DNA from: Thioalkalivibrio sp. XN8
GTDB taxonomy: Bacteria > Pseudomonadota > Gammaproteobacteria > Steroidobacterales > XN24
DNA length: 64,000 nucleotides
Assembly (NCBI RefSeq): GCF_011058255.1
Contig: NZ_JAALFH010000060.1
Span: 62,001 to 126,000, forward strand
Direction: 5' to 3'
Part shown: positions 1-64,000 of the stretch, piece by piece
Numbering within the stretch: the stretch's first letter is position 1
How the letters are laid out: every line of letters begins with the position of its first letter
Position numbers and translations under genes: made by a program
The notes under the pieces: model-generated
What the model was told of the DNA's origin: nothing
Databases searched by the model: none
Seen by the model: the letters and a program-made list of their open reading frames with translations, nothing else

Positions 1-112
1 CGCGCGTCTCCTGCAGGCAGACGACATCCGCGTGCTGGCCGGCGAGCCACTCGAAAAAGCCCTTGCGGGCGGCGGAACGGATGCCGTTGGCGTTGAGGCT
101 GATGATACGCAT
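1..112 (-). CDS. xthA: Exodeoxyribonuclease III, N-terminal fragment
   Basis: The first 37 codons of a minus-strand gene that runs off the left edge of the window. The protein begins [20 protein letters not shown] and continues to a DVVCLQETR segment. This is the typical opening of the ExoIII/AP-endonuclease fold: the Asn of the first strand (LNANG) and the Glu of the LQE motif bind the catalytic metal. The family cuts DNA at abasic sites and removes 3' blocks in base-excision repair. It is divergent from pyrE, a common proteobacterial neighbour pair, with about 90 bases of shared control region. Only the start is visible, so completeness cannot be judged. Confidence 0.9.
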
Positions 113-203
113 TTCACATGAGAGCTCGGGCCCGGCGTGTATGATACCTGTCGGCGCAACATCGGCCGCGGCACCCCCCCGGCACGCCTTCTCGGAAACC
201 CTT

Positions 204-851
204 ATGCAGGACTACAAGCACGCCTTCATCGAGCTCGCCCTGGCGCGCGGCGCCCTCAGGTTCGGTCGCTTCACGCTCAAGTCGGGCCGCGAGAGTCCGT
301 ACTTCTTCAATGCCGGGCTGTTCAACACCGGCGCCGCCCTGGCGGAGCTCGGCGCCTGCTATGCCGACGCGATCGTGGCCGCCGGGCTCGAGTTCGACGT
401 GCTGTTCGGGCCCGCCTACAAGGGCATCCCGCTGGCCACCGCGGCGGCGGTCGCCCTGGCGGAGCGGCACGGGCGCGACGTGCCCTGGTGTTTCAACCGC
501 AAGGAAGCCAAGGATCATGGCGAGGGCGGAAACCTGGTCGGCGCGCCCCTGCAGGGCCGCATCCTGGTGATCGACGACGTGATCACGGCCGGCACCGCCA
601 TTCGCGAGTCGATCGGCATCATCCACGGCGCCGGGGCGGAGCCCTGCGGCGTGGTGCTGGCCCTCGACCGCCAGGAGCGCGGCCAGGGGGAACGGTCGGC
701 GGTGCAGGAAGTCGAACAGGACATGGGGCTGCCGGTCAGCAGCATCATCACGCTGGCCGACCTGCTGGCGGACCTGGCGGGCCGGCATGATGCCGATGCG
801 GCGCAGCTTGACGCGCTGCGGGCATATCGGGAACGTTATGGGGTGGCATGA
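204..851 (+). CDS. pyrE: Orotate phosphoribosyltransferase
   Basis: A 215-residue protein, close to the E. coli enzyme in length. It joins orotate to PRPP to give orotidine 5'-phosphate in pyrimidine synthesis, in the cytoplasm. The segments [17 protein letters not shown] and [12 protein letters not shown] are typical of PyrE. The PRPP-binding motif [13 protein letters not shown] follows, with its two acidic residues and TAGT loop. The open frame extends upstream to base 63, but homologous sequence begins at [13 protein letters not shown], so I place the start at the ATG at 204. A TATGAT hexamer at 140-145 could be a -10 element, but no clear -35 is seen. Confidence 0.96.
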
Positions 852-879
852 AGGCATGGCGGCACGGCGGAGCAGCAAG

Positions 880-1482
880 ATGAGCACCAACGGCGACTTC
901 GGGACAGGCACCAGGCCGGGCCGGCGATGGCTCGCGTTCGCGGCGGCTGCCGTGCTGGCGCTGGCGGCCGGGGATGCGCTGGCGGCCGGCGGCAAGATCT
1001 ACCGCTGGGTGGATGAGAACGGCAAGGTGCATTTCGGGGACGCGATCCCGCCGGAATACTCGCGGCAGCAGCACGAGATAGTGGATCCGCGCGGGGTGCG
1101 CACCATCGTCAATGAGCAGCGGGAACCGGCCCCGGCCCGTAGCGATCGCGACCGCGCCCTCCTGGCCACCTACGGCACGGTGGAGGAAATCGAGGAGATC
1201 CGTGACCGCCGTACCGGCTTCCTGGATGCCCAGAACGAGGTTGCGCGCGACCGGCTCAACGGCCTGCGCATCCGCCGGCAGGAACTCGAGGGCAGTGAGA
1301 CGGCAGTGAACGAGCTCGCCACCGTGAACCAGCGCATCGGCGAGTACGAAGAGGAGATCGCCCGGCGCAGCACGGAAATCGAGCGCATCCGGTCCGACTT
1401 CGAGGAGGACATCCGTCGCTTCCGCGAGCTGAAGGGGCTGCCCGAGGCCGCACCGGCGCCCGAGGCGACCGGGTCGCTCTAG
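880..1482 (+). CDS. DUF4124-type exported protein with coiled coil
   Basis: A 200-residue protein of unknown function. After a basic start and a hydrophobic stretch (LAFAAAAVLALAAGDALA), which looks like a signal peptide, comes GGKIYRWVDENGKVHFGDAIPP. This is the hallmark of the DUF4124 domain (Tyr-x-Trp-x-Asp-x-x-Gly, then a YSDxxP-like turn). The rest is charged, rich in Glu and Arg and probably a coiled coil, ending in an Ala/Pro-rich tail. It should lie in the periplasm. The ATG at 880 has a GGAG seven bases upstream; an in-frame ATG at 856 is the alternative. It follows pyrE by 28 bases and converges on dut. Confidence 0.8.
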   Translation: MSTNGDFGTGTRPGRRWLAFAAAAVLALAAGDALAAGGKIYRWVDENGKVHFGDAIPPEYSRQQHEIVDPRGVRTIVNEQREPAPARSDRDRALLATYGTVEEIEEIRDRRTGFLDAQNEVARDRLNGLRIRRQELEGSETAVNELATVNQRIGEYEEEIARRSTEIERIRSDFEEDIRRFRELKGLPEAAPAPEATGSL

Positions 1483-1503
1483 CCGCAGCCAGCGGCCGCC
1501 AGG

Positions 1504-1959
1504 CTACTTCCGCCCCGAATGTCCGAAGCCGCCGGCGCCCCGCGCGCTGGCTGCGAAATCCTCGACCACCTCGAAGCGCGCCCGTACCACGGGGACGATG
1601 ACCATTTGCGCCAGCCGCTCGCCGGGTTCGATGGTGAAGGGCGCATGGCCGCGGTTCCAGGTCGAGACGAAGACCTGCCCCTGGTAATCCGAGTCGATCA
1701 GCCCGACCAGGTTGCCGAGCACGATGCCGTGCTTGTGGCCCAGGCCCGAGCGCGGCAGCAGCACGGCGGCCAGGCCCGGATCGTCGAGGTGGATCGCCAG
1801 CCCGGTGGGCACCAGCTCCGTCCGCCCAGGCTCCAGCACCAGCGGGGCGTCGATGCAGGCGCGCAGGTCGAGCCCCGCCGAACCCTCGGTGGCGTACTCG
1901 GGCAGCGGAAACTCGTGCCCGAGCCGCCGATCAAGAATCTTCAGCTTGATGACCTGCAC
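1504..1959 (-). CDS. dut: Deoxyuridine 5'-triphosphate nucleotidohydrolase (dUTPase)
   Basis: A 151-residue trimeric dUTPase that splits dUTP to dUMP and pyrophosphate. It keeps uracil out of DNA and supplies the dTMP precursor. The five family motifs can be followed in order: [49 protein letters not shown], and the C-terminal glycine-rich [13 protein letters not shown] that closes over the substrate. Its start overlaps the end of coaBC by 29 bases on the same strand, the usual coaBC-dut arrangement, so the two are probably translated from one message. Confidence 0.97.
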
Positions 1960-3145
1960 GCATCCTCTCCGCGATCAGTTCCACCAGTTGCTTCGCCAGC
2001 ACGCGCTTGGCCCCGCTGCCGAGGTCGCGCTCGCCGCCCGGCCAGAAAGCGCGCAGGGCGTTGTCGTCGCGGTCAAAGCCGCGGTCGGGCCCGACCGCGT
2101 TGGCGGCCACCAGGTCCAGCCGCTTGGCCTCGAGTTTCTGCCGGGCGTTCGCCTCGAGGTCGTGGGTCTCGGCCGCGAAGCCCACCACGAAGGGGCGCGG
2201 CGTCGCCGCCGCCACGCCCGCCAGGATGTCGGGATTGCGCACCAGGGCCACCTGCAGCGCCTCCTCCCGCTTCTTGATCTTCTGCCCGGCCGGCTCGGCC
2301 GGACGGTAGTCGGCCACGGCCGCGGCGCCCACGAACACGTCCGTACCCGGCAGCTCCGCCTGGACGGCCGCCTGCATCTGCGCCGCGGTCTCCACGCCGA
2401 TCACCCGGACGCCGGCCGGGGCCGGCAGCTCGACCGGCCCGCTCACCAGCACCACCTCGGCGCCTGCCGCGCGCGCCGCCGCCGCCACCGCGTAGCCCAT
2501 CTTCCCGGAACTGCGGTTGCTCAGGTAGCGCACGGGATCGAGCGCCTCGCGGGTGGGCCCGGCCGTGACCAGGACCCGGCGACCCTGCAGGGAACCGTCG
2601 CCGTCCTCGGCCGCGAGAGCCGCGGTGAGCTCGGCCGGCTCCAGCATCCGCCCGGCGCCGGTCTCGCCGCAGGCCTGGGCCCCCTCGGCCGGCCCGAGCA
2701 CGCGCACGCCGCGGCTCTCGAGGCGCGCCAGGTTCTCGACGGTGGCGGGATGCGCCCACATCTGCCGGTTCATGGCGGGCGCGACCCAGAGCGGCGCGGC
2801 GGTGGCCAGGCACAGGGTGGCGAGGAGGTCGTCCGCCAGCCCGGCCGCGAGCCGGGCCAGGAAGTCCGCCGTGGCCGGCGCCACCAGCGCCAGGTCGGCC
2901 CAGCGCGCCAGCTCGATGTGGCCCATCGCCGCCTCGGCCGCTTCGTCCCACAGGCTGTCGCGAACGGGGTGGCCGGACACGGCCTGGAAAGTCAGCGGCG
3001 TGACGAAGCGGGCTGCCGCCGGGGTGAGCACGACGCGAACCTCGGCGCCCTGCTCCCGCAGCCGGCGTACCAGGTCCGGCGCCTTGTAGGCGGCGATGCC
3101 GCCGGTGACGCCGAGGAGCACGTTTTTTCCAGCCAGACTGCCCAT
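1931..3145 (-). CDS. coaBC: Bifunctional phosphopantothenoylcysteine decarboxylase / phosphopantothenate-cysteine ligase
   Basis: A 404-residue flavoprotein covering two steps of coenzyme A synthesis. The N-terminal CoaC half opens with [15 protein letters not shown]. It carries the catalytic His region ([11 protein letters not shown]), the APAMNRQMW substrate motif and the [10 protein letters not shown] flap with its active Cys. The C-terminal CoaB half (from about residue 190) has the nucleotide-binding [27 protein letters not shown] and the KIKK motif. The open frame extends upstream to 3469, but homology begins at MGSLAGKN, so I choose the ATG at 3145. It is divergent from radC, with 82 bases between the two starts. 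Confidence 0.96.
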
Positions 3146-3227
3146 AAAGGCTCCATCCCCCGCTTGCGGCCCGCAGCTTAACCTGTCTGACCATCGATTT
3201 GGCAACCCAGCAGACAGGCGCCAACCC

Positions 3228-3911
3228 ATGCCCCACCTGCCGATCCGTGAGTGGCCGGAGAACGAGCGGCCGCGAGAAAAGCTGCTGGCGGGCGGCCCGG
3301 GGCGGCTGTCGGACGCGGAATTGCTCGCCATCTTCCTGCGCACCGGGGCCCGGGGGCGCAGTGCCGTCGACGTCGCCCGCCAGCTGCTGCTCGGCTTCGG
3401 CGGGCTGCGCGGCCTGCTGACCGCCGACCGGGCGGCGTTCTGCGCCTTGCCGGGGCTCGGGCCGGTCAAGTACGCCCAGCTCCAGGCCGGGCTGGAGCTG
3501 GCCCGGCGACACCTCGAGGAGACCGTGCGCCGCGGGCCGGCCCTGGGCTCGCCCGACGCGGTCCGGACCTTCCTGCGCGCCCGGCTGCGCGACCTGCCGC
3601 ACGAGGTGTTCTGCTGTCTCTACCTCGACAACCGCAACCGGGTGATCGCGTTCGAGGAACTGTTCCGCGGCACCATCGACGGCGCCAGCGTGCACCCGCG
3701 CGAAGTGGTCAAACACGCCCTGGCCCGCAATGCCGCCGCCCTGATCCTGGCCCACAACCATCCATCCGGGGTCGCAGAACCCAGCCAGGCCGACGAGGTC
3801 ATTACCCGCCGGCTGAAGAGCGCCCTCGGGCTGGTGGACATCCGGGTGCTGGACCACCTCGTGGTGGGGGACACCGGCTGCGTGTCCTTCGCCGAGCGGG
3901 GGCTGCTCTAG
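3228..3911 (+). CDS. radC: RadC/JAB-domain protein (UPF0758)
   Basis: A 227-residue member of the RadC family, long called a DNA repair protein although its true role is unsettled. The N-terminal part ([25 protein letters not shown]) is a helix-hairpin-helix-like region. The C-terminal JAB/MPN metalloprotease-like domain has the zinc signature AHNHPSG followed by SQADEV, so His176, His178 and Asp189 would hold the metal. The ATG at 3228 starts the conserved [19 protein letters not shown]. It lies between divergent coaBC and downstream rpmB, the standard gammaproteobacterial setting. Confidence 0.95.
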
Positions 3912-3947
3912 GGCGCCGCGGTCCCGTCCGGAACGTCGGCCCGGGCC

Positions 3948-3976
3948 TTGCACCGCGGCAGGCGCAGCGGCATAAT
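3948..3976 (+). promoter_or_regulatory. Putative sigma-70 promoter for rpmBG
   Basis: TTGCAC at 3948-3953 and CATAAT at 3971-3976 are separated by 17 bases, close to TTGACA-N17-TATAAT. Transcription would begin near 3983, about 43 bases before the rpmB start. It sits in the only gap between radC and rpmB. This is assigned by eye only. Confidence 0.6.
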
Positions 3977-4025
3977 GCCCGACTCTCCACCGGCCAGGTA
4001 GCCGGTTTTTCGAGGAATTACAGTC

Positions 4026-4262
4026 ATGTCGCGAGTATGCCAGGTCACCGGCAAGGGACCGATCACCGGGAACAACGTGTCCCACGCGAACAACAGGACG
4101 CGCCGGCGTTTCCTGCCCAACCTCCACACCCATCGCATCTGGGTGGAGAGCGAGAAGCGCTTCGTGCGCCTGCGGGTTTCGCAGCAGGGCCTGCGGATCA
4201 TTGACCGCAAAGGCATCGACAGCGTCCTGGCCGACCTGCGCGCCCGCGGCGAGAAGGTCTGA
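4026..4262 (+). CDS. rpmB: 50S ribosomal protein L28
   Basis: A 78-residue large-subunit ribosomal protein. It starts [20 protein letters not shown] and contains the basic [16 protein letters not shown] segment found in all proteobacterial L28 proteins. A GAGGAA ribosome-binding site lies just upstream of the ATG. It is followed 11 bases later by rpmG, the classic rpmB-rpmG operon, and preceded by a good sigma-70-like promoter. Confidence 0.98.
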
Positions 4263-4273
4263 GGAGCAGCACC

Positions 4274-4429
4274 ATGCGTGACAAGATCAGGCTCGTTTCC
4301 AGCGCCGGCACCGGGCACTTCTACACCACCACCAAGAACAAGCGCCTGCACCCCGAGAAGATGGAGGTCATGAAGTATGACCCCCGGGTGCGCAAGCACG
4401 TGGCGTACAAGGAAGCCAAGATCAAGTAG
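4274..4429 (+). CDS. rpmG: 50S ribosomal protein L33
   Basis: A 51-residue protein reading [20 protein letters not shown] at the start and ending [13 protein letters not shown], which is unmistakably L33. It has no cysteines, so it is the zinc-independent (C-minus) form. A GAGGAGCAG ribosome-binding site overlaps the rpmB stop region. The gene converges on the desaturase gene, with only 14 bases between their ends. Confidence 0.98.
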
Positions 4430-4443
4430 GTTCCCGGCCGGCT

Positions 4444-5637
4444 TCAGGCCGTCCTGAGCCGGTAGCCCCGCAGCGAGTCGGCGAATTCCTGCAGGGAGCG
4501 AATCCCGCTGGCCTCGGCCTGGGCGCACCACTCGCGGAACTGGGCCAAGAGCACCTCGTTGCTGCTGGCGCGGCCGCTCCAGATCCCTTTCAGCCGCTCG
4601 CGGAATTCGTGCACCGTCGCCAGCGCCTGGCTGTGCGCCAGGACTTCCTGCAGGCGCCGCCGCGCCGCCGTGTCCAGGAGGGCGCTCTCCCGGACCAGCA
4701 GCCGCCGCAGGCGGCCGGCCCGCTCGGGCAGCCGGGCCCGCAGTCCCGCCAGCTCGGTGCGCAGGGTGGGCAGCGTGACCTGCCGGGTGTAATCGCGCAT
4801 TACGTGCATGCGGGCGACGACTACTGCGCGCAGGTTCTCGAGGTCGCCCTCCGTGGTCGCCGGCAAGCGGGTCGGCCTCGGCGCGGTGCGACGGACCTTC
4901 GCCAGCCCCAGCGCGGACAGCACGCGCAGCATCGCCCACCCGATGTCGAATTCCCAGGGCCGGATGGAGAACCGCGCCGAAGACGGATAGGCATGGTGGT
5001 TGTTGTGCAGCTCCTCGCCGCCGACGAACAGGCCCCAGGGCGTGATGTTGCGCGAGGCGTCGGCGCACTCGAAGTTGCGATAGCCGGCATAGTGCCCGAC
5101 GCCGTTGATGATCCCGGCGGCGAGCAGCGGCTGGGACACCAGCTGGACCGCGATCATGATGATGCCCGGCACGCCGAACAGCAGCAGGAAGGCCGCCACC
5201 ATCAGCGCGATGCCGAGATAGGTGTGACCGCTGTAGACCTTCCGCTCCAGCCAGTCATCGGGCGTGCCGCGGCCGTACTTGGCCAGGGTTTCCGCATTGG
5301 CGGCCTCGGCGCGGTACAGCTCCGCGCCCTCCAGCAGCACCTTGCGCAGGCCCTCGACCTGCGGGCTGTGCGGGTCGTCGGCCGTCTCGCACCGTGCGTG
5401 GTGCTTGCGGTGAATCGCCACCCATTCGCGCGTGCTGATGCCGGTCGTCAGCCAGAGCCAGAAGCGGCAGAAATGGCGCAGCGCCGGGTGCAGGTCCACC
5501 GCCCGGTGCGCCGCGTCGCGATGCAGGTAGAGGGTCACCGCGAAGATCGTGACCTGGAGCATCAGCAGCGAGGCCAGGACGTACCCGAGGGGCGACAGGC
5601 CGAGCAGACCGTGGTAATGAGTGACAATAAAATCCAT
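4444..5637 (-). CDS. desA: Membrane fatty-acid desaturase (DesA type) with ISL3-transposase-like C-terminus
   Basis: A 397-residue protein. Residues 1-270 or so form an integral-membrane acyl desaturase with hydrophobic segments and the three histidine boxes: LHRDAAH, IHRKHHARC and EELHNNHHAYP. These bind the di-iron centre that puts a double bond into an acyl chain. The sequence is close to Pseudomonas DesA, including the HALYLPV-free region TREWVAIHRKHH and DDWLERKVYSGH. The last 90 residues or so (LLVRESALLDTAARRRLQ through WCAQAEASGIRSLQEFAD) resemble the C-terminal end of ISL3-family transposases, as I recall is also true of Pseudomonas DesA. The start ATG at 5637 precedes MDFIVTHYHGLLG. 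It is divergent from mutM. Confidence 0.9.
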   Translation of the reverse strand: MDFIVTHYHGLLGLSPLGYVLASLLMLQVTIFAVTLYLHRDAAHRAVDLHPALRHFCRFWLWLTTGISTREWVAIHRKHHARCETADDPHSPQVEGLRKVLLEGAELYRAEAANAETLAKYGRGTPDDWLERKVYSGHTYLGIALMVAAFLLLFGVPGIIMIAVQLVSQPLLAAGIINGVGHYAGYRNFECADASRNITPWGLFVGGEELHNNHHAYPSSARFSIRPWEFDIGWAMLRVLSALGLAKVRRTAPRPTRLPATTEGDLENLRAVVVARMHVMRDYTRQVTLPTLRTELAGLRARLPERAGRLRRLLVRESALLDTAARRRLQEVLAHSQALATVHEFRERLKGIWSGRASSNEVLLAQFREWCAQAEASGIRSLQEFADSLRGYRLRTA

Positions 5638-5733
5638 TCGCGGTCTTCCACCGTATTGAGAATCGTTTGCGGGACTATAGAGACTCGCCACCCCGAAGTC
5701 ACTTCGGCCAACCCGAGTCGCCACCAACGCCCC

Positions 5734-6552
5734 ATGCCTGAGCTGCCCGAAGTCGAAACCACACGCCGCGGCGTCGCCCCCTGGGTCGAGGGCCGCGTGG
5801 TCACGGGCGTCGTACTGCGCCAGCCGCGCCTGCGCTGGCCGGTGCCGCGCACTCTCGCGCGCCAGCTGCCGGGGCGGGAAATCCTGGCGGTGCGCCGGCG
5901 CGCCAAGTACCTGCTGTTCGAGGCCGAGGGCGACCGGACCCTGATGCTGCATCTCGGCATGACCGGCAGCCTGCGGGTCCTGCAGGCGCCGCGTCCGCCG
6001 GGGCCGCACGACCATCTCGACCTGGAACTGGCGGACGGACGCATGCTGCGCTTTCATGACCCGCGCCGCTTCGGCTCGGTCGACTGGGTGGCGGGCGACC
6101 CGCTGCAACATCCCTTGTTACGGGACCTGGGGCCCGAACCGCTGGGACCCGGCTTCGACGCCGATTACCTCGCCGACGCCTGCCGGGGCCGCCGCACGGC
6201 CGTCAAGCAGCACATCATGAACGGGCGCACCGTGGTCGGCGTGGGGAACATCTACGCCAGCGAATCGTTGTTTCGCGCCGGCATCCACCCGGCGCGCGCA
6301 GCGGGCCGCATCGGCACGCCGCGGCTGGGGCGCCTGGTGAGCGGGATTCGGGACGTGCTCGAAGCCGCCATCCGCCAGGGCGGCACGACGCTGAGGGATT
6401 TCGCCTGGGGGGAAGACCAGCGCGGCTACTTCAAGCCCGAGCTCGCGGCCTACGATCGCGCCGGTGAGCCCTGCCTGCGGTGCCCTGGCACCATCCGCCA
6501 CGTGGTGCAAGGCCAGCGCTCCACGTATTACTGTCCCCGGTGCCAGCGATGA
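5734..6552 (+). CDS. mutM: Formamidopyrimidine-DNA glycosylase
   Basis: A 272-residue base-excision repair enzyme that removes 8-oxoguanine and formamidopyrimidines and nicks the abasic site. It begins MPELPEVETTRRGV, where Pro2 (after Met removal) is the nucleophile and Glu3 the general acid. The helix-two-turn-helix region VKQHIMNGRTVVGVGNIYASE is intact. The C-terminal zinc finger has four Cys (CLRCPGTI and YYCPRCQR). The standard MPELPEVE start fixes the ATG at 5734, although the frame is open far upstream. Confidence 0.97.
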   Translation: MPELPEVETTRRGVAPWVEGRVVTGVVLRQPRLRWPVPRTLARQLPGREILAVRRRAKYLLFEAEGDRTLMLHLGMTGSLRVLQAPRPPGPHDHLDLELADGRMLRFHDPRRFGSVDWVAGDPLQHPLLRDLGPEPLGPGFDADYLADACRGRRTAVKQHIMNGRTVVGVGNIYASESLFRAGIHPARAAGRIGTPRLGRLVSGIRDVLEAAIRQGGTTLRDFAWGEDQRGYFKPELAAYDRAGEPCLRCPGTIRHVVQGQRSTYYCPRCQR

Positions 6553-6575
6553 GCCAAGAGTGACGAGCCCCTGCC

Positions 6576-8339
6576 ATGAGTTTGTTTAACTTCTCCCGCC
6601 TGACACCCTTCGAGCGCCTGCTTTCGGGCCTGACGGCCGTCCGGCCGGGCGAAGGCCGCGGCATCTTCCTGATGCTGGCGCAGATCTTCCTGCTGATGTT
6701 CGGCTACTACCTGCTGCGCCCGCTGCGCGAGGCCCTGATTCTCGCCGAGGGCTCGCCGGAGGTGCGCGCCTACGCCACCGGCGCGGTCGCGCTGGTACTG
6801 ATTTTCATTATTCCGCTGTACAAGATGCTGTTCGATTACCTCAAGCAGGGCGGCCGGAAGTCGGCCGTGCTGCGCTGGGTCGGCAGCTTCTTCATCACCA
6901 ACCTGCTGTTTTTCGCCCTGCTGGTGTGGCTCGACGTGCCCGTCGCCGTGCCCTTCTACATCTGGCTCGGCGTGTTCAGCGTGATGGTCGTGGCGCAGTT
7001 CTGGGCCTTCGCTGCAGACCTGTTCAACGTCAAGACCGGCCAGCGGCTGTTCGCCCTGATCATGGTCGGTGCCGCCCTCGGCGCCTGGCTCGGCAGCCAG
7101 GTTGCGGGCACCCTGTTCGCGCTGCTGGGCACGCCGCGGCTGATGCTGCTGGCGGCCCTGCTGCTGAGCGGCGCCCTGTATCTCAGCCGCAAGGCCGAGC
7201 GGGCGGTACCCGAGGGCTCGCGCAGCCTGCCGACCCGAGCTGTCGCCAGCGAGCCGGCCGGCCTGGCGCAGGTGCTCGCCGGCTTCCAGGTCGTGCTGCG
7301 CAGCGGTTACCTGCTGCGCATCGCGGTGTTCGTGCTGCTCCTGAACTGGGTCAATTCCACCGGCCAGTACATTCTCGCCACCTTCGCCAGCGAGTACGCG
7401 GGGGAGGCCGTCGCGGCCAGCGCCGGCGCGCTCACCATCGGCGAGGTGCTGGCCCGCTTCTACGGCAACTTCTACGCCTGGGTCACCGCGCTGCAGATCG
7501 GGCTGCAACTGTTCCTGGTGTCGCGAATCTTCCGCTGGGTCGGGGTGCGCGGCGCGATCCTGGTGCTGCCGCTGGTCATGCTGGCGAGCTACGGCCTGAT
7601 CTACCTCGTGCCGGTGTTCGCGCTGGTGCGCCTGATGATGATCGCCGAGAGCGCCGCGAACTATTCGATCCAGAACACCACCAACCACGCCCTCTACCTG
7701 CCCGTCACGCGGGACGAGAAATACATCGGCAAGACCACGGTCGACACTTTCTTCGTCCGCTTCGGCGACCTGGTCTACGCGGGCATGATCCTGCTCACGG
7801 CCGAGCTCCTGGGCCTGGATGTAGGCGCCATCACCGCCATCAACATCGGCCTGTCAGTGGTGCTGATCTACCTGGGCACCGCCATCGGCCGCCACCACCG
7901 CAAGGAGATCCGCCAGAACCTGGCCAACCTCCCGCCGGTGGTGAACACGCGCTTGCCCGATGTGTACGTGCCGGCCGGCCAGATGCTGGTCTTCACGGTG
8001 CCCGAGCATGCCTTCATGGACCCCGACCCGGGCGATGCCCTGCGCTTCCAGGCCGGCTGCGCGGACGGCAGCCCGCTGCCCGGCTGGGTGCGCTTCGACC
8101 CCTTCAACCACAGCTTCACCATACGGCCGCCGGCGGGTGAACAGGACACGCTCGAGATCACGGTGTCGGCCACCGACTTCGAAGGACTGAGCGTGGAGTC
8201 AGGCTTTTCGATCAGCTACGGGCCGGACCCGGTGCCGCGCTTCATCGCAGTCCCCGGAGCGCCTGGGCCCGGCTCACCAGGGCATCCAGCTGCCGCCGAT
8301 GCAGGTACGGTCGCAGCGGCTCCAGCTGCTCGGCAGTGA
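6576..8339 (+). CDS. Nucleotide-exchange (TLC/Npt)-like membrane transporter with C-terminal CADG domain
   Basis: A 587-residue protein. Residues 1-445 or so form about twelve hydrophobic segments. Features recall ATP/ADP translocases of the TLC/Npt class found in some free-living bacteria: FGYYLLRPLREAL in the first helix, QFWAFAADLFNVKTGQRLF, and a late NYSIQNTTNHALYLPVTRDEKY loop. The substrate is unknown. After the last helix comes a soluble tail, about residues 460-560: LPDVYVPAGQMLVFTVPEHAF, then DGSPLPGWVRFDP and LEITVSATDFEGLSVESGFSISY. This is the pattern of a dystroglycan/cadherin-like (CADG) domain, normally extracellular. The end overlaps the convergent phosphatase-kinase gene by 98 bases. 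The final 35 residues are low complexity and may be incidental. Confidence 0.72.
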   Translation: MSLFNFSRLTPFERLLSGLTAVRPGEGRGIFLMLAQIFLLMFGYYLLRPLREALILAEGSPEVRAYATGAVALVLIFIIPLYKMLFDYLKQGGRKSAVLRWVGSFFITNLLFFALLVWLDVPVAVPFYIWLGVFSVMVVAQFWAFAADLFNVKTGQRLFALIMVGAALGAWLGSQVAGTLFALLGTPRLMLLAALLLSGALYLSRKAERAVPEGSRSLPTRAVASEPAGLAQVLAGFQVVLRSGYLLRIAVFVLLLNWVNSTGQYILATFASEYAGEAVAASAGALTIGEVLARFYGNFYAWVTALQIGLQLFLVSRIFRWVGVRGAILVLPLVMLASYGLIYLVPVFALVRLMMIAESAANYSIQNTTNHALYLPVTRDEKYIGKTTVDTFFVRFGDLVYAGMILLTAELLGLDVGAITAINIGLSVVLIYLGTAIGRHHRKEIRQNLANLPPVVNTRLPDVYVPAGQMLVFTVPEHAFMDPDPGDALRFQAGCADGSPLPGWVRFDPFNHSFTIRPPAGEQDTLEITVSATDFEGLSVESGFSISYGPDPVPRFIAVPGAPGPGSPGHPAAADAGTVAAAPAARQ

Positions 8340-9969
8340 CCCGCGCAAGCGCGGCGTCCAGCTCCGGCGTCAGCTGCACCTGCGCGTCCTCGAGCATCGC
8401 CGGAACGCCGCGCTCGGTGCCGAAGGCGCGGCTGTGGTCGATCAGCCAGACCTGGTGGCGCTCGTCGTACAGCACGTTGCCCAGGTTCCGGTCGACATTG
8501 AAAATCAGCAGGTCGAACACGTTCATCAGGTTGAACTGGGCCGCGATGCTGCAGCCGGTCTGCAGCGCCATGCCCCGCTCGCGCCGCTTGCCCTCGTGGA
8601 AGCTGTCCGGCAGCCAGTACTGCAGGGTGCCGGCTTGCCCGTCGAGTTCGCGCGTGACTGCCACCGGGACCATCTCGAGACCCAGCATCCGGTCCAGCCG
8701 GTAAGCGACCAGGTCGTAGATGTGGCGGTCCGCCCGGTCGGCCGCGCGCGACCAACGCCGCGTGCTCTCCAGGCCCGGATCGGTGTCGACCGTCTTGAAC
8801 ACGCCCTGCATCACTTTCCCGTCCCGCTCCAGCGTCAGGCGCAGCGGGCGCGTGACGCCCTCGCCCAGCTCCTCGACCCGGGTGACCGGCGCCGTCCGCA
8901 GGAAGTCCTCGATCTCGGCGTCGCTCATGCCGTAGGGCCGGTCCCACAGCCGGGCCGGCTCGGCCTCCACCACGCGGGACCCCTCGCCCGGGTAGTGGGC
9001 CAGCACGGTGCCGTCGCTGATGTCCAGGGCGACGGCCCGGCCCTGGTAGGCGGCGCGGTTCATGCCGGCGTCGACGCGATAGACCATCCCGCCGAGGCGC
9101 GAGGTCGCCCGGCGGCTCTCCGTCGGCGTGTGGCCGATGACCACGCGAGCCGCGCCGAGTTCCTCGAGGATCCCGCGCAGCACGGGCGCCTCGGCCCAGG
9201 CGTGGCAACGCGCGTTGCCACGGTACCAGGCGACGCCGTCCGGATGGAACGGCAGTCCTTCGAGCGCCTCCGCCGGCAAGCGGTCCCGCAGCTCGTGGAA
9301 GGTGGTCTCGTCTGCGACCACGCCGGCGGCAAGCAGCGCGTGCCAGCCCTCCGTCACCGTGCGCAGGTCCTCTTTCGCGCCGGTGTTGATCGCGGCGAGC
9401 GACAGCCCCTCGACGCGCGACGACAGCCCGCCGTGCACGAACAGCGTGTCGTTGATCACGATGGCAAAGGGCAGCGACAGCAGCCAGCGCCCGTAGGCGC
9501 CGTCAGGCCGGAAAGCCGCGCGGCGCTCGAAGAAGCCCGCCGGGAAGCCGGTGCGTGTCGCGGCGCCGAACTGGGCGTAGTCTCCTTGGCTGACATAGCG
9601 CAGGTCGTTCACCAGGCTCATCACCTCGTGGTTGCCGAGCAGCACGTGCACTGCTCCGCCCGCCGCCGCGGCCTCCTGCTGCAGGCGCATCAGCAGGTCC
9701 ATGACCTGGCGGCCGTAATCGCCCCGGCCGAGCAGGTCGCCCATGGAGACGAGGTGCGTGGCGCCGCCGGCCCATCGGCCCTCGGCATCGACCAGGCCGA
9801 CGTCTGCCAGCAGTGCCTGCAACTCCTCGTACGCACCGTGCACGTCGCCGACGGCCACCACGCGCTCGACGCCCTCGATGCGCCAGGATTCAGTCGCGAC
9901 CGCCGGCAGCGCGGCGAGCAACCAGCAGGCGAGAACCGGCCAGGCCGTCTTCAGCAGTGACGGGCGCAT
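8242..9969 (-). CDS. Exported calcineurin-like phosphatase fused to a PI3K/Fam20C-like kinase core
   Basis: A 575-residue protein. A signal peptide (LACWLLAALPAVATES) should send it to the periplasm or beyond. Residues 37-320 or so form a metallophosphoesterase: GDVHG (41-45), GDLLGRG (77-83, with Gly where PPP enzymes usually have Asp), GNHE (112-115), FVHGG (177-181) and GHTPT (279-283). From about residue 380 a second module has a VFKTVDTD strand, whose Lys could hold ATP. It then has DLLIFNVDRNLGNVLYDE and QVWLIDHSRAFG. The Asp493-Arg-x3-Asn498 and Ile-Asp511 pattern matches the catalytic and metal-binding loops of PI3/4-kinase-like and Fam20C-like kinases. It is last in the rsmD-coaD-ggt run. 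The substrates are unknown. The phosphatase half is sure; the kinase call is inference from motifs. Confidence 0.75.
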   Translation of the reverse strand: MRPSLLKTAWPVLACWLLAALPAVATESWRIEGVERVVAVGDVHGAYEELQALLADVGLVDAEGRWAGGATHLVSMGDLLGRGDYGRQVMDLLMRLQQEAAAAGGAVHVLLGNHEVMSLVNDLRYVSQGDYAQFGAATRTGFPAGFFERRAAFRPDGAYGRWLLSLPFAIVINDTLFVHGGLSSRVEGLSLAAINTGAKEDLRTVTEGWHALLAAGVVADETTFHELRDRLPAEALEGLPFHPDGVAWYRGNARCHAWAEAPVLRGILEELGAARVVIGHTPTESRRATSRLGGMVYRVDAGMNRAAYQGRAVALDISDGTVLAHYPGEGSRVVEAEPARLWDRPYGMSDAEIEDFLRTAPVTRVEELGEGVTRPLRLTLERDGKVMQGVFKTVDTDPGLESTRRWSRAADRADRHIYDLVAYRLDRMLGLEMVPVAVTRELDGQAGTLQYWLPDSFHEGKRRERGMALQTGCSIAAQFNLMNVFDLLIFNVDRNLGNVLYDERHQVWLIDHSRAFGTERGVPAMLEDAQVQLTPELDAALARVTAEQLEPLRPYLHRRQLDALVSRAQALRGLR

Positions 9970-9979
9970 GCGCTTTCCC

Positions 9980-10513
9980 TCAGTCGAGCTCGGGATGGCC
10001 CCACGGCGCGGGCGGCGCGGGGACCGGGGCCGACAGGTCGAATTCCACGCGGAACAGGCGTCCCGAGGGACGCGACAGCTCGTAGACGAAGCGCCCGACC
10101 GGCGTGATCTCCAGCGCCCAGGTGTTCTGCACCGAGGCGGTCAGCCCTTCGCGCTCGAACAGCCGCACCGAGTACTCGTCCGCCGGGAACTCCTGGCGCC
10201 ACGGCATGCCGGGGTCCACAGTGTCGCCGCCGTACTGCGTGACCGCGTCCTCGCTGCCGTCCTCGTGGCGATGATCGTGCTTCAGCCGGAGGCCCTGGGC
10301 GGTGCGGGTCAGCACCCAGGTGCGGCTGCGGTCGTCGCCCACGTGGAAGGGGATCTTCAGCTCGGTGGCCGAGCATTCGCGGACGTGCATGACCAGCGCC
10401 TGGTCGGCGAAAGGGTCGTCCGGCTGGGCCGGGTCGTTGGCGACGATGCGGCCGGCGAAAGCCTGCCCGCAGTAGCGGGCGATGCGGGCCATGAAGGCGT
10501 CGGGCGGATTCAT
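9980..10513 (-). CDS. Conserved uncharacterised protein
   Basis: A 177-residue soluble protein with no signal peptide that I can see. I recognise it as a conserved gammaproteobacterial family without a named function. Its core reads LVMHVRECSATELKIPFHVG, then RSRTWVLTRTAQGLRLKHDH, DAVTQYGGDT and AGRFVYELSRP-like strands, suggesting a beta-rich, lipocalin-like fold. Its ATG lies 17 bases after ggt and its end lies 10 bases before the phosphatase-kinase start. It is therefore probably co-transcribed with both. Confidence 0.75.
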   Translation of the reverse strand: MNPPDAFMARIARYCGQAFAGRIVANDPAQPDDPFADQALVMHVRECSATELKIPFHVGDDRSRTWVLTRTAQGLRLKHDHRHEDGSEDAVTQYGGDTVDPGMPWRQEFPADEYSVRLFEREGLTASVQNTWALEITPVGRFVYELSRPSGRLFRVEFDLSAPVPAPPAPWGHPELD

Positions 10514-10530
10514 TGCTGCTCCCGTGGTGC

Positions 10531-12222
10531 TCAGTAGGTCCAGATCTCGACTTCCGCCCGCGGGTCCGTGGCCGCTTCCACGCGCCGGTCGGCGAAGTCC
10601 CAGGTGACGACGTTCATGTTGCCGTACCGTCGCCGGCTCTGCTGCAGCACGTGGCCGCGCCGGTCGAGCTCGGCGAGCTCCTCGGGCGTGATCGCGCCTT
10701 CCTCGTACAGCACCCGGTCCGGCCGGTACTGGTGGTGATAGCGCGGCAGGGCCGTCATGGCCGCCGCATCGGCCCCGTCCAGCCAGGCCAGGGTCGAGAG
10801 CAGCACCATGCTGATGATACGGCTGCCGCCCGGCGTGCCGAGGATCGCGACCCCGCGCGGCGACTCGAGAAAGGCCGGCGTCATGCTCGAGAGCATGCGC
10901 TTGCCCGGCGCAATGTCGTTGGCGTCGGCGCCGACCAGCTGGTAGAGGTTCGGCGCGCCCGGCTTGACCGCGAAGTCGTCCATCTCGTTGTTCAGCAACA
11001 GGTCGAGGCCAGGCACGGCGAAGCTGCTGCCGAACCAGCCGTTGATGGTCTGGGTGACGGCTACCCGGTTGCCCTCGGCATCGATGATGGAGAAATGCGA
11101 GGTGTGCTCGCCGCCGTCTTCGCTGATGAGCGGGGCGAAGCTCGCGCTCGGCGTGGCGCGGTCGAGGCGCAGGTTCGCGCGCAGGCCGGCCGCGTAGGCC
11201 GGGTGCAGCAATGTTTCCAGCGGCATGTCGACGAAAGCGGGATCGCCGAGCCAGGCGCGGTCGCGGAAAGCGCGGCGCAGGGCCTCCGCCACCAGGTGCT
11301 TGCGATCGACCGCCGCCAGCTCGACATCCGACCAGGGCTCCAGCAGGTTGAGGGCCTGGATCATCGCCACCCCGCCCGCCGAGGGCGGCGGCGGCACCAC
11401 CAGCCGCAAGCCGCCCGGGTATTCGGCCACCAGGGGCTCGCGCTCGATGACGCGGTACGCGGCCAGGTCCTGCAGCGACCAGATGCCCCCGTGCGCCCGC
11501 ACGGCGGCGACCAGCTGCTCGGCGATCTCGCCCTGGTAGAAACCGGCGCCGCCCTCGGCGGCCAGCCGCTCCATCACCCGGGCAAGGCCGGGCAGGCGGA
11601 CCAGCGTGCCCGGTTCCGGCACCACGCCGTCCGGCAGGTAGGACTCGGCACCGGGCCACCGGCGCAGCTGCTCGGCCTTGAAAGTCAGGCCCAGGTGCAT
11701 GCGCCCGTACAGGGGGAACCCCTCCCGCGCCAGGCGGATGGCCGGCTCGAGGTTCCGCGCCAGCGGCAGCCGCCCGTACTGTTCGCTGACGTGCGCCAGG
11801 GCCGCCGGCGCCCCGGGAATGCCGGCGGCCAGCGGGCCGTTGAGGGAGAGGCCGGGCACCGGCTCGTGCTGCTCGTCGAGGTACATGTCCGCGGTCGCTT
11901 CGCCCGGCGCGGTCTCGCGGGCGTCGACCACCACCTGGCGGCCGTCCTCCGCCACATGCAACAGCCAGAAGCCGCCGCCGCCCAGGCCCGAAGAGAATGG
12001 CTCGACCACGCCGAGCGCGGCGCTCACCGCCACCGCCGCGTCGAAGGCGTTGCCGCCGGCCTTGAGCACCTCCATGCCGGCGCGGGTCGCCAGCGGATGG
12101 GCGCTGGCGATGGCCGCCTGGCCGGGGGTCGCCGGCGCCTGGCCGAAGGCCGCACCGGCCCAGGCCAGTAACAGGAGGGCACAGCCGGCGAGCCCGCCGC
12201 GCGTTCGGAACTGCCCGGCCAT
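10531..12222 (-). CDS. ggt: Gamma-glutamyltranspeptidase
   Basis: A 563-residue precursor with a signal peptide (CALLLLAWAGAAFGQ). It moves the gamma-glutamyl group of glutathione and related peptides to water or amino acids in the periplasm. The precursor cuts itself before the nucleophilic threonine, Thr374 in GGEHTSHFSIID. The small-subunit signatures (LLLNNEMDDF, the LSSMTPAFL oxyanion region and the LGTPGGSRI motif) are all present. Its ATG shares one base with the coaD stop (TGATG), which means tight translational coupling with the CoA gene upstream. Confidence 0.95.
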   Translation of the reverse strand: MAGQFRTRGGLAGCALLLLAWAGAAFGQAPATPGQAAIASAHPLATRAGMEVLKAGGNAFDAAVAVSAALGVVEPFSSGLGGGGFWLLHVAEDGRQVVVDARETAPGEATADMYLDEQHEPVPGLSLNGPLAAGIPGAPAALAHVSEQYGRLPLARNLEPAIRLAREGFPLYGRMHLGLTFKAEQLRRWPGAESYLPDGVVPEPGTLVRLPGLARVMERLAAEGGAGFYQGEIAEQLVAAVRAHGGIWSLQDLAAYRVIEREPLVAEYPGGLRLVVPPPPSAGGVAMIQALNLLEPWSDVELAAVDRKHLVAEALRRAFRDRAWLGDPAFVDMPLETLLHPAYAAGLRANLRLDRATPSASFAPLISEDGGEHTSHFSIIDAEGNRVAVTQTINGWFGSSFAVPGLDLLLNNEMDDFAVKPGAPNLYQLVGADANDIAPGKRMLSSMTPAFLESPRGVAILGTPGGSRIISMVLLSTLAWLDGADAAAMTALPRYHHQYRPDRVLYEEGAITPEELAELDRRGHVLQQSRRRYGNMNVVTWDFADRRVEAATDPRAEVEIWTY

Positions 12223-12716
12223 CACGGGCCGCCCGCCCCGGCACGGCGCCGGCGCAGGGCTTCCTCCACCACCGGGTGCACGAAGCGCGACACGTCCCCG
12301 CCGAGCAGCGCGATTTCCCGCACCATGCTGGAGGAAATGAAGCTGAACTGCTCCGTCGGCGTGAGGAACACGGTCTCCACCTCGCCCGCGATCTGGCGGC
12401 TCATGGTGGCGAGCTGGAATTCGAACTCGAAATCCGACACCGCGCGCAGGCCGCGCACCATGACGTCGAGGCCGTGCTCTTCCGCGAACTTCACGGTCAG
12501 GCCGCTGTAGCCCCGGACCTCGACGTTGGGAATGTCGGCCAACACCTGGCGCGCCAGGTCGACCCGCTCCTCGAGGCTGAACAGCGGCGCCTTGGCCGGA
12601 TTGGCCGCGATCGCCACGACCACGCGCTCGAAGATCGAGGCGGCGCGGCGAATCAGGTCCTGGTGGCCGTTGGTGATGGGATCGAAGGTGCCCGGGTACA
12701 GCGCCGATGTGCTCAT
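12222..12716 (-). CDS. coaD: Phosphopantetheine adenylyltransferase
   Basis: A 164-residue enzyme of CoA synthesis that joins ATP and 4'-phosphopantetheine to give dephospho-CoA. It begins [18 protein letters not shown], where TxxH forms the nucleotidyltransferase motif. It also has [23 protein letters not shown] and the [10 protein letters not shown] end motif, a variant of ISSS/TxxR. It overlaps rsmD by four bases (ATGA) and ggt by one. The rsmD-coaD pairing is widespread. Confidence 0.97.
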
Positions 12717-13330
12717 GTCTGCCCTGTGGTCTGCGGCTCGAGTCGCGCCAGATGGTAACGCACCTGGCCTGCCGCGGCGCTACGCGCCAGCGTCCAGCCC
12801 GGCGGCAGGGCCGGCGGCGCCACGGCCGCCTCGTGCTCGAAGTAGATCGCGCTTCCCGGCCCGACCCAGCCCCCCTCTGCCAGGCGCTGCAGCACGGGCG
12901 CCAGCAGCCCCTGGCGATAGGGCGGGTCCAGGAACACGACGTCGAAACGGCTGGCCGGCCCCTCCAGGTAAGCACCCGCATCCATCGCGACGGTATGGCC
13001 GCGCTCACAGCCGAGCAGCGCGAGGCTCTCGCCGAGCTGGCGCAGCACGGCGGGCGAGCAGTCCACGAACACCACGCCGGCCGCGCCGCGCGACAGCGCT
13101 TCCAGCCCCAGCGCACCGCTGCCGGCGTAAAGATCGAGGCAGCGCGCGCCCTCGATGACCGGCGCCAGCCAGTTGAACAGGGTTTCGCGCACGCGGTCGG
13201 GCGTGGGCCGTACCCCCTCGACCGGCGGGACCGGGAGGCGGCGGCGACGCCACTCCCCGCCGATAATGCGGAAGCTGCCCGGCGGAGGGGTTTTCGCGCG
13301 GCTGCGACCCCGACTGTGTGATCTCGCCAT
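12713..13330 (-). CDS. rsmD: 16S rRNA (guanine-966-N2)-methyltransferase
   Basis: A 205-residue Rossmann methyltransferase that modifies G966 of 16S rRNA in the small subunit. Signatures are [26 protein letters not shown], the SAM-binding [20 protein letters not shown] and the catalytic DPPY (FLDPPYRQG). It opens the coaD-ggt operon. In many gammaproteobacteria rsmD stands directly beside ftsY; here a lipase gene lies between the two divergent units. Confidence 0.95.
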
Positions 13331-13483
13331 GCAGCAAAGTTAAGGCCTTGAAACGACTACGACAACCGGCGTAGGCTTGCGGAGGCGCACGCGCCATACG
13401 CCCGGGCGTCCGGGCCGCGTCATGCGTGTCTCCAAGCATAAAGACTTAGATAAAGATCACCCCTTTTGGGAGGAGTCAGAACA

Positions 13484-15946
13484 ATGAGAAGCCTCTATCC
13501 GGTGGCGCTTGCCATCGTGGCGCTCGCGCTGTCCGCGTGCATCAAGGATTCGGAGAACCCCCCCGGCACGATCGGGGAGCCGAACACCGGCGTGCCGCAG
13601 GTACCGCAGGCGAACGCGACCTTCCGGGCGCAGTTCGATCCCCTCAGCGGAATCGTGCCGTACCCGAACGACATCCTCGGCTTCGTCGCCGCGCCAGGCA
13701 CCGACGGCACGCTGAACCTGCCCGCGCAGGCCTTGCAGCCGCTGGCGCCGCTGGTCAATCAGCTCGACGGCTTCTCCACCAATGCCCGCATGACCGCAAA
13801 CTTCACGCGCGCCGTCGATCCGGCCAGCCTCACACCGGGCTCGGTGTTCCTGCTCGAGGTGGCGATCGACCCGGCGACCAAGGGCGTGGTCGGCCTGTCC
13901 GACGCGACGCTCTGCAAGTTGGCGGCTGCGCCGCCCGATGCCTGCGCGGCCTTCGGCCTGCCTTTCAACACCGGCATTCCCTTCCTGGTGCAGGGCGTCG
14001 ATTACGAGGTCAGCGTGGCACCGGACATCGATGCCGGCGGCCAGACCGTGCAGCTCAAGCCGCTCAGGCCGCTGAACGCCAACCAGGCGAACAACTTCAC
14101 GCCGGGCACCGAGAACGGCTACTTGATGTTCCTGACCGACGGGGTCACCGACACCGACGGCGCCCCCGCCGCGCCGGACACCGTCTACGCGCAGATCCGG
14201 GCCGGCTACATCGCCGGCGCCATCCAGCTGCCCGACCCCGACGTCGGCCTGCCGCCGGGGTTGACCACCGAGGAACTGCTCGGCATCTTCATTGCGGCGC
14301 ACCTGGCCGTCGGCGAGATCCTCGGCATCCAGCCGGGCGAAGTCGTGGTCAGCGCCAGCTTTACGACGCTGGACACCAAGACCGTGCGCGACACCGTGGC
14401 CGACATGGCCACCGCCGGCCCGAGCCAGGTGGAGCGCGCCGTCACGCCGGTGCCGGTGCCGATCTCGCCCGAGATCACCCTGCCGCCGGGCACGCCGGTG
14501 ACCACGACCCTGCTGCTGGGACTGCAGGGGATCGACGGCAGCGCGATCCCCGGCGAGGGTGACGTCTACGCCGGCGCCGTGGTGGTGCCGTACTACCTCT
14601 CGCCGCCGACGGCGGAGAACCCGACGGCCCCGCTGAACAGCCCCTGGGTCGCGGCGACGGAGAGCCCGCTTGACGGCGCCAGCCTGGTGCTCAACAAGTT
14701 CAACCCGGTGCCGCTGAAGCGGGCCGACCAGCCGGTGCCCGTGCTGATCACGATCCCGAACGACAACACCGACTATGCGGCGGCGCTCGGCGGCACGGCA
14801 GTGCCGCCGGAAGCCGGCTGGCCGGTGGTGATCTTCTACCACGGCATCACCCGCAACCGGCTGGACGCGCTGGCGCTCACGGAACCGCTGAACAACGCGG
14901 GCTACGCGGTGATCGCCATCGACCAGCCGCTGCACGGCATCGCCGCGCCGGAGATCGACCCGGAAACGATTTCGCCCGAGGAGCTGGCCGACATCCTGGC
15001 CAACAACCCGAACGCGCTGCTGCGCGTCCCGGGCGTGCCCGAGCGCACTTTCGATCTCGACCTGCTCGACAACACCACCGGGGCACCTGGCCCCGACGGC
15101 CAGATCGACTCGAGCGGCGCGCACTTCATCAACCTGTCCAACGGGCTGGTGAGCCGCGACAACCTGCGCCAGGCGGCGGCGGACCTGGTGGCGCTGACCC
15201 GCACCATCCCGACCATGGACCTGGACGGCGACGAGCTCCCCGATCTCGACGGCAGCCGCGTGCACTTCATCGGCACGTCGCTGGGCGGCATTTCCGGCAC
15301 CAACTACCTCGCCATGGACGACACGGCGGTCACCGCGACCCTGGGCGTCCCGGGCGGCGTGATCTCCGACCTGCTGCTGGACAGCTTCTCCTTCGGCCCG
15401 CGGATCGAGGCCGGCCTGATCGGCAACGGCCTGGTGCCCAACACCAGCCTGTACAACAACTTCATCCGCGACCTGCAGACGCTGGTCGACGCCGGCGACC
15501 CGATCAGCCACGCGGCTGACGCAGCCGGCGCGGCCGCAATCCACTTCATCCAGGTGGACGGCGACACTGTGGTGCCGAACAGCGCCTCCAACCGCCTCGC
15601 CGCGGAGATGGAGGGGGCCGGACTGACCGACTACACCTTCTCGCCGACCCCGGTCGTGGACCCGGCCGGCCTGAAGGCGCGCGTCTGCTTCACCAACGGC
15701 GCCACCCACGGCTCGCAGCTCGATCCGGGCACGACGGACGAGTCGCAGACGGCCACCGGTGAAATGCAGGGCCAGCAGGTCGTGTTCATCGCCGGCAACC
15801 CGGCTTTCGCGTTGCCGCCCAACGGCCAGACACTCATCTTCGGCGCCAGCGGCAGCCCGCTCGCCCCGACGGTGTACGGCAACTTCGACGACAACTGCGA
15901 CGCGCCCGACCGGGTGCGGACCAACGAGCCAGCGCCGGTCGAATAA
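13484..15946 (+). CDS. VolA/Pla-1-type surface lipase lipoprotein
   Basis: An 820-residue lipoprotein. The signal peptide ends in LALSAC, a lipobox, so it should be lipid-anchored and may reach the outer surface. The N-terminal half resembles the bacterial virulence-factor lipase N-terminal domain (FDPLSGIVPYPNDILGF and the repeated beta-rich segments). The C-terminal alpha/beta hydrolase has the WPVVIFYHGITRNR oxyanion strand, the nucleophile elbow GTSLGG and a late GATHGSQ histidine. Relatives such as Vibrio VolA cleave lysophospholipids to use the fatty acids. The ATG at 13484 has a strong GGGAGGAG site upstream. A rho-independent terminator follows. Confidence 0.85.
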   Translation: MRSLYPVALAIVALALSACIKDSENPPGTIGEPNTGVPQVPQANATFRAQFDPLSGIVPYPNDILGFVAAPGTDGTLNLPAQALQPLAPLVNQLDGFSTNARMTANFTRAVDPASLTPGSVFLLEVAIDPATKGVVGLSDATLCKLAAAPPDACAAFGLPFNTGIPFLVQGVDYEVSVAPDIDAGGQTVQLKPLRPLNANQANNFTPGTENGYLMFLTDGVTDTDGAPAAPDTVYAQIRAGYIAGAIQLPDPDVGLPPGLTTEELLGIFIAAHLAVGEILGIQPGEVVVSASFTTLDTKTVRDTVADMATAGPSQVERAVTPVPVPISPEITLPPGTPVTTTLLLGLQGIDGSAIPGEGDVYAGAVVVPYYLSPPTAENPTAPLNSPWVAATESPLDGASLVLNKFNPVPLKRADQPVPVLITIPNDNTDYAAALGGTAVPPEAGWPVVIFYHGITRNRLDALALTEPLNNAGYAVIAIDQPLHGIAAPEIDPETISPEELADILANNPNALLRVPGVPERTFDLDLLDNTTGAPGPDGQIDSSGAHFINLSNGLVSRDNLRQAAADLVALTRTIPTMDLDGDELPDLDGSRVHFIGTSLGGISGTNYLAMDDTAVTATLGVPGGVISDLLLDSFSFGPRIEAGLIGNGLVPNTSLYNNFIRDLQTLVDAGDPISHAADAAGAAAIHFIQVDGDTVVPNSASNRLAAEMEGAGLTDYTFSPTPVVDPAGLKARVCFTNGATHGSQLDPGTTDESQTATGEMQGQQVVFIAGNPAFALPPNGQTLIFGASGSPLAPTVYGNFDDNCDAPDRVRTNEPAPVE

Positions 15947-15968
15947 CCGGCTGCGGCTCTTTTCACGA

Positions 15969-15998
15969 CGGGCGGCCCTCGGGCCGCCCGTTTTCTTT
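15969..15998 (+). terminator. Rho-independent terminator after the lipase gene
   Basis: CGGGCGGCC and GGCCGCCCG pair around a CTCG tetraloop, and the stem is followed at once by TTTTCTTT. It lies 22 bases after the lipase stop and separates it from ftsY. Confidence 0.88.
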
Positions 15999-16057
15999 CC
16001 GGGCGCCGGAGCAAAGCGGTAGCATAGGGACCTGCCCGCAACCGCCCCTCATCGACC

Positions 16058-17053
16058 ATGGCCACACCCTCCTCCCACCCGCCTGCAGAGCCCGGCCAGG
16101 GCACGGGCGAGAAGCGCAAGGGCTTCTTCCGCCGGCTGCGCGAGCGCCTCAACAAAGGGGACAGCTGGCTGACCTACGATCTCGCCCACCTGCTGCCGGG
16201 CGGCAAGGTCGGGGAGGAGTTCATCGAGGAGATGGAGACGCGCCTGCTGACGGGTGATGTCGGCGTGGAAGCGACCCGGCAGATCGTCGAGGGCCTGGAG
16301 AAGAAGCTCTGGCGCGACGAGCTGGGCGACAGCAAGGCCGTGCTCGACACGATGCGCGCCAGCATGCTGGAAATTCTCGGGCCCTGCGAGCAGCCGCTGG
16401 CGATCCCTGCGGACGTCCGGCCCTTCGTGGTGCTGGTCGTCGGCGTCAACGGCTCGGGCAAGACCACCACCATCGGCAAGATCGCGCATCGCCTGCAAGG
16501 CGAAGGGCTGTCGGTCATGCTGGCCGCCGGCGACACCTTCCGCGCGGCAGCGGTGGAGCAGCTGCAGACCTGGGGTGAGCGCAACAACGTGCCGGTGATC
16601 GCGCAGGGCACCGGCGCCGACCCGGCAGCGGTCGCCTACGACGCTTTCGAGGCCGCGCGGGCCCGGGGGATCGACGTGCTGCTGGCCGACACCGCTGGCC
16701 GCCTGCACACCCAGGAAAACCTGATGGACGAGCTGCGCAAGGTCAAGCGCGTGCTCGGCCGCCTCGATCCCGATGCGCCGCACGAGGTGCTGCTGGTGCT
16801 GGACGGCGGCAGCGGCCAGAACGCGCTGCTGCAGGCGCGCCGCTTCAACGAGGCCATCGGCCTGAGCGGTGTCGCCATCACCAAGCTCGACGGCACGGCG
16901 AAGGGCGGCGTGGTGCTGGCGATCGCGCGCGAGCTGGCGCTCCCCGTCCGCTTCATCGGCATCGGCGAGGGCCTCGAAGACCTGGCGCCCTTCGAGGCCG
17001 GACCCTATATCGAGGCCCTGCTGGGCGCGCCGGGCGAGCGCGCCGCGCGGTGA
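16058..17053 (+). CDS. ftsY: Signal recognition particle receptor FtsY
   Basis: A 331-residue GTPase that docks ribosome-SRP complexes at the inner membrane. After a short N-terminal extension the N domain runs KGFFRRLRERLNKG to about residue 110. The G domain has GVNGSGKTTTIGKIA (P-loop), GDTFRAAAVEQL, DTAGRLH, and ITKLDGTAKGGVVL. The acidic membrane-binding A domain of E. coli FtsY is missing, as in many short forms. The usual DASTGQNA loop reads DGGSGQNA here. It leads the ftsY-ftsE-ftsX-rpoH order also seen in E. coli. Confidence 0.97.
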   Translation: MATPSSHPPAEPGQGTGEKRKGFFRRLRERLNKGDSWLTYDLAHLLPGGKVGEEFIEEMETRLLTGDVGVEATRQIVEGLEKKLWRDELGDSKAVLDTMRASMLEILGPCEQPLAIPADVRPFVVLVVGVNGSGKTTTIGKIAHRLQGEGLSVMLAAGDTFRAAAVEQLQTWGERNNVPVIAQGTGADPAAVAYDAFEAARARGIDVLLADTAGRLHTQENLMDELRKVKRVLGRLDPDAPHEVLLVLDGGSGQNALLQARRFNEAIGLSGVAITKLDGTAKGGVVLAIARELALPVRFIGIGEGLEDLAPFEAGPYIEALLGAPGERAAR

Positions 17054-17057
17054 GCCG

Positions 17058-17747
17058 GTGATCCGCTTCGAGCAGGTCTTCAAGCGCTACCCCGGCGGCC
17101 GCGACGCCCTGCGCGATTTGAGCTTGCGCATCGCCGAGGGCGAGATGGTGTTCCTCACCGGCCACTCGGGCGCCGGCAAGAGCACGCTGCTGAAGCTCAT
17201 CGCCTGCATCGAGCGGCCGACGCGCGGCCAGGTGCTCATCGGCGGCCGCAACACCGCCGGCATTTCGCGGCGCCAGGTGCCGGCCCATCGGCGCCGCATC
17301 GGCATGGTGTTCCAGGACCACAAGCTGCTGGCCGATCGCACGGTGTTCGACAATGTCGGCCTCCCGCTGGTGATCGCCGGCGTGGGCACCCGCGAGACCG
17401 GCCGGCGGGTGCGCGCGGCGCTCGACCAGGTGGGGCTGCTGGGCAAGGAAGGCCTGCCGCCGGTCATGCTCTCGCAGGGCGAGCAGCAGCGTGTCGGCAT
17501 CGCCCGCGCCATTGCCGCCCGCCCGCCGCTGCTCATCGCCGACGAGCCGACGGGCAACCTGGACCCCGACCTGTCACTGGAGATCATGTACCTGTTCGCG
17601 CGCCTCAACCGCGTCGGCACGACGGTGCTGGTGGCGAGCCACGACCTGCCGCTGCTGGAGCGCATGGGCCATCGCCGCATCGCGCTCGGCGACGGCCGAC
17701 TCATCGAGGACCTGGACCATGCCTTCCCGGGCGCCCCGCCGCAGTAA
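17058..17747 (+). CDS. ftsE: Cell-division ATP-binding protein FtsE
   Basis: A 229-residue ABC ATPase that works with FtsX to control septal peptidoglycan hydrolases. It has Walker A GHSGAGKST, the Q-loop FQDHKLL, and Walker B LLIADEPTGNLD with the H-loop ASHD. The signature motif reads LSQGEQQRVGIARA rather than the usual LSGGEQQRV. The start is a GTG at 17058, four bases after the ftsY stop; no ATG suits. The end overlaps ftsX by 29 bases. Confidence 0.95.
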   Translation: MIRFEQVFKRYPGGRDALRDLSLRIAEGEMVFLTGHSGAGKSTLLKLIACIERPTRGQVLIGGRNTAGISRRQVPAHRRRIGMVFQDHKLLADRTVFDNVGLPLVIAGVGTRETGRRVRAALDQVGLLGKEGLPPVMLSQGEQQRVGIARAIAARPPLLIADEPTGNLDPDLSLEIMYLFARLNRVGTTVLVASHDLPLLERMGHRRIALGDGRLIEDLDHAFPGAPPQ

Positions 17748-18774
17748 GCCCGGCGGCGCGCGCCGCCGGCGCCGGCCGCCCCTCCTGGGGCGCCTGGCAG
17801 ACCTGCGGCTGCCGCGGCTCGCGCTGCGCCTCCCCCGGTGGGGCGGCCTCGGCCTTGTGCGCAGCTGGACCCGCCTGCACGCCCAGACCCTGGTCGGCTC
17901 GCTCGGGCGCCTCGCCCGCCAGCCGCTGGGGACGGCCATGACCATCGCCGTCATCGGCATCGCGCTGGCCCTGCCCGTCAGCCTCTACCTGCTGGTGGAC
18001 AATCTGCAGGGCGTGTCGGGACACTGGGAAGAGGGCATCGAGGTCTCGCTGTACCTCGAGCCGGGCCAGCCCCTGGCGCAGGCCCGCAGCATGGCGGACG
18101 AGATCGCGGGCTGGGAGGAAGTGGGCGCCACCGGGCTGGTCAGCGCCGAAGCGGCGCTGGAGGAATTCCGCGCCGGCTCCGGGCTCGGCGACGCCCTCGG
18201 CGCCCTCGAGCACAACCCGTTGCCCCACCTGGTCACCGTCCGCCCGGCCCCCGGCCACGACTCGCCGGAGGCCATCGAAGCCCTGGCGGAGCGGCTCCGG
18301 GCGCTGCCCGAGGCCGACCTGGTACAGGCCGACGCGGACTGGGTGCGCCGCCTGTTCGCCATGCTGGAGATCGCCCGGCGGCTGGCCGCCATGGCCGCCC
18401 TGCTGCTGGCGGTGGGCGTGCTGGTCATCGTGGGCAACACCATCCGGCTCGACATCCAGAACCGGCGCCAGGAGATCGAGGTGATGAAGCTGGTCGGCGG
18501 GACCGACGGCTTCATCCGGCGGCCGCTGCTCTACGGCGGGACCTGGTACGGGCTCGGCGGGGCGCTGGCGGCGCTGCTCATCGTCCAGGCCGGGCTCTGG
18601 GCGCTCGCCGACCCGGTCGCGCGCCTGGCGGGGCTGTACGGCTCGGGCTTCCGGCCGGCGGGACTGGGGCTGGCAGGGGCCCTGTTCCTGCTCGGCGCGG
18701 GCACCGCGCTGGGCTGGCTGGGCGCGTGGGTCTCCGCCACCCGCCACCTCCGCCGCGTGGAGCCGGGGCTCTGA
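17719..18774 (+). CDS. ftsX: Cell-division membrane protein FtsX
   Basis: A 351-residue inner-membrane partner of FtsE. A long basic, Arg-rich cytoplasmic tail comes first. The first membrane helix lies at about residues 74-95. It is followed by a periplasmic domain that begins with EVSLYLEPGQPL and is thought to touch hydrolase activators. Three more helices lie at about 220-241, 274-295 and 313-337. IVGNTIRLDIQNRRQEIEVMKLVGGTDGFIRRPLLYGG is a family signature. The ATG at 17719 lies inside the end of ftsE. Confidence 0.94.
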   Translation: MPSRAPRRSKPGGARRRRRPPLLGRLADLRLPRLALRLPRWGGLGLVRSWTRLHAQTLVGSLGRLARQPLGTAMTIAVIGIALALPVSLYLLVDNLQGVSGHWEEGIEVSLYLEPGQPLAQARSMADEIAGWEEVGATGLVSAEAALEEFRAGSGLGDALGALEHNPLPHLVTVRPAPGHDSPEAIEALAERLRALPEADLVQADADWVRRLFAMLEIARRLAAMAALLLAVGVLVIVGNTIRLDIQNRRQEIEVMKLVGGTDGFIRRPLLYGGTWYGLGGALAALLIVQAGLWALADPVARLAGLYGSGFRPAGLGLAGALFLLGAGTALGWLGAWVSATRHLRRVEPGL

Positions 18775-18819
18775 GGCAAGGCGCTGAATCTGTGACGGTT
18801 TTCTCGTCCTGAGTTCCCG

Positions 18820-18847
18820 GGAACCCCGGCCGTCCTTAGCACTCTAA
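18820..18847 (+). promoter_or_regulatory. Putative sigma-E-type promoter of rpoH
   Basis: GGAACCC at 18820-18826 and CTCTAA at 18842-18847 are separated by 15 bases. This resembles the envelope-stress sigma-E pattern (GGAACTT-N15/16-GTCTAA). E. coli rpoH also has a sigma-E promoter. The call rests on similarity seen by eye. The -10 element lies inside the CIRCE repeat. Confidence 0.5.
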
Positions 18848-18862
18848 CAGTTCGAGTGCTAA
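18836..18862. promoter_or_regulatory. CIRCE operator (HrcA-binding site) before rpoH
   Basis: TTAGCACTC at 18836-18844 and GAGTGCTAA at 18854-18862 form a perfect inverted repeat with a nine-base spacer. This is exactly the CIRCE consensus recognised by the heat-shock repressor HrcA. It ends 26 bases before the rpoH start and overlaps the putative -10 element, so bound HrcA would block transcription. HrcA itself is not in the window. Confidence 0.93.
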
Positions 18863-18888
18863 AATCCGGCGCCTATGGGAGGCAACAC

Positions 18889-19773
<885 letters not shown>

Positions 19774-19797
19774 CGACGCTCGCGGCGGCCGTTTCCG

Positions 19798-20469
19798 TTA
19801 GCCCGTGATCGGCGACAGCCGGATTTCGACCCGCCGGTTGAGCGCGCGTCCCTCAGCGGTGCTGTTGTCGGCGACCGGCTGCGTCTGCCCGCGCCCGAAG
19901 GCCAGGATGCGCTGCTGGTCGACCCCGCGATTGACGAGGTAGGTCGCGACGGTGGCCGCCCGGCGCTCGGACAGCGCCTGGTTGTATTCGGCCGAACCGG
20001 TGCTGTCCGTGTGGCCCGTCACTTCGACCACCGTCTTGTCGAACTTCTGCGCCACCAGCGCAACCGAATCCAGCACGCCGAAAAACCCCGCCTTGAGATC
20101 CGAGCTGTCGGTCTCGAAGGTGACGTTGCCGGGCATGTTGAGAATGATCTCCTCGCCCACGCGGGTCACGCTGACGCCGGTGCCCGAGAGTTGCCGGCGC
20201 AGCTCGGCTTCCTGCTGGTCCATGTAGTTGCCGACGGCCCCGCCGGCCAGCGCACCGGCGCCGCCGAGAATCAGCGCGCGCTTGCGCCGCTCCTTGGAGT
20301 CGTCGCCGGTCAGGATGCCCAGCAGGACACCGGCGCCGGCGCCGATGGCCGCGCCCTTGGTAGCGCTGGCTGTCTTCTCTTCGCCGGTGTACGGATCGAT
20401 GGTCTGGCAGCCGGCCACCAGGGTGGCGGCGACGGCGGCCAGGAACAAACGTTGCATGCGGGATGCCAT
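19798..20469 (-). CDS. OmpA-family lipoprotein with glycine zipper (YiaD-like)
   Basis: A 223-residue lipoprotein. The signal peptide ends in LVAGC, and the mature protein begins with CQTIDPYTGE. A glycine-zipper segment (GAAIGAGAGVLLGILTG and LGGAGALAGGAVGNYMDQQEAELR) follows. The C-terminal OmpA/MotB domain, about residues 110-220, has the peptidoglycan-binding motif TGHTDSTGSAEYNQALSERRA and NRRVEI. It should link the outer membrane to the cell wall. GGGAG lies upstream of the ATG at 20469; MQRLF at 20457 is an alternative start. Confidence 0.9.
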   Translation of the reverse strand: MASRMQRLFLAAVAATLVAGCQTIDPYTGEEKTASATKGAAIGAGAGVLLGILTGDDSKERRKRALILGGAGALAGGAVGNYMDQQEAELRRQLSGTGVSVTRVGEEIILNMPGNVTFETDSSDLKAGFFGVLDSVALVAQKFDKTVVEVTGHTDSTGSAEYNQALSERRAATVATYLVNRGVDQQRILAFGRGQTQPVADNSTAEGRALNRRVEIRLSPITG

Positions 20470-20592
20470 GGTTTTCTCCCTTCGTCGTGTTTTACGCGGC
20501 CGCTGCGGGGGTTCCGCCGCCGACGGCTTGTGATAGTTTCTCAGACCGCTGCGCCGGGCGCGTGTTCCGGCCACTGCCAGGAGAGAGGATCG

Positions 20593-21060
20593 ATGCGGAG
20601 CATACACCAGTGGCTGGACGAGTACGGCGAGAGCCACCAGGACCCGGTTAACAAGCGGATTCACTGGATCTGCGTGCCCGCCATCGTGCTCAGCGTGATC
20701 GGGCTGCTGTGGTCCATTCCGGTGCCGGCCGCCTTCGCCGCGATTTCGCCGGCGCTGAACTGGGCCGTGCTTCTCGCCATGGCGGCCGTGGTCTATTACT
20801 TCATTCTCTCGGTGCCGCTGGCGCTCGGCGCCGCCGCGGTGCTGTTGCTGCTGCTGCTCGCGGCCGCCGGCCTCGACCGCCTGGCCGTCCCGCTGTGGCT
20901 GACGTCCATCGTGATCTTCGTCGTGGCCTGGATCGGGCAGTTCATCGGCCATCAAATCGAGGGACGCAAGCCCTCGTTCTTCAAGGACCTGCAGTTCCTG
21001 ATGATCGGCCCGCTGTGGCTCCTGGCGGCCGCCTACCGCGCCGCCGGGCTGCGCTACTGA
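20593..21060 (+). CDS. DUF962/Mpo1-like membrane protein
   Basis: A 155-residue protein with about four membrane helices. MRSIHQWLDEYGESHQDPVNKRIHWICVP and the later IGQFIGHQIEGRKPSFF mark the DUF962 family. Yeast member Mpo1 is an iron-dependent dioxygenase that shortens 2-hydroxy fatty acids, and the conserved His residues here (SH, IHW, GH) fit that metal site. Whether the bacterial protein does the same is not known to me. A GGAGAGAGG site precedes the ATG. It is divergent from the OmpA lipoprotein. Confidence 0.85.
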   Translation: MRSIHQWLDEYGESHQDPVNKRIHWICVPAIVLSVIGLLWSIPVPAAFAAISPALNWAVLLAMAAVVYYFILSVPLALGAAAVLLLLLLAAAGLDRLAVPLWLTSIVIFVVAWIGQFIGHQIEGRKPSFFKDLQFLMIGPLWLLAAAYRAAGLRY

Positions 21061-21135
21061 GCCAGCGCGCGCGATAGAATGTGGCCCTTCGCCGGGATGC
21101 TGATCCCGGCACCACGAATCCCGGAGAGTTCCAGC

Positions 21136-22299
21136 GTGAGTTCCGTCAACCCCCTCGACTTCTACGATGTCCGCGGCCAGCTCAGCGAGGACGAGCAGAT
21201 GGTGCAGGACACCGTCGCCCGCTTCACCGACGAGAAAGTGCTGCCGGTGATCCGGGAGTGCTTCGAGGAACACCGCTTCCCGGCCGAGCTGGTGCCGGAA
21301 ATTGCTGCACTCGGCCTGCTCGGCTCCTCCCTGGAAGGCTACGGCTGCGCCGCCCTCAACGGCGTTTCCTACGGCCTCATCTGCCAGGAGCTGGAGCGCG
21401 GCGACTCGGGCATCCGCAGCTTCGTCTCGGTGCAGTCGAGCCTGGTCATGTGGCCGATCCACGCCTACGGCAGCGAAGAGCAGAAGCAGCGCTGGCTGCC
21501 CGCGCTCGCCGCCGGCGAGGCCATCGGTTGCTTCGGGCTGACCGAGCCCCACGGCGGCTCCGATCCGGGGAACATGAAGACGCATGCGAAGCGCGACGGC
21601 GACGACTGGGTGATCAACGGCGCCAAGATGTGGATCACCAACGGCAGCATCGCGGACGTCGCGGTGGTGTGGGCCACGACCGACGAGGGCCTGCGCGGCT
21701 TCCTGGTCGAGAAGGGCACGCCGGGTTTCGAGGCGCCGGAAATCCACCGCAAGTTCTCCCTGCGTGCCTCGGTCACCTCCTCGCTGTTCTTCGACAACGT
21801 GCGCGTGCCGCAGGACAACATGCTGCCCGGCGTGCTCGGCCTGAAGGGCCCGCTGAACTGCCTCACCCAGGCGCGCTACGGCATCACCTGGGGCGCGATC
21901 GGCGCCGCCCAGGCCTGCCTGCGGGAGTCGGTCGACTACGCCAACGACCGCGAGCTGTTCAACCGGCCGGTCTCCCACACCCAGACGGTGCAGCGCCGGC
22001 TGGCCGACATGGCCCGGCGCATCACGACTGCCCAGCTGCTGTCGCTGCAGCTCGGCCGGCTCAAGGATGCCGGCGCCATGAAGCCCGCCCAGGTATCGCT
22101 CGCCAAGTGGAACAATGTGCGCATGGCGCTGGACGTCGCGCGGGACGCGCGCGATATCCTCGGCGGCGCCGGCATCAGCGCCGAGTACTGCCCGATCCGG
22201 CACATGCTGAACCTCGAGAGCGTGATCACCTACGAGGGGACCGAGACCATCCACGAGCTCGTGGTCGGGCGGGAGCTGACGGGTGTCAACGCCTTCTGA
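21136..22299 (+). CDS. gcdH: Glutaryl-CoA dehydrogenase
   Basis: A 387-residue flavoenzyme of the acyl-CoA dehydrogenase family. It oxidises and decarboxylates glutaryl-CoA to crotonyl-CoA in lysine and tryptophan breakdown. IGCFGLTEPHGGSDPGNMKT and WITNGSIADV are general family motifs. ARYGITWGAIGAAQACL and the end YEGTETIHELVVGRELTGVNAF, which carries the catalytic Glu, are specific to GcdH. The GTG at 21136 has GGAGAG seven bases upstream and fits the homologous start, although the frame is open from 21079. Its last 17 bases overlap the next gene. Confidence 0.93.
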   Translation: MSSVNPLDFYDVRGQLSEDEQMVQDTVARFTDEKVLPVIRECFEEHRFPAELVPEIAALGLLGSSLEGYGCAALNGVSYGLICQELERGDSGIRSFVSVQSSLVMWPIHAYGSEEQKQRWLPALAAGEAIGCFGLTEPHGGSDPGNMKTHAKRDGDDWVINGAKMWITNGSIADVAVVWATTDEGLRGFLVEKGTPGFEAPEIHRKFSLRASVTSSLFFDNVRVPQDNMLPGVLGLKGPLNCLTQARYGITWGAIGAAQACLRESVDYANDRELFNRPVSHTQTVQRRLADMARRITTAQLLSLQLGRLKDAGAMKPAQVSLAKWNNVRMALDVARDARDILGGAGISAEYCPIRHMLNLESVITYEGTETIHELVVGRELTGVNAF

Positions 22300-24565
22300 A
22301 GCCGCGCTGGCGAAAAAGGCCGCCCGCGGCATCAACCGCGCGGCGGTCATCGACGCGAACTTCACCCGCTACGTCAGCGGGCTGGCGGCGGCCGGATGCG
22401 CGCCGCCGGAACCGCACGAGACCATCGTCCCCGGCAGCCGGCTGACGGCCGGCGAGTTCCTCGAGATCTTTCGCTGCCAGCTGCAGTCGCGGCACCTCGA
22501 CCTGCAGGCGCGCGAGATGCGGGCCCGCAACGAGGGCTTCTACACCATCGGCAGCGCCGGGCACGAGGCCAACGCCGTGCTCGGCTTCCTCTCGCGCGAG
22601 ACCGACCCGGCGTTCCTGCACTATCGCTCCGGCGGCTTCATGATGGCGCGCCTGGCGAAGGACCCGGAGCGGGACCCGGTCTACGAGACCTGCCTGGCGC
22701 TCGCGGCCAGCAGCGAGGACCCGGTCTCCGGCGGCCGCCACAAGGTCTGGGGCAGCGACCGCCGGCTCTGGGTGCTGCCGCAGACCTCCACCATCGCCAG
22801 CCACCTGCCCAAGGCCCTCGGCACGGCCATCGGACTCGAGCAGGCCAAGCGCCTGCAGCGGCCGCTGCCGCTGCCGGCCGACAGCATTGTCGTGTGCAGC
22901 TTCGGCGACGCCTCGGCGAACCACGCCACCGCGCTGGCCGGCTTCAACGCGGCGCAATGGGCCGCCTACCAGCGGCTGCCCGTGCCGTTGCTGTTCGTCT
23001 GCGAGGACAACGGCATCGGCATTTCCGTGCGCACGCCGGCCGGCTGGATCGAGGCCAGCTTCGCGCGGCGCGAAGGCCTCGACTACTTCGCCGCCGACGG
23101 CACGTCCCCCGGCGAGAGCTTCGAGATCGCCGCACGCGCCGTCGACCACTGCCGCCGGCGCCGCCGGCCGACCTTCCTCCATCTCAGGATGCCGCGCCTG
23201 CTCGGCCATGCCGGCACCGACTGGGAAGGCGACTACCTGGAACTGGCCGCGATCGAGGCCAACGAGGCCCGCGACCCGCTGCTGCCCGCCGCATTGCTGG
23301 CGGTGGAGAGCGGCTGCCTGGCGCCCGCCGAGGTGCTGGCGCTGTACGAGGAAACCCGCGCCCGCGTGGCGGACGCGGCCCGGCGGGCAGCCCGGCGGCC
23401 GCGGCTGGAGTCGGCCGCCGAGGTCGTCGCCACGCTGGCGCCGCTGCGCGCCGACGAGGTCCATGCCGAGGCCGCGCGCCGGCCGGATCCCGCTGATCGC
23501 GCAGCGGTGTTCGGCGGGGAAGCGAGGCTCCCCGAAGCGGGCAGCCCGCGCCATCTCTCGCTGCAGATCAATCGCGCCCTGCACGACCTGATGGCAACGT
23601 ATCCCGAAATGACGCTGTTCGGCGAGGACGTGGCGCGCAAGGGCGGCGTCTATACCGTCACCGCCGGCCTGGCCGCGACCTTCCGCGGCAACCGGGTGTT
23701 CAACACCCTGCTCGACGAGACCACCATCCTCGGCATGGCACAGGGCGCCGCTTACATGGGCCTGCTGCCGTTCCCGGAGATCCAGTACCTGGCCTACTTG
23801 CACAACGCCTGCGACCAGGTCCGCGGCGAAGCCTGCTCGCTGCAGTTCTTCTCCAGCGGCCAGTGGGCCAATCCCATGGTGGTCCGCGTTGCCGGGCTGG
23901 CCTACCAGAAGGGCTTCGGCGGGCACTTCCACAACGACAATTCCTTCACCGCCCTGCGCGACATTCCCGGGCTGGTGGTGGCGTGCCCGTCCCGCGGCGA
24001 CGACGCCGCCGGCATGCTGCGCACCGCCGCGGCGCTGGCGAAGGTGGACGGCCGCGTGGTGCTGTTCCTCGAGCCGATCGCGCTCTACATGACCAAGGAC
24101 CTGTACACGGAGAAGGACGGGGCCTGGCTGTTCCCCTATCCGCCGCCGGGCGAGTTCGTGCCCTTCGGCGCGCCGCGGGCCTATGGCCCGGAAGGCCCGG
24201 CCGCGCTGGTGATCACCTTCGGCAACGGCGTGCGCATGGCGCTGCGCGCCGCGCGCCGGCTGGGACCCGAAGCAGAGATGAAGATCCGTGTGCTCGACCT
24301 GCGCTGGCTCAAGCCCCTCAACGCCGCCGCCATCGTGGCCGAAGCGGACCGCGCCGGGGCGGTGCTGGTGGTGGACGAGGGCCGGCGCAGCGGCGGGATC
24401 GCCGAGGAACTGTTCACCCTGCTGGACGAGCGCGCCCGGCCCGGCCTGCCCAAGGCACGGGTCGCAGGCGAGGACAGCTACATCCCGCTCGGACCGGCGG
24501 CGGACACCGTGCTGGTGGGCGAGGCGCAGGTCGAGGCCGCGCTGCGCGCGCTGCTGGAGTTGTGA
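22283..24565 (+). CDS. Fused E1 (alpha plus beta) of a branched-chain-type 2-oxoacid dehydrogenase
   Basis: A 760-residue thiamine-diphosphate enzyme. The first half resembles the E1 alpha subunit: RNEGFYTIGSAGHEAN at about residue 80-95, and a cofactor motif that reads SFGDASANH in place of the usual GDGxxN. The second half, from about residue 425, is an E1 beta subunit: MTLFGEDVARKGGVY, FNTLLDETTILGMAQGAA and RVLDLRWLKPLN. The family decarboxylates a 2-oxoacid and passes the acyl group to a lipoyl E2, but no E2 or E3 is nearby. It starts at a GTG inside the end of gcdH, so the two are coupled. The substrate is not known. Confidence 0.85.
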   Translation: MSTPSEAALAKKAARGINRAAVIDANFTRYVSGLAAAGCAPPEPHETIVPGSRLTAGEFLEIFRCQLQSRHLDLQAREMRARNEGFYTIGSAGHEANAVLGFLSRETDPAFLHYRSGGFMMARLAKDPERDPVYETCLALAASSEDPVSGGRHKVWGSDRRLWVLPQTSTIASHLPKALGTAIGLEQAKRLQRPLPLPADSIVVCSFGDASANHATALAGFNAAQWAAYQRLPVPLLFVCEDNGIGISVRTPAGWIEASFARREGLDYFAADGTSPGESFEIAARAVDHCRRRRRPTFLHLRMPRLLGHAGTDWEGDYLELAAIEANEARDPLLPAALLAVESGCLAPAEVLALYEETRARVADAARRAARRPRLESAAEVVATLAPLRADEVHAEAARRPDPADRAAVFGGEARLPEAGSPRHLSLQINRALHDLMATYPEMTLFGEDVARKGGVYTVTAGLAATFRGNRVFNTLLDETTILGMAQGAAYMGLLPFPEIQYLAYLHNACDQVRGEACSLQFFSSGQWANPMVVRVAGLAYQKGFGGHFHNDNSFTALRDIPGLVVACPSRGDDAAGMLRTAAALAKVDGRVVLFLEPIALYMTKDLYTEKDGAWLFPYPPPGEFVPFGAPRAYGPEGPAALVITFGNGVRMALRAARRLGPEAEMKIRVLDLRWLKPLNAAAIVAEADRAGAVLVVDEGRRSGGIAEELFTLLDERARPGLPKARVAGEDSYIPLGPAADTVLVGEAQVEAALRALLEL

Positions 24566-24635
24566 CGCCGACCCGGCACAGCAGCCGGCGACCGGGGTAA
24601 TATCGAGATTCACGGTATGCGACCGGGAGCGCCCC

Positions 24636-25037
24636 ATGCCAGCCTCCGCTTCCCACCCCCGGCTCACCCTCTCCGGTATCTCGCAGGTGTCGATGCGCGC
24701 CCTCGACCTGGAACGCGCCGTCGCCTTCTATCGCGACCTGCTCGGCCTGGAACTGCTGTCGGAGCACGAAGGCATGGCCTTCATCCTCGCCGGCTCCGTG
24801 CGCATCATGCTGGCGGTGCCCACGGCCCCGGAATTCGATCACCCGGGCTCGATCCTGTATTTCGACACCAGCGACATCGAGGCCGACTTTGGCGCGCTCA
24901 AGGCGCTCGGCGTCGAGGTGCTGCGGGACCCGTTCGTGGCGCATCGCGAGGGCGATCACGAGTTCCGGCTCGCGTTCTTCCGGGACAGCGAGGGGAATAC
25001 GCTGGGCCTGACCCAGTGGCGCCGCGATGCGGCCTGA
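24636..25037 (+). CDS. Glyoxalase/VOC-fold protein
   Basis: A 133-residue single-domain member of the vicinal-oxygen-chelate superfamily. ISQVSMRALDLERAVAFYRDLLGLELL is the typical first beta-alpha-beta unit. DHEFRLAFFRDSEGNTLGLTQW carries the end motif with a conserved Glu or Asp that may bind metal. The substrate cannot be told. The ATG at 24636 is the most likely start. A TAATAT at 24598-24603 could be a -10 element, but no -35 fits. Confidence 0.85.
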   Translation: MPASASHPRLTLSGISQVSMRALDLERAVAFYRDLLGLELLSEHEGMAFILAGSVRIMLAVPTAPEFDHPGSILYFDTSDIEADFGALKALGVEVLRDPFVAHREGDHEFRLAFFRDSEGNTLGLTQWRRDAA

Positions 25038-25061
25038 AGCGGCGCCGGGGCAACTGATCCG

Positions 25062-25763
25062 GTGAGCCGGCACATCGCCATCGTCGAGGACGAAGCCGCC
25101 ATCCGCGACAATTATGCGGATGCCTTTCGCCGCCATGGGTACCGGGTCAGCACCTACCCGGGGCGCCGCGAGGCGCTCGAAGCCTTCGCCGCGCGGCTGC
25201 CCGACCTGGTGCTGATCGACGTGAGTCTCGGCGCGGAGCCCGAGGGGGGCTTCGAGCTGTGCCGGGAGCTGCGCGCCCGCGCGCCGCGGCTGCCGCTGAT
25301 CTTCCTCACCGCCCGCGACAGCGATTTCGACGCCGTCTCCGGGCTGCGCCTCGGCGCCGACGACTACCTCACCAAGGACATCAGCCTGCCGCACCTGCTG
25401 GCGCGCATCGCCGCACTGTTCCGGCGGCTCGAGGTGCTCGGTGATCCGGCGGGTCCGCAGAACGCCCTGCAGCGCGGCAAGCTCGCGCTCGACACTGAGC
25501 GGCTCGAGGCCCGCTGGAACGGCGCCGACCCGGGCCTTACCCTGACGGAATTCTGGATCGTGCATGCGCTGGCGCGCCATCCCGGGCACGTGAAGAACCG
25601 GCAGCAGCTGATGGAAGCGGCGCGGGTCGTGCTGGATGACGCCACCATCACCTCCCACGTAAAGCGCATCCGCCGCAAGTTCGAAGCGCTGGACCCGGCC
25701 TTCGACGCCATCCAGACGGTCTACGGCCTCGGCTACCGCTGGCGGGACGGCGCCCCCTCATGA
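25062..25763 (+). CDS. pdsR: Response regulator of the proteobacterial dedicated sortase type
   Basis: A 233-residue OmpR-like regulator. The receiver domain has the acidic pair Glu9-Asp10, the phosphorylation site Asp53 (LVLIDVSL), Thr83 and Lys105. LTARDSDFDAVSGLRLGADDYLTKDISLPHLLARIAALFRR is, as I recall, characteristic of the response regulators found beside the dedicated sortase of marine proteobacteria. A winged-helix DNA-binding domain (GLTLTEFWIVHALARHPGHV and TITSHVKRIRRKFE) follows. It starts at a GTG at 25062 and overlaps the kinase gene by four bases. No sortase gene lies in the window. Confidence 0.85.
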   Translation: MSRHIAIVEDEAAIRDNYADAFRRHGYRVSTYPGRREALEAFAARLPDLVLIDVSLGAEPEGGFELCRELRARAPRLPLIFLTARDSDFDAVSGLRLGADDYLTKDISLPHLLARIAALFRRLEVLGDPAGPQNALQRGKLALDTERLEARWNGADPGLTLTEFWIVHALARHPGHVKNRQQLMEAARVVLDDATITSHVKRIRRKFEALDPAFDAIQTVYGLGYRWRDGAPS

Positions 25764-27739
25764 GGCTCGCCGGCCAGCTGCTGCTGGTCAGCGCCGTGAC
25801 CCTCCTGCTGCCCTGGGCGGGCTGCCAGTACGCCCGCGAAGTGGAATCGGCCCTGCGCGCCGCGGAGGCGGACTCGGTGGCCGCGAGCGCACGGCTGCTG
25901 GCGGCCGCGCTGGCGCCCGCCGTGGCTCCCGATGCGGCGGGGCTCCAGGCGGTCGCGGGTCGCAGTGGCGACCTCGACCTGTACGCCCATCCGCTCGGCG
26001 CCGCCCCGACGCTGGACGGCTTCGTCGAGGACTGGGGCCTGGCCGCGAGGCACCTGGAACGGACGGGCGGGCTCGAATTCCTGGTCGGGCGGCGGGGCGT
26101 CGCGACGTACGTGTTCGTTGCCGTCGCCGGCGGGCAACCGCCGTCCGCCCTGCGACTCACGGGACGCGACACGCCCCTCGTGTTCCCGCTGGACGCGCCC
26201 GGCCCCGTGCTGGGACGAGATGGACCTGCTCTGGACGCGCGCAGCCGCGGCTACTGGCAGGCCACCAGCACCGGCTGGCAGATCGAGGCGCGCGTACCCT
26301 CGTCGCTGCTCGAGGGCCGGCTCGGCCTGCAGGTCCGCGACCCGGACGGGACGCTGCGCGGGACCACCTGGATGGAACGCCCGGGCCGGCTGGCGGCACC
26401 GGATGCCGGCGCCCAGGCCGCACTCGATCGCCTCGCGCCGCCCGGGTTCCGCGCCTACCTCATCGACACGGCCGGCTTCCTGCTGGCGCGAAGCGAGCCG
26501 GCCACATCCGCTGCGGCCGAGGCCCCGGACGGCTGGCTGGACCCTGTCTTCCGCTTTGCCCTGGGCAGGCGCACCGAGGCCGACCCGGCGCCGGCAGCGC
26601 GCCCCGGCCAGCTCAGCGGCCGGCATGTCGAGCTCGCCGCGCTCGGCACCGCGACCACGAGGCGCTATGCCGACGGCGCCACGAACCTCCTGGCCGCCGC
26701 GGCGCCGGTCGGCGACGGGATCCCGCCCGCCGCAATCGTCGTGATGGAGCGCGATACCGCCGAGATTCTTGCCCTCACCCGTGCCCCGACGCGCCGGCTG
26801 CTGGGCCTCAGCCTGCTGGCCAGCACCGGCGCGGCGCTGGCGCTGCTGGGCTTCGCGGGCTGGCTGTCCTGGCGCATCACCCGCCTGCGGGATGCGGCGG
26901 GCAGCGCGGTCGGCCAGCGGGGCGAGGTGCTCGGCTCCCTGCCCGGGGCTGCCGCCGGTGACGAGCTCGGCGACCTGGCACGCCAGCTGGCCGGCCTGCT
27001 CGGCCGGGTGCGCGAGCACAATCTCTACCTGCAGGAGCTCGGCGGCCGGCTGGCGCACGAGTTGCGGACGCCGCTGGCGGTGGTGCGCAGCTCACTCGAC
27101 AACCTCGAGGCCGAGGCCAGCAGCCCGGGACCCTGGCTGGGCCGGGCACGCGAGGGCGTAGACCGGATGAGCCACCTGGTGAACGCCCTCGCCGCGGCGC
27201 GCCAGATGGAGCGCGCGATCGGCGCAGCAGAACTCGAGGACTTCGACCTCGGCGCACAGCTCGACGACATGACCGACGCCTACCGCGCGCTGCACCCGGA
27301 GCACGGCTTTGCCCTGGCCCGCCCCGCCGGGCCATGCCGGATCCACGGCGCGCCCGAGCTGATCGCCCAGGCGCTGGACAAGCTGGTCGACAACGCGGTC
27401 GACTTCGCTCCGGCCGGCACGGAGATCCGGCTGGAGCTGGCCCGCCGCCGCGACGACTGGCGCCTGGCGGTGGCGAACGCGGGCAGCCGGCTCCCGAGCG
27501 GCGCGCCGGCGCGGCTGTTCGACTCCCTGGTGTCGCTACGCGGCGAGACGGGCAAGCCACACCTCGGCCTCGGACTCTACATCGTGCGCCTGGTGGCCGA
27601 GCGCCATGGCGGGCGCGCCGGGGCCGCGAACCTCGGGGAGGACGCGGGGGTGGAGTTCTACCTCGACCTGCCGGATGCGTCGGCGCAGCGGGCGGGCTAT
27701 AGTGAAAGCTCCAGACAGTACCCGGAGCGTCCGTCATGA
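25760..27739 (+). CDS. pdsS: Histidine kinase of the proteobacterial dedicated sortase type
   Basis: A 659-residue membrane sensor kinase. An N-terminal membrane segment, a large periplasmic region of about 320 residues and a second helix (LGLSLLASTGAALALLGFAGWLSW) come first. A HAMP-like linker leads to the phosphorylated His433 in GGRLAHELRTPLAVVRSSLDNLE. The ATPase domain has QALDKLVDNAVDFAP and GLGLYIVRLVAERHGG. The usual G1-box DNGxG is weakened to VANAGSRLP. The length and H-box region match the sortase-associated kinases. The signal sensed is unknown. ATGA overlaps couple it to both its neighbours. Confidence 0.85.
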   Translation: MRLAGQLLLVSAVTLLLPWAGCQYAREVESALRAAEADSVAASARLLAAALAPAVAPDAAGLQAVAGRSGDLDLYAHPLGAAPTLDGFVEDWGLAARHLERTGGLEFLVGRRGVATYVFVAVAGGQPPSALRLTGRDTPLVFPLDAPGPVLGRDGPALDARSRGYWQATSTGWQIEARVPSSLLEGRLGLQVRDPDGTLRGTTWMERPGRLAAPDAGAQAALDRLAPPGFRAYLIDTAGFLLARSEPATSAAAEAPDGWLDPVFRFALGRRTEADPAPAARPGQLSGRHVELAALGTATTRRYADGATNLLAAAAPVGDGIPPAAIVVMERDTAEILALTRAPTRRLLGLSLLASTGAALALLGFAGWLSWRITRLRDAAGSAVGQRGEVLGSLPGAAAGDELGDLARQLAGLLGRVREHNLYLQELGGRLAHELRTPLAVVRSSLDNLEAEASSPGPWLGRAREGVDRMSHLVNALAAARQMERAIGAAELEDFDLGAQLDDMTDAYRALHPEHGFALARPAGPCRIHGAPELIAQALDKLVDNAVDFAPAGTEIRLELARRRDDWRLAVANAGSRLPSGAPARLFDSLVSLRGETGKPHLGLGLYIVRLVAERHGGRAGAANLGEDAGVEFYLDLPDASAQRAGYSESSRQYPERPS

Positions 27740-28116
27740 ACCGCGCTTTCCTTTACCTTTGCGGCCTGCTGTATCTCGGTTACGGGCTCTGGGTACTGCT
27801 CTCCCCGGAGACCAGCCTCGCCTACCTCGGCACGGATCTCTCGATCGTCAACACCATGTCCGACCTGCACGGCAGCCACGGCGGGCTCAACATCGCGGTC
27901 GGCCTGTTCCTGCTCTGGGCCGCCGGCAACCCCGACTGGTTCCGCAACGGCCTGTGGCTGGTGTTCCTGCTCAACGTGGGCTATCTCGGCGGGCGGCTGG
28001 TCGCCTTGCTCTCGGACGGCATGCCGACGGGCCTGGTGCCCGCCGTGATGGTGCTGGAAGCGGTGCTCCTGGTAATGGCTCTCGTGCTCGCGAAGCGCGC
28101 CCCGGCCCCCGCCTGA
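27736..28116 (+). CDS. DUF4345-like small membrane protein
   Basis: A 126-residue protein with four predicted membrane helices. LYLCGLLYLGYGLWVLLSPETSLAYLG followed by SDLHGSHGGLNIAVGLFLLWAA is typical of DUF4345 proteins, which have no established function. The ATG overlaps the stop of the sensor-kinase gene (ATGA), so it is likely to be made with the kinase. Confidence 0.8.
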   Translation: MNRAFLYLCGLLYLGYGLWVLLSPETSLAYLGTDLSIVNTMSDLHGSHGGLNIAVGLFLLWAAGNPDWFRNGLWLVFLLNVGYLGGRLVALLSDGMPTGLVPAVMVLEAVLLVMALVLAKRAPAPA

Positions 28117-28150
28117 GGCGGGCGCCCGGCCTGTCGTCGACCTGCGCGCG

Positions 28151-28899
28151 ATGCGCACCGCCGCCTTCAAGGACCACTTTTCCGTCGCCGCGCACGAGTA
28201 CCATCGGCATCGGCCGGGCTACCCGCCGGAACTATTCGATTTCCTCGCCGGGGCCGCGCCGGGACGCGCACTGGCCTGGGACTGCGCCACCGGCACCGGC
28301 CAGGCGGCGGTGGCGCTGGCCGAGCACTTCGAGCGCGTCGTCGCGACCGACGCCAGCGCAGCGCAGGTCAGCCACGCCGTCACTCACCCGCGGGTCAGCT
28401 ACGCGGTGGCGACCGCCGAGCAGAGCGGTCTCGCCGACCGGAGCGTGGACCTGGTGACCGTGGCCCAGGCCATGCACTGGCTCGATCTCGACCGCTTCTT
28501 CGCCGAACTGGGCCGCGTCGCCCGGCCGGGCGCGGTGTTCGCCGCGTGGACCTACAGCCTGGCTGACGGGGACCCGGCCATCGATCCCATCGTGCGCGGC
28601 TTCTACGAGGAGATGGGGCCGTGGTGGCCGCCGGAGCGGGTGCACGTGGAAGAAGGCTACCGCCGGCTGGAGTTTCCGCTGGCGTCCATCGACGCGCCCC
28701 GCTTCGAGATCCGCGCCCGCTGGCCTCTCGACCGCCTGCTGGGCTATTTCAGCACCTGGTCGGCCGTGAACCGCTGCCGGCGCGAGTCCGGCTCGGACCC
28801 GCTGGCGGCGCTGCGCGCGCGGCTGGCGGCGGCCTGGGGCGATCCCGACCAATCCCGGCCGGTGCGCTGGCCGCTGCACTTGCGGGTGGGGCGCGTGAC

Positions 28900-28903
<4 letters not shown>
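28151..28903 (+). CDS. Class I SAM-dependent methyltransferase
   Basis: A 250-residue Rossmann methyltransferase. KDHFSVAAHEYHRHRPGYPPELFDFL is the usual opening of the family that includes trans-aconitate methyltransferase-like and small-molecule enzymes. The SAM motif is LAWDCATGTGQAAVALAEHF, and the later VAQAMHWLDLDRFFAELGRVARPGAVFAAWTY is motif II-III. The substrate is unknown. The stop overlaps the next ATG by four bases. Confidence 0.88.
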
Positions 28904-35481
<6,578 letters not shown>

Positions 35482-35650
35482 GTTCTCCTCCGGCGCCTGG
35501 CCGACCCCTTCCGGGTTGCCATGGAATCGATTAATCCGGCGCCGCGTCGGCCCGGCCCTTGCAAGCGCCTGTTTTTATTCAGGCACTCCAGCAGCTGCTA
35601 TTGATGTGGGCAGTGCAACACAGAATATAAAACAGACCCTGCGCCAGCCG

Positions 35651-36124
35651 TCAAATGCCGCCGTCGGCCTCGCGGCCCCAGCGTGCCCGGGTCACCTGCC
35701 AGCCGTCGCCCTCGTCGCGCAGCGACAGCTCGAGCGGGAAGGCGTCGGCAGACAGGCCGGCGGGGCCCAGTCCGGCCGTCAGTATCTCGAGCCGCGCCCG
35801 GGCCAGCCGCGGCGACAATAGCTCGATTTCCCGGACGTTTACGATGATCTCGACCCGCGGGTAACGCATCAGCAATCCCCGCAGGGTCAGGAGCATACGC
35901 GTCCGGTCGCGCCCGGCGGCATCGGCATAGTCGCCCGCAACCCGCGCCGCGAAGAACGCGTGGTCGCCGTTCTCCGCCGCCTCCTCGGCCGCCGCCAGCG
36001 CCGCCCGCAGACGCCCCTCCGGGTCCGGCGCCGGCCCGCCGCAGCCCGCCAGCAGCAGGCAGGCGAGCAGCGCCCCGATGCCTCCAGGCGCGACCAGGGC
36101 TCGTCTTGTTCGTCTGGCTGCCAC
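35651..36124 (-). CDS. Small uncharacterised lipoprotein
   Basis: A 157-residue predicted lipoprotein. The basic start and hydrophobic core end in the lipobox LLAGC, followed by a Gly/Pro linker. The rest is a small mixed domain: an EEAAENGDHAFFAARVAGDYADAAGRDR helix pair, then beta strands (RVEIIVNVREIELL, ARARLEIL, WQVTRARW). This layout resembles NTF2-like folds, but I cannot name a function. The GTG at 36124 has GGAGGG about nine bases upstream. It is divergent from the DUF924 gene. Confidence 0.75.
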   Translation of the reverse strand: MAARRTRRALVAPGGIGALLACLLLAGCGGPAPDPEGRLRAALAAAEEAAENGDHAFFAARVAGDYADAAGRDRTRMLLTLRGLLMRYPRVEIIVNVREIELLSPRLARARLEILTAGLGPAGLSADAFPLELSLRDEGDGWQVTRARWGREADGGI

Positions 36125-36231
36125 GCGCTGGCCACCCTCCGGTTCCGTTCCTGCCCGGCCAGCGTAAACTGGAGACCGGCGCGTGGAAACCCGTCACCGC
36201 GCCGCAGCTCACAGGCGCGGAGAACAGCAGC

Positions 36232-36888
36232 ATGTACGACCAGGCGTTGGCCGACGAGATTCTCGACTACTGGTTCGGCGACACCGTGCGGGACACCGCG
36301 AAGGTCCCGGGACGGATGGGCTTCTGGTTCGGCCCGGATCCGGAGCGGGATGCCGGGATGCGCGAGCGCTGGGGCGAGCTGGTGATCGCCGCCTCCGAGG
36401 GCAAGCTCGACTTCTGGACCCGTACACCCCGCGGCCGCCTGGCCGTGCTGATCCTGCTGGACCAGATGCGCCGGAATATCTATCGGGGCACGGCCGAAGC
36501 CTTCCGCCGCGACGGCCGTGCGCGCTACCTCATGCGCGACGGCGTCAGCCGGATGATGGACCTGAAGCTCGCGCCCATCGAGCGGGTGTTTTTCTACATG
36601 CCGCTGCAGCATGCGGAGTCGCTCGACGACCAGGAGCTGGCCGTGGACCGCTTCCTGCAGGTCGAGCGCGAAGTGGCCTCGCCGCATCGGGAGATCTTCG
36701 CCGGCTTCCGCAAGTACGCCCAGAAGCATCGCGACATCATCGCCCGCTTCGGCCGCTTCCCCCATCGCAACGCCATCCTCGGGCGCCGGGAAACTGGGGA
36801 GGAGGCTGCCTGGCTGGCGGGCGGCGGTGAGCGCTTCGGCCAGCTCGCACCGGCCCCGGCCTCCGGGCAGGACGAACTGCCCGGCTGA
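36232..36888 (+). CDS. DUF924 family protein
   Basis: A 218-residue, largely helical soluble protein of the DUF924 family. The typical features are ADEILDYWFGD at the start, MGFWFGPDPERD, LAVLILLDQMRRNIYRGTAEAFRRD, then ERVFFYMPLQHAESLDDQ and RFPHRNAILGR. The role is unknown; the fold is thought to be TPR-like. The ATG at 36232 has a GGAG nine bases upstream. It converges on the MATE gene, with three bases between the stops. Confidence 0.9.
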   Translation: MYDQALADEILDYWFGDTVRDTAKVPGRMGFWFGPDPERDAGMRERWGELVIAASEGKLDFWTRTPRGRLAVLILLDQMRRNIYRGTAEAFRRDGRARYLMRDGVSRMMDLKLAPIERVFFYMPLQHAESLDDQELAVDRFLQVEREVASPHREIFAGFRKYAQKHRDIIARFGRFPHRNAILGRRETGEEAAWLAGGGERFGQLAPAPASGQDELPG

Positions 36889-36891
36889 GCG

Positions 36892-38289
36892 CTAGCCTGC
36901 GGGCCGGCCCGCCACAGCCTGGCCGGCGGCCGCCTCGGCCACCCGCCGATTGGCCAGGCGCAGGAAGCGGAAGTTCAGCAACAGCGCCGTCACGGTCAGG
37001 CCGATGATCAGCGCCACCCACACCGCGGTCGGGCCCAGGCGCGCGTGCACGCCGGCGTACCAGGCCATGGGGAAAGCGATCAGCCAGTAACTCGCGACGT
37101 TGATGAGCATCGGCACGCGCGTGTCCTTGAAGCCCCGCAAGGCACCCGCGGCGCCGACCTGCAGTCCGTCGGAGACCTGGAAGATCATCGCCATGCTGAG
37201 CAAGGCCACGGCAAGGGGCAGGAGCTCGGGATCGGTGGTGTAGAAGGCAGCGATCTGCTCCCGGAAGAACAGCAGCACCGTGGCCGAGGCCACCATGAAC
37301 AGCCCGCAGAGGCCGATGCCGCTCCAGCCGGCCCGCCGCGCCCGTCGCGGCTCGCCGCGCCCGAGCGCCTGGCCGACCCGGATGGTGGTCGCGGAATGAA
37401 AGGCCAGCGGCACCATGAACATGGTGGCGGCGTAGTTGATCGCGATCTGGTGCGCGGCCACCTGGGTGGCGCCGAGGGTGCCCATGATCAGCGCCACGCC
37501 GGCGAACAGCCCGGCCTCCGCCTCGACGCTGGCGGCGATGGGCAGCCCGAGGCCGAGGATCTCGCGCTGGACCGGCCAGCGCGGCCGCTCGAAGCCGCGC
37601 CACAGGACGAAGCGCTCATAGCGGCGCGACCGCCGCGTGTACCACAGCATGGTGGCGAACATGCACCACATGGCGACGGCGCTGGCGATGCCGCAGCCGA
37701 CCGCCCCCAGCCGCGGAAAGCCAAGGTTGCCGTACATCAGCACCCAGTTGCCGCTGACGTTGACCACCAGTCCCACGGCCGCGGCGTACATGATAGGCCG
37801 GGTCCAGCCGATGCCCTCGGTCATGAAGCGCATGGCGAGGAAGGCGAACACGCCGGGCAGGCCGAAGGAGATGGCGAACAGGTAGCCGCCCGTCAGCGGC
37901 ACCACCTCCGGGTCGATCCCCATCGCCGCCAGCAGCGCCGGAGCGCCGAGCAGCGCGGTGAAGCCGAGCACCGCCAGCGCCTGGCTGAGCCAGAAGGCCT
38001 GCCGCAGCGCCACCCCGGCGTCCTCCCAGCGGCCCGCCCCGTAGGCATGGGCCACGACCGGGCTGACGGCCATCAGCACGCCGAGGCCGAAGAGGAACAC
38101 CACCATCCAGATGGAGCCGCCGACCGCCACCGCCGCGAGGTCGCGCGTGCCCAGCCGGCCCGCCATCACGGTGTCGGCAAAGTTCATCCCCGCCAGGGCG
38201 AGGTTGTTGAACACCAGCGGGCCGGCCAGGCGCAGGATTGCCCGCGCCTCGCCCGGACCGCGGCGGGACGAAGGGTCAGGCGCGCTCAC
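36892..38289 (-). CDS. MATE-family efflux transporter (NorM-like)
   Basis: A 465-residue membrane protein with about twelve helices. LAGPLVFNNLALAGMNFADTVMAGRLG and the mirrored second-half sequence LGLPIAASVEAEAGLFAGVALIMGTLGATQVAAHQIAINYA are hallmarks of the MATE family. These proteins pump drugs or cationic toxins out using a sodium or proton gradient. The GTG at 38289 is the start. The true substrates are unknown. Confidence 0.92.
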   Translation of the reverse strand: MSAPDPSSRRGPGEARAILRLAGPLVFNNLALAGMNFADTVMAGRLGTRDLAAVAVGGSIWMVVFLFGLGVLMAVSPVVAHAYGAGRWEDAGVALRQAFWLSQALAVLGFTALLGAPALLAAMGIDPEVVPLTGGYLFAISFGLPGVFAFLAMRFMTEGIGWTRPIMYAAAVGLVVNVSGNWVLMYGNLGFPRLGAVGCGIASAVAMWCMFATMLWYTRRSRRYERFVLWRGFERPRWPVQREILGLGLPIAASVEAEAGLFAGVALIMGTLGATQVAAHQIAINYAATMFMVPLAFHSATTIRVGQALGRGEPRRARRAGWSGIGLCGLFMVASATVLLFFREQIAAFYTTDPELLPLAVALLSMAMIFQVSDGLQVGAAGALRGFKDTRVPMLINVASYWLIAFPMAWYAGVHARLGPTAVWVALIIGLTVTALLLNFRFLRLANRRVAEAAAGQAVAGRPAG

Positions 38290-38360
38290 GACTGCTCACC
38301 GGCACGGGGGGCGAGCATTCTACGCCGCCACGGGCTTCTCGTGGCGAGCCGCGCGCGGAT

Positions 38361-39014
38361 TCAGAAGCGGTAGGCCACCCCGAGGGCGATCACCGGGAAG
38401 AACGTGACGTCGTCCAGCTCATCCTGCAGGGCCGCCTCTTCGAGCGCGAGGTCCTGGTCGAACTGGTCCTGCAGCGCCGGGTCGCTCACCGTGCCCGTCA
38501 GCGACACCGTCGGCTCGCCGGTGTACATGATCCCGAGGTCGAAGGACATGGACCAGCCGCCCGTACCCACCGCGTTGCCCCAGCCGACGCCGAAGTAGGG
38601 CGCGAAGCCGTCCCAGTCGACGTCGGCCCTCAAGTTCGCCGTGTAGGTGTTGTCGCCCACGTCCAGCGCGCCGTCCGCGGTGCCCGTGAAGGCGTTGCCG
38701 CTCTGCACGCCGCCGACGCTGAGCCGGAAAGTCCCGCGCCACGGATGCCAGTCGAGGAACAGCCCGAGGTTCTCGAGCTCGAGGTCGCCGTCGTACTCGA
38801 TCCCGTTCTCGTTGAGGGTATCGGAGTAATCGAACGCATAGTAGCCGCCGCGCAGGTTGAGCGCCTCGCCCATGCCGAACGTGCCCTCGAGACCCAGGCC
38901 CGCCGTGCCGGCCTTGGCGCCGAGGGCGAAGTTTTCGGCGGCGGCGGCCGGGGCTGCCGCCAGCAGGACGAGCGCCAGCGAGAGCGCGCCGGGGGCGGGG
39001 AGTTTCTTGGTCAT
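38361..39014 (-). CDS. Outer-membrane beta-barrel protein
   Basis: A 217-residue exported protein. A clear signal peptide (LSLALVLLAAAPAAAAENF) is followed by alternating short strands such as AKAGTAGLGLEGTFG, NLRGGYYAFDYSD, FRLSVGGVQSG and FAPYFGVGWGNA. It ends in the aromatic LGVAYRF, the C-terminal barrel-insertion signal. The role is unknown. The ATG at 39014 has a GGAG nine bases upstream; an ATG at 39029 is a weaker choice. Confidence 0.85.
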   Translation of the reverse strand: MTKKLPAPGALSLALVLLAAAPAAAAENFALGAKAGTAGLGLEGTFGMGEALNLRGGYYAFDYSDTLNENGIEYDGDLELENLGLFLDWHPWRGTFRLSVGGVQSGNAFTGTADGALDVGDNTYTANLRADVDWDGFAPYFGVGWGNAVGTGGWSMSFDLGIMYTGEPTVSLTGTVSDPALQDQFDQDLALEEAALQDELDDVTFFPVIALGVAYRF

Positions 39015-39075
39015 GCTGCGGTTCTCCATGTCATGCCGGCGTGACGCCGGGCCGGAAATGCCGGTCCAGTACCGG

Positions 39076-39396
39076 CTACTCGTGCCGTTCGCAGTGCAAG
39101 CCCACGCGCAGGCGCACGACCTGCCGTCGCGCCGTCCAGGAGATCGTGGTTGAGTCGCCGGGCGCCACTATGGCCTGGCGCTGCCGGCTCGCTTCGGGGC
39201 CGTTGCGGAACACGGCCCGGCATATCACCGGGAAGTCCTCGCCGTTGACGACCCGGACCAGGGCTACCGGCCCCTGGGCAAAGGGCTCCGCCACGACGTC
39301 GAGCCCGCGCGGGTCAAAGTCGAGGTCGATGGGAAAGGCGAGCGCGACGCTCGCGGTGAAACACAGGGCCAGGGTGAGAAACAGTCGGTGAATCAC
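39076..39396 (-). CDS. Small periplasmic protein
   Basis: A 106-residue protein. The start, MIHRLFLTLALCFTASVALAF, is a signal peptide. The mature part is a beta-sandwich-like stretch with PVALVRVVNGEDFPVICRAVFRNGPEASRQRQ and RQVVRLRVGLHC; the two Cys could form a disulfide. I recall similar small secreted proteins in Pseudomonas and relatives that carry misleading names, so I give no function. It starts at GTG with a GGAGG site. It is divergent from hemH. Confidence 0.75.
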   Translation of the reverse strand: MIHRLFLTLALCFTASVALAFPIDLDFDPRGLDVVAEPFAQGPVALVRVVNGEDFPVICRAVFRNGPEASRQRQAIVAPGDSTTISWTARRQVVRLRVGLHCERHE

Positions 39397-39486
39397 GGTT
39401 GCCTCCTGCAACCGGGGTCTCGGCAAACACGCTCCCGGTCGCCCTCCAAGCATAGGATAATGGACGGATTCACCGGAGAAGCATTG

Positions 39487-40617
39487 ATGAGCAGATACCT
39501 CGGCACCCCGCAATACTCCCACGGCAGCACGGAGAAACTCGGGATCCTCGTCACGAATCTGGGCACCCCGGACGCGCCGGAAACAGGGCCACTGCGGCGC
39601 TACCTGCGGGAGTTCCTGTGGGATCCGCGCGTGGTGGAGGCGCCGCGGCCGCTGTGGTGGCTGATCCTGAACGGCGTCATCCTGCGCACGCGGCCGAGCC
39701 GGTCGGCCGAGGCCTACCGGGCCGTGTGGACCGATGCCGGCTCGCCGCTGCTCACTTGTGCCCGCGACCAGGCGGCCGGACTGAAGGCGCGCCTCGCGCC
39801 GCGCCTCTCCGGGCCGGTGGAAGTCGCCCTCGGCATGCGCTATGGCAACCCCTCGATTCCGTCCGCGCTGCGCCAGCTGCACGCGCTCAACGTCACGCGC
39901 CTGCTGGTCCTGCCGCTCTATCCTCAGTACTCCGCCAGCACCGTCGGGTCCACCTTCGACGCGGTGGGGGCGGAGCTGATGCGCTGGCGCTGGGTGCCGG
40001 ACTTCCGCTTCGTCGCCCGTTACCACGACGAGCCGGGCTACATCGCGGCCCTGGCTGCGAGCATCCGGGAACACTGGGCGCAGCACGGCCGGGGCGAGCA
40101 CCTGTTGATGAGCTTCCACGGGGTGCCGCGGCGCTATCTCGACGCCGGCGACCCCTACCACTGCCAGTGCCACAAGACGGCGCGGCTGGTGGCGGAGCAG
40201 CTGGGACTCGAGGACGGCAGCTGGACGACGACCTTCCAGTCGCGCTTCGGCCGCGAAGAGTGGCTGAAGCCCTACACCGACGAGACGGTCAAGGCGCTCG
40301 GCCGCAAGGGACTGAAGCGCATCGACGTGATCTGTCCCGGCTTCTCCGCCGACTGCCTCGAGACCATCGAGGAAATCGCCCAGGAGAACGCGGACTTCTT
40401 CCACGAGGCCGGCGGCGAAACGCTCAGCTACATTCCCTGCCTCAACATCCGCGACGACCACCTGGATTTCCTGGCCGAACTCACGCTGCAGCATCTCCAG
40501 GGGTGGCCCGAGACCGGGCCTGCGCCCGACGCCGAGCAGCTCCGGGCCGAGTCCGCCGCCCGCAACTCGCGCGCGGAAAAGATGATCGCCGCGCGGGAGG
40601 CGGGCGAGCTCGGCTGA
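39487..40617 (+). CDS. hemH: Ferrochelatase
   Basis: A 376-residue enzyme that inserts ferrous iron into protoporphyrin IX, the last step of heme synthesis, at the inner membrane. LGILVTNLGTPDAP, LYPQYSASTVGSTFD, SFHGVPRRY with the catalytic His, FQSRFGREEWLKPYT and ICPGFSADCLETIEEI mark the family. The ATG at 39487 has GGAG eight bases upstream; an ATG at 39460 would add nine residues. Its stop shares a base with the next ATG (TGATG). Confidence 0.96.
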   Translation: MSRYLGTPQYSHGSTEKLGILVTNLGTPDAPETGPLRRYLREFLWDPRVVEAPRPLWWLILNGVILRTRPSRSAEAYRAVWTDAGSPLLTCARDQAAGLKARLAPRLSGPVEVALGMRYGNPSIPSALRQLHALNVTRLLVLPLYPQYSASTVGSTFDAVGAELMRWRWVPDFRFVARYHDEPGYIAALAASIREHWAQHGRGEHLLMSFHGVPRRYLDAGDPYHCQCHKTARLVAEQLGLEDGSWTTTFQSRFGREEWLKPYTDETVKALGRKGLKRIDVICPGFSADCLETIEEIAQENADFFHEAGGETLSYIPCLNIRDDHLDFLAELTLQHLQGWPETGPAPDAEQLRAESAARNSRAEKMIAAREAGELG

Positions 40618-41300
40618 TGCTGGGACGCTTTCTCGAGCTCAGCGTATGGAGCCGGGACGTCGCGGCCTCCGCGGCTTTCTGGGAAGGCCTGGGGCTCGCC
40701 CACGGCCGCGTCGGCGACACCTGGCAGCACCACTATGCCGTGCTCAGCGACGGCCGTCTGGTGCTGGGTCTGCACGCTTACGAATTCGACTCGCCATCGA
40801 TAACCTGGGTGCGGCCGGAGCTGGCGGCCGCGCTGCCCGGCATCGCCGCCGCCGGCATCGACTTCGATTTCGCCAAGACCGGCGAGCACGAGTTCAACGA
40901 GGCGGGCTTCCGCGATCCGGACGGCCAGGTGGTCACGCTGCTGGAGGCGCGCACGTGGTCGGCGGACTTCGGCCACGAATGGACGCCCTCGCTGCTCGGG
41001 CACTTCGTCGCCTACTGCTACCCCGCCCGCGATCCCGCCGCCACGGTCGCCTTCTGGGAGCGGCTCGGGCTGGTCCCGGACGAGACCGGCACGGGCCCGG
41101 TGGCGGTGGCGGGCGGCCTCACCATCGCCCCTGCCGAGACGGCGGGCGGGCCGGAACTGCTGTTCGAGCATCCCGACCCCGCCGCCCTGCGCGGCACGCT
41201 CGAGGACCGGGGCCACACTCTCCGGCCGGGCGCCGGCGGCGAACTGCTGCTGCGCGCGCCGGACGAGCTGCTTATCCGCGTCCGGCCAGCCGGCTCATGA
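40617..41300 (+). CDS. Two-module VOC/glyoxalase-fold protein
   Basis: A 227-residue protein with two vicinal-oxygen-chelate modules. The first begins FLELSVWSRDVAASAAFWEGLGLAHG and holds EFNEAGFRDPDGQVVTLLEA. The second begins HFVAYCYPARDPAATVAFWERLGLVP and is shorter and more decayed. It is probably a small-molecule enzyme or binding protein whose substrate is unknown. It is coupled to hemH by TGATG and overlaps the convergent kinase-like gene by 29 bases. Confidence 0.8.
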   Translation: MLGRFLELSVWSRDVAASAAFWEGLGLAHGRVGDTWQHHYAVLSDGRLVLGLHAYEFDSPSITWVRPELAAALPGIAAAGIDFDFAKTGEHEFNEAGFRDPDGQVVTLLEARTWSADFGHEWTPSLLGHFVAYCYPARDPAATVAFWERLGLVPDETGTGPVAVAGGLTIAPAETAGGPELLFEHPDPAALRGTLEDRGHTLRPGAGGELLLRAPDELLIRVRPAGS

Positions 41301-42150
41301 GGCGCCGCGCCTGGTCGATGTAGCCGCCGCCGAACAGGTTGGCGTGGTTCAGCACGTGATAGAGCTGGTACAGGCCCAGCCGCCAGTCGCGCCCGGGCGC
41401 CGGCGCCAATGCCGCGTCGTAGGCCTGGTAGAAGGCGGATCCGAAGCCCCCGAACAGCCGGGTCATCGCGAGATCGCACTCGGGGTCGCCGTAATGCGTG
41501 GCGGGATCGAATACCACCGGGCGGCCGGTCGCGTCCGCGGCCCGGTTCCCGCCCCACAGGTCGCCGTGCAGCAGGGCGGGCGCGACCTGCCGCTCCGCCA
41601 GCCACGCCGGGATCCTGGCGACCAGCGCCTCGCCTTCGCGCAGCAGGCCGGCCGGCAGGCCGTGGCGCCGGCCCAGCTCCAGCTGGGCGCCGATCCGCTG
41701 CTCGGCGAAGAAGCGGCCCCAGTCGTCGTCGGGCGTGTTCTGCTGGGGCGAGGCGCCGATGGCATTGTCCTGGTGCCAGCCGAAGTAGGGGCCCGCCACG
41801 CGGTGCTGGGCGGCGAGCCCGGCGCCGAGCGCCGCCTCGGCGGCAGCATCCGGGCTGTGCAGCTCGAGCCACTCCAGCGCCAGCCAGGCCAGGCCGGCAG
41901 CCACGCCGTGTCCCAGCACGGCGGGCACTCGCAGCGCCCCGGCGGCTGCCAGCCCCGCAAGGCCGTCGGCCTCCGCCGCGAGCATCCAGGCCGCCGTCGC
42001 GGCATTGGTCTTGAGAAACACCGGGCCCGTCGCCGACTCCAGCCGCCAGGCGCGATGAATGCAGCCGCCGCCGACCGGTCGCGCCGAGTCCGGCGCCACG
42101 CGCAGGCCCGCTGCGGCGAGCGCGGCCAGGACGCGGTCGGGCTCAGTCAT
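41272..42150 (-). CDS. Fructosamine kinase family protein
   Basis: A 292-residue member of the fructosamine/ketosamine-3-kinase family, related to aminoglycoside phosphotransferases. Its relatives phosphorylate sugars bound to protein lysines and so help to undo glycation. RPVGGGCIHRAWRLES and VFLKTN form the N-lobe. GPYFGWHQDNAIGASPQQN is a family signature. ALLHGDLWGGN is the catalytic loop, and FDPATHYGDPECDLAMTRLFGGF is the metal-binding part. The ATG at 42150 is fixed by the conserved start. Confidence 0.93.
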   Translation of the reverse strand: MTEPDRVLAALAAAGLRVAPDSARPVGGGCIHRAWRLESATGPVFLKTNAATAAWMLAAEADGLAGLAAAGALRVPAVLGHGVAAGLAWLALEWLELHSPDAAAEAALGAGLAAQHRVAGPYFGWHQDNAIGASPQQNTPDDDWGRFFAEQRIGAQLELGRRHGLPAGLLREGEALVARIPAWLAERQVAPALLHGDLWGGNRAADATGRPVVFDPATHYGDPECDLAMTRLFGGFGSAFYQAYDAALAPAPGRDWRLGLYQLYHVLNHANLFGGGYIDQARRLMSRLAGRG

Positions 42151-42169
42151 GGCGCCCGCGGCGGGGCGT

Positions 42170-42775
42170 TCACTGCCACCGGGTGGAGGACAGGCGCTGG
42201 TGCAGGGGACTGGTGCGCGGGAAGTGCGCGCGCAGGTATTCCATCTGGTCGGCCAGCACGCGCCGGCCCTTGAGATAGATGTACTCGGCATAGGTCGGCT
42301 GGAACGGGACCGCGAGCAACTGCATGCGCGCCTCTTCCGGCGTGCGCCCCGCCTTGTGGTTGTTGCAGCGGCGGCAGGCGGTGACGACATTGGTCCAGGT
42401 GTCGCGCCCGCTGCGCACCAGCGGCGTGACGTGGTCGCGCGACAGGTCGACGGCGAGGAAGCGCTCCCCGCAGTACAGGCACAGGTAGGCGTCGCGGCGG
42501 AACAGGGTGTGGTTGTTCAGCGGCGGCGTGTAGGCGTCGCGGGTGGGATAGGTCGCGCCATGGCCGAAGGTGGCGATGATGCTCGACACGTCGACGATGG
42601 AGCGACGACCCGAGCGGGCATTGGTTCCGCCACGCAGGCGAAACAACGGCCGGCCGCACTCGTAGGCGACCTGCTCCGTGTGGTAAAGGCGCACCGCGCA
42701 CCGGTAGTCCACCCACTCGAGAGGCATGCCGGCGACGTCGGTGCGCAGGATCTGCTGTCCCAGGGACATGCCCAT
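42170..42775 (-). CDS. HNH endonuclease family protein
   Basis: A 201-residue protein with an HNH nuclease fold in its middle third: two zinc-type cysteines (CLYCG), the catalytic AVDLSRDHVTPLVRSGRDTWTNVV and ACRRCNNHKAG. The family is widespread in gammaproteobacteria as a chromosomal gene with no obvious mobile context, and its role is unknown. An alternative start is the ATG at 42769. It is 166 bases from the divergent pntA. Confidence 0.88.
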   Translation of the reverse strand: MGMSLGQQILRTDVAGMPLEWVDYRCAVRLYHTEQVAYECGRPLFRLRGGTNARSGRRSIVDVSSIIATFGHGATYPTRDAYTPPLNNHTLFRRDAYLCLYCGERFLAVDLSRDHVTPLVRSGRDTWTNVVTACRRCNNHKAGRTPEEARMQLLAVPFQPTYAEYIYLKGRRVLADQMEYLRAHFPRTSPLHQRLSSTRWQ

Positions 42776-42941
42776 CGGGGCTCGATCTCCGCTTGCGCCG
42801 CCTCGTCGCTGCCCGTGTTATTCCAGAAGCCCGCGGGAAAATCAATCAGTACCTGGACCGGGGCATCAAAGGACGGACGTCTTCCTGTACACTCATTCGC
42901 CGAACAGGGAGGGGGCGCGAGCGCCCCGGGGGAGATTGCCC

Positions 42942-44081
42942 ATGGCCGTGGTCATCGGGGTCCTGCGCGAAACCGCCGCAGGGGAAACACGCGCAGCGCT
43001 GGTACCGGAGGTGGCGAAGAAACTGGCCGCTCTCGGCGCCGCCATCTGCGCCGAGCACGGCGTCGCCGACGCGGCGCGAATTCCGGACAGCCGGTTCGAG
43101 GGCGTGGAGTTCCTCGGCCGCGAGGAGGTCGTGCAGCGCGCCGACGTGCTGCTGACGGTCAACCCACCGCCGCTGGAAGTGGCCTCCGGGCTCAAAGCGG
43201 GAGCCGTGGTGATCGGCCTGCTCCAGCCCTATCGATCCGACGAGCTGATCGCGCTGCTGCGCGATCGCAAGACCACCAGCTTTGCCATGGAACTGGTGCC
43301 GCGCATCTCGCGCGCGCAATCCATGGACGCACTCTCCTCCCAGGCGGCCGCGGCCGGCTACCGCGCCGTGCTGATCGCGGCGATGCAGCTGGACAAGTTC
43401 TTCCCCATGCTCACGACCGCGGCGGGCACCATCCGGCCGGCCAAGGTGCTGGTCATCGGCGCCGGCGTCGCCGGCCTGCAGGCCATCGCCACCGCCAAGC
43501 GCCTCGGGGCCGTGGTGGAAGGCTATGACGTCCGCGCCGCGACCCGCGAGCAGGTGCAGTCGCTGGGGGCGAAGTTCGTCGACACCGGCATCAGCGCCGA
43601 GGGCAGCGGCGGCTACGCCCGCGAGCTGACCGAGGAAGAAAGGGCCAAGCAGGCCGGCATCCTGGCCGACCACGTGGCCGCCGCGGACGTGGTCGTCACC
43701 ACCGCCGCCATCCCCGGCCGGGCCGCGCCGCGGATCATCGACGCCGAGACCGTCGGCCGCATGCAGCCCGGCTCGGTGATCGTGGACCTGGCCGCGGAGA
43801 CCGGTGGCAACTGCGAGCTCACGCGGGCCGGTGAAGTCGTGGACGCCCACGGCGTCCAGGTCGTCGGCCCGGTCAACCTGCCGGCCGCCCTCGGCCGGCA
43901 TGCCAGCGAGATGTACGCCAAGAACCTGTTCAACTTCCTCAGCCCCGCGATCAAGGAGGGTGCCCTGGCGCTCGACTGGGAGGACGAGGTGTTCGCGGGC
44001 AGCGTACTGACCCACGACGGCGAGGTCCGGCACGGACCGACGCGGGAACGGATCGAGGGCGCCAGCGGAGGACAGGGCTGA
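42942..44081 (+). CDS. pntA: NAD(P) transhydrogenase subunit alpha, part 1
   Basis: A 379-residue soluble NAD(H)-binding domain (dI) of the proton-pumping transhydrogenase, which uses the proton gradient to make NADPH from NADH. AVVIGVLRETAAGETRAALVP and MAMELVPRISRAQSMDALSSQAAAAGYRA-like sequence are typical. The Rossmann motif is VLVIGAGVAGLQAIATAKRLGA. In this three-gene form the alpha chain is split. A 7-base-arm hairpin (42912-42927) lies in the 5' leader just before a GGGGGAG ribosome-binding site, and may affect translation. Confidence 0.95.
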   Translation: MAVVIGVLRETAAGETRAALVPEVAKKLAALGAAICAEHGVADAARIPDSRFEGVEFLGREEVVQRADVLLTVNPPPLEVASGLKAGAVVIGLLQPYRSDELIALLRDRKTTSFAMELVPRISRAQSMDALSSQAAAAGYRAVLIAAMQLDKFFPMLTTAAGTIRPAKVLVIGAGVAGLQAIATAKRLGAVVEGYDVRAATREQVQSLGAKFVDTGISAEGSGGYARELTEEERAKQAGILADHVAAADVVVTTAAIPGRAAPRIIDAETVGRMQPGSVIVDLAAETGGNCELTRAGEVVDAHGVQVVGPVNLPAALGRHASEMYAKNLFNFLSPAIKEGALALDWEDEVFAGSVLTHDGEVRHGPTRERIEGASGGQG

Positions 44082-44380
44082 TGGGCACGGAACTCGACTT
44101 TTTCATTGCGCTGTACATATTCATGCTCGCGGCTTTCACCGGCTACGAGATCATCGCCCGCGTGCCGGTGATCCTGCACACGCCGTTGATGTCCGGGTCC
44201 AATTTCGTCCACGGCATCGTGCTGGTCGGCGCCATGATCGCGCTGGGCGGCGCCGAAAGCACCGTGGGCCGCGTCATCGGTTTCCTCGGCGTGATCCTCG
44301 CGGCCGGCAACGCGGTCGGCGGCTACGTGGTCACCGAGCGCATGCTGGAGATGTTCAAGACGAGCGGGGAGCGCAAGTGA
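44081..44380 (+). CDS. NAD(P) transhydrogenase subunit alpha, part 2
   Basis: A 99-residue membrane protein, the dII part of the split alpha chain, with three helices: FFIALYIFMLAAFTGYEII, HGIVLVGAMIALGG and IGFLGVILAAGNAVGGYVVTERMLEMF. It helps to form the proton channel with the beta subunit. It is joined to the genes on both sides by TGATG or similar overlaps. Confidence 0.93.
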   Translation: MGTELDFFIALYIFMLAAFTGYEIIARVPVILHTPLMSGSNFVHGIVLVGAMIALGGAESTVGRVIGFLGVILAAGNAVGGYVVTERMLEMFKTSGERK

Positions 44381-45774
44381 TGGAGGACCTGACCTTCAAC
44401 GAGCTCCTCATCAAGACGACCTACTTCGTCGCCGTCATCCTGTTCATCGTGGGGCTGAAGCGCATGAGTTCGCCGCGCACGGCCCGCGGCGGCGTGGTCT
44501 GGGCGGGCTGGGGCATGGTGCTCGCGACCGTCGTGACGTTCCTGTACTTCTGGCACGAGCCGAACTGGACCAACATCACGCTCATCGTCATCGGCATCGC
44601 CGTCGGCGGGGGCGTCGCGTGGTGGAGCGGCAAGAAAGTCGCGATCACCGACATGCCGCAGATGATCGCGTTGTACAACGGCATGGGCGGCGGCGCCGCC
44701 GGCGCCATCGCGGCGGTGACGCTCTACAAGGGCACGCCCGACTCGCTGACCATCGGCTTCCTGGCCGTGCTGGGCGGCCTGATCGGCGCGGTGTCGTTCT
44801 CGGGCAGCCTGATCGCCTTCGCCAAGCTGCAAGGCTGGATGACGAAGCCGATCCGCTTCAAGGGCGCCAACCAGCTCAACGGCGCCTTGCTGCTCGGCGC
44901 CTTCATCATCGGGCTGTTCCTGCTGGGTGATTATTCCGCGCATGTCGCGCTGGTGTCGCTGTTCTTCCTGCTGGCGCTGGTGGTCGGCGTGACCCTCACC
45001 AGCCCGATCGGCGGCGCCGACATGCCGGTGGTGATCTCCCTCTACAACGCCCTGACCGGCCTGGCGGTGGCGTTCAAAGGCTTCGTGCTGGGCAACGAGG
45101 CGATGATCATCGCCGGCACCGTGGTCGGCGCCGCCGGCACGCTGCTCACCCAGCTGATGGCCAAGGCCATGAACCGCTCGCTGGCCAGCGTGCTGTTCAG
45201 CGGTTTCGGCGACGCCGCCGTCGAAGGCGGCGAGGTAAGCGGCACGATGAAGCCTATCGAGGCTTCCGATGCGGGCGTGATGATGGCGTACGCGGAGCGG
45301 GTCATCATCGTGCCGGGCTATGGCCTCGCGGTCGCCCAGGCCCAGCACAAGGTATGGGAGCTCACCCAGCTGCTGCGGGAAAAGGGCGTCAAGGTCAGTT
45401 TCGCCATCCATCCGGTCGCGGGGCGCATGCCCGGCCACATGAACGTGCTGCTGGCCGAGGCCGGCGTGCCTTACGACCTGATCTACGACCTCGACGAGAT
45501 CAACGCCGACTTCGAGAAGACCGACGTGGTGCTGGTCATCGGCGCCAACGACGTGGTCAACCCGGTCGCCCGTACCGACCCGTCCAGCCCCATCTACGGC
45601 ATGCCGATCCTGAATGCCGACAAGGCCAAGAACGTCATCGTCAACAAGCGCGGCAAGGGCAAGGGCTTCTCCGGCATCGAGAACCACCTGTTCTACCTCG
45701 ACAACACCCGGATGCTTTACGGCGACGCCCAGGCGGCGATGTCCGAGCTCATCCAAGCGGTCAAGGCGAGCTGA
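44380..45774 (+). CDS. pntB: NAD(P) transhydrogenase subunit beta
   Basis: A 464-residue protein. About nine membrane helices form the rest of dII (with ISLYNALTGLAVAFKGFVLG). The C-terminal dIII domain binds NADP(H): IIVPGYGLAVAQAQHKVWEL, SFAIHPVAGRMPGHMNVLLAEAGVPYD, IGANDVVNPVAR and NKRGKGKGFSGIENHLFY. I prefer the ATG at 44380 in a TGATG overlap; a GTG at 44377 is adjacent. Confidence 0.96.
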   Translation: MEDLTFNELLIKTTYFVAVILFIVGLKRMSSPRTARGGVVWAGWGMVLATVVTFLYFWHEPNWTNITLIVIGIAVGGGVAWWSGKKVAITDMPQMIALYNGMGGGAAGAIAAVTLYKGTPDSLTIGFLAVLGGLIGAVSFSGSLIAFAKLQGWMTKPIRFKGANQLNGALLLGAFIIGLFLLGDYSAHVALVSLFFLLALVVGVTLTSPIGGADMPVVISLYNALTGLAVAFKGFVLGNEAMIIAGTVVGAAGTLLTQLMAKAMNRSLASVLFSGFGDAAVEGGEVSGTMKPIEASDAGVMMAYAERVIIVPGYGLAVAQAQHKVWELTQLLREKGVKVSFAIHPVAGRMPGHMNVLLAEAGVPYDLIYDLDEINADFEKTDVVLVIGANDVVNPVARTDPSSPIYGMPILNADKAKNVIVNKRGKGKGFSGIENHLFYLDNTRMLYGDAQAAMSELIQAVKAS

Positions 45775-46146
45775 GACGGCGGCGGGTCCCGGCGGGGGCC
45801 CGTGGCCGTCGTCGCGAGGCCCGAAGCGGGCCGAAAAGGCGGCATCTCGACCCCTCCGGCATGCCCCTCATGGGCCCCCCGGAACCCCGCCTGCCGGAGC
45901 CCCGAGAGGCCACTTATTCACAAGACCCGGGAATTACCGGTCGAAACGCCTCTCAGCGCACAAAGCACCGGAATAACGCGCCTCAACTAATTGTTCTATA
46001 TAGATATCTGTTTGATGACGCTTTTTTGACCAAACTGAGTCGCCCCCATAAGTGACGCGGACTGAACCACGAATCCACGCTGTACTCCACAGAGTTATCC
46101 ACAGCTTCTGTGGACAACTCGGAGCCGGCCGGCGAGGGCTCGGGTC
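45775..46146. other. 372-base intergenic region between pntB and priA
   Basis: No gene is seen here. The first 36 bases (45775-45810) can fold into an imperfect GC-rich stem with outer arms GACGGC and GCCGTC, perhaps an end structure for the pntB message without a T tract. From about 45970 to 46040 the composition turns AT-rich, unlike its surroundings, with a TATATA and a T-run. TTGACC at 46026-46031 could be a -35 element. DnaA-box-like sequences lie at both sides of the AT-rich part. The region probably holds the priA promoter and may do more. Confidence 0.7.
46083..46117. promoter_or_regulatory. Cluster of DnaA-box-like sequences before priA
   Basis: TTATCCACA at 46095-46103 is the perfect consensus box for the initiator DnaA. 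It faces TTGTCCACA on the minus strand at 46109-46117 (one mismatch), with five bases between. TACTCCACA at 46083-46091 is a weaker copy (two mismatches), and a fourth, TTATTCACA, lies at 45914-45922. The inner part (TCCACAG-CTT-CTGTGGA) is also a hairpin-forming palindrome, so another regulator cannot be excluded. Confidence 0.6.
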
Positions 46147-48306
<2,160 letters not shown>

Positions 48307-48375
48307 CCCTGACCGCCGCCCGCGGCAACGGCTACAATGTGCGGCTCACCGCCTGACCGAACAGGATCTCCCGCC

Positions 48376-50127
48376 GTGAAGACACAGATCGAAGGCCTGC
48401 TGGCCGCCGCGCTGGAAGCGCTCGGGGACCAGCTTCCGCAGGACGTCGCGCCCGAGGCCCGGGTGGAGCGCACGCGCGACCCGCGGCACGGCGATTTCGC
48501 CACCAACGTGGCCCTGGCGCTGGCCAAGCCGGCGGGCCGCAACCCGCGCGAACTGGCGCAGCTGGTCGTGGCCAATCTGCCGGCCTCCGAGCTCGTGGAC
48601 GAGGTGTCGATCGCGGGTCCGGGCTTCATCAATTTCCGCCTCAGCAAGACGGCCTTCGAGCAGGAAGTGCGCGCCGTGCTGGAACGCGGCGCCGACTACG
48701 GCCGCTCCGCCAGCGGCGCCGGGCGCAGCGTAATCGTGGAATTCGTCTCGGCCAACCCGACCGGCCCGCTGCACGTGGGCCACGGCCGGCACGCGGCCTA
48801 CGGCGCCTCGGTCGCCAACCTGCTGGCGGCGACCGGCCACGAGGTGCACCGCGAGTACTACGTCAACGACGCCGGCCGGCAGATGGACATCCTCGCCGCC
48901 AGCGTGTGGCTGCGTTACCTGGAGGCATTGGGCGAGTCCTTCGCCTTCCCGGCGAATGGTTACCGCGGCGGCTACGTCCAGCCGATCGCCGACCAGCTGG
49001 TGGCGCAGGAGCACGACCGCCTGCGGCGCCCCGCCGCGGAAGTCTTCCGCGACCTGCCGCCCGATGCGCCCGAGGGCGACCAGGACGAGTACATCGACGC
49101 CGTGGTGGCGCGCATGCGCGAGCTGCTGGGCGAGGAGGACTACCGCAAGGTCCATGCGCTCGGGCTGCAGGAGATCCTGGCCGACATCCGCGACGACCTG
49201 GCGGAGTTCGGCGTCACCTTCGACCGCTGGTTCTCGGAGCGCAGCCTGACCGAGCTCGGCCTGGTGGCGGAATGCATCGACCGGCTGCAGAGCGACGGCC
49301 ACGTCTACGAGCGGGACGGCGCACTGTGGTTCCGCGCCAGCGAGCTGGGCGACGAGAAGGACCGCGTAGTGGTTCGCGACAATGGCCAGACCACCTATAT
49401 CGCCTCGGACATCGCCTACCACCTCGGCAAGCGGCAGCGTGGCCATGACCTGCTGCTCGACATTCTCGGGGCCGACCACCATGGCTATGTGGCGCGGGTG
49501 CGGGCCGGCCTCGAGGCCATGGGCGAGCCGGGCGACAGCCTCGAGGTGCGCCTCGTGCAGTTCGCCGTGCTCTACCGCGGCGGCGAGAAGGTGCAGATGT
49601 CGACCCGCTCGGGCGAGTTCGTCACCTTGCGGGAACTGCGCGAGGAGGTCGGCAACGACGCCGCGCGCCTGTTCTACGTGCTGCGCTCGAACGACCAGCA
49701 CCTCGACTTCGACCTCGAGCTGGCCAAGTCGCGCAGCAACGAGAACCCTGTCTATTACATCCAGTACGCCCACGCCCGCGTGCGCAGCGTGTTCCGCCAG
49801 GCGACCGAGAAGGGCCTCGGCTGGACGCCGGCCGCCGGCGCCAGCGGCCTGGCGCTGCTGGACAGCGCCCACGAGCGCGCGCTGATGGCCAGCCTCGGGC
49901 GCTACCCCGAGATGGTCGAGCTGGCCGCCGCCAACCGCGCGCCGCAGAACATCGTGCATTACCTGCGCGAGCTCGCGCAGGAGTTCCACACCTGGTACAA
50001 CGCCGAGACCTTCCTGGTCGACGACGCCGGCGTGCGCGCCGGGCGGCTGGCGCTGGCCGAGGCCACGCGCCAGGTGATCGCCAACGGGCTGGCGCTGGTC
50101 GGCGTCGGCGCGCCGGACTCGATGTAG
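48376..50127 (+). CDS. argS: Arginyl-tRNA synthetase
   Basis: A 583-residue class I synthetase that charges tRNA-Arg. The N-terminal additional domain recognises the tRNA (EIAGPGFIN-like [14 protein letters not shown]). The catalytic domain has the HIGH-type motif [16 protein letters not shown] and a KMSKS-like loop VQMSTRSG. The C-terminal DALR anticodon-binding domain ends in VGAPDSM. It starts at the GTG at 48376, in front of KTQIEGLL. It follows priA by 69 bases and lies three bases before the SPOR gene. Confidence 0.97.
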
Positions 50128-50129
50128 CC

Positions 50130-50693
50130 ATGGCCCAGGACTACAAGCGCCGCAGCCGCAAGAAAGCCGCCACGCCGGGGCCGGCCTGGTTCACGGCCGG
50201 GCTGGCCGTCGGGCTGGCCGTCGCCCTCCTCGTGCACCTGCAGCACACCCGCCGCGCGCCGGCGGCGGAACCGGTCGCCACGCGCAGCGCGCAGCCCGCC
50301 TCGCAGCAGGTCGAGGGACCGATCGAAGCGCCGGTCGAGGAAGAAAGCGGCTTCGACTTCTACACCATGCTGCCGGGCCTCGAGGTCGTGGTGCCCGAGG
50401 AGCCCGCCGGAACCCGGTCCGACGATCGCTCGGCGCCGCCGGCGCCGGAGCTGGCACCGGGCCGCTACTGGATCCAGGCCGGCTCCTTCCGCCGCTTCGC
50501 CGACGCCGACCGCCGCAAGGCCGAGCTCGCGCTGCTCGGGCTCACGTCCAGCATCCAGGCGGTCAGCATCGAAGGCCAGGCCTGGCACCGGGTGCGCATC
50601 GGGCCGCTCCCCGACGCCGGCCAGGCGGAGGCCACGCGCCGGCAGCTGGCCGACGCCGGCATCGGTGCGCTGGCCGTCCGCGAGCGCAACTAG
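50130..50693 (+). CDS. SPOR-domain membrane protein (FtsN-like)
   Basis: A 187-residue protein. A basic cytoplasmic tail (YKRRSRKKAATPG), one membrane helix (WFTAGLAVGLAVALLVHLQ), a flexible periplasmic linker and a C-terminal SPOR domain (YWIQAGSFRRFADADRRKAELALLG to the end) can be seen. SPOR domains bind denuded peptidoglycan at division sites. The priA-argS-SPOR order is common in gammaproteobacteria and often labelled ftsN, but the activating N-terminal motif of FtsN is not evident to me. Confidence 0.88.
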   Translation: MAQDYKRRSRKKAATPGPAWFTAGLAVGLAVALLVHLQHTRRAPAAEPVATRSAQPASQQVEGPIEAPVEEESGFDFYTMLPGLEVVVPEEPAGTRSDDRSAPPAPELAPGRYWIQAGSFRRFADADRRKAELALLGLTSSIQAVSIEGQAWHRVRIGPLPDAGQAEATRRQLADAGIGALAVRERN

Positions 50694-50712
50694 GACGGTC
50701 GCCGCAGGACGC

Positions 50713-52074
50713 TCAGTCGTCGCTGCCGCCGCGGAAATCGATCCCGAGCGCCCGCAGCTTGCGGTAGAGGTGGGTGCGCTCCATGCCGACCCGCTTGGCC
50801 AGGCGCCCGACTTTGCCCTCGCACAGCTGCAACTGCTGCTGCAGGTAGGCGCGCTCGAACTGCTCCCGGGCCTCGCGCAGCGGCAGGGCCATGAGGTCCT
50901 GGCTCAGCAGGGGCTCGTCGGGCGGCGCGGTGTCCGACAGCGCCTGCTCGACCTCGCCCAGCCCGATCTCCTCGTCGCCGCCGAGGATCAGCAGGCGGTG
51001 GACGAGGTTGCGCAGCTCCCGCACGTTGCCCGGCCAGGGGTAGTTCCGGAGCCGGTTCTGGGCCGCCACACTGAAGCGCCTGAAGGCCAAGCCCTGGCTG
51101 TCGACCAGCTTGTCGAGGAAGTGGCGCAACAGGTCCGGCACGTCCTCGGGATACTCCCGCAATGGCGGCACCGCCAGCACCACGACCGACAGGTGCATCA
51201 GCAGCTCGCGCCGCAGACCCGGCGGCGCCGAGCGCTCCGCTCCCGGCGGCGCGGAGGCGATGACCCGCGAGTCCAGCGGCTGCACCGCCCCGTTGCCGAC
51301 CGGCTTGAAGCGGCCGTTCTCCAGCACGCCGAGCAGGAGCCGCTGCGCCTCCGGCCCCAGGTCCTGGAGGTCCTTGATGAACAGCGTGCCGCCCTGGGCG
51401 CGCTCCAGCAGGCCGGGCTCGACCTTGCCCTGGGACGCGCGCCCGAACAGCGCGGCCTCCGCGCCGGAGTCCTGCAGGGTCCCCGCGGCCAGCCGTATGA
51501 AGGGCCCTTGCGCGCGCGGCCCCATGGAATGCACATAGCGGGCGAACAATTCGCGGCCGCTGCCGAGTTCGCCGGTGACCAGCAGCGGAGTGTCGTGCCC
51601 GGCCACCCGTTCGGCCTGCTCGCGCAGCGCCTGGATCGCACGGCTGCGGCCGACCGGCGTGGTCGAGGGCGGCACGATGCTGCGGCCGGCCCGGCCGCCG
51701 CGGTCCGATTCGAGCGCGCGCTCGACCGTGCGCAGCAGCTTGGCCAGCGACACCGGCTTTTCGATGAAGTCGAAGGCCCCGAGCCGCGTGGCCTCGACGG
51801 CCGTCTCCACCGTGCCGTGACCGGACATCATGACCACGGGGCAGGCCAGGCGGCTGCGACTGGCCGACCATTCGCGCAGCAGGCTGATGCCGTCGACATC
51901 CGGCATCCAGATGTCCAGCAGGACGAGGTCGGGGTCGGTCGTGGCGTAGCGTTCGCGGGCTTCGGCAGCATTGGCCGCCACCGCGACCTCGTAGCCCTCC
52001 TCCGCGAGAATCTCCTCGAGCAGGCTGCGAATGTCCGCCTCGTCATCGACCACCAGGATCCTGGCGCTGCTCAT
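50713..52074 (-). CDS. ntrX: NtrX-like response regulator with degenerate AAA+ domain
   Basis: A 453-residue regulator built like a sigma-54 activator. The receiver has Asp54 (LVLLDIWMPDVDG). The central AAA+ domain is altered: Walker A reads GELGSGRE rather than GETGTGKE. The GAFTGA loop that contacts sigma-54 is replaced (LFGRASQGKVEPGLL). Walker B reads GTLFIKDLQDL rather than GTLFLDEI. The C-terminal Fis-type helix-turn-helix (KVGRLAKRVGMERTHLYRKLRALGI) is intact. It may therefore act without ATP-driven opening of sigma-54 promoters. It overlaps ntrY by four bases. Confidence 0.9.
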   Translation of the reverse strand: MSSARILVVDDEADIRSLLEEILAEEGYEVAVAANAAEARERYATTDPDLVLLDIWMPDVDGISLLREWSASRSRLACPVVMMSGHGTVETAVEATRLGAFDFIEKPVSLAKLLRTVERALESDRGGRAGRSIVPPSTTPVGRSRAIQALREQAERVAGHDTPLLVTGELGSGRELFARYVHSMGPRAQGPFIRLAAGTLQDSGAEAALFGRASQGKVEPGLLERAQGGTLFIKDLQDLGPEAQRLLLGVLENGRFKPVGNGAVQPLDSRVIASAPPGAERSAPPGLRRELLMHLSVVVLAVPPLREYPEDVPDLLRHFLDKLVDSQGLAFRRFSVAAQNRLRNYPWPGNVRELRNLVHRLLILGGDEEIGLGEVEQALSDTAPPDEPLLSQDLMALPLREAREQFERAYLQQQLQLCEGKVGRLAKRVGMERTHLYRKLRALGIDFRGGSDD

Positions 52075-54302
52075 GCGTGCGTTCTCCTCAGTTCAGGCCC
52101 ACGCGACTCGCGCCGCAGCATCGCGCTGCGCGCCTCCTCGTCCGCCGGCAGGGCGATGGTGATGCGCACCCCGCCCTCCTGGCGGTTGCTGGCCTCGACC
52201 CAGCCGCCATGCTCTTCCACCAGCTTCTTGACGATGGCCAGGCCCAGGCCCGTCCCCTTCGGCTTGGTGGTGACATAGGGATCGAAGATCCGGTCCACCG
52301 CGTCCGGCGGCAGGCCCGGCCCGTTGTCCTCCACCATGATGAACACCGCGTTGAGCTCGAACTCGTCGGTGCTGCGGGTGATGATCCTCAGCATACCTTC
52401 TGCCGGCCGGCCCTCCAGGGCCTCGACCGCATTGCGGATCAGGTTGTGCAGGATCTGGCGCAGGCGCCCGGCGTCCGCCTCCACCAGCCCGACGTCTGGG
52501 TCGAGGCTGAGCTCGATGGCGGCCTGGACCTCGCGCACCCGGTAAAGCTCGGCCACCTCCGCCACGAGGTGGTTGAGATCGACTCGCACGATCTCCATGT
52601 CGGGCGCGCGGGCGTAGTCGGAGAAGGCGTTGACCATGTCCTTCATCGCCTCCACCTGCTGCACGATGGTGCGGGTGGCGCGCTCCAGCACCTGCGCGTC
52701 CTCCGGGCTCATGTGCTCCAGGAAGCGCCGCCGGATCCGCTCGGCGGAGAGCTGGATCGGCGTCAGCGGGTTCTTGATCTCGTGCGCCAGGCGCCGCGCC
52801 ACCTCGCCCCACGCCGCGTCGCGCTGCGCCTGCAGCAACGCCGTGATGTCGTCGAACACCACCACGAAGCCGTCCGGCTGGTCGTCTTCGCCCGGCAGCG
52901 CCGAGCAGGCGCACATCAGCACCCGGCCGCCGGCCTCGCCGCGCAACACGATCTGCTCGCGCCATTCGTACTCGCCCGCCTCGAGGTGCCCGCGGCCGAC
53001 CTCGATGAACTGCTGCAAAAGCGGCTTGTCGGCCGCCACCTCCGGCAGCGAGCGCCCGATGCCGGCCTCCAGGTCGACGCCGAGGATGGCACCGGCCGCC
53101 TCGTTGGCGGTGCTGATGCGCCAGTCGCGATCGAGCGACACCACGCCGGTCGACAGGCGCCCGAGGATCACGGCCAGGTAGGCGCGCTGGCTCTCCACGG
53201 CCTGCTGGCTCTGGCGCGCCAGTTCCCGCGCGCTCGCCAGCCGCGTGATCATGTCGTTGAAGCTGTGCACCAGGAAACCCATCTCGTCGCGCGCAGGCAG
53301 CGGCAAGCGCGTGTCGAAGTCGCCCTGCGCCACCGCGCGGGTACCAGAAACGAGGGTCTGGATCGGTGCCGTCAGCTTGCGGGCGAAGAAGAAAGCGCCC
53401 CACACGGCCAGCAGCAGCGAGAGCAGCAGCACCAGCGTCAGGGTCAGGGTCAGGCTGCGCGTCAGCGGGCTGCGCAGGAAGGACAGCTCGCGGTACTGGG
53501 CATAGGCTTCCTGCACCGAGTCCGCCAGCAGGCCGACCCGCTCGGGGACCGGGAAGACGCCCTGCAGCACGCGCAGCTCCTCGAGCGGGTGCTGGGCCGG
53601 GATGGCGACCGCAGTGCGGATGACGTAGCCCTCGCGCACCGGGTCGAGGCTGACGTAGGGCCGGCCCTGGCGAATCTGCAGCATCACCTCCTCGGTCGGC
53701 GCCGCCGGCAACTGGGTGAGACTCAGGTCCGAGGACAGCGCGATAATGCGGCTGCTCTGGCCGACCACCGTCAGCTCGGTGGCGCCGGTGCCGCGGCGGC
53801 CGAACTCCAGCTGGCTGCCCAGCTCGCGATCGCTGCGGCCGCTGAGCGAGTCGGCGATCTGCCGCGTCGCCTCGAGATGCTCGCGCATGCGGCTCTCCAG
53901 CGTCGCGCGCGACAGCTCCAGCGCGTCGCCGAGCCCCGCTTCGACGTTGACGTCGAACCAGGTGTCGATGCCGCGGCTGATGAACTGGACCGAAAAGTAA
54001 TAGACCATCCCGAGGGGCACCACGGCGAGGCCGACGAAGATGGCGACCATGCGGGAGGCCAGGCGGGAGCCGGGCGTGTGGCTGCGGTATTCCCGCACCA
54101 GCCGGACCAGGTTGAAGATAATCAGGGTCAGCAGCACCCCGGCGCCGGCGAGGTTGAGCAGGAAGATCCAGTTATAGATGTCGCCGAAGCGGTCGGCGCT
54201 CTCGACCGTGGACGCGATGAACAACAGGGCCGCGAACAGCAGGCCCAGGCCGAGCACGGCGAAGGTGGCCACGCCCCAGCGTTTCAGCGCCCCAGTCGCC
54301 AC
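52071..54302 (-). CDS. ntrY: NtrY-like sensor histidine kinase
   Basis: A 743-residue membrane kinase. Two or three N-terminal helices, a periplasmic loop and a further helix near residue 285-305 lead to a HAMP domain. A PAS domain (LGRLSTGVVSLDRDWRIS) follows. The HisKA site is His507 in RRLAHEIKNPLTPIQLSAERIRRRF. The ATPase has LIRNAVEALEG, VEDNGPGLP and GTGLGLAIVKKLVEEHGG. The pair is linked in other bacteria to nitrogen, redox or envelope control; here the signal is unknown. It starts at a GTG, overlaps the DUF4390 gene, and runs into ntrX. Confidence 0.93.
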   Translation of the reverse strand: MATGALKRWGVATFAVLGLGLLFAALLFIASTVESADRFGDIYNWIFLLNLAGAGVLLTLIIFNLVRLVREYRSHTPGSRLASRMVAIFVGLAVVPLGMVYYFSVQFISRGIDTWFDVNVEAGLGDALELSRATLESRMREHLEATRQIADSLSGRSDRELGSQLEFGRRGTGATELTVVGQSSRIIALSSDLSLTQLPAAPTEEVMLQIRQGRPYVSLDPVREGYVIRTAVAIPAQHPLEELRVLQGVFPVPERVGLLADSVQEAYAQYRELSFLRSPLTRSLTLTLTLVLLLSLLLAVWGAFFFARKLTAPIQTLVSGTRAVAQGDFDTRLPLPARDEMGFLVHSFNDMITRLASARELARQSQQAVESQRAYLAVILGRLSTGVVSLDRDWRISTANEAAGAILGVDLEAGIGRSLPEVAADKPLLQQFIEVGRGHLEAGEYEWREQIVLRGEAGGRVLMCACSALPGEDDQPDGFVVVFDDITALLQAQRDAAWGEVARRLAHEIKNPLTPIQLSAERIRRRFLEHMSPEDAQVLERATRTIVQQVEAMKDMVNAFSDYARAPDMEIVRVDLNHLVAEVAELYRVREVQAAIELSLDPDVGLVEADAGRLRQILHNLIRNAVEALEGRPAEGMLRIITRSTDEFELNAVFIMVEDNGPGLPPDAVDRIFDPYVTTKPKGTGLGLAIVKKLVEEHGGWVEASNRQEGGVRITIALPADEEARSAMLRRESRGPELRRTHA

Positions 54303-54871
54303 CGGATCCAGTCGCTCTCGATGCGCCAGTCGTTCCAGAACACCCGGATCAACGCCAGCGGACCCCCGTCGCGCTTGATGTCGACCACGGCCCGCACCTG
54401 CACGTAGTAACGCTCGTCCGGGTCGAGCAGGGCATCGTCGATCAGGGGCAGGCTCCGCACCTGCCCGAGCTGCGCGAGCGCCGCCGGCAGCGAGGCGTAA
54501 CTGGCCTGCTCGCCGCTGTTCAGGTTACGCAGGATGTAGCGCTCGGTCAGCGCGTGGAACTGCAGCTGGTAGCGCTGCTTGAGCTCGGCGAACTCAGCGT
54601 CCCAGATGATGCGCCGGCGGCGCTCCAGGCGGATTTCGAGCTCGATGTCCAGCAGCAGGCCGCTCGCCAGCGCGTCCAGCGCGGTGCGGTTGAGCTGGAA
54701 ATCCACGTCGGCGTCCAGATACCAGACGCCGTCCTCCAGGCGGGTCGTGGCATTGCTCACCGCCAGCCCGTCCGCCGCCGGCAGGGGCCGCACTGCGCAC
54801 AGCGCGAGCACGCAGGCGGCCAGCAGGAGCCGCCATGCCCACGTGTCGTTCCGTCGCTGCGCGTGCCGCAT
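54284..54871 (-). CDS. DUF4390 exported protein
   Basis: A 195-residue protein with a signal peptide (LLLAACVLALCAVRPLPAADG). The mature part fits DUF4390: LEDGVWYLDADVDFQLNRTALDALASGLLLDIELEIRLERRRR, then YQLQFHALTERYILRNLNSGEQASYASLPAALAQLG. It is a periplasmic protein almost always encoded between rsmB and ntrY, which suggests that it works with the NtrY sensor. The ATG at 54871 is the best start; the frame is open from 54934. Confidence 0.9.
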   Translation of the reverse strand: MRHAQRRNDTWAWRLLLAACVLALCAVRPLPAADGLAVSNATTRLEDGVWYLDADVDFQLNRTALDALASGLLLDIELEIRLERRRRIIWDAEFAELKQRYQLQFHALTERYILRNLNSGEQASYASLPAALAQLGQVRSLPLIDDALLDPDERYYVQVRAVVDIKRDGGPLALIRVFWNDWRIESDWIRWRLGR

Positions 54872-54881
54872 CTGTCCCCGC

Positions 54882-56192
54882 CTAGGCCGGCCGTAAGAGG
54901 CAAGCATAATAAAAGCCGTCCACCCCTGCCTCACCGCTCAACAGCTGGCGCCCGGGACCGGACCGCCGGCCCCAGCCCGGCTCCCCCAGGTCCAGCGCCC
55001 GCGCCTCGGGATGGCGTGCCAGGAAGGCGGCGGCCTGGGCGGAGTTTTCGGGCTTGAGCACCGCACAGGTCGCGTACAGCAGGCGCCCGCCGGGCGCCAG
55101 CAAGGGCCACAGCGCCTCGAGCATCGCCGCCTGTCGGGCCGCCAGCTGCGCCACGTCTCCTGGCCGGCGCAGCAGCTTGATGTCGGGATGGCGCCGGATC
55201 ACGCCGGTGCCGGAGCACGGCGCGTCGAGCAGGATCCGGTCGAAGGGCCGCCCGTCCCACCAGCCGGCAGGATCGGTCGCGTCGCCGGCAACCACCCGGG
55301 CCGCGAGGCCGAGCCGCGCGAGGTTCTCCCGCACCCGCTCCAGCCGGTCCGGCGCGACATCGAGCGCGGTCAGGTCCAGGCCTGGATGGCGCTCGAGGAG
55401 GTGGCAGGCCTTGCCGCCCGGCGCGGCGCAGGCGTCGAGCGCCCGCATGCCCGCCGCCGGCGCCAGCAGGCCGGCGGCCAGCTGGGCGGCGCCGTCCTGG
55501 ACCGAGACGTCGCCCGCAGCGAAACCGGGCAGTGACTCCACCGGCAGCGGCGCCGCCAGCCGCAGGGCTTCCGGGGCGGGATCCCACGGCTCGGCCGCGC
55601 CGCCCTCCGCCTGCAGCCGAGCCAGCCAGTCCGCGCGGCTGCTCCGGGCGGCATTGACCCGCAGCCACATCGGCGCCTGCTGGTTGTTCGCTGCGACCAC
55701 CGCCTCCCAGTCACGCGGCCAGTCGCGCGCCAGCGCGTCCAGCAGCCACCGCGGATGGGCGTGGATCACCTCCGGGTCCCGCGCGACGCGCGCCTTGAGC
55801 GTGTCCCGCTCGCGCAGCCAGCGCCGCAGGCAGGCGTTCAGCAGGCCCGCATGGCGCGCGCGGCCAAGGCTGCGCGCGGCTTCGACGGTCGCCGCGACGG
55901 CCGCATGGTCCGGCACGCGCGAGGCCTCCAGCTGGTAGAGCCCGAGGGCCAGCAGCGCGCGGACCTCGGCCTCGCGGGCCGGCAGCGGCCGGGCCAGCAA
56001 CAGGCCGGACCACCGCTCCAGCCTCGGATAGAGTCGCAGCGTGCCGTAGGCGAGCTGGGTCGCCAGGGCGCGATCCGGCCCGGACAGGCCCGCAACGGCC
56101 GCGCCGAGGTGCTCGTCGAGTGAGTGGCCGGGCCCGAGCACGGCGGCTACGGCGCGCGCCGCCGCGGCGCGGGCGGGGGCGCCGGCGCTCAC
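54882..56192 (-). CDS. rsmB: 16S rRNA (cytosine-967-C5)-methyltransferase
   Basis: A 436-residue enzyme that makes m5C967. The N-terminal NusB-like domain spans about residues 1-140 (LATQLAYGTLRLYPRL). The methyltransferase has MRALDACAAPGGKACHLLE (SAM site), LLDAPCSGTGVIRRHPDIKLLR with the catalytic Cys, and YATCAVLKPENSAQ with the second Cys. It starts at a GTG at 56192 that overlaps the fmt stop by three bases (GTGA). The frame is open far upstream, but homology begins here. Confidence 0.94.
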   Translation of the reverse strand: MSAGAPARAAAARAVAAVLGPGHSLDEHLGAAVAGLSGPDRALATQLAYGTLRLYPRLERWSGLLLARPLPAREAEVRALLALGLYQLEASRVPDHAAVAATVEAARSLGRARHAGLLNACLRRWLRERDTLKARVARDPEVIHAHPRWLLDALARDWPRDWEAVVAANNQQAPMWLRVNAARSSRADWLARLQAEGGAAEPWDPAPEALRLAAPLPVESLPGFAAGDVSVQDGAAQLAAGLLAPAAGMRALDACAAPGGKACHLLERHPGLDLTALDVAPDRLERVRENLARLGLAARVVAGDATDPAGWWDGRPFDRILLDAPCSGTGVIRRHPDIKLLRRPGDVAQLAARQAAMLEALWPLLAPGGRLLYATCAVLKPENSAQAAAFLARHPEARALDLGEPGWGRRSGPGRQLLSGEAGVDGFYYACLLRPA

Positions 56193-57118
56193 CTGCCGAG
56201 CTGCTCGCCGAGCAGCGCCCGGCCGTTGAGAAACTCGCGCGCGGCCAGCACCCGGCCGCCGGGCACCTGCAATTCCAGCGCCCGCACGCTGCCCGTCCCC
56301 GCCGCGATATCCACGCCTTCGGGGCCGGCGCGCCAGACCCGCCCGGGCGGGCCTTCCTGCGCCGGGATGGCTGCCGCGCGATGCAGTTTCAGCCGCTGGC
56401 CCTGCCAGGCGGTCCAGGCGCCGGGCCGGGGGGAAAAGGCACGGACTTGCCGGGCGAGCTCCGTGGCCGGGCGATCCCAGTCCAGTTCGGCGTCCTCCGG
56501 GGCGATCTTGGCCGCGTAGGTCGCGGCGGCGGGATCCTGCGGCCGGGGCGCCAGGCGGCCCGCGAGAATCTCCGGCAGGGTCGCCGCCAGCAGCTCCGCG
56601 CACAGCCGGGCGAGCCGTGGACAGAGCTCGCCGGCAGTCTCCAGCTCGCCGATCGGCGTTTCCTGTATTTTGTATACTGGACCCGTGTCCAGCCCTTTCT
56701 CCATCTGCATTACGGACACGCCGGTGACCGGGTCGCCGGCCTCGATGGCGCGCTGGATGGGGGCCGCGCCGCGCCAGCGCGGCAGCAGCGAGGCATGGCC
56801 GTTGATGCACCCGGCCGGGGGCAGGTCGAGAACGCGCTGCGGCAGGATCAGCCCGTAGTCCACCACCACGATGACGTCCGGGCGCAGCGCGGCGAGGGCG
56901 GCCTCCGCCTCGGGCGTGCGCAGGGTCGCCGGAGTGAGGACGGCCAGGCCGAGCTCGGCGGCGCGCTGCCCCACGGGCGTGGGGGCCAGGCGCCGGCGCC
57001 GGCCGGCAGGGCGTTCGGGCTGGGTCAGGACGCCGACCAGCTCCGCCGGGCCGGCTGCCAGGGCCTCGAGCGTCGGCACCGCGAAGTCCGAGCTCCCCGC
57101 AAAGACCAGGCGGGCCAC
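56189..57118 (-). CDS. fmt: Methionyl-tRNA formyltransferase
   Basis: A 309-residue enzyme that formylates initiator Met-tRNA. The N-terminal formyltransferase fold runs LVFAGSSDFAVPTLEAL to INGHASLLPRWRGAAPIQRAI, with the catalytic Asn, His and the later Asp (MQMEKGLDTGPVY). The usual INVHASLLP reads INGHASLLP and VVVAYGLILP reads VVVDYGLILP, small changes beside the active site. The C-terminal OB-type domain binds the tRNA. It starts at a GTG and follows def by ten bases. Confidence 0.95.
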   Translation of the reverse strand: MARLVFAGSSDFAVPTLEALAAGPAELVGVLTQPERPAGRRRRLAPTPVGQRAAELGLAVLTPATLRTPEAEAALAALRPDVIVVVDYGLILPQRVLDLPPAGCINGHASLLPRWRGAAPIQRAIEAGDPVTGVSVMQMEKGLDTGPVYKIQETPIGELETAGELCPRLARLCAELLAATLPEILAGRLAPRPQDPAAATYAAKIAPEDAELDWDRPATELARQVRAFSPRPGAWTAWQGQRLKLHRAAAIPAQEGPPGRVWRAGPEGVDIAAGTGSVRALELQVPGGRVLAAREFLNGRALLGEQLGR

Positions 57119-57128
57119 GGCGCGCGCC

Positions 57129-57659
57129 CTAGAGCACGTTGGCTGCGGCGGGCTCCTTCTGGCGGCGACCGCGGTCCTTCTCGATCCGCTTGCGGATCCG
57201 CTGCCGCTTCAGGTCGGACAGGTAGTCGACGAAGAGCTTGCCGTCGAGATGGTCCATCTCGTGCTGCACCACCACCGCCAGGAGGCCGTCCAGCTCCATC
57301 TCGAAGGGCTGGCCCTCGAGGTTCAGGGCCCGCACGCGGATCCAGTCGGAGCGCGTCACCGACTCGTAGAAGCCCGGCACGGAGAGGCAGCCTTCTTCCA
57401 TGACCTCGGTCCCGCGCCGCTCCAGAATCTCCGGATTGATGAAAACGTGCGGTGTGTCCTGTTTCTCGGAGATGTCTGCGACCAGCATGCGACGGTGGAC
57501 GTTGACCTGCGTCGCGGCCAGGCCGATGCCCGGCGCCTGGTACATGGTCTCCAGCATGTCGGCCGCCAGCTGGCGCAGCTCGTCGTCCACCTCGGCAATC
57601 GGCGTCGCCTTGGTGCGGAGCCGCGGATCGGGATATTCGAGTATGTTCAGGATCGCCAT
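57129..57659 (-). CDS. def: Peptide deformylase
   Basis: A 176-residue metal hydrolase that removes the formyl group from new proteins. The three motifs are intact: [17 protein letters not shown] with the metal-binding Cys, and QHEMDHLDG with His133, Glu134 and His137. A basic C-terminal tail ([19 protein letters not shown]) follows. Homology begins at [15 protein letters not shown], so the start is the ATG at 57659. It leads the def-fmt-rsmB operon and is divergent from the LysM gene across a 201-base control region. Confidence 0.97.
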
Positions 57660-57860
57660 GAAAGCTGTTCCACTTGCTCGTGTATTACGCCACAAAATGC
57701 GGGTAACGGTATGACAATTCAAGCCCACCGTGCTAACTTCGCAGCGATGCGAAGGTGGCGGCACAGGCCGCGGCCGGGTACCGGTGACACCGGCTGCCGC
57801 GAATTATACCAAGCGACAGCACCGCACTCTTACGAAGGACAGCATGGAGCAAGGCCCGCC

Positions 57861-59012
57861 ATGTCCCAGTCGATTTTCCGCCCCTTTCGGACGCGCTTGC
57901 TGACCGGTTTCGGAGCGGCCCTGCTGCTCGCTGGCTGTGCCAGTACCCCGGATGCGCCCCCGCCGGTGACCGCACCGGCTCCGGCTCCGGCTGCCGAGGC
58001 GCCGCCGCCCCAGGCGAGCCCGCCGCCGGCGAGAGTTGCCCCGGCAACGCCGGTGCGGCTGAACCCGGCCCACCCGGACCGCTACGTGGTGCAGAAAGGT
58101 GACACGCTGTGGGACATCTCGGCGATGTTCCTGCGCGATCCCTGGTTCTGGCCCGAGATCTGGTATGTCAACCCGCAGGTCGCCAACCCCCACCTGATCT
58201 TCCCCGGGGACGTGCTGACGCTGGTTTACATCGACGGCCGGCCGCGCATCATCCGCGAGCGCGGCGAGACGGCCGGCGGCCGTGAGCGCCTCGAGCCGCG
58301 GGTCCGCGCCGAGCCGCTCGAGGATGCCATCCTCACTATTCCCTACGACCGCATCGCCGCGTTCCTGAGCCGGCCGACCGTGCTCGACCGCGACACGGCG
58401 GAGAACGCGCCCTACATCCTGTCCAGCCGCCGCGGCCACCTGGTGCACGGCGCGCAGTCCGAGGTGTACGTGCGCGGCGGCGAGTTCGCCATGGAGCAGG
58501 ACTTCAGCGTGATCCGCCTGGGCGACCGCCTGCGCGACCCGGACACGGGCAACATGCTCGGCTACCAGGGGATTTATGTCGGCCAGGGCCAGATCGTGCG
58601 CGAGGGCGATCCCGCGACGATGTATCTCATCAGCACCGAGCGCGAGGCGCTGAACGGGGACCGGCTGCTCCCGGTCGACATGGACGCCCCGCCGCGCTTC
58701 GTGCCGCGGCCGCCGGAGCAGGCCGTGGACGGCAGCATCATCCATGTGCTCGACGGCGTGTCGCTGGTGGGCGCCTTCCAGATAGTCACTCTCAACCGGG
58801 GCGCCAGCCACGGTCTCGCGCCGGGTCACGTCCTGTCGGTCTGGCAGGCCGGGCAGCTCGCCGACGACCGCTTCGGCGGCGGCCGGGTGCAGCTGCCGGA
58901 CGAATATGCCGGCTACCTGATGGTATTCAAGACCTACGAGAACCTCAGCTTCGGCCTCATCATGCAGGCCGAGAACGAGATTCGCGTGCTCGACAAGGTG
59001 CGCAATCCCTGA
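57861..59012 (+). CDS. LysM-domain lipoprotein
   Basis: A 383-residue lipoprotein. The signal peptide ends in LLLAGC, and a Pro/Ala-rich linker follows. The LysM domain is RYVVQKGDTLWDISAMFLRDPWFWPEIWYVNPQVANPHLIFPGDVLTL, which binds peptidoglycan. The large C-terminal region (LEDAILTIPYDRIAAFLSRP onwards) is conserved in this family but has no named domain. It is the usual neighbour between def and dprA; its function is unproven, probably cell-envelope maintenance. Confidence 0.9.
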   Translation: MSQSIFRPFRTRLLTGFGAALLLAGCASTPDAPPPVTAPAPAPAAEAPPPQASPPPARVAPATPVRLNPAHPDRYVVQKGDTLWDISAMFLRDPWFWPEIWYVNPQVANPHLIFPGDVLTLVYIDGRPRIIRERGETAGGRERLEPRVRAEPLEDAILTIPYDRIAAFLSRPTVLDRDTAENAPYILSSRRGHLVHGAQSEVYVRGGEFAMEQDFSVIRLGDRLRDPDTGNMLGYQGIYVGQGQIVREGDPATMYLISTEREALNGDRLLPVDMDAPPRFVPRPPEQAVDGSIIHVLDGVSLVGAFQIVTLNRGASHGLAPGHVLSVWQAGQLADDRFGGGRVQLPDEYAGYLMVFKTYENLSFGLIMQAENEIRVLDKVRNP

Positions 59013-59041
59013 CGGCCCGCGTCACCTGCTCGAGTCCTGTA

Positions 59042-59068
59042 ACGACGCCGGCGCCCTGCCGGCGTCGT
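59042..59068 (+). terminator. Possible terminator hairpin before dprA
   Basis: ACGACGCCGGC and GCCGGCGTCGT form a perfect 11-base stem with a GCCCT loop, 30 bases after the LysM stop. Only three T residues follow soon after, so termination may be weak or the hairpin may act on the dprA message instead. Confidence 0.5.
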
Positions 59069-59085
59069 GCTTTGGGGAGCCTGGA

Positions 59086-60207
59086 ATGAACCATGCCGCC
59101 GCCTGGCTGCGCCTGTCGCTGACCCCCGGGATCCCGGGCGCGGTGGCCCGGCAGCTCGCCGGCCACTCCGCCGGTCTCGCCGACCTGCTCGCAGCGGGCG
59201 CCCGCGAGCTGGAGTCCCTGGGCGTGCCGGCCGAGCCGGCCCGGACCCTCACGGGCCCGGCGCCGGTCTGGCTGCCGGAGGCGCTGGACTGGCTGGCAGA
59301 GCCCGGCCACGACCTCCTCACGCTCGCCGACCCCGACTATCCGCCGCTCCTCAGGCAGGCTGCGGGCGCACCCGTGGCGCTGTTCCTGCGCGGCGACCGG
59401 GCGCTGCTCGGGGAGCCGCATTTCGCCATCGTCGGCAGCCGCAACCCGACGCCCCAGGGCCTGGAGAATGCGCGTGCCTTCGCCGAGTACCTGGCGGGCT
59501 GCGGGCTGGTGATCTGCAGCGGGCTGGCCGCCGGCATCGATGCGGCGGCCCACGCAGGCGCCCTGGGGGCGGGGGCCCCGACCACCGCGGTGCTGGGCTG
59601 CGGCCCGGACCGCGCCTATCCCGCGGCCAATGCACCGCTGGCCCAGCGGATCGCCGCCGAGGGCCTGGTGATCTCCGAATACCTGCCCGGCACGCGCCCG
59701 CTGAAGGAACATTTCCCCCAGCGCAACCGGATCATCAGCGGCCTGTCGCTGGGCGTGCTGGTGGTGGAAGCCGCGCGCCGCAGCGGCTCGCTGATCACGG
59801 CGCGCCTGGCCGGGGACCAGGGCCGGGAAGTGTTCGCCATCCCGGGCAGCATCCACAATCCCCTCGCCCGCGGCTGCCACCAGTTGATCCGCCAGGGCGC
59901 GGTGCTGGTCGAAACCGCCGCGGACATCCTGGCCGAGATCGGCCCGCTGGCCGGCCTCGCGCTGGCCCCGCCCGCGCCGCCCGCGGGCCGCGCCGGCGCC
60001 CGCGAGGAGGCTGCGGAGGCCCCGGACGGCGACTATGCCCGGCTGCTCGAGGCCCTCGCCCACGACCCCTGCGGGGTCGACGCCCTCGCCGCGCGCACCG
60101 GTTTGACGGCTGCGGAGGTTTCATCGATGATGCTGATCCTTGAACTCCAGGGAGAAGTGGAGTCCTTGCCGGGCGGACGCTTCGCGCGCAAAACGACGAG
60201 GTCGTGA
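59086..60207 (+). CDS. dprA: DNA-processing protein DprA
   Basis: A 373-residue protein that loads RecA on incoming single-stranded DNA during natural transformation. The Rossmann-like core has FAIVGSRNPTPQGLENARAFAEYL, SGLAAGIDAAAHAGAL, FPQRNRIISGLSLGVLVVEAARRSGSLITARLAGDQGREVFAIPGSI and GCHQLIRQGA. A short N-terminal helical domain and a C-terminal winged helix (YARLLEALAHDPCGVDALAARTGLTAAEV) complete it. Confidence 0.96.
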   Translation: MNHAAAWLRLSLTPGIPGAVARQLAGHSAGLADLLAAGARELESLGVPAEPARTLTGPAPVWLPEALDWLAEPGHDLLTLADPDYPPLLRQAAGAPVALFLRGDRALLGEPHFAIVGSRNPTPQGLENARAFAEYLAGCGLVICSGLAAGIDAAAHAGALGAGAPTTAVLGCGPDRAYPAANAPLAQRIAAEGLVISEYLPGTRPLKEHFPQRNRIISGLSLGVLVVEAARRSGSLITARLAGDQGREVFAIPGSIHNPLARGCHQLIRQGAVLVETAADILAEIGPLAGLALAPPAPPAGRAGAREEAAEAPDGDYARLLEALAHDPCGVDALAARTGLTAAEVSSMMLILELQGEVESLPGGRFARKTTRS

Positions 60208-60208
60208 A

Positions 60209-60685
60209 ATGACGGAGAGTGTGCTCGACGTTCTGATGTATTTGTTCGAGACCGCGGGGGACGAGGGTGTCCCGCCGGAGCCCGACCGGGACGGACTGCG
60301 GGAAGAACTGGAACGCGCGGGCTTTCACGACCGGGAGATCGACCGGGCCCTGGAATGGCTCGACGGCCTGGCCGGTGTCCGCGACGACGAGGTCGGCGCG
60401 GCGCCGACCGACCACGGCGTCAGGATCTACGCCCGCACCGAGCTGGCCAGGATCGACGCCGAAGGCCGCGGGTACCTGTTGTACCTGGAGCAGATCGGCA
60501 TCCTCGCGCCGCACCAGCGCGAGCTGGTCATCGACCGGCTGATGGCGCTCGACAGCCCCGAGGTGGATGTCGATGACATCAAGTGGGTGGTGCTGATGGT
60601 GCTGTTCAGCCAGCCGGGCGAAGAGAGCGCCTATGCCCGCATGGAGGACCTGGTCTTCGACGACCGGGCGTGGGCCGTGCACTAA
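60209..60685 (+). CDS. smg: Smg/DUF494 family protein
   Basis: A 158-residue acidic protein of the Smg family. It begins SVLDVLMYLFETAGDEG and ends DDIKWVVLMVLFSQPGEESAYARMEDLVFD, both typical. The function is unknown, but the gene is nearly always next to dprA and topA, as here. The ATG at 60209 lies just after the dprA stop. Confidence 0.93.
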   Translation: MTESVLDVLMYLFETAGDEGVPPEPDRDGLREELERAGFHDREIDRALEWLDGLAGVRDDEVGAAPTDHGVRIYARTELARIDAEGRGYLLYLEQIGILAPHQRELVIDRLMALDSPEVDVDDIKWVVLMVLFSQPGEESAYARMEDLVFDDRAWAVH

Positions 60686-60727
60686 GCCCCGGCTTGGGGC
60701 ATCACACGGCCCTGGCGGAGAATACGG

Positions 60728-60758
60728 GGGTCGTGGCGCGAGCCACGGCCCGTTTTTT
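60728..60758 (+). terminator. Rho-independent terminator between smg and topA
   Basis: GGGTCGTGGC and GCCACGGCCC pair (ten bases, one T-G wobble) around a GCGA tetraloop, followed by G and six T residues. It divides the dprA-smg unit from topA. A smaller GCCCC/GGGGC hairpin lies at 60686-60700. Confidence 0.85.
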
Positions 60759-60782
60759 CGACTTGACGACCGTAAGGACGAG

Positions 60783-63272
60783 ATGAGCAAGAACCTGGTA
60801 ATCGTGGAATCGCCGGCCAAGGCCAAGACCATCGAGAAATACCTCGGCGGCGACTTCAAGGTGCTCGCTTCCTACGGCCACGTGCGCGACCTGCGCGCCA
60901 AGGAGGGGGCGGTCGACCCCGAGCACGGCTTTGCCATGAGCTACGAGGAGATCGACCGCAACCGCAAGCACATCGACGCCATCGCCCGGGCGGCGCGCAA
61001 CGCCGACGCCCTCTACCTCGCCACCGACCCGGACCGCGAGGGCGAGGCGATCAGCTGGCACGTCTGCGAGTCGTTGCGGGAGCGCGGGCTGCTCGACGAC
61101 TGCCCGGTGCACCGCATCGTCTTCCACGAGATCACCAAGCGCGCCGTGCAGGAGGCGCTGGAGCACCCGCGCCAGATCTCGGGCGACCTGGTGAACGCCC
61201 AGCAGGCGCGCCGCGCGCTGGACTACCTGGTGGGCTTCAACCTGTCGCCGCTGCTGTGGCGCAAGATCCGGCCCGGCCTGTCCGCAGGCCGGGTGCAGAC
61301 GCCGGCGCTGCGCCTGATCGTCGAGCGCGAGCGGGAAATCGAGAGCTTCAAGCCGGTCGAGTACTGGAGCATCGAGGCCACGCTCGCCAAGAACGGCCAG
61401 GCCTTCCCGGCGCGGCTGGCCGAGTACGGCGGCCAGCGCATCGACGACAAGCTGGAGAAGTTCTTCCTCGGCAACGAGGGCCAGGCCCGCGAGGCGGAGC
61501 GCACCCTGCGGGAGACCGCCGCCGGCAAGCTGCTCGTCTCCTCGGTGGAACGCCGGCAGCGCAAGCAGAACCCCGCCCCGCCCTTCACCACCTCTACGCT
61601 GCAGCAGGAAGCCGCGCGCAAGCTCGGCTTCACGGCGCAGAAGACCATGCGCACCGCGCAGCGGCTGTACGAGGGCGTGGACTTCGGCGAGGGCGCAACG
61701 GGACTGATCACCTACATGCGTACCGACTCGGTGTCGCTGGCCGGGGACGCGCTGCACGAGATCCGCAGCGTGATCGGCCAGCGCTTCGGCGCCGGCTCGG
61801 TGCCGGAAAAGCCGCGCCACTATCGCACCAAGTCGAAGAATGCGCAGGAGGCGCACGAGGCCATCCGCCCGACCTCCGCCGCGCGCCATCCGGACGCTCT
61901 TCTCGGCAAGCTCGACCGCGACCAGCAGCGCCTCTACGAGCTGATCTGGAAGCGCGCGGTCGCCAGCCAGATGACCAGCGCCGTGTTCGACACGGTATCG
62001 CTGGACCTGGTGCCCTCGCAGGCCCCGGACGCGGGCCACCGCTTCCGCGCCTCGGGCTCCATCCTGGTCAAGCCCGGCTACATCGCCGTCTACCAGGAGG
62101 GCCGCGACGACGCCGAGGACGAGCAGGACCGGCGCCTGCCGCAGGTGGAGGAAGGCGAGCTGGTGGCGCTCGACAAGCTCGAGGCGGAGCAGCACTTCAC
62201 CAAGCCGCCGCCGCGCTTCACCGAGGCCAGCCTGGTGAAGACGCTCGAGGAATTCGGCATCGGCCGGCCCTCTACCTACGCCACCATCATCTCCACCCTG
62301 CTCGACCGCGAGTACGTGGAGCTGGACCGCAAGCGCTTCGTGCCGACCGACGTGGGCCGCATCGTCAGCACCTTTCTCAGCGACCATTTCACCCAGTACG
62401 TGGACTACGACTTCACGGCGCGCATGGAAGACTACCTCGACGCCATCTCGCGGGGCGAACAGGACTGGAAGAAGCTGCTGGGACGGTTCTGGGAGCCTTT
62501 CCGTGACCTGGTGCAGGACAAGCAGGAGTCGGTCACCAAGCGCGACGTGATGCCCAATCGCGAGCTGGGCAAGGACCCGGCCAGCGGCAAGCCGGTCCTG
62601 GTCAAGATCGGGCGCTACGGGCCCTACGTGCAGATCGGCACCGCCGAGGACGAGGACAAGCCCCGCTTCGCCGGCATCCCGCGCGGCAAGAGCATGCAGC
62701 ACATCACGCTGGCGGAGGCGCTCGAGCTGTTCAAGCTGCCCCGCGAGCTCGGCGAGACGCCGGACGGCCTGCCGGTACTGGTCAACATCGGCCGCTTCGG
62801 GCCCTTCGTGAAGTACGGCTCGAAATACGCCTCGCTGAAGAAGGACGACGACCCCTACACCATCGGCCTCGACCGCGCGCTGGAGATCGTCCGCGACAAG
62901 GAGGCGCTCGACGCCGCCCGCACCATCCGCGAGTTCCCGGATGCCGGCGTACGGATCCTGAAGGGCCGCTTCGGGCCCTACGTCACCGATGCCGGCCGCC
63001 GCGCCAGCGTGCCCAAGGCCAGGGACCCGGCGTCGCTCACGCTGGAGGAGGCCCTGCAGCTGCTCGAGGAAGCGCCGGCGAAGAAGAAGGGCGCGGGCAA
63101 GAAGAAAGCCGGCGCGAAGAAGTCGGCGACGAAGAAAACTTCGAGCAAGAAGGCGCCGGCGAAAAAGAAGGCCAGGAAAAAGACTGCCGCCGGCCGCAAG
63201 AAGCCGGCAACGAAGAAGAAGGCTGCGGCCAAGAAGGCCGCGGCCGCGCCAGCGGGGCCACAGGAGCGCTAG
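60783..63272 (+). CDS. topA: DNA topoisomerase I
   Basis: An 829-residue type IA topoisomerase that relaxes negative supercoils. The Toprim domain has LVIVESPAKAKTIEKYLG and LATDPDREGEAISWH. The cleaving Tyr is Tyr311 in GLITYMRTDS. After the core, E. coli has Cys-rich zinc fingers; here there are Cys-free topoisomerase C-terminal repeats (VKIGRYGPYVQIG, VNIGRFGPFVKYG, LKGRFGPYVTDAG). They are followed by a 70-residue Lys/Ala-rich tail (from about residue 763) like histone H1 or mycobacterial TopA tails. A terminator lies upstream, so it has its own promoter. Confidence 0.96.
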   Translation: MSKNLVIVESPAKAKTIEKYLGGDFKVLASYGHVRDLRAKEGAVDPEHGFAMSYEEIDRNRKHIDAIARAARNADALYLATDPDREGEAISWHVCESLRERGLLDDCPVHRIVFHEITKRAVQEALEHPRQISGDLVNAQQARRALDYLVGFNLSPLLWRKIRPGLSAGRVQTPALRLIVEREREIESFKPVEYWSIEATLAKNGQAFPARLAEYGGQRIDDKLEKFFLGNEGQAREAERTLRETAAGKLLVSSVERRQRKQNPAPPFTTSTLQQEAARKLGFTAQKTMRTAQRLYEGVDFGEGATGLITYMRTDSVSLAGDALHEIRSVIGQRFGAGSVPEKPRHYRTKSKNAQEAHEAIRPTSAARHPDALLGKLDRDQQRLYELIWKRAVASQMTSAVFDTVSLDLVPSQAPDAGHRFRASGSILVKPGYIAVYQEGRDDAEDEQDRRLPQVEEGELVALDKLEAEQHFTKPPPRFTEASLVKTLEEFGIGRPSTYATIISTLLDREYVELDRKRFVPTDVGRIVSTFLSDHFTQYVDYDFTARMEDYLDAISRGEQDWKKLLGRFWEPFRDLVQDKQESVTKRDVMPNRELGKDPASGKPVLVKIGRYGPYVQIGTAEDEDKPRFAGIPRGKSMQHITLAEALELFKLPRELGETPDGLPVLVNIGRFGPFVKYGSKYASLKKDDDPYTIGLDRALEIVRDKEALDAARTIREFPDAGVRILKGRFGPYVTDAGRRASVPKARDPASLTLEEALQLLEEAPAKKKGAGKKKAGAKKSATKKTSSKKAPAKKKARKKTAAGRKKPATKKKAAAKKAAAAPAGPQER

Positions 63273-63274
63273 TG

Positions 63275-63835
63275 ATGGCGGGCATGCTGGCGATTCGTCG
63301 GGCAGCCGGAGTCATCCGCGCCGGAGGTGTCGTCGCCTACCCGACCGAGGGCGTCTGGCGCCTGGGTTGCGATCCGCTCGACGCCACGGCGGTCGCGCGC
63401 ATCCTGGCCATCAAGGAGCAGCCCGCGGAACTGGGGCTGGTCCTCATCGCCGCCGACCCCGCGCAGCTCGAGCCCTGGATCGAACCCGTCTCCCACGAAG
63501 TGGAGGCGCGCGTAGCGGCGACCTGGCCCGGCCCGGCCACCTGGGTCTTCCCGGCGCGCGCCTGGGTGCCTTACTGGGTGCACGGCGGCCGGGAAACTCT
63601 CGCCGTTCGCGTGACAGCTCATGCCCAGGCCGCGGCGCTGTGCCGGGAAACCGGCTTCCCGATCGTCGCCGCCAGCGCGCACCACAGCGGGCACGCCGCC
63701 GCGCGCAGCGGCATCCAGGTCCGCCGCTGGCTGGGCGACGAAGTGGATTTCATCCTGGGGGGATCGGCCGGCGAGCGCCAGGCGCCGGTCGAGATTCGCG
63801 ATGCCATCACGGGGCGCACCCTGCGCGCCGGCTAG
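63275..63835 (+). CDS. tsaC: Threonylcarbamoyl-AMP synthase
   Basis: A 186-residue YrdC/Sua5-type enzyme that makes threonylcarbamoyl-AMP for the t6A modification of ANN-decoding tRNAs. AGVIRAGGVVAYPTEGVWRLGCDP and IKEQPAELGLVLIAAD match the family, as does the late strand RVTAHAQAAALCRETGFPIVAASAH. The usual KRP.KGLIL loop reads KEQPAELGLVLI. The ATG at 63275 lies just after the topA stop; GTG at 63272 and ATG at 63284 are alternatives. The tsaC-hemF neighbourhood is typical. Confidence 0.93.
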   Translation: MAGMLAIRRAAGVIRAGGVVAYPTEGVWRLGCDPLDATAVARILAIKEQPAELGLVLIAADPAQLEPWIEPVSHEVEARVAATWPGPATWVFPARAWVPYWVHGGRETLAVRVTAHAQAAALCRETGFPIVAASAHHSGHAAARSGIQVRRWLGDEVDFILGGSAGERQAPVEIRDAITGRTLRAG

Positions 63836-63856
63836 GGGAGCATGCAGGTGACAGGC

Positions 63857-64000
63857 ATGGTGAGCACAAACGACATCCTCGCTGTCGAGGACTGGCTGAA
63901 GTCGCTGCAGGACGAGCTCTGCGCGGCACTTGAAGCGCTCGACGGCGGCGCCCGTTTCCGTCGCGACCGGTGGGACCGGCCCGAGGGTGGCGGCGGCGAC
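63857..64000 (+). CDS. hemF: Coproporphyrinogen III oxidase, aerobic (N-terminal fragment)
   Basis: The first 48 codons of a gene cut by the right edge. The protein reads [20 protein letters not shown], then [19 protein letters not shown], the conserved N-terminus of HemF. This enzyme uses oxygen to decarboxylate coproporphyrinogen III in heme synthesis. I prefer the ATG at 63857 because AGGTGA lies five bases upstream; the ATG at 63842 is in frame but its GGGGAG is only one base away. Confidence 0.88.

Follow-up and report, generated by a model that had tools for sequence, protein, structure and literature searches.

Can a bacterium send out of its cytoplasm a single polypeptide carrying both an enzyme that removes phosphate and a kinase that would add it? 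And how would such a kinase be supplied in the periplasm, where we know of no ATP pool? These questions are raised by one gene in a stretch of 64,000 nucleotides from Thioalkalivibrio sp. XN8, called the window hereafter. A first-pass annotation of the window had described the product as a single exported protein joining a calcineurin-type phosphatase to a PI3K/Fam20C-like kinase. Motifs, profile and fold now agree with this description.

A predicted exported fusion protein

8242..9969, minus strand: whole fusion gene, predicted exported Shelph phosphatase - Fam20-like kinase, 575 aa
9892..9969, minus strand: predicted N-terminal signal peptide, about residues 1-26 (MRPSLLKTAWPVLACWLLAALPAVAT), read by eye

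The open reading frame is uninterrupted from the ATG at 9969 to the stop at 8242, and the full-length AF2 model has a pLDDT of 93.9 and a pTM of 0.91. At the N-terminus, a hydrophobic core is accompanied by an AxA-like site, and hydrophobic N-termini are found throughout the family. A frameshift or a mis-joined gene was rejected as the origin of the fusion because the same arrangement recurs in many genomes. On these grounds, the bacterium is predicted to export one polypeptide in which a phosphate-removing enzyme is linked to a kinase resembling Fam20. A report of the fused architecture was not found in the open-access papers searched, and a search of plasmids gave only unrelated metallophosphatases.

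The phosphatase domain

8971..9864, minus strand: PPP metallophosphatase domain, Shewanella-like (Shelph) group, residues 36-333 (Pfam, PDB matches, Foldseek)
9727..9729, minus strand: codon 81, Gly instead of the Asp that GDxxDRG has in nearly all homologues (homologue alignment)

All the phosphatase motifs of the annotation were recovered, namely GDVHG (residues 41-45), GNHE (112-115), HGG (179-181) and GHTPT (279-283). Residues 36-282 match Pfam Metallophos (E=8e-14). The nearest solved relative is the Shewanella enzyme, the Shelph cold-active phosphatase I (1v73, 2z72; E=3e-31, 4e-56 by profile and 1e-21 by Foldseek), whose fold and motifs are common to residues 33-302 of the window protein. 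Shelphs have an insert between GNHE and HGG (PMC535813), as does the window protein; the solved bacterial Shelph enzyme, unlike the fusion, is devoid of a kinase domain. The Shelph metal ligands (GDxH, GD, GNH, H, H) are complete, with Asp42, His44, Asp78, Asn113, His114, His179 and His280.

Two positions nevertheless depart from the Shelph pattern. The window phosphatase has VDAG in place of (I/L/V)D(S/T)G, the motif of bacterial-like PPPs (PMC535813), most homologues having D(S/T)G. The second departure, already pointed out in the annotation and present in the sequence, is Gly81 in GDLLGRG (residues 77-83), with which the Asp of the Asp-His dyad is missing. In 86 tree rows, a tally that sets aside the wholly dead paralogue L080x, site 81 is occupied by a residue other than Asp only in L001 (Gly), L002 (Asn), L021 (His) and both L022 and L023 (Ser). 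This type of loss is restricted to a small clade around the window, and the G002 protein, from the same genus, retains Asp. The phosphatase residues are near-invariant across homologues. With Gly replacing Asp81, the window phosphatase could be weak and, because of this replacement, the window protein may be mainly a kinase.

The kinase domain

8245..8967, minus strand: predicted Fam20/PI3K-fold kinase domain, residues 335-575 (AF2, Foldseek, profile)
8794..8796, minus strand: Lys392, predicted ATP lysine (VFK), found in all 56 kinase-intact homologues and in only 5 of the 39 others
8491..8493, minus strand: Asp493, predicted catalytic Asp (DRxxxN), found in 56 of 95 homologues
8476..8478, minus strand: Asn498, predicted catalytic-loop Asn (homologue alignment)
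8437..8439, minus strand: Asp511, predicted metal Asp (IDHS; homologue alignment)

The kinase motifs on which the annotation relied are present: NVDRNLGN (residues 491-498, including Asp493 and Asn498), IDHS (510-513, including Asp511) and FG (516-517). In Pfam, the C-terminal part matches HipA_2, PI3_PI4_kinase and Fam20C below thresholds only, the last with 10.9 bits against a curated cut-off of 26.8; the match to NCBIfam TIGR03843 (5e-11) is also under its cut-off. Pfam, NCBIfam and single-sequence PDB searches having left this half under their thresholds, its identity was decided by the family profile and the fold. The structure prediction and fold search that had been advised gave a confident model of the kinase half (pLDDT 91.7), and its fold proved Fam20-like, not unrelated to kinases. 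The best Foldseek match is Fam20C (5yh0; 1e-8, TMq 0.67), the top 13 matches are all Fam20 (TMq 0.61-0.68), hydra Fam20 among them, and the lipid kinases PI3K and PI4K have the same fold. A profile built from 49 family sequences recovers FAM20A/B/C by sequence, its PDB matches including FAM20A (6e-9) and a Fam20B-type kinase (7.5e-8). These profile and fold matches rule out a chance occurrence of the motifs. The C-terminal domain is, as judged from sequence and model, a PI3K/Fam20-type kinase domain, where Lys392, Asp493 and Asp511 would provide the lysine, the catalytic Asp and the metal Asp characteristic of Fam20.

Fam20A, Fam20B and Fam20C, secreted kinases of animals, share with the window kinase half the fold, profile-level sequence similarity, DRxxxN, the metal Asp and a use outside the cytosol. 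The window domain differs in that it is bacterial, fused to a phosphatase and shorter, with IDHS at the metal site; moreover, four disulfides are described in Fam20 (PMC5865150), whereas this domain has one Cys. PI3/PI4 kinases, HipA_2 and TIGR03843 (SCO1664) proteins belong to the same kinase superfamily, their sub-threshold matches being located at the catalytic loop. However, these proteins are not exported fusions, and the window kinase, under their curated cut-offs, is not a member of these families.

The nature of the substrate may be considered in the light of these matches. It is conceivable, if rather unlikely, that the kinase half phosphorylates a glycan, a lipid or a small envelope molecule and that the phosphatase half removes such groups, the protein being an envelope-modifying enzyme and not a protein-signalling switch. 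Fam20B phosphorylates xylose, Fam20B-type sequences are among the best profile and Foldseek matches (hydra Fam20), and the lipid kinases PI3K and PI4K share the fold. A glycan substrate would also agree with the published analysis (PMC5865150) according to which, in animals, the glycan kinase activity of Fam20B came before Fam20C. Against this stand the phosphatase half, closest to an enzyme deposited as a protein-tyrosine phosphatase, and the neighbourhood of the fusion, where no sugar or lipid genes were found as constant neighbours. As for the self-contained periplasmic phosphorylation switch imagined by the first-pass annotation, the fusion with its catalytic and metal residues stands, but the words "self-contained switch" go beyond the evidence.

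A conserved cysteine in each domain

9205..9207, minus strand: Cys255, phosphatase domain, predicted partner of Cys473 (Cys co-conservation)
8551..8553, minus strand: Cys473, kinase domain, predicted interdomain disulfide partner (Cys co-conservation)

Of the 95 homologues, 93 have both Cys255 and Cys473, and 2 have neither. Since nearly all members (92/95) have exactly two Cys in the mature protein, one per domain, an interdomain disulfide Cys255-Cys473 is likely.

Loss of the kinase site and separate kinase genes

The proposed survey of the fused architecture found it conserved in many Gammaproteobacteria, all four kinase residues (Lys392, Asp493, Asn498, Asp511) being retained in 56 of the 95 homologues, and Asp493 replaced in every one of the remaining 39. 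The four residues persist in distant Halieaceae, Lysobacter, Shewanella and others. The family does not extend over the whole class: only 2 of the 184 genomes in an evenly drawn sample of it have a strong match to the kinase domain. On a phosphatase-only tree, loss of the kinase site corresponds to 6-9 changes, at least 3 of them forced, and the losses are spread over several lineages. Kinase-dead loci are clustered in few lineages.

The annotation had named the loss of Asp493, Asn498 or Asp511 among close relatives as grounds for refuting its reading. Loss of the first two does occur, even within the genus, where the G002/L003 protein has N, V, T and D at the four sites. However, a separate exported kinase gene adjoins the dead-kinase fusion of G002, about 0.9 kb upstream on the same strand. 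Because of this neighbour, the loss looks like a division of labour, not like evidence against the kinase. The standalone kinases match the fused kinase domain by profile (99.8% probability), and those adjacent to kinase-dead fusions also carry the canonical Lys, Asp, Asn and Asp.

A distinct gene for an exported kinase or kinase-like protein lies nearby in 27 of 33 kinase-dead loci versus 2 of 43 kinase-intact loci, most of the separate-kinase loci in this count belonging to the A4 family; without A4, the full-flank contrast disappears (2/23 versus 2/36). The A4 proteins weakly resemble CotH spore-coat kinases (hhalign 66%, E=5.6e-5; Pfam CotH matches in 3 of 18 members, best 0.0013). They had no match in the PDB and a weak one, 2%, to A3 by profile, and they are separate genes, not the fused domain. 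Of the 3 starred pairs in a sister-pair test for the separate kinase, 1.9 were in favour and 0 against, too few for significance. At the L080 locus, as read from the motifs, one paralogue has a live phosphatase and a dead kinase, and the other a live kinase with every phosphatase motif destroyed. The presence of kinases or kinase-like genes beside most dead-kinase fusions, together with these paralogues having opposite halves dead, suggests that both activities are wanted together.

A regulatory role would also be compatible with the way in which the kinase site disappears again and again although the domain fold and both Cys are retained. The C-terminal domain may be imagined to perform another nucleotide transfer, such as AMPylation or glutamylation, for which the kinase-fold families SelO and SidJ offer precedents, or only to sense a nucleotide in order to control the phosphatase; the lack of a periplasmic ATP pool known to us points the same way. 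We regard this as improbable: Lys, Asp, Asn and Asp are maintained together, in the 56 homologues and in the adjacent standalone kinases, as fits ordinary phosphotransfer.

The convergent transporter gene

6576..8339, plus strand: TLC/NTT ATP/ADP-carrier-like transporter with a C-terminal Ig-like domain (Pfam, profile)

The commonest neighbour of the fusion, convergent with it in many lineages, encodes a putative transporter. In the window, the 98 bases at its 3' end are shared with the fusion gene. Pfam TLC (2.3e-7, 30.5 bits for a cut-off of 21) and He_PIG (1.7e-8) are both matched above cut-off, and the profile retrieves the NTT structures 9j3n (1.6e-21) and 9j3j (4.5e-15). By these matches, the protein is a divergent homologue of the NTT/TLC ATP/ADP carriers, from which it differs by its gene linkage to an exported kinase and at a conserved Lys, the one in TKEMAYIP, which is replaced by Asn in the window (TTNHALYLP) and usually by Arg in the transporter family. 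NTT genes are widespread in free-living bacteria, with functions unknown, and the fusions reported are to HEAT and cNBD domains (PMC5381601), whereas the Ig-like tail found here is related to dystroglycan domains.

Pfam TLC missed divergent carriers when used as a genome probe, and a family profile was used instead. With it, 53 of 59 relatives prove to have a TLC-core gene, although many of them lack the fusion, which leaves the long, Ig-tailed form as the only informative one. The full-length Ig-tailed transporter occurs in 12 genomes, all of which also have the fusion. The special form is found in 11 of 14 kinase-intact and 3 of 14 kinase-dead genomes versus 1 of 31 genomes without a detected kinase domain, and is unlinked to the fusion in four genomes. 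Because of this distribution, the transporter is a candidate ATP source for the exported kinase. There is no transporter next door in 16 of the 43 kinase-intact loci, and the sister-pair test, with too few pairs, gave no independent signal for it.

It is quite possible, if somewhat short of an even chance, that the TLC-like neighbour has nothing to do with the kinase and imports a nucleotide or metabolite for salvage. The related TLC-core genes of genomes without the fusion, the lack of a sister-pair signal and the changed NTT residue would be explained in this way; the near confinement of the full-length Ig-tailed form to fusion genomes and its convergent position in many lineages would not.

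Finally, the protein might essentially be a secreted phosphatase, its C-terminal domain a structural relic, and the transporter and kinase-like neighbours mere shared synteny. Such a relic would account for the 39 homologues without the kinase site beside near-invariant phosphatase residues, in a data set where kinase-dead loci belong to few lineages and sister tests are underpowered. We consider it very unlikely, as the four kinase residues persist across distant groups, the L080 paralogues have opposite halves dead, and the transporter co-occurs with the fusion even where unlinked. Furthermore, in the window protein it is the phosphatase, not the kinase, that lost a catalytic residue.

Proposed mechanism and significance

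An exported two-domain kinase-phosphatase, probably receiving nucleotide from the neighbouring transporter and with its work divided in some lineages, is the reading that we hold to be rather probable as a whole. The enzyme would be exported by Sec, its PPP-type metallophosphatase and Fam20/PI3K-fold kinase being held together, probably by the Cys255-Cys473 disulfide. The kinase half would transfer phosphate from a nucleotide, probably supplied by the TLC/NTT-family transporter, to a cell-envelope substrate, and the phosphatase half would take phosphate off the same substrate or pathway. In some lineages, the kinase site of the fusion would have decayed beside a separate exported kinase or kinase-like gene. 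In the window protein, the balance would probably be shifted towards the kinase given its complete kinase site and a phosphatase without Asp81. AceK and HPr kinase/phosphorylase also combine opposing phosphate activities in one polypeptide. These cytoplasmic proteins work with a single site or a single domain, whereas the fusion has two unrelated domains and is predicted to be exported.

These data suggest phosphorylation chemistry outside the cytoplasm in some bacteria. More tentatively, and as something less likely than not, it may be hypothesized that many Gammaproteobacteria sustain there an ATP-driven cycle of phosphorylation and dephosphorylation, with a Fam20-like kinase and a Shelph phosphatase either locked by a disulfide or split between neighbouring genes, and fuelled by a dedicated NTT-type ATP exporter. 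Such a cycle would be the bacterial equivalent of the Golgi Fam20 system of animals. Should the fused protein work as proposed, many environmental Gammaproteobacteria would have the standing ability to phosphorylate envelope proteins or glycans. The ATP source of a periplasmic kinase would become testable, a candidate carrier gene adjoining that of the fusion, and NTT-family carriers of free-living bacteria (PMC5381601) would gain a possible role. The lineages whose fused kinase site was lost, repeatedly, next to a separate gene of the kinase or kinase-like type amount to a natural experiment on how enzymes fuse and split.

Domain organization of the fusion

What is established here is an exported-type two-domain gene, with its predicted folds, catalytic residues, conservation and neighbourhoods. 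The features concerned are the following.

8242-9969, minus strand: fusion gene, 575 aa
6576-8339, plus strand: TLC/NTT-like transporter gene, convergent with the fusion gene and overlapping it by 98 bases
9983-10513, minus strand: 177-aa protein upstream of the fusion, without Pfam match

The protein starts with a signal peptide recognized by eye (MRPSLLKTAWPVLACWLLAALPAVAT). Its phosphatase half belongs to the Shelph group of PPP phosphatases (PMC535813), because the Shewanella cold-active phosphatase is both the nearest solved relative (3e-31 with the single sequence, 4e-56 with a profile) and the source of the best Foldseek matches of the full-length model (1e-21). Residues 36-282 match Pfam Metallophos (8e-14), and both domains of the model are confident (pLDDT 93.9, pTM 0.91). 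The phosphatase residues are near-invariant among fusion homologues. The window's clade is the exception: Gly, Asn, His or Ser stands there in place of Asp81, and the kinase site is intact. In PPP enzymes, the Asp of this position orients the catalytic His; the phosphatase of the window protein may thus be weak. The sole member of this clade retaining Asp81, L003 from the window's genus, has lost the kinase site; these inverse states are suggestive in a small sample. Separately, one kinase-intact fusion (L006) carries ADVSG instead of GDVHG and thereby lacks the phosphatase metal ligand His44.

Searched as a single sequence, the kinase half had no more than sub-threshold matches (HipA_2, PI3_PI4_kinase, Fam20C, TIGR03843). 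With a profile of 49 homologous kinase domains, the PDB yielded FAM20A (6e-9), a Fam20B-type kinase (7.5e-8) and FAM20C (6e-5). The kinase-like module proposed in the first-pass annotation was borne out by structure prediction: the AF2 model of residues 335-575 (pLDDT 91.7, pTM 0.90) is predicted to have a PI3K/Fam20-type kinase fold, since Fam20 structures rank first in Foldseek (5yh0, 1e-8, TMq 0.67), followed by PI3K and PI4KII. Membership of the Fam20 family itself was rejected: the Pfam cut-off is missed, and the domain has one Cys whereas Fam20 kinases have four disulfides. In a published network, FAM20 is treated as a eukaryote- or Metazoa-specific cluster (PMC9758233).

Distribution of the fusion and fate of the kinase site

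The fused architecture forms a family. As the suggested survey across genomes revealed, it recurs: among 59 related genomes, matches turned up in 33; in about 28 the match is to the fusion, in a few to another metallophosphatase. From a search of genome contigs, 80 of 332 candidates were retained. Hosts include Halieaceae, Woeseiaceae, Steroidobacteraceae, Lysobacter, Shewanella, Thalassotalea, some MAGs labelled Acidobacteria, and alphaproteobacterial groups; a strong match was found in only 2 of 184 genomes evenly drawn from the class. No description of the fusion was found in the open papers searched.

The expectation that Asp493, Asn498 and Asp511 persist in homologues held in part. Together with Lys392, all three are present in 56 of 95 proteins, some of them near-duplicates; in the other 39, including L003 from the same genus, Asp493 is always replaced, as is Lys392 in 34. 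Judged from these alignments, the residues of the kinase site persist or disappear together. On a tree built from phosphatase columns alone, intact and lost states require 9 changes, at least 3 of them forced by well supported branches, or 6 once the long-branch paralogue of L080 is left out.

Cys255 (phosphatase) and Cys473 (kinase) are both present in 93 of 95 proteins and both missing in the sole exceptions, L048 and L090; 92 of 95 have exactly two Cys beyond the signal region. Because this pair, one per domain, is kept or lost together, a Cys255-Cys473 disulfide likely joins the two halves, and the pattern would fit an oxidising location.

Separate kinase or kinase-like genes beside kinase-dead fusions

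When the named loci were scanned in six frames with profiles, 27 of the 33 with a dead kinase (Asp493 replaced) contained an exported kinase or kinase-like gene apart from the fusion, versus 2 of 43 kinase-intact ones (Fisher 1e-12, kinship ignored). With A4, a CotH-like neighbour family, left out, the full-flank contrast is gone (2/23 versus 2/36), so that the argument rests on individual cases. A sister-pair test gave 1.9 for and 0 against from 3 pairs, which are too few.

Three kinds occur near kinase-dead fusions: standalone relatives of the fused domain, the L080 paralogue and A4. Examples, including one beside an intact fusion (L062), are:

L062:7902-8855: standalone exported Fam20-like kinase, Shewanella
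L069:9225-10208: standalone exported Fam20-like kinase, Aestuariibacter
L071:9280-10260: standalone exported Fam20-like kinase, Thalassotalea
L063-L100, e.g. L091:1606-2688: A4, motifs RG, K, E, IGNTD, CCHN, PYDFD

As a group, the standalone relatives match the fused kinase-domain family, A3 (profile, 99.8%, 1.3e-28). DRxxxN/IDHS is intact in L069 and L071; L079 and G002 have D....N/(I,V)DN, and L076 a truncated relative of the L079 type. In G002, a genome of the window's genus, the standalone kinase lies about 0.9 kb upstream of the dead fusion on the same strand. L062 (Shewanella sp. UCD-KL21), with both an intact fusion and a standalone kinase, could be an intermediate state. L080, a Kangiellaceae MAG, has two fusion paralogues: in one the phosphatase is live and the kinase dead, in the other (downstream 582-aa ORF) the kinase is live and every phosphatase motif destroyed. 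Exported A4 genes, in several orientations, accompany kinase-dead fusions in 22 loci and kinase-intact ones in none. Without a Pfam family of its own, A4 resembles CotH (hhalign 66%, 5.6e-5; Pfam CotH matches in 3 of 18 members) and is a putative kinase family.

The neighbouring transporter

In Pfam, the transporter scores above the cut-offs of both the TLC ATP/ADP transporter family and the He_PIG Ig-like domain. Its family profile matches NTT structures (9j3n, 1.6e-21; 9j3j, 4.5e-15) and, in the C-terminal Ig-like tail, dystroglycan Ig-like domains (7.6e-8). No other gene neighbours the fusion as often as the transporter does (33 named loci, median distance 43 bases); the two adjoin in 27 of 43 kinase-intact versus 5 of 33 kinase-dead loci (p 5e-5, kinship ignored). 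In four of these five, a separate kinase or a paralogue with an intact kinase is present; the fifth (L098) is at a contig end. Five Halieaceae loci (L038, L050, L052, L056, L057) have two tandem TLC-like genes downstream, of which one follows the fusion and the other is convergent.

By genome, the high-scoring form of the transporter occurs in 11 of 14 kinase-intact (2 as contig-end pieces), 3 of 14 kinase-dead and 1 of 31 genomes without detected kinase domain. The three kinase-intact genomes lacking it are 79-81% complete assemblies; the three kinase-dead genomes with it have a standalone kinase (G002) or A4 genes (G014, G027), and the single genome without detected kinase domain that has it, G048, carries part of a phosphatase gene at a contig edge. 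The high-scoring form is present though unlinked to the fusion in G004, G009, G015 and G028. Sister pairs gave no independent signal for the association. The frequency of simpler TLC genes among relatives and the replacement of a conserved NTT Lys by Asn or Arg also count against it. NTTs occur in free-living bacteria, where their roles are unknown (PMC5381601).

In the proposed mechanism, the kinase half would perform phosphotransfer, both halves would act on a shared substrate, and ATP would be supplied to the exported kinase, the neighbouring transporter being the candidate carrier.
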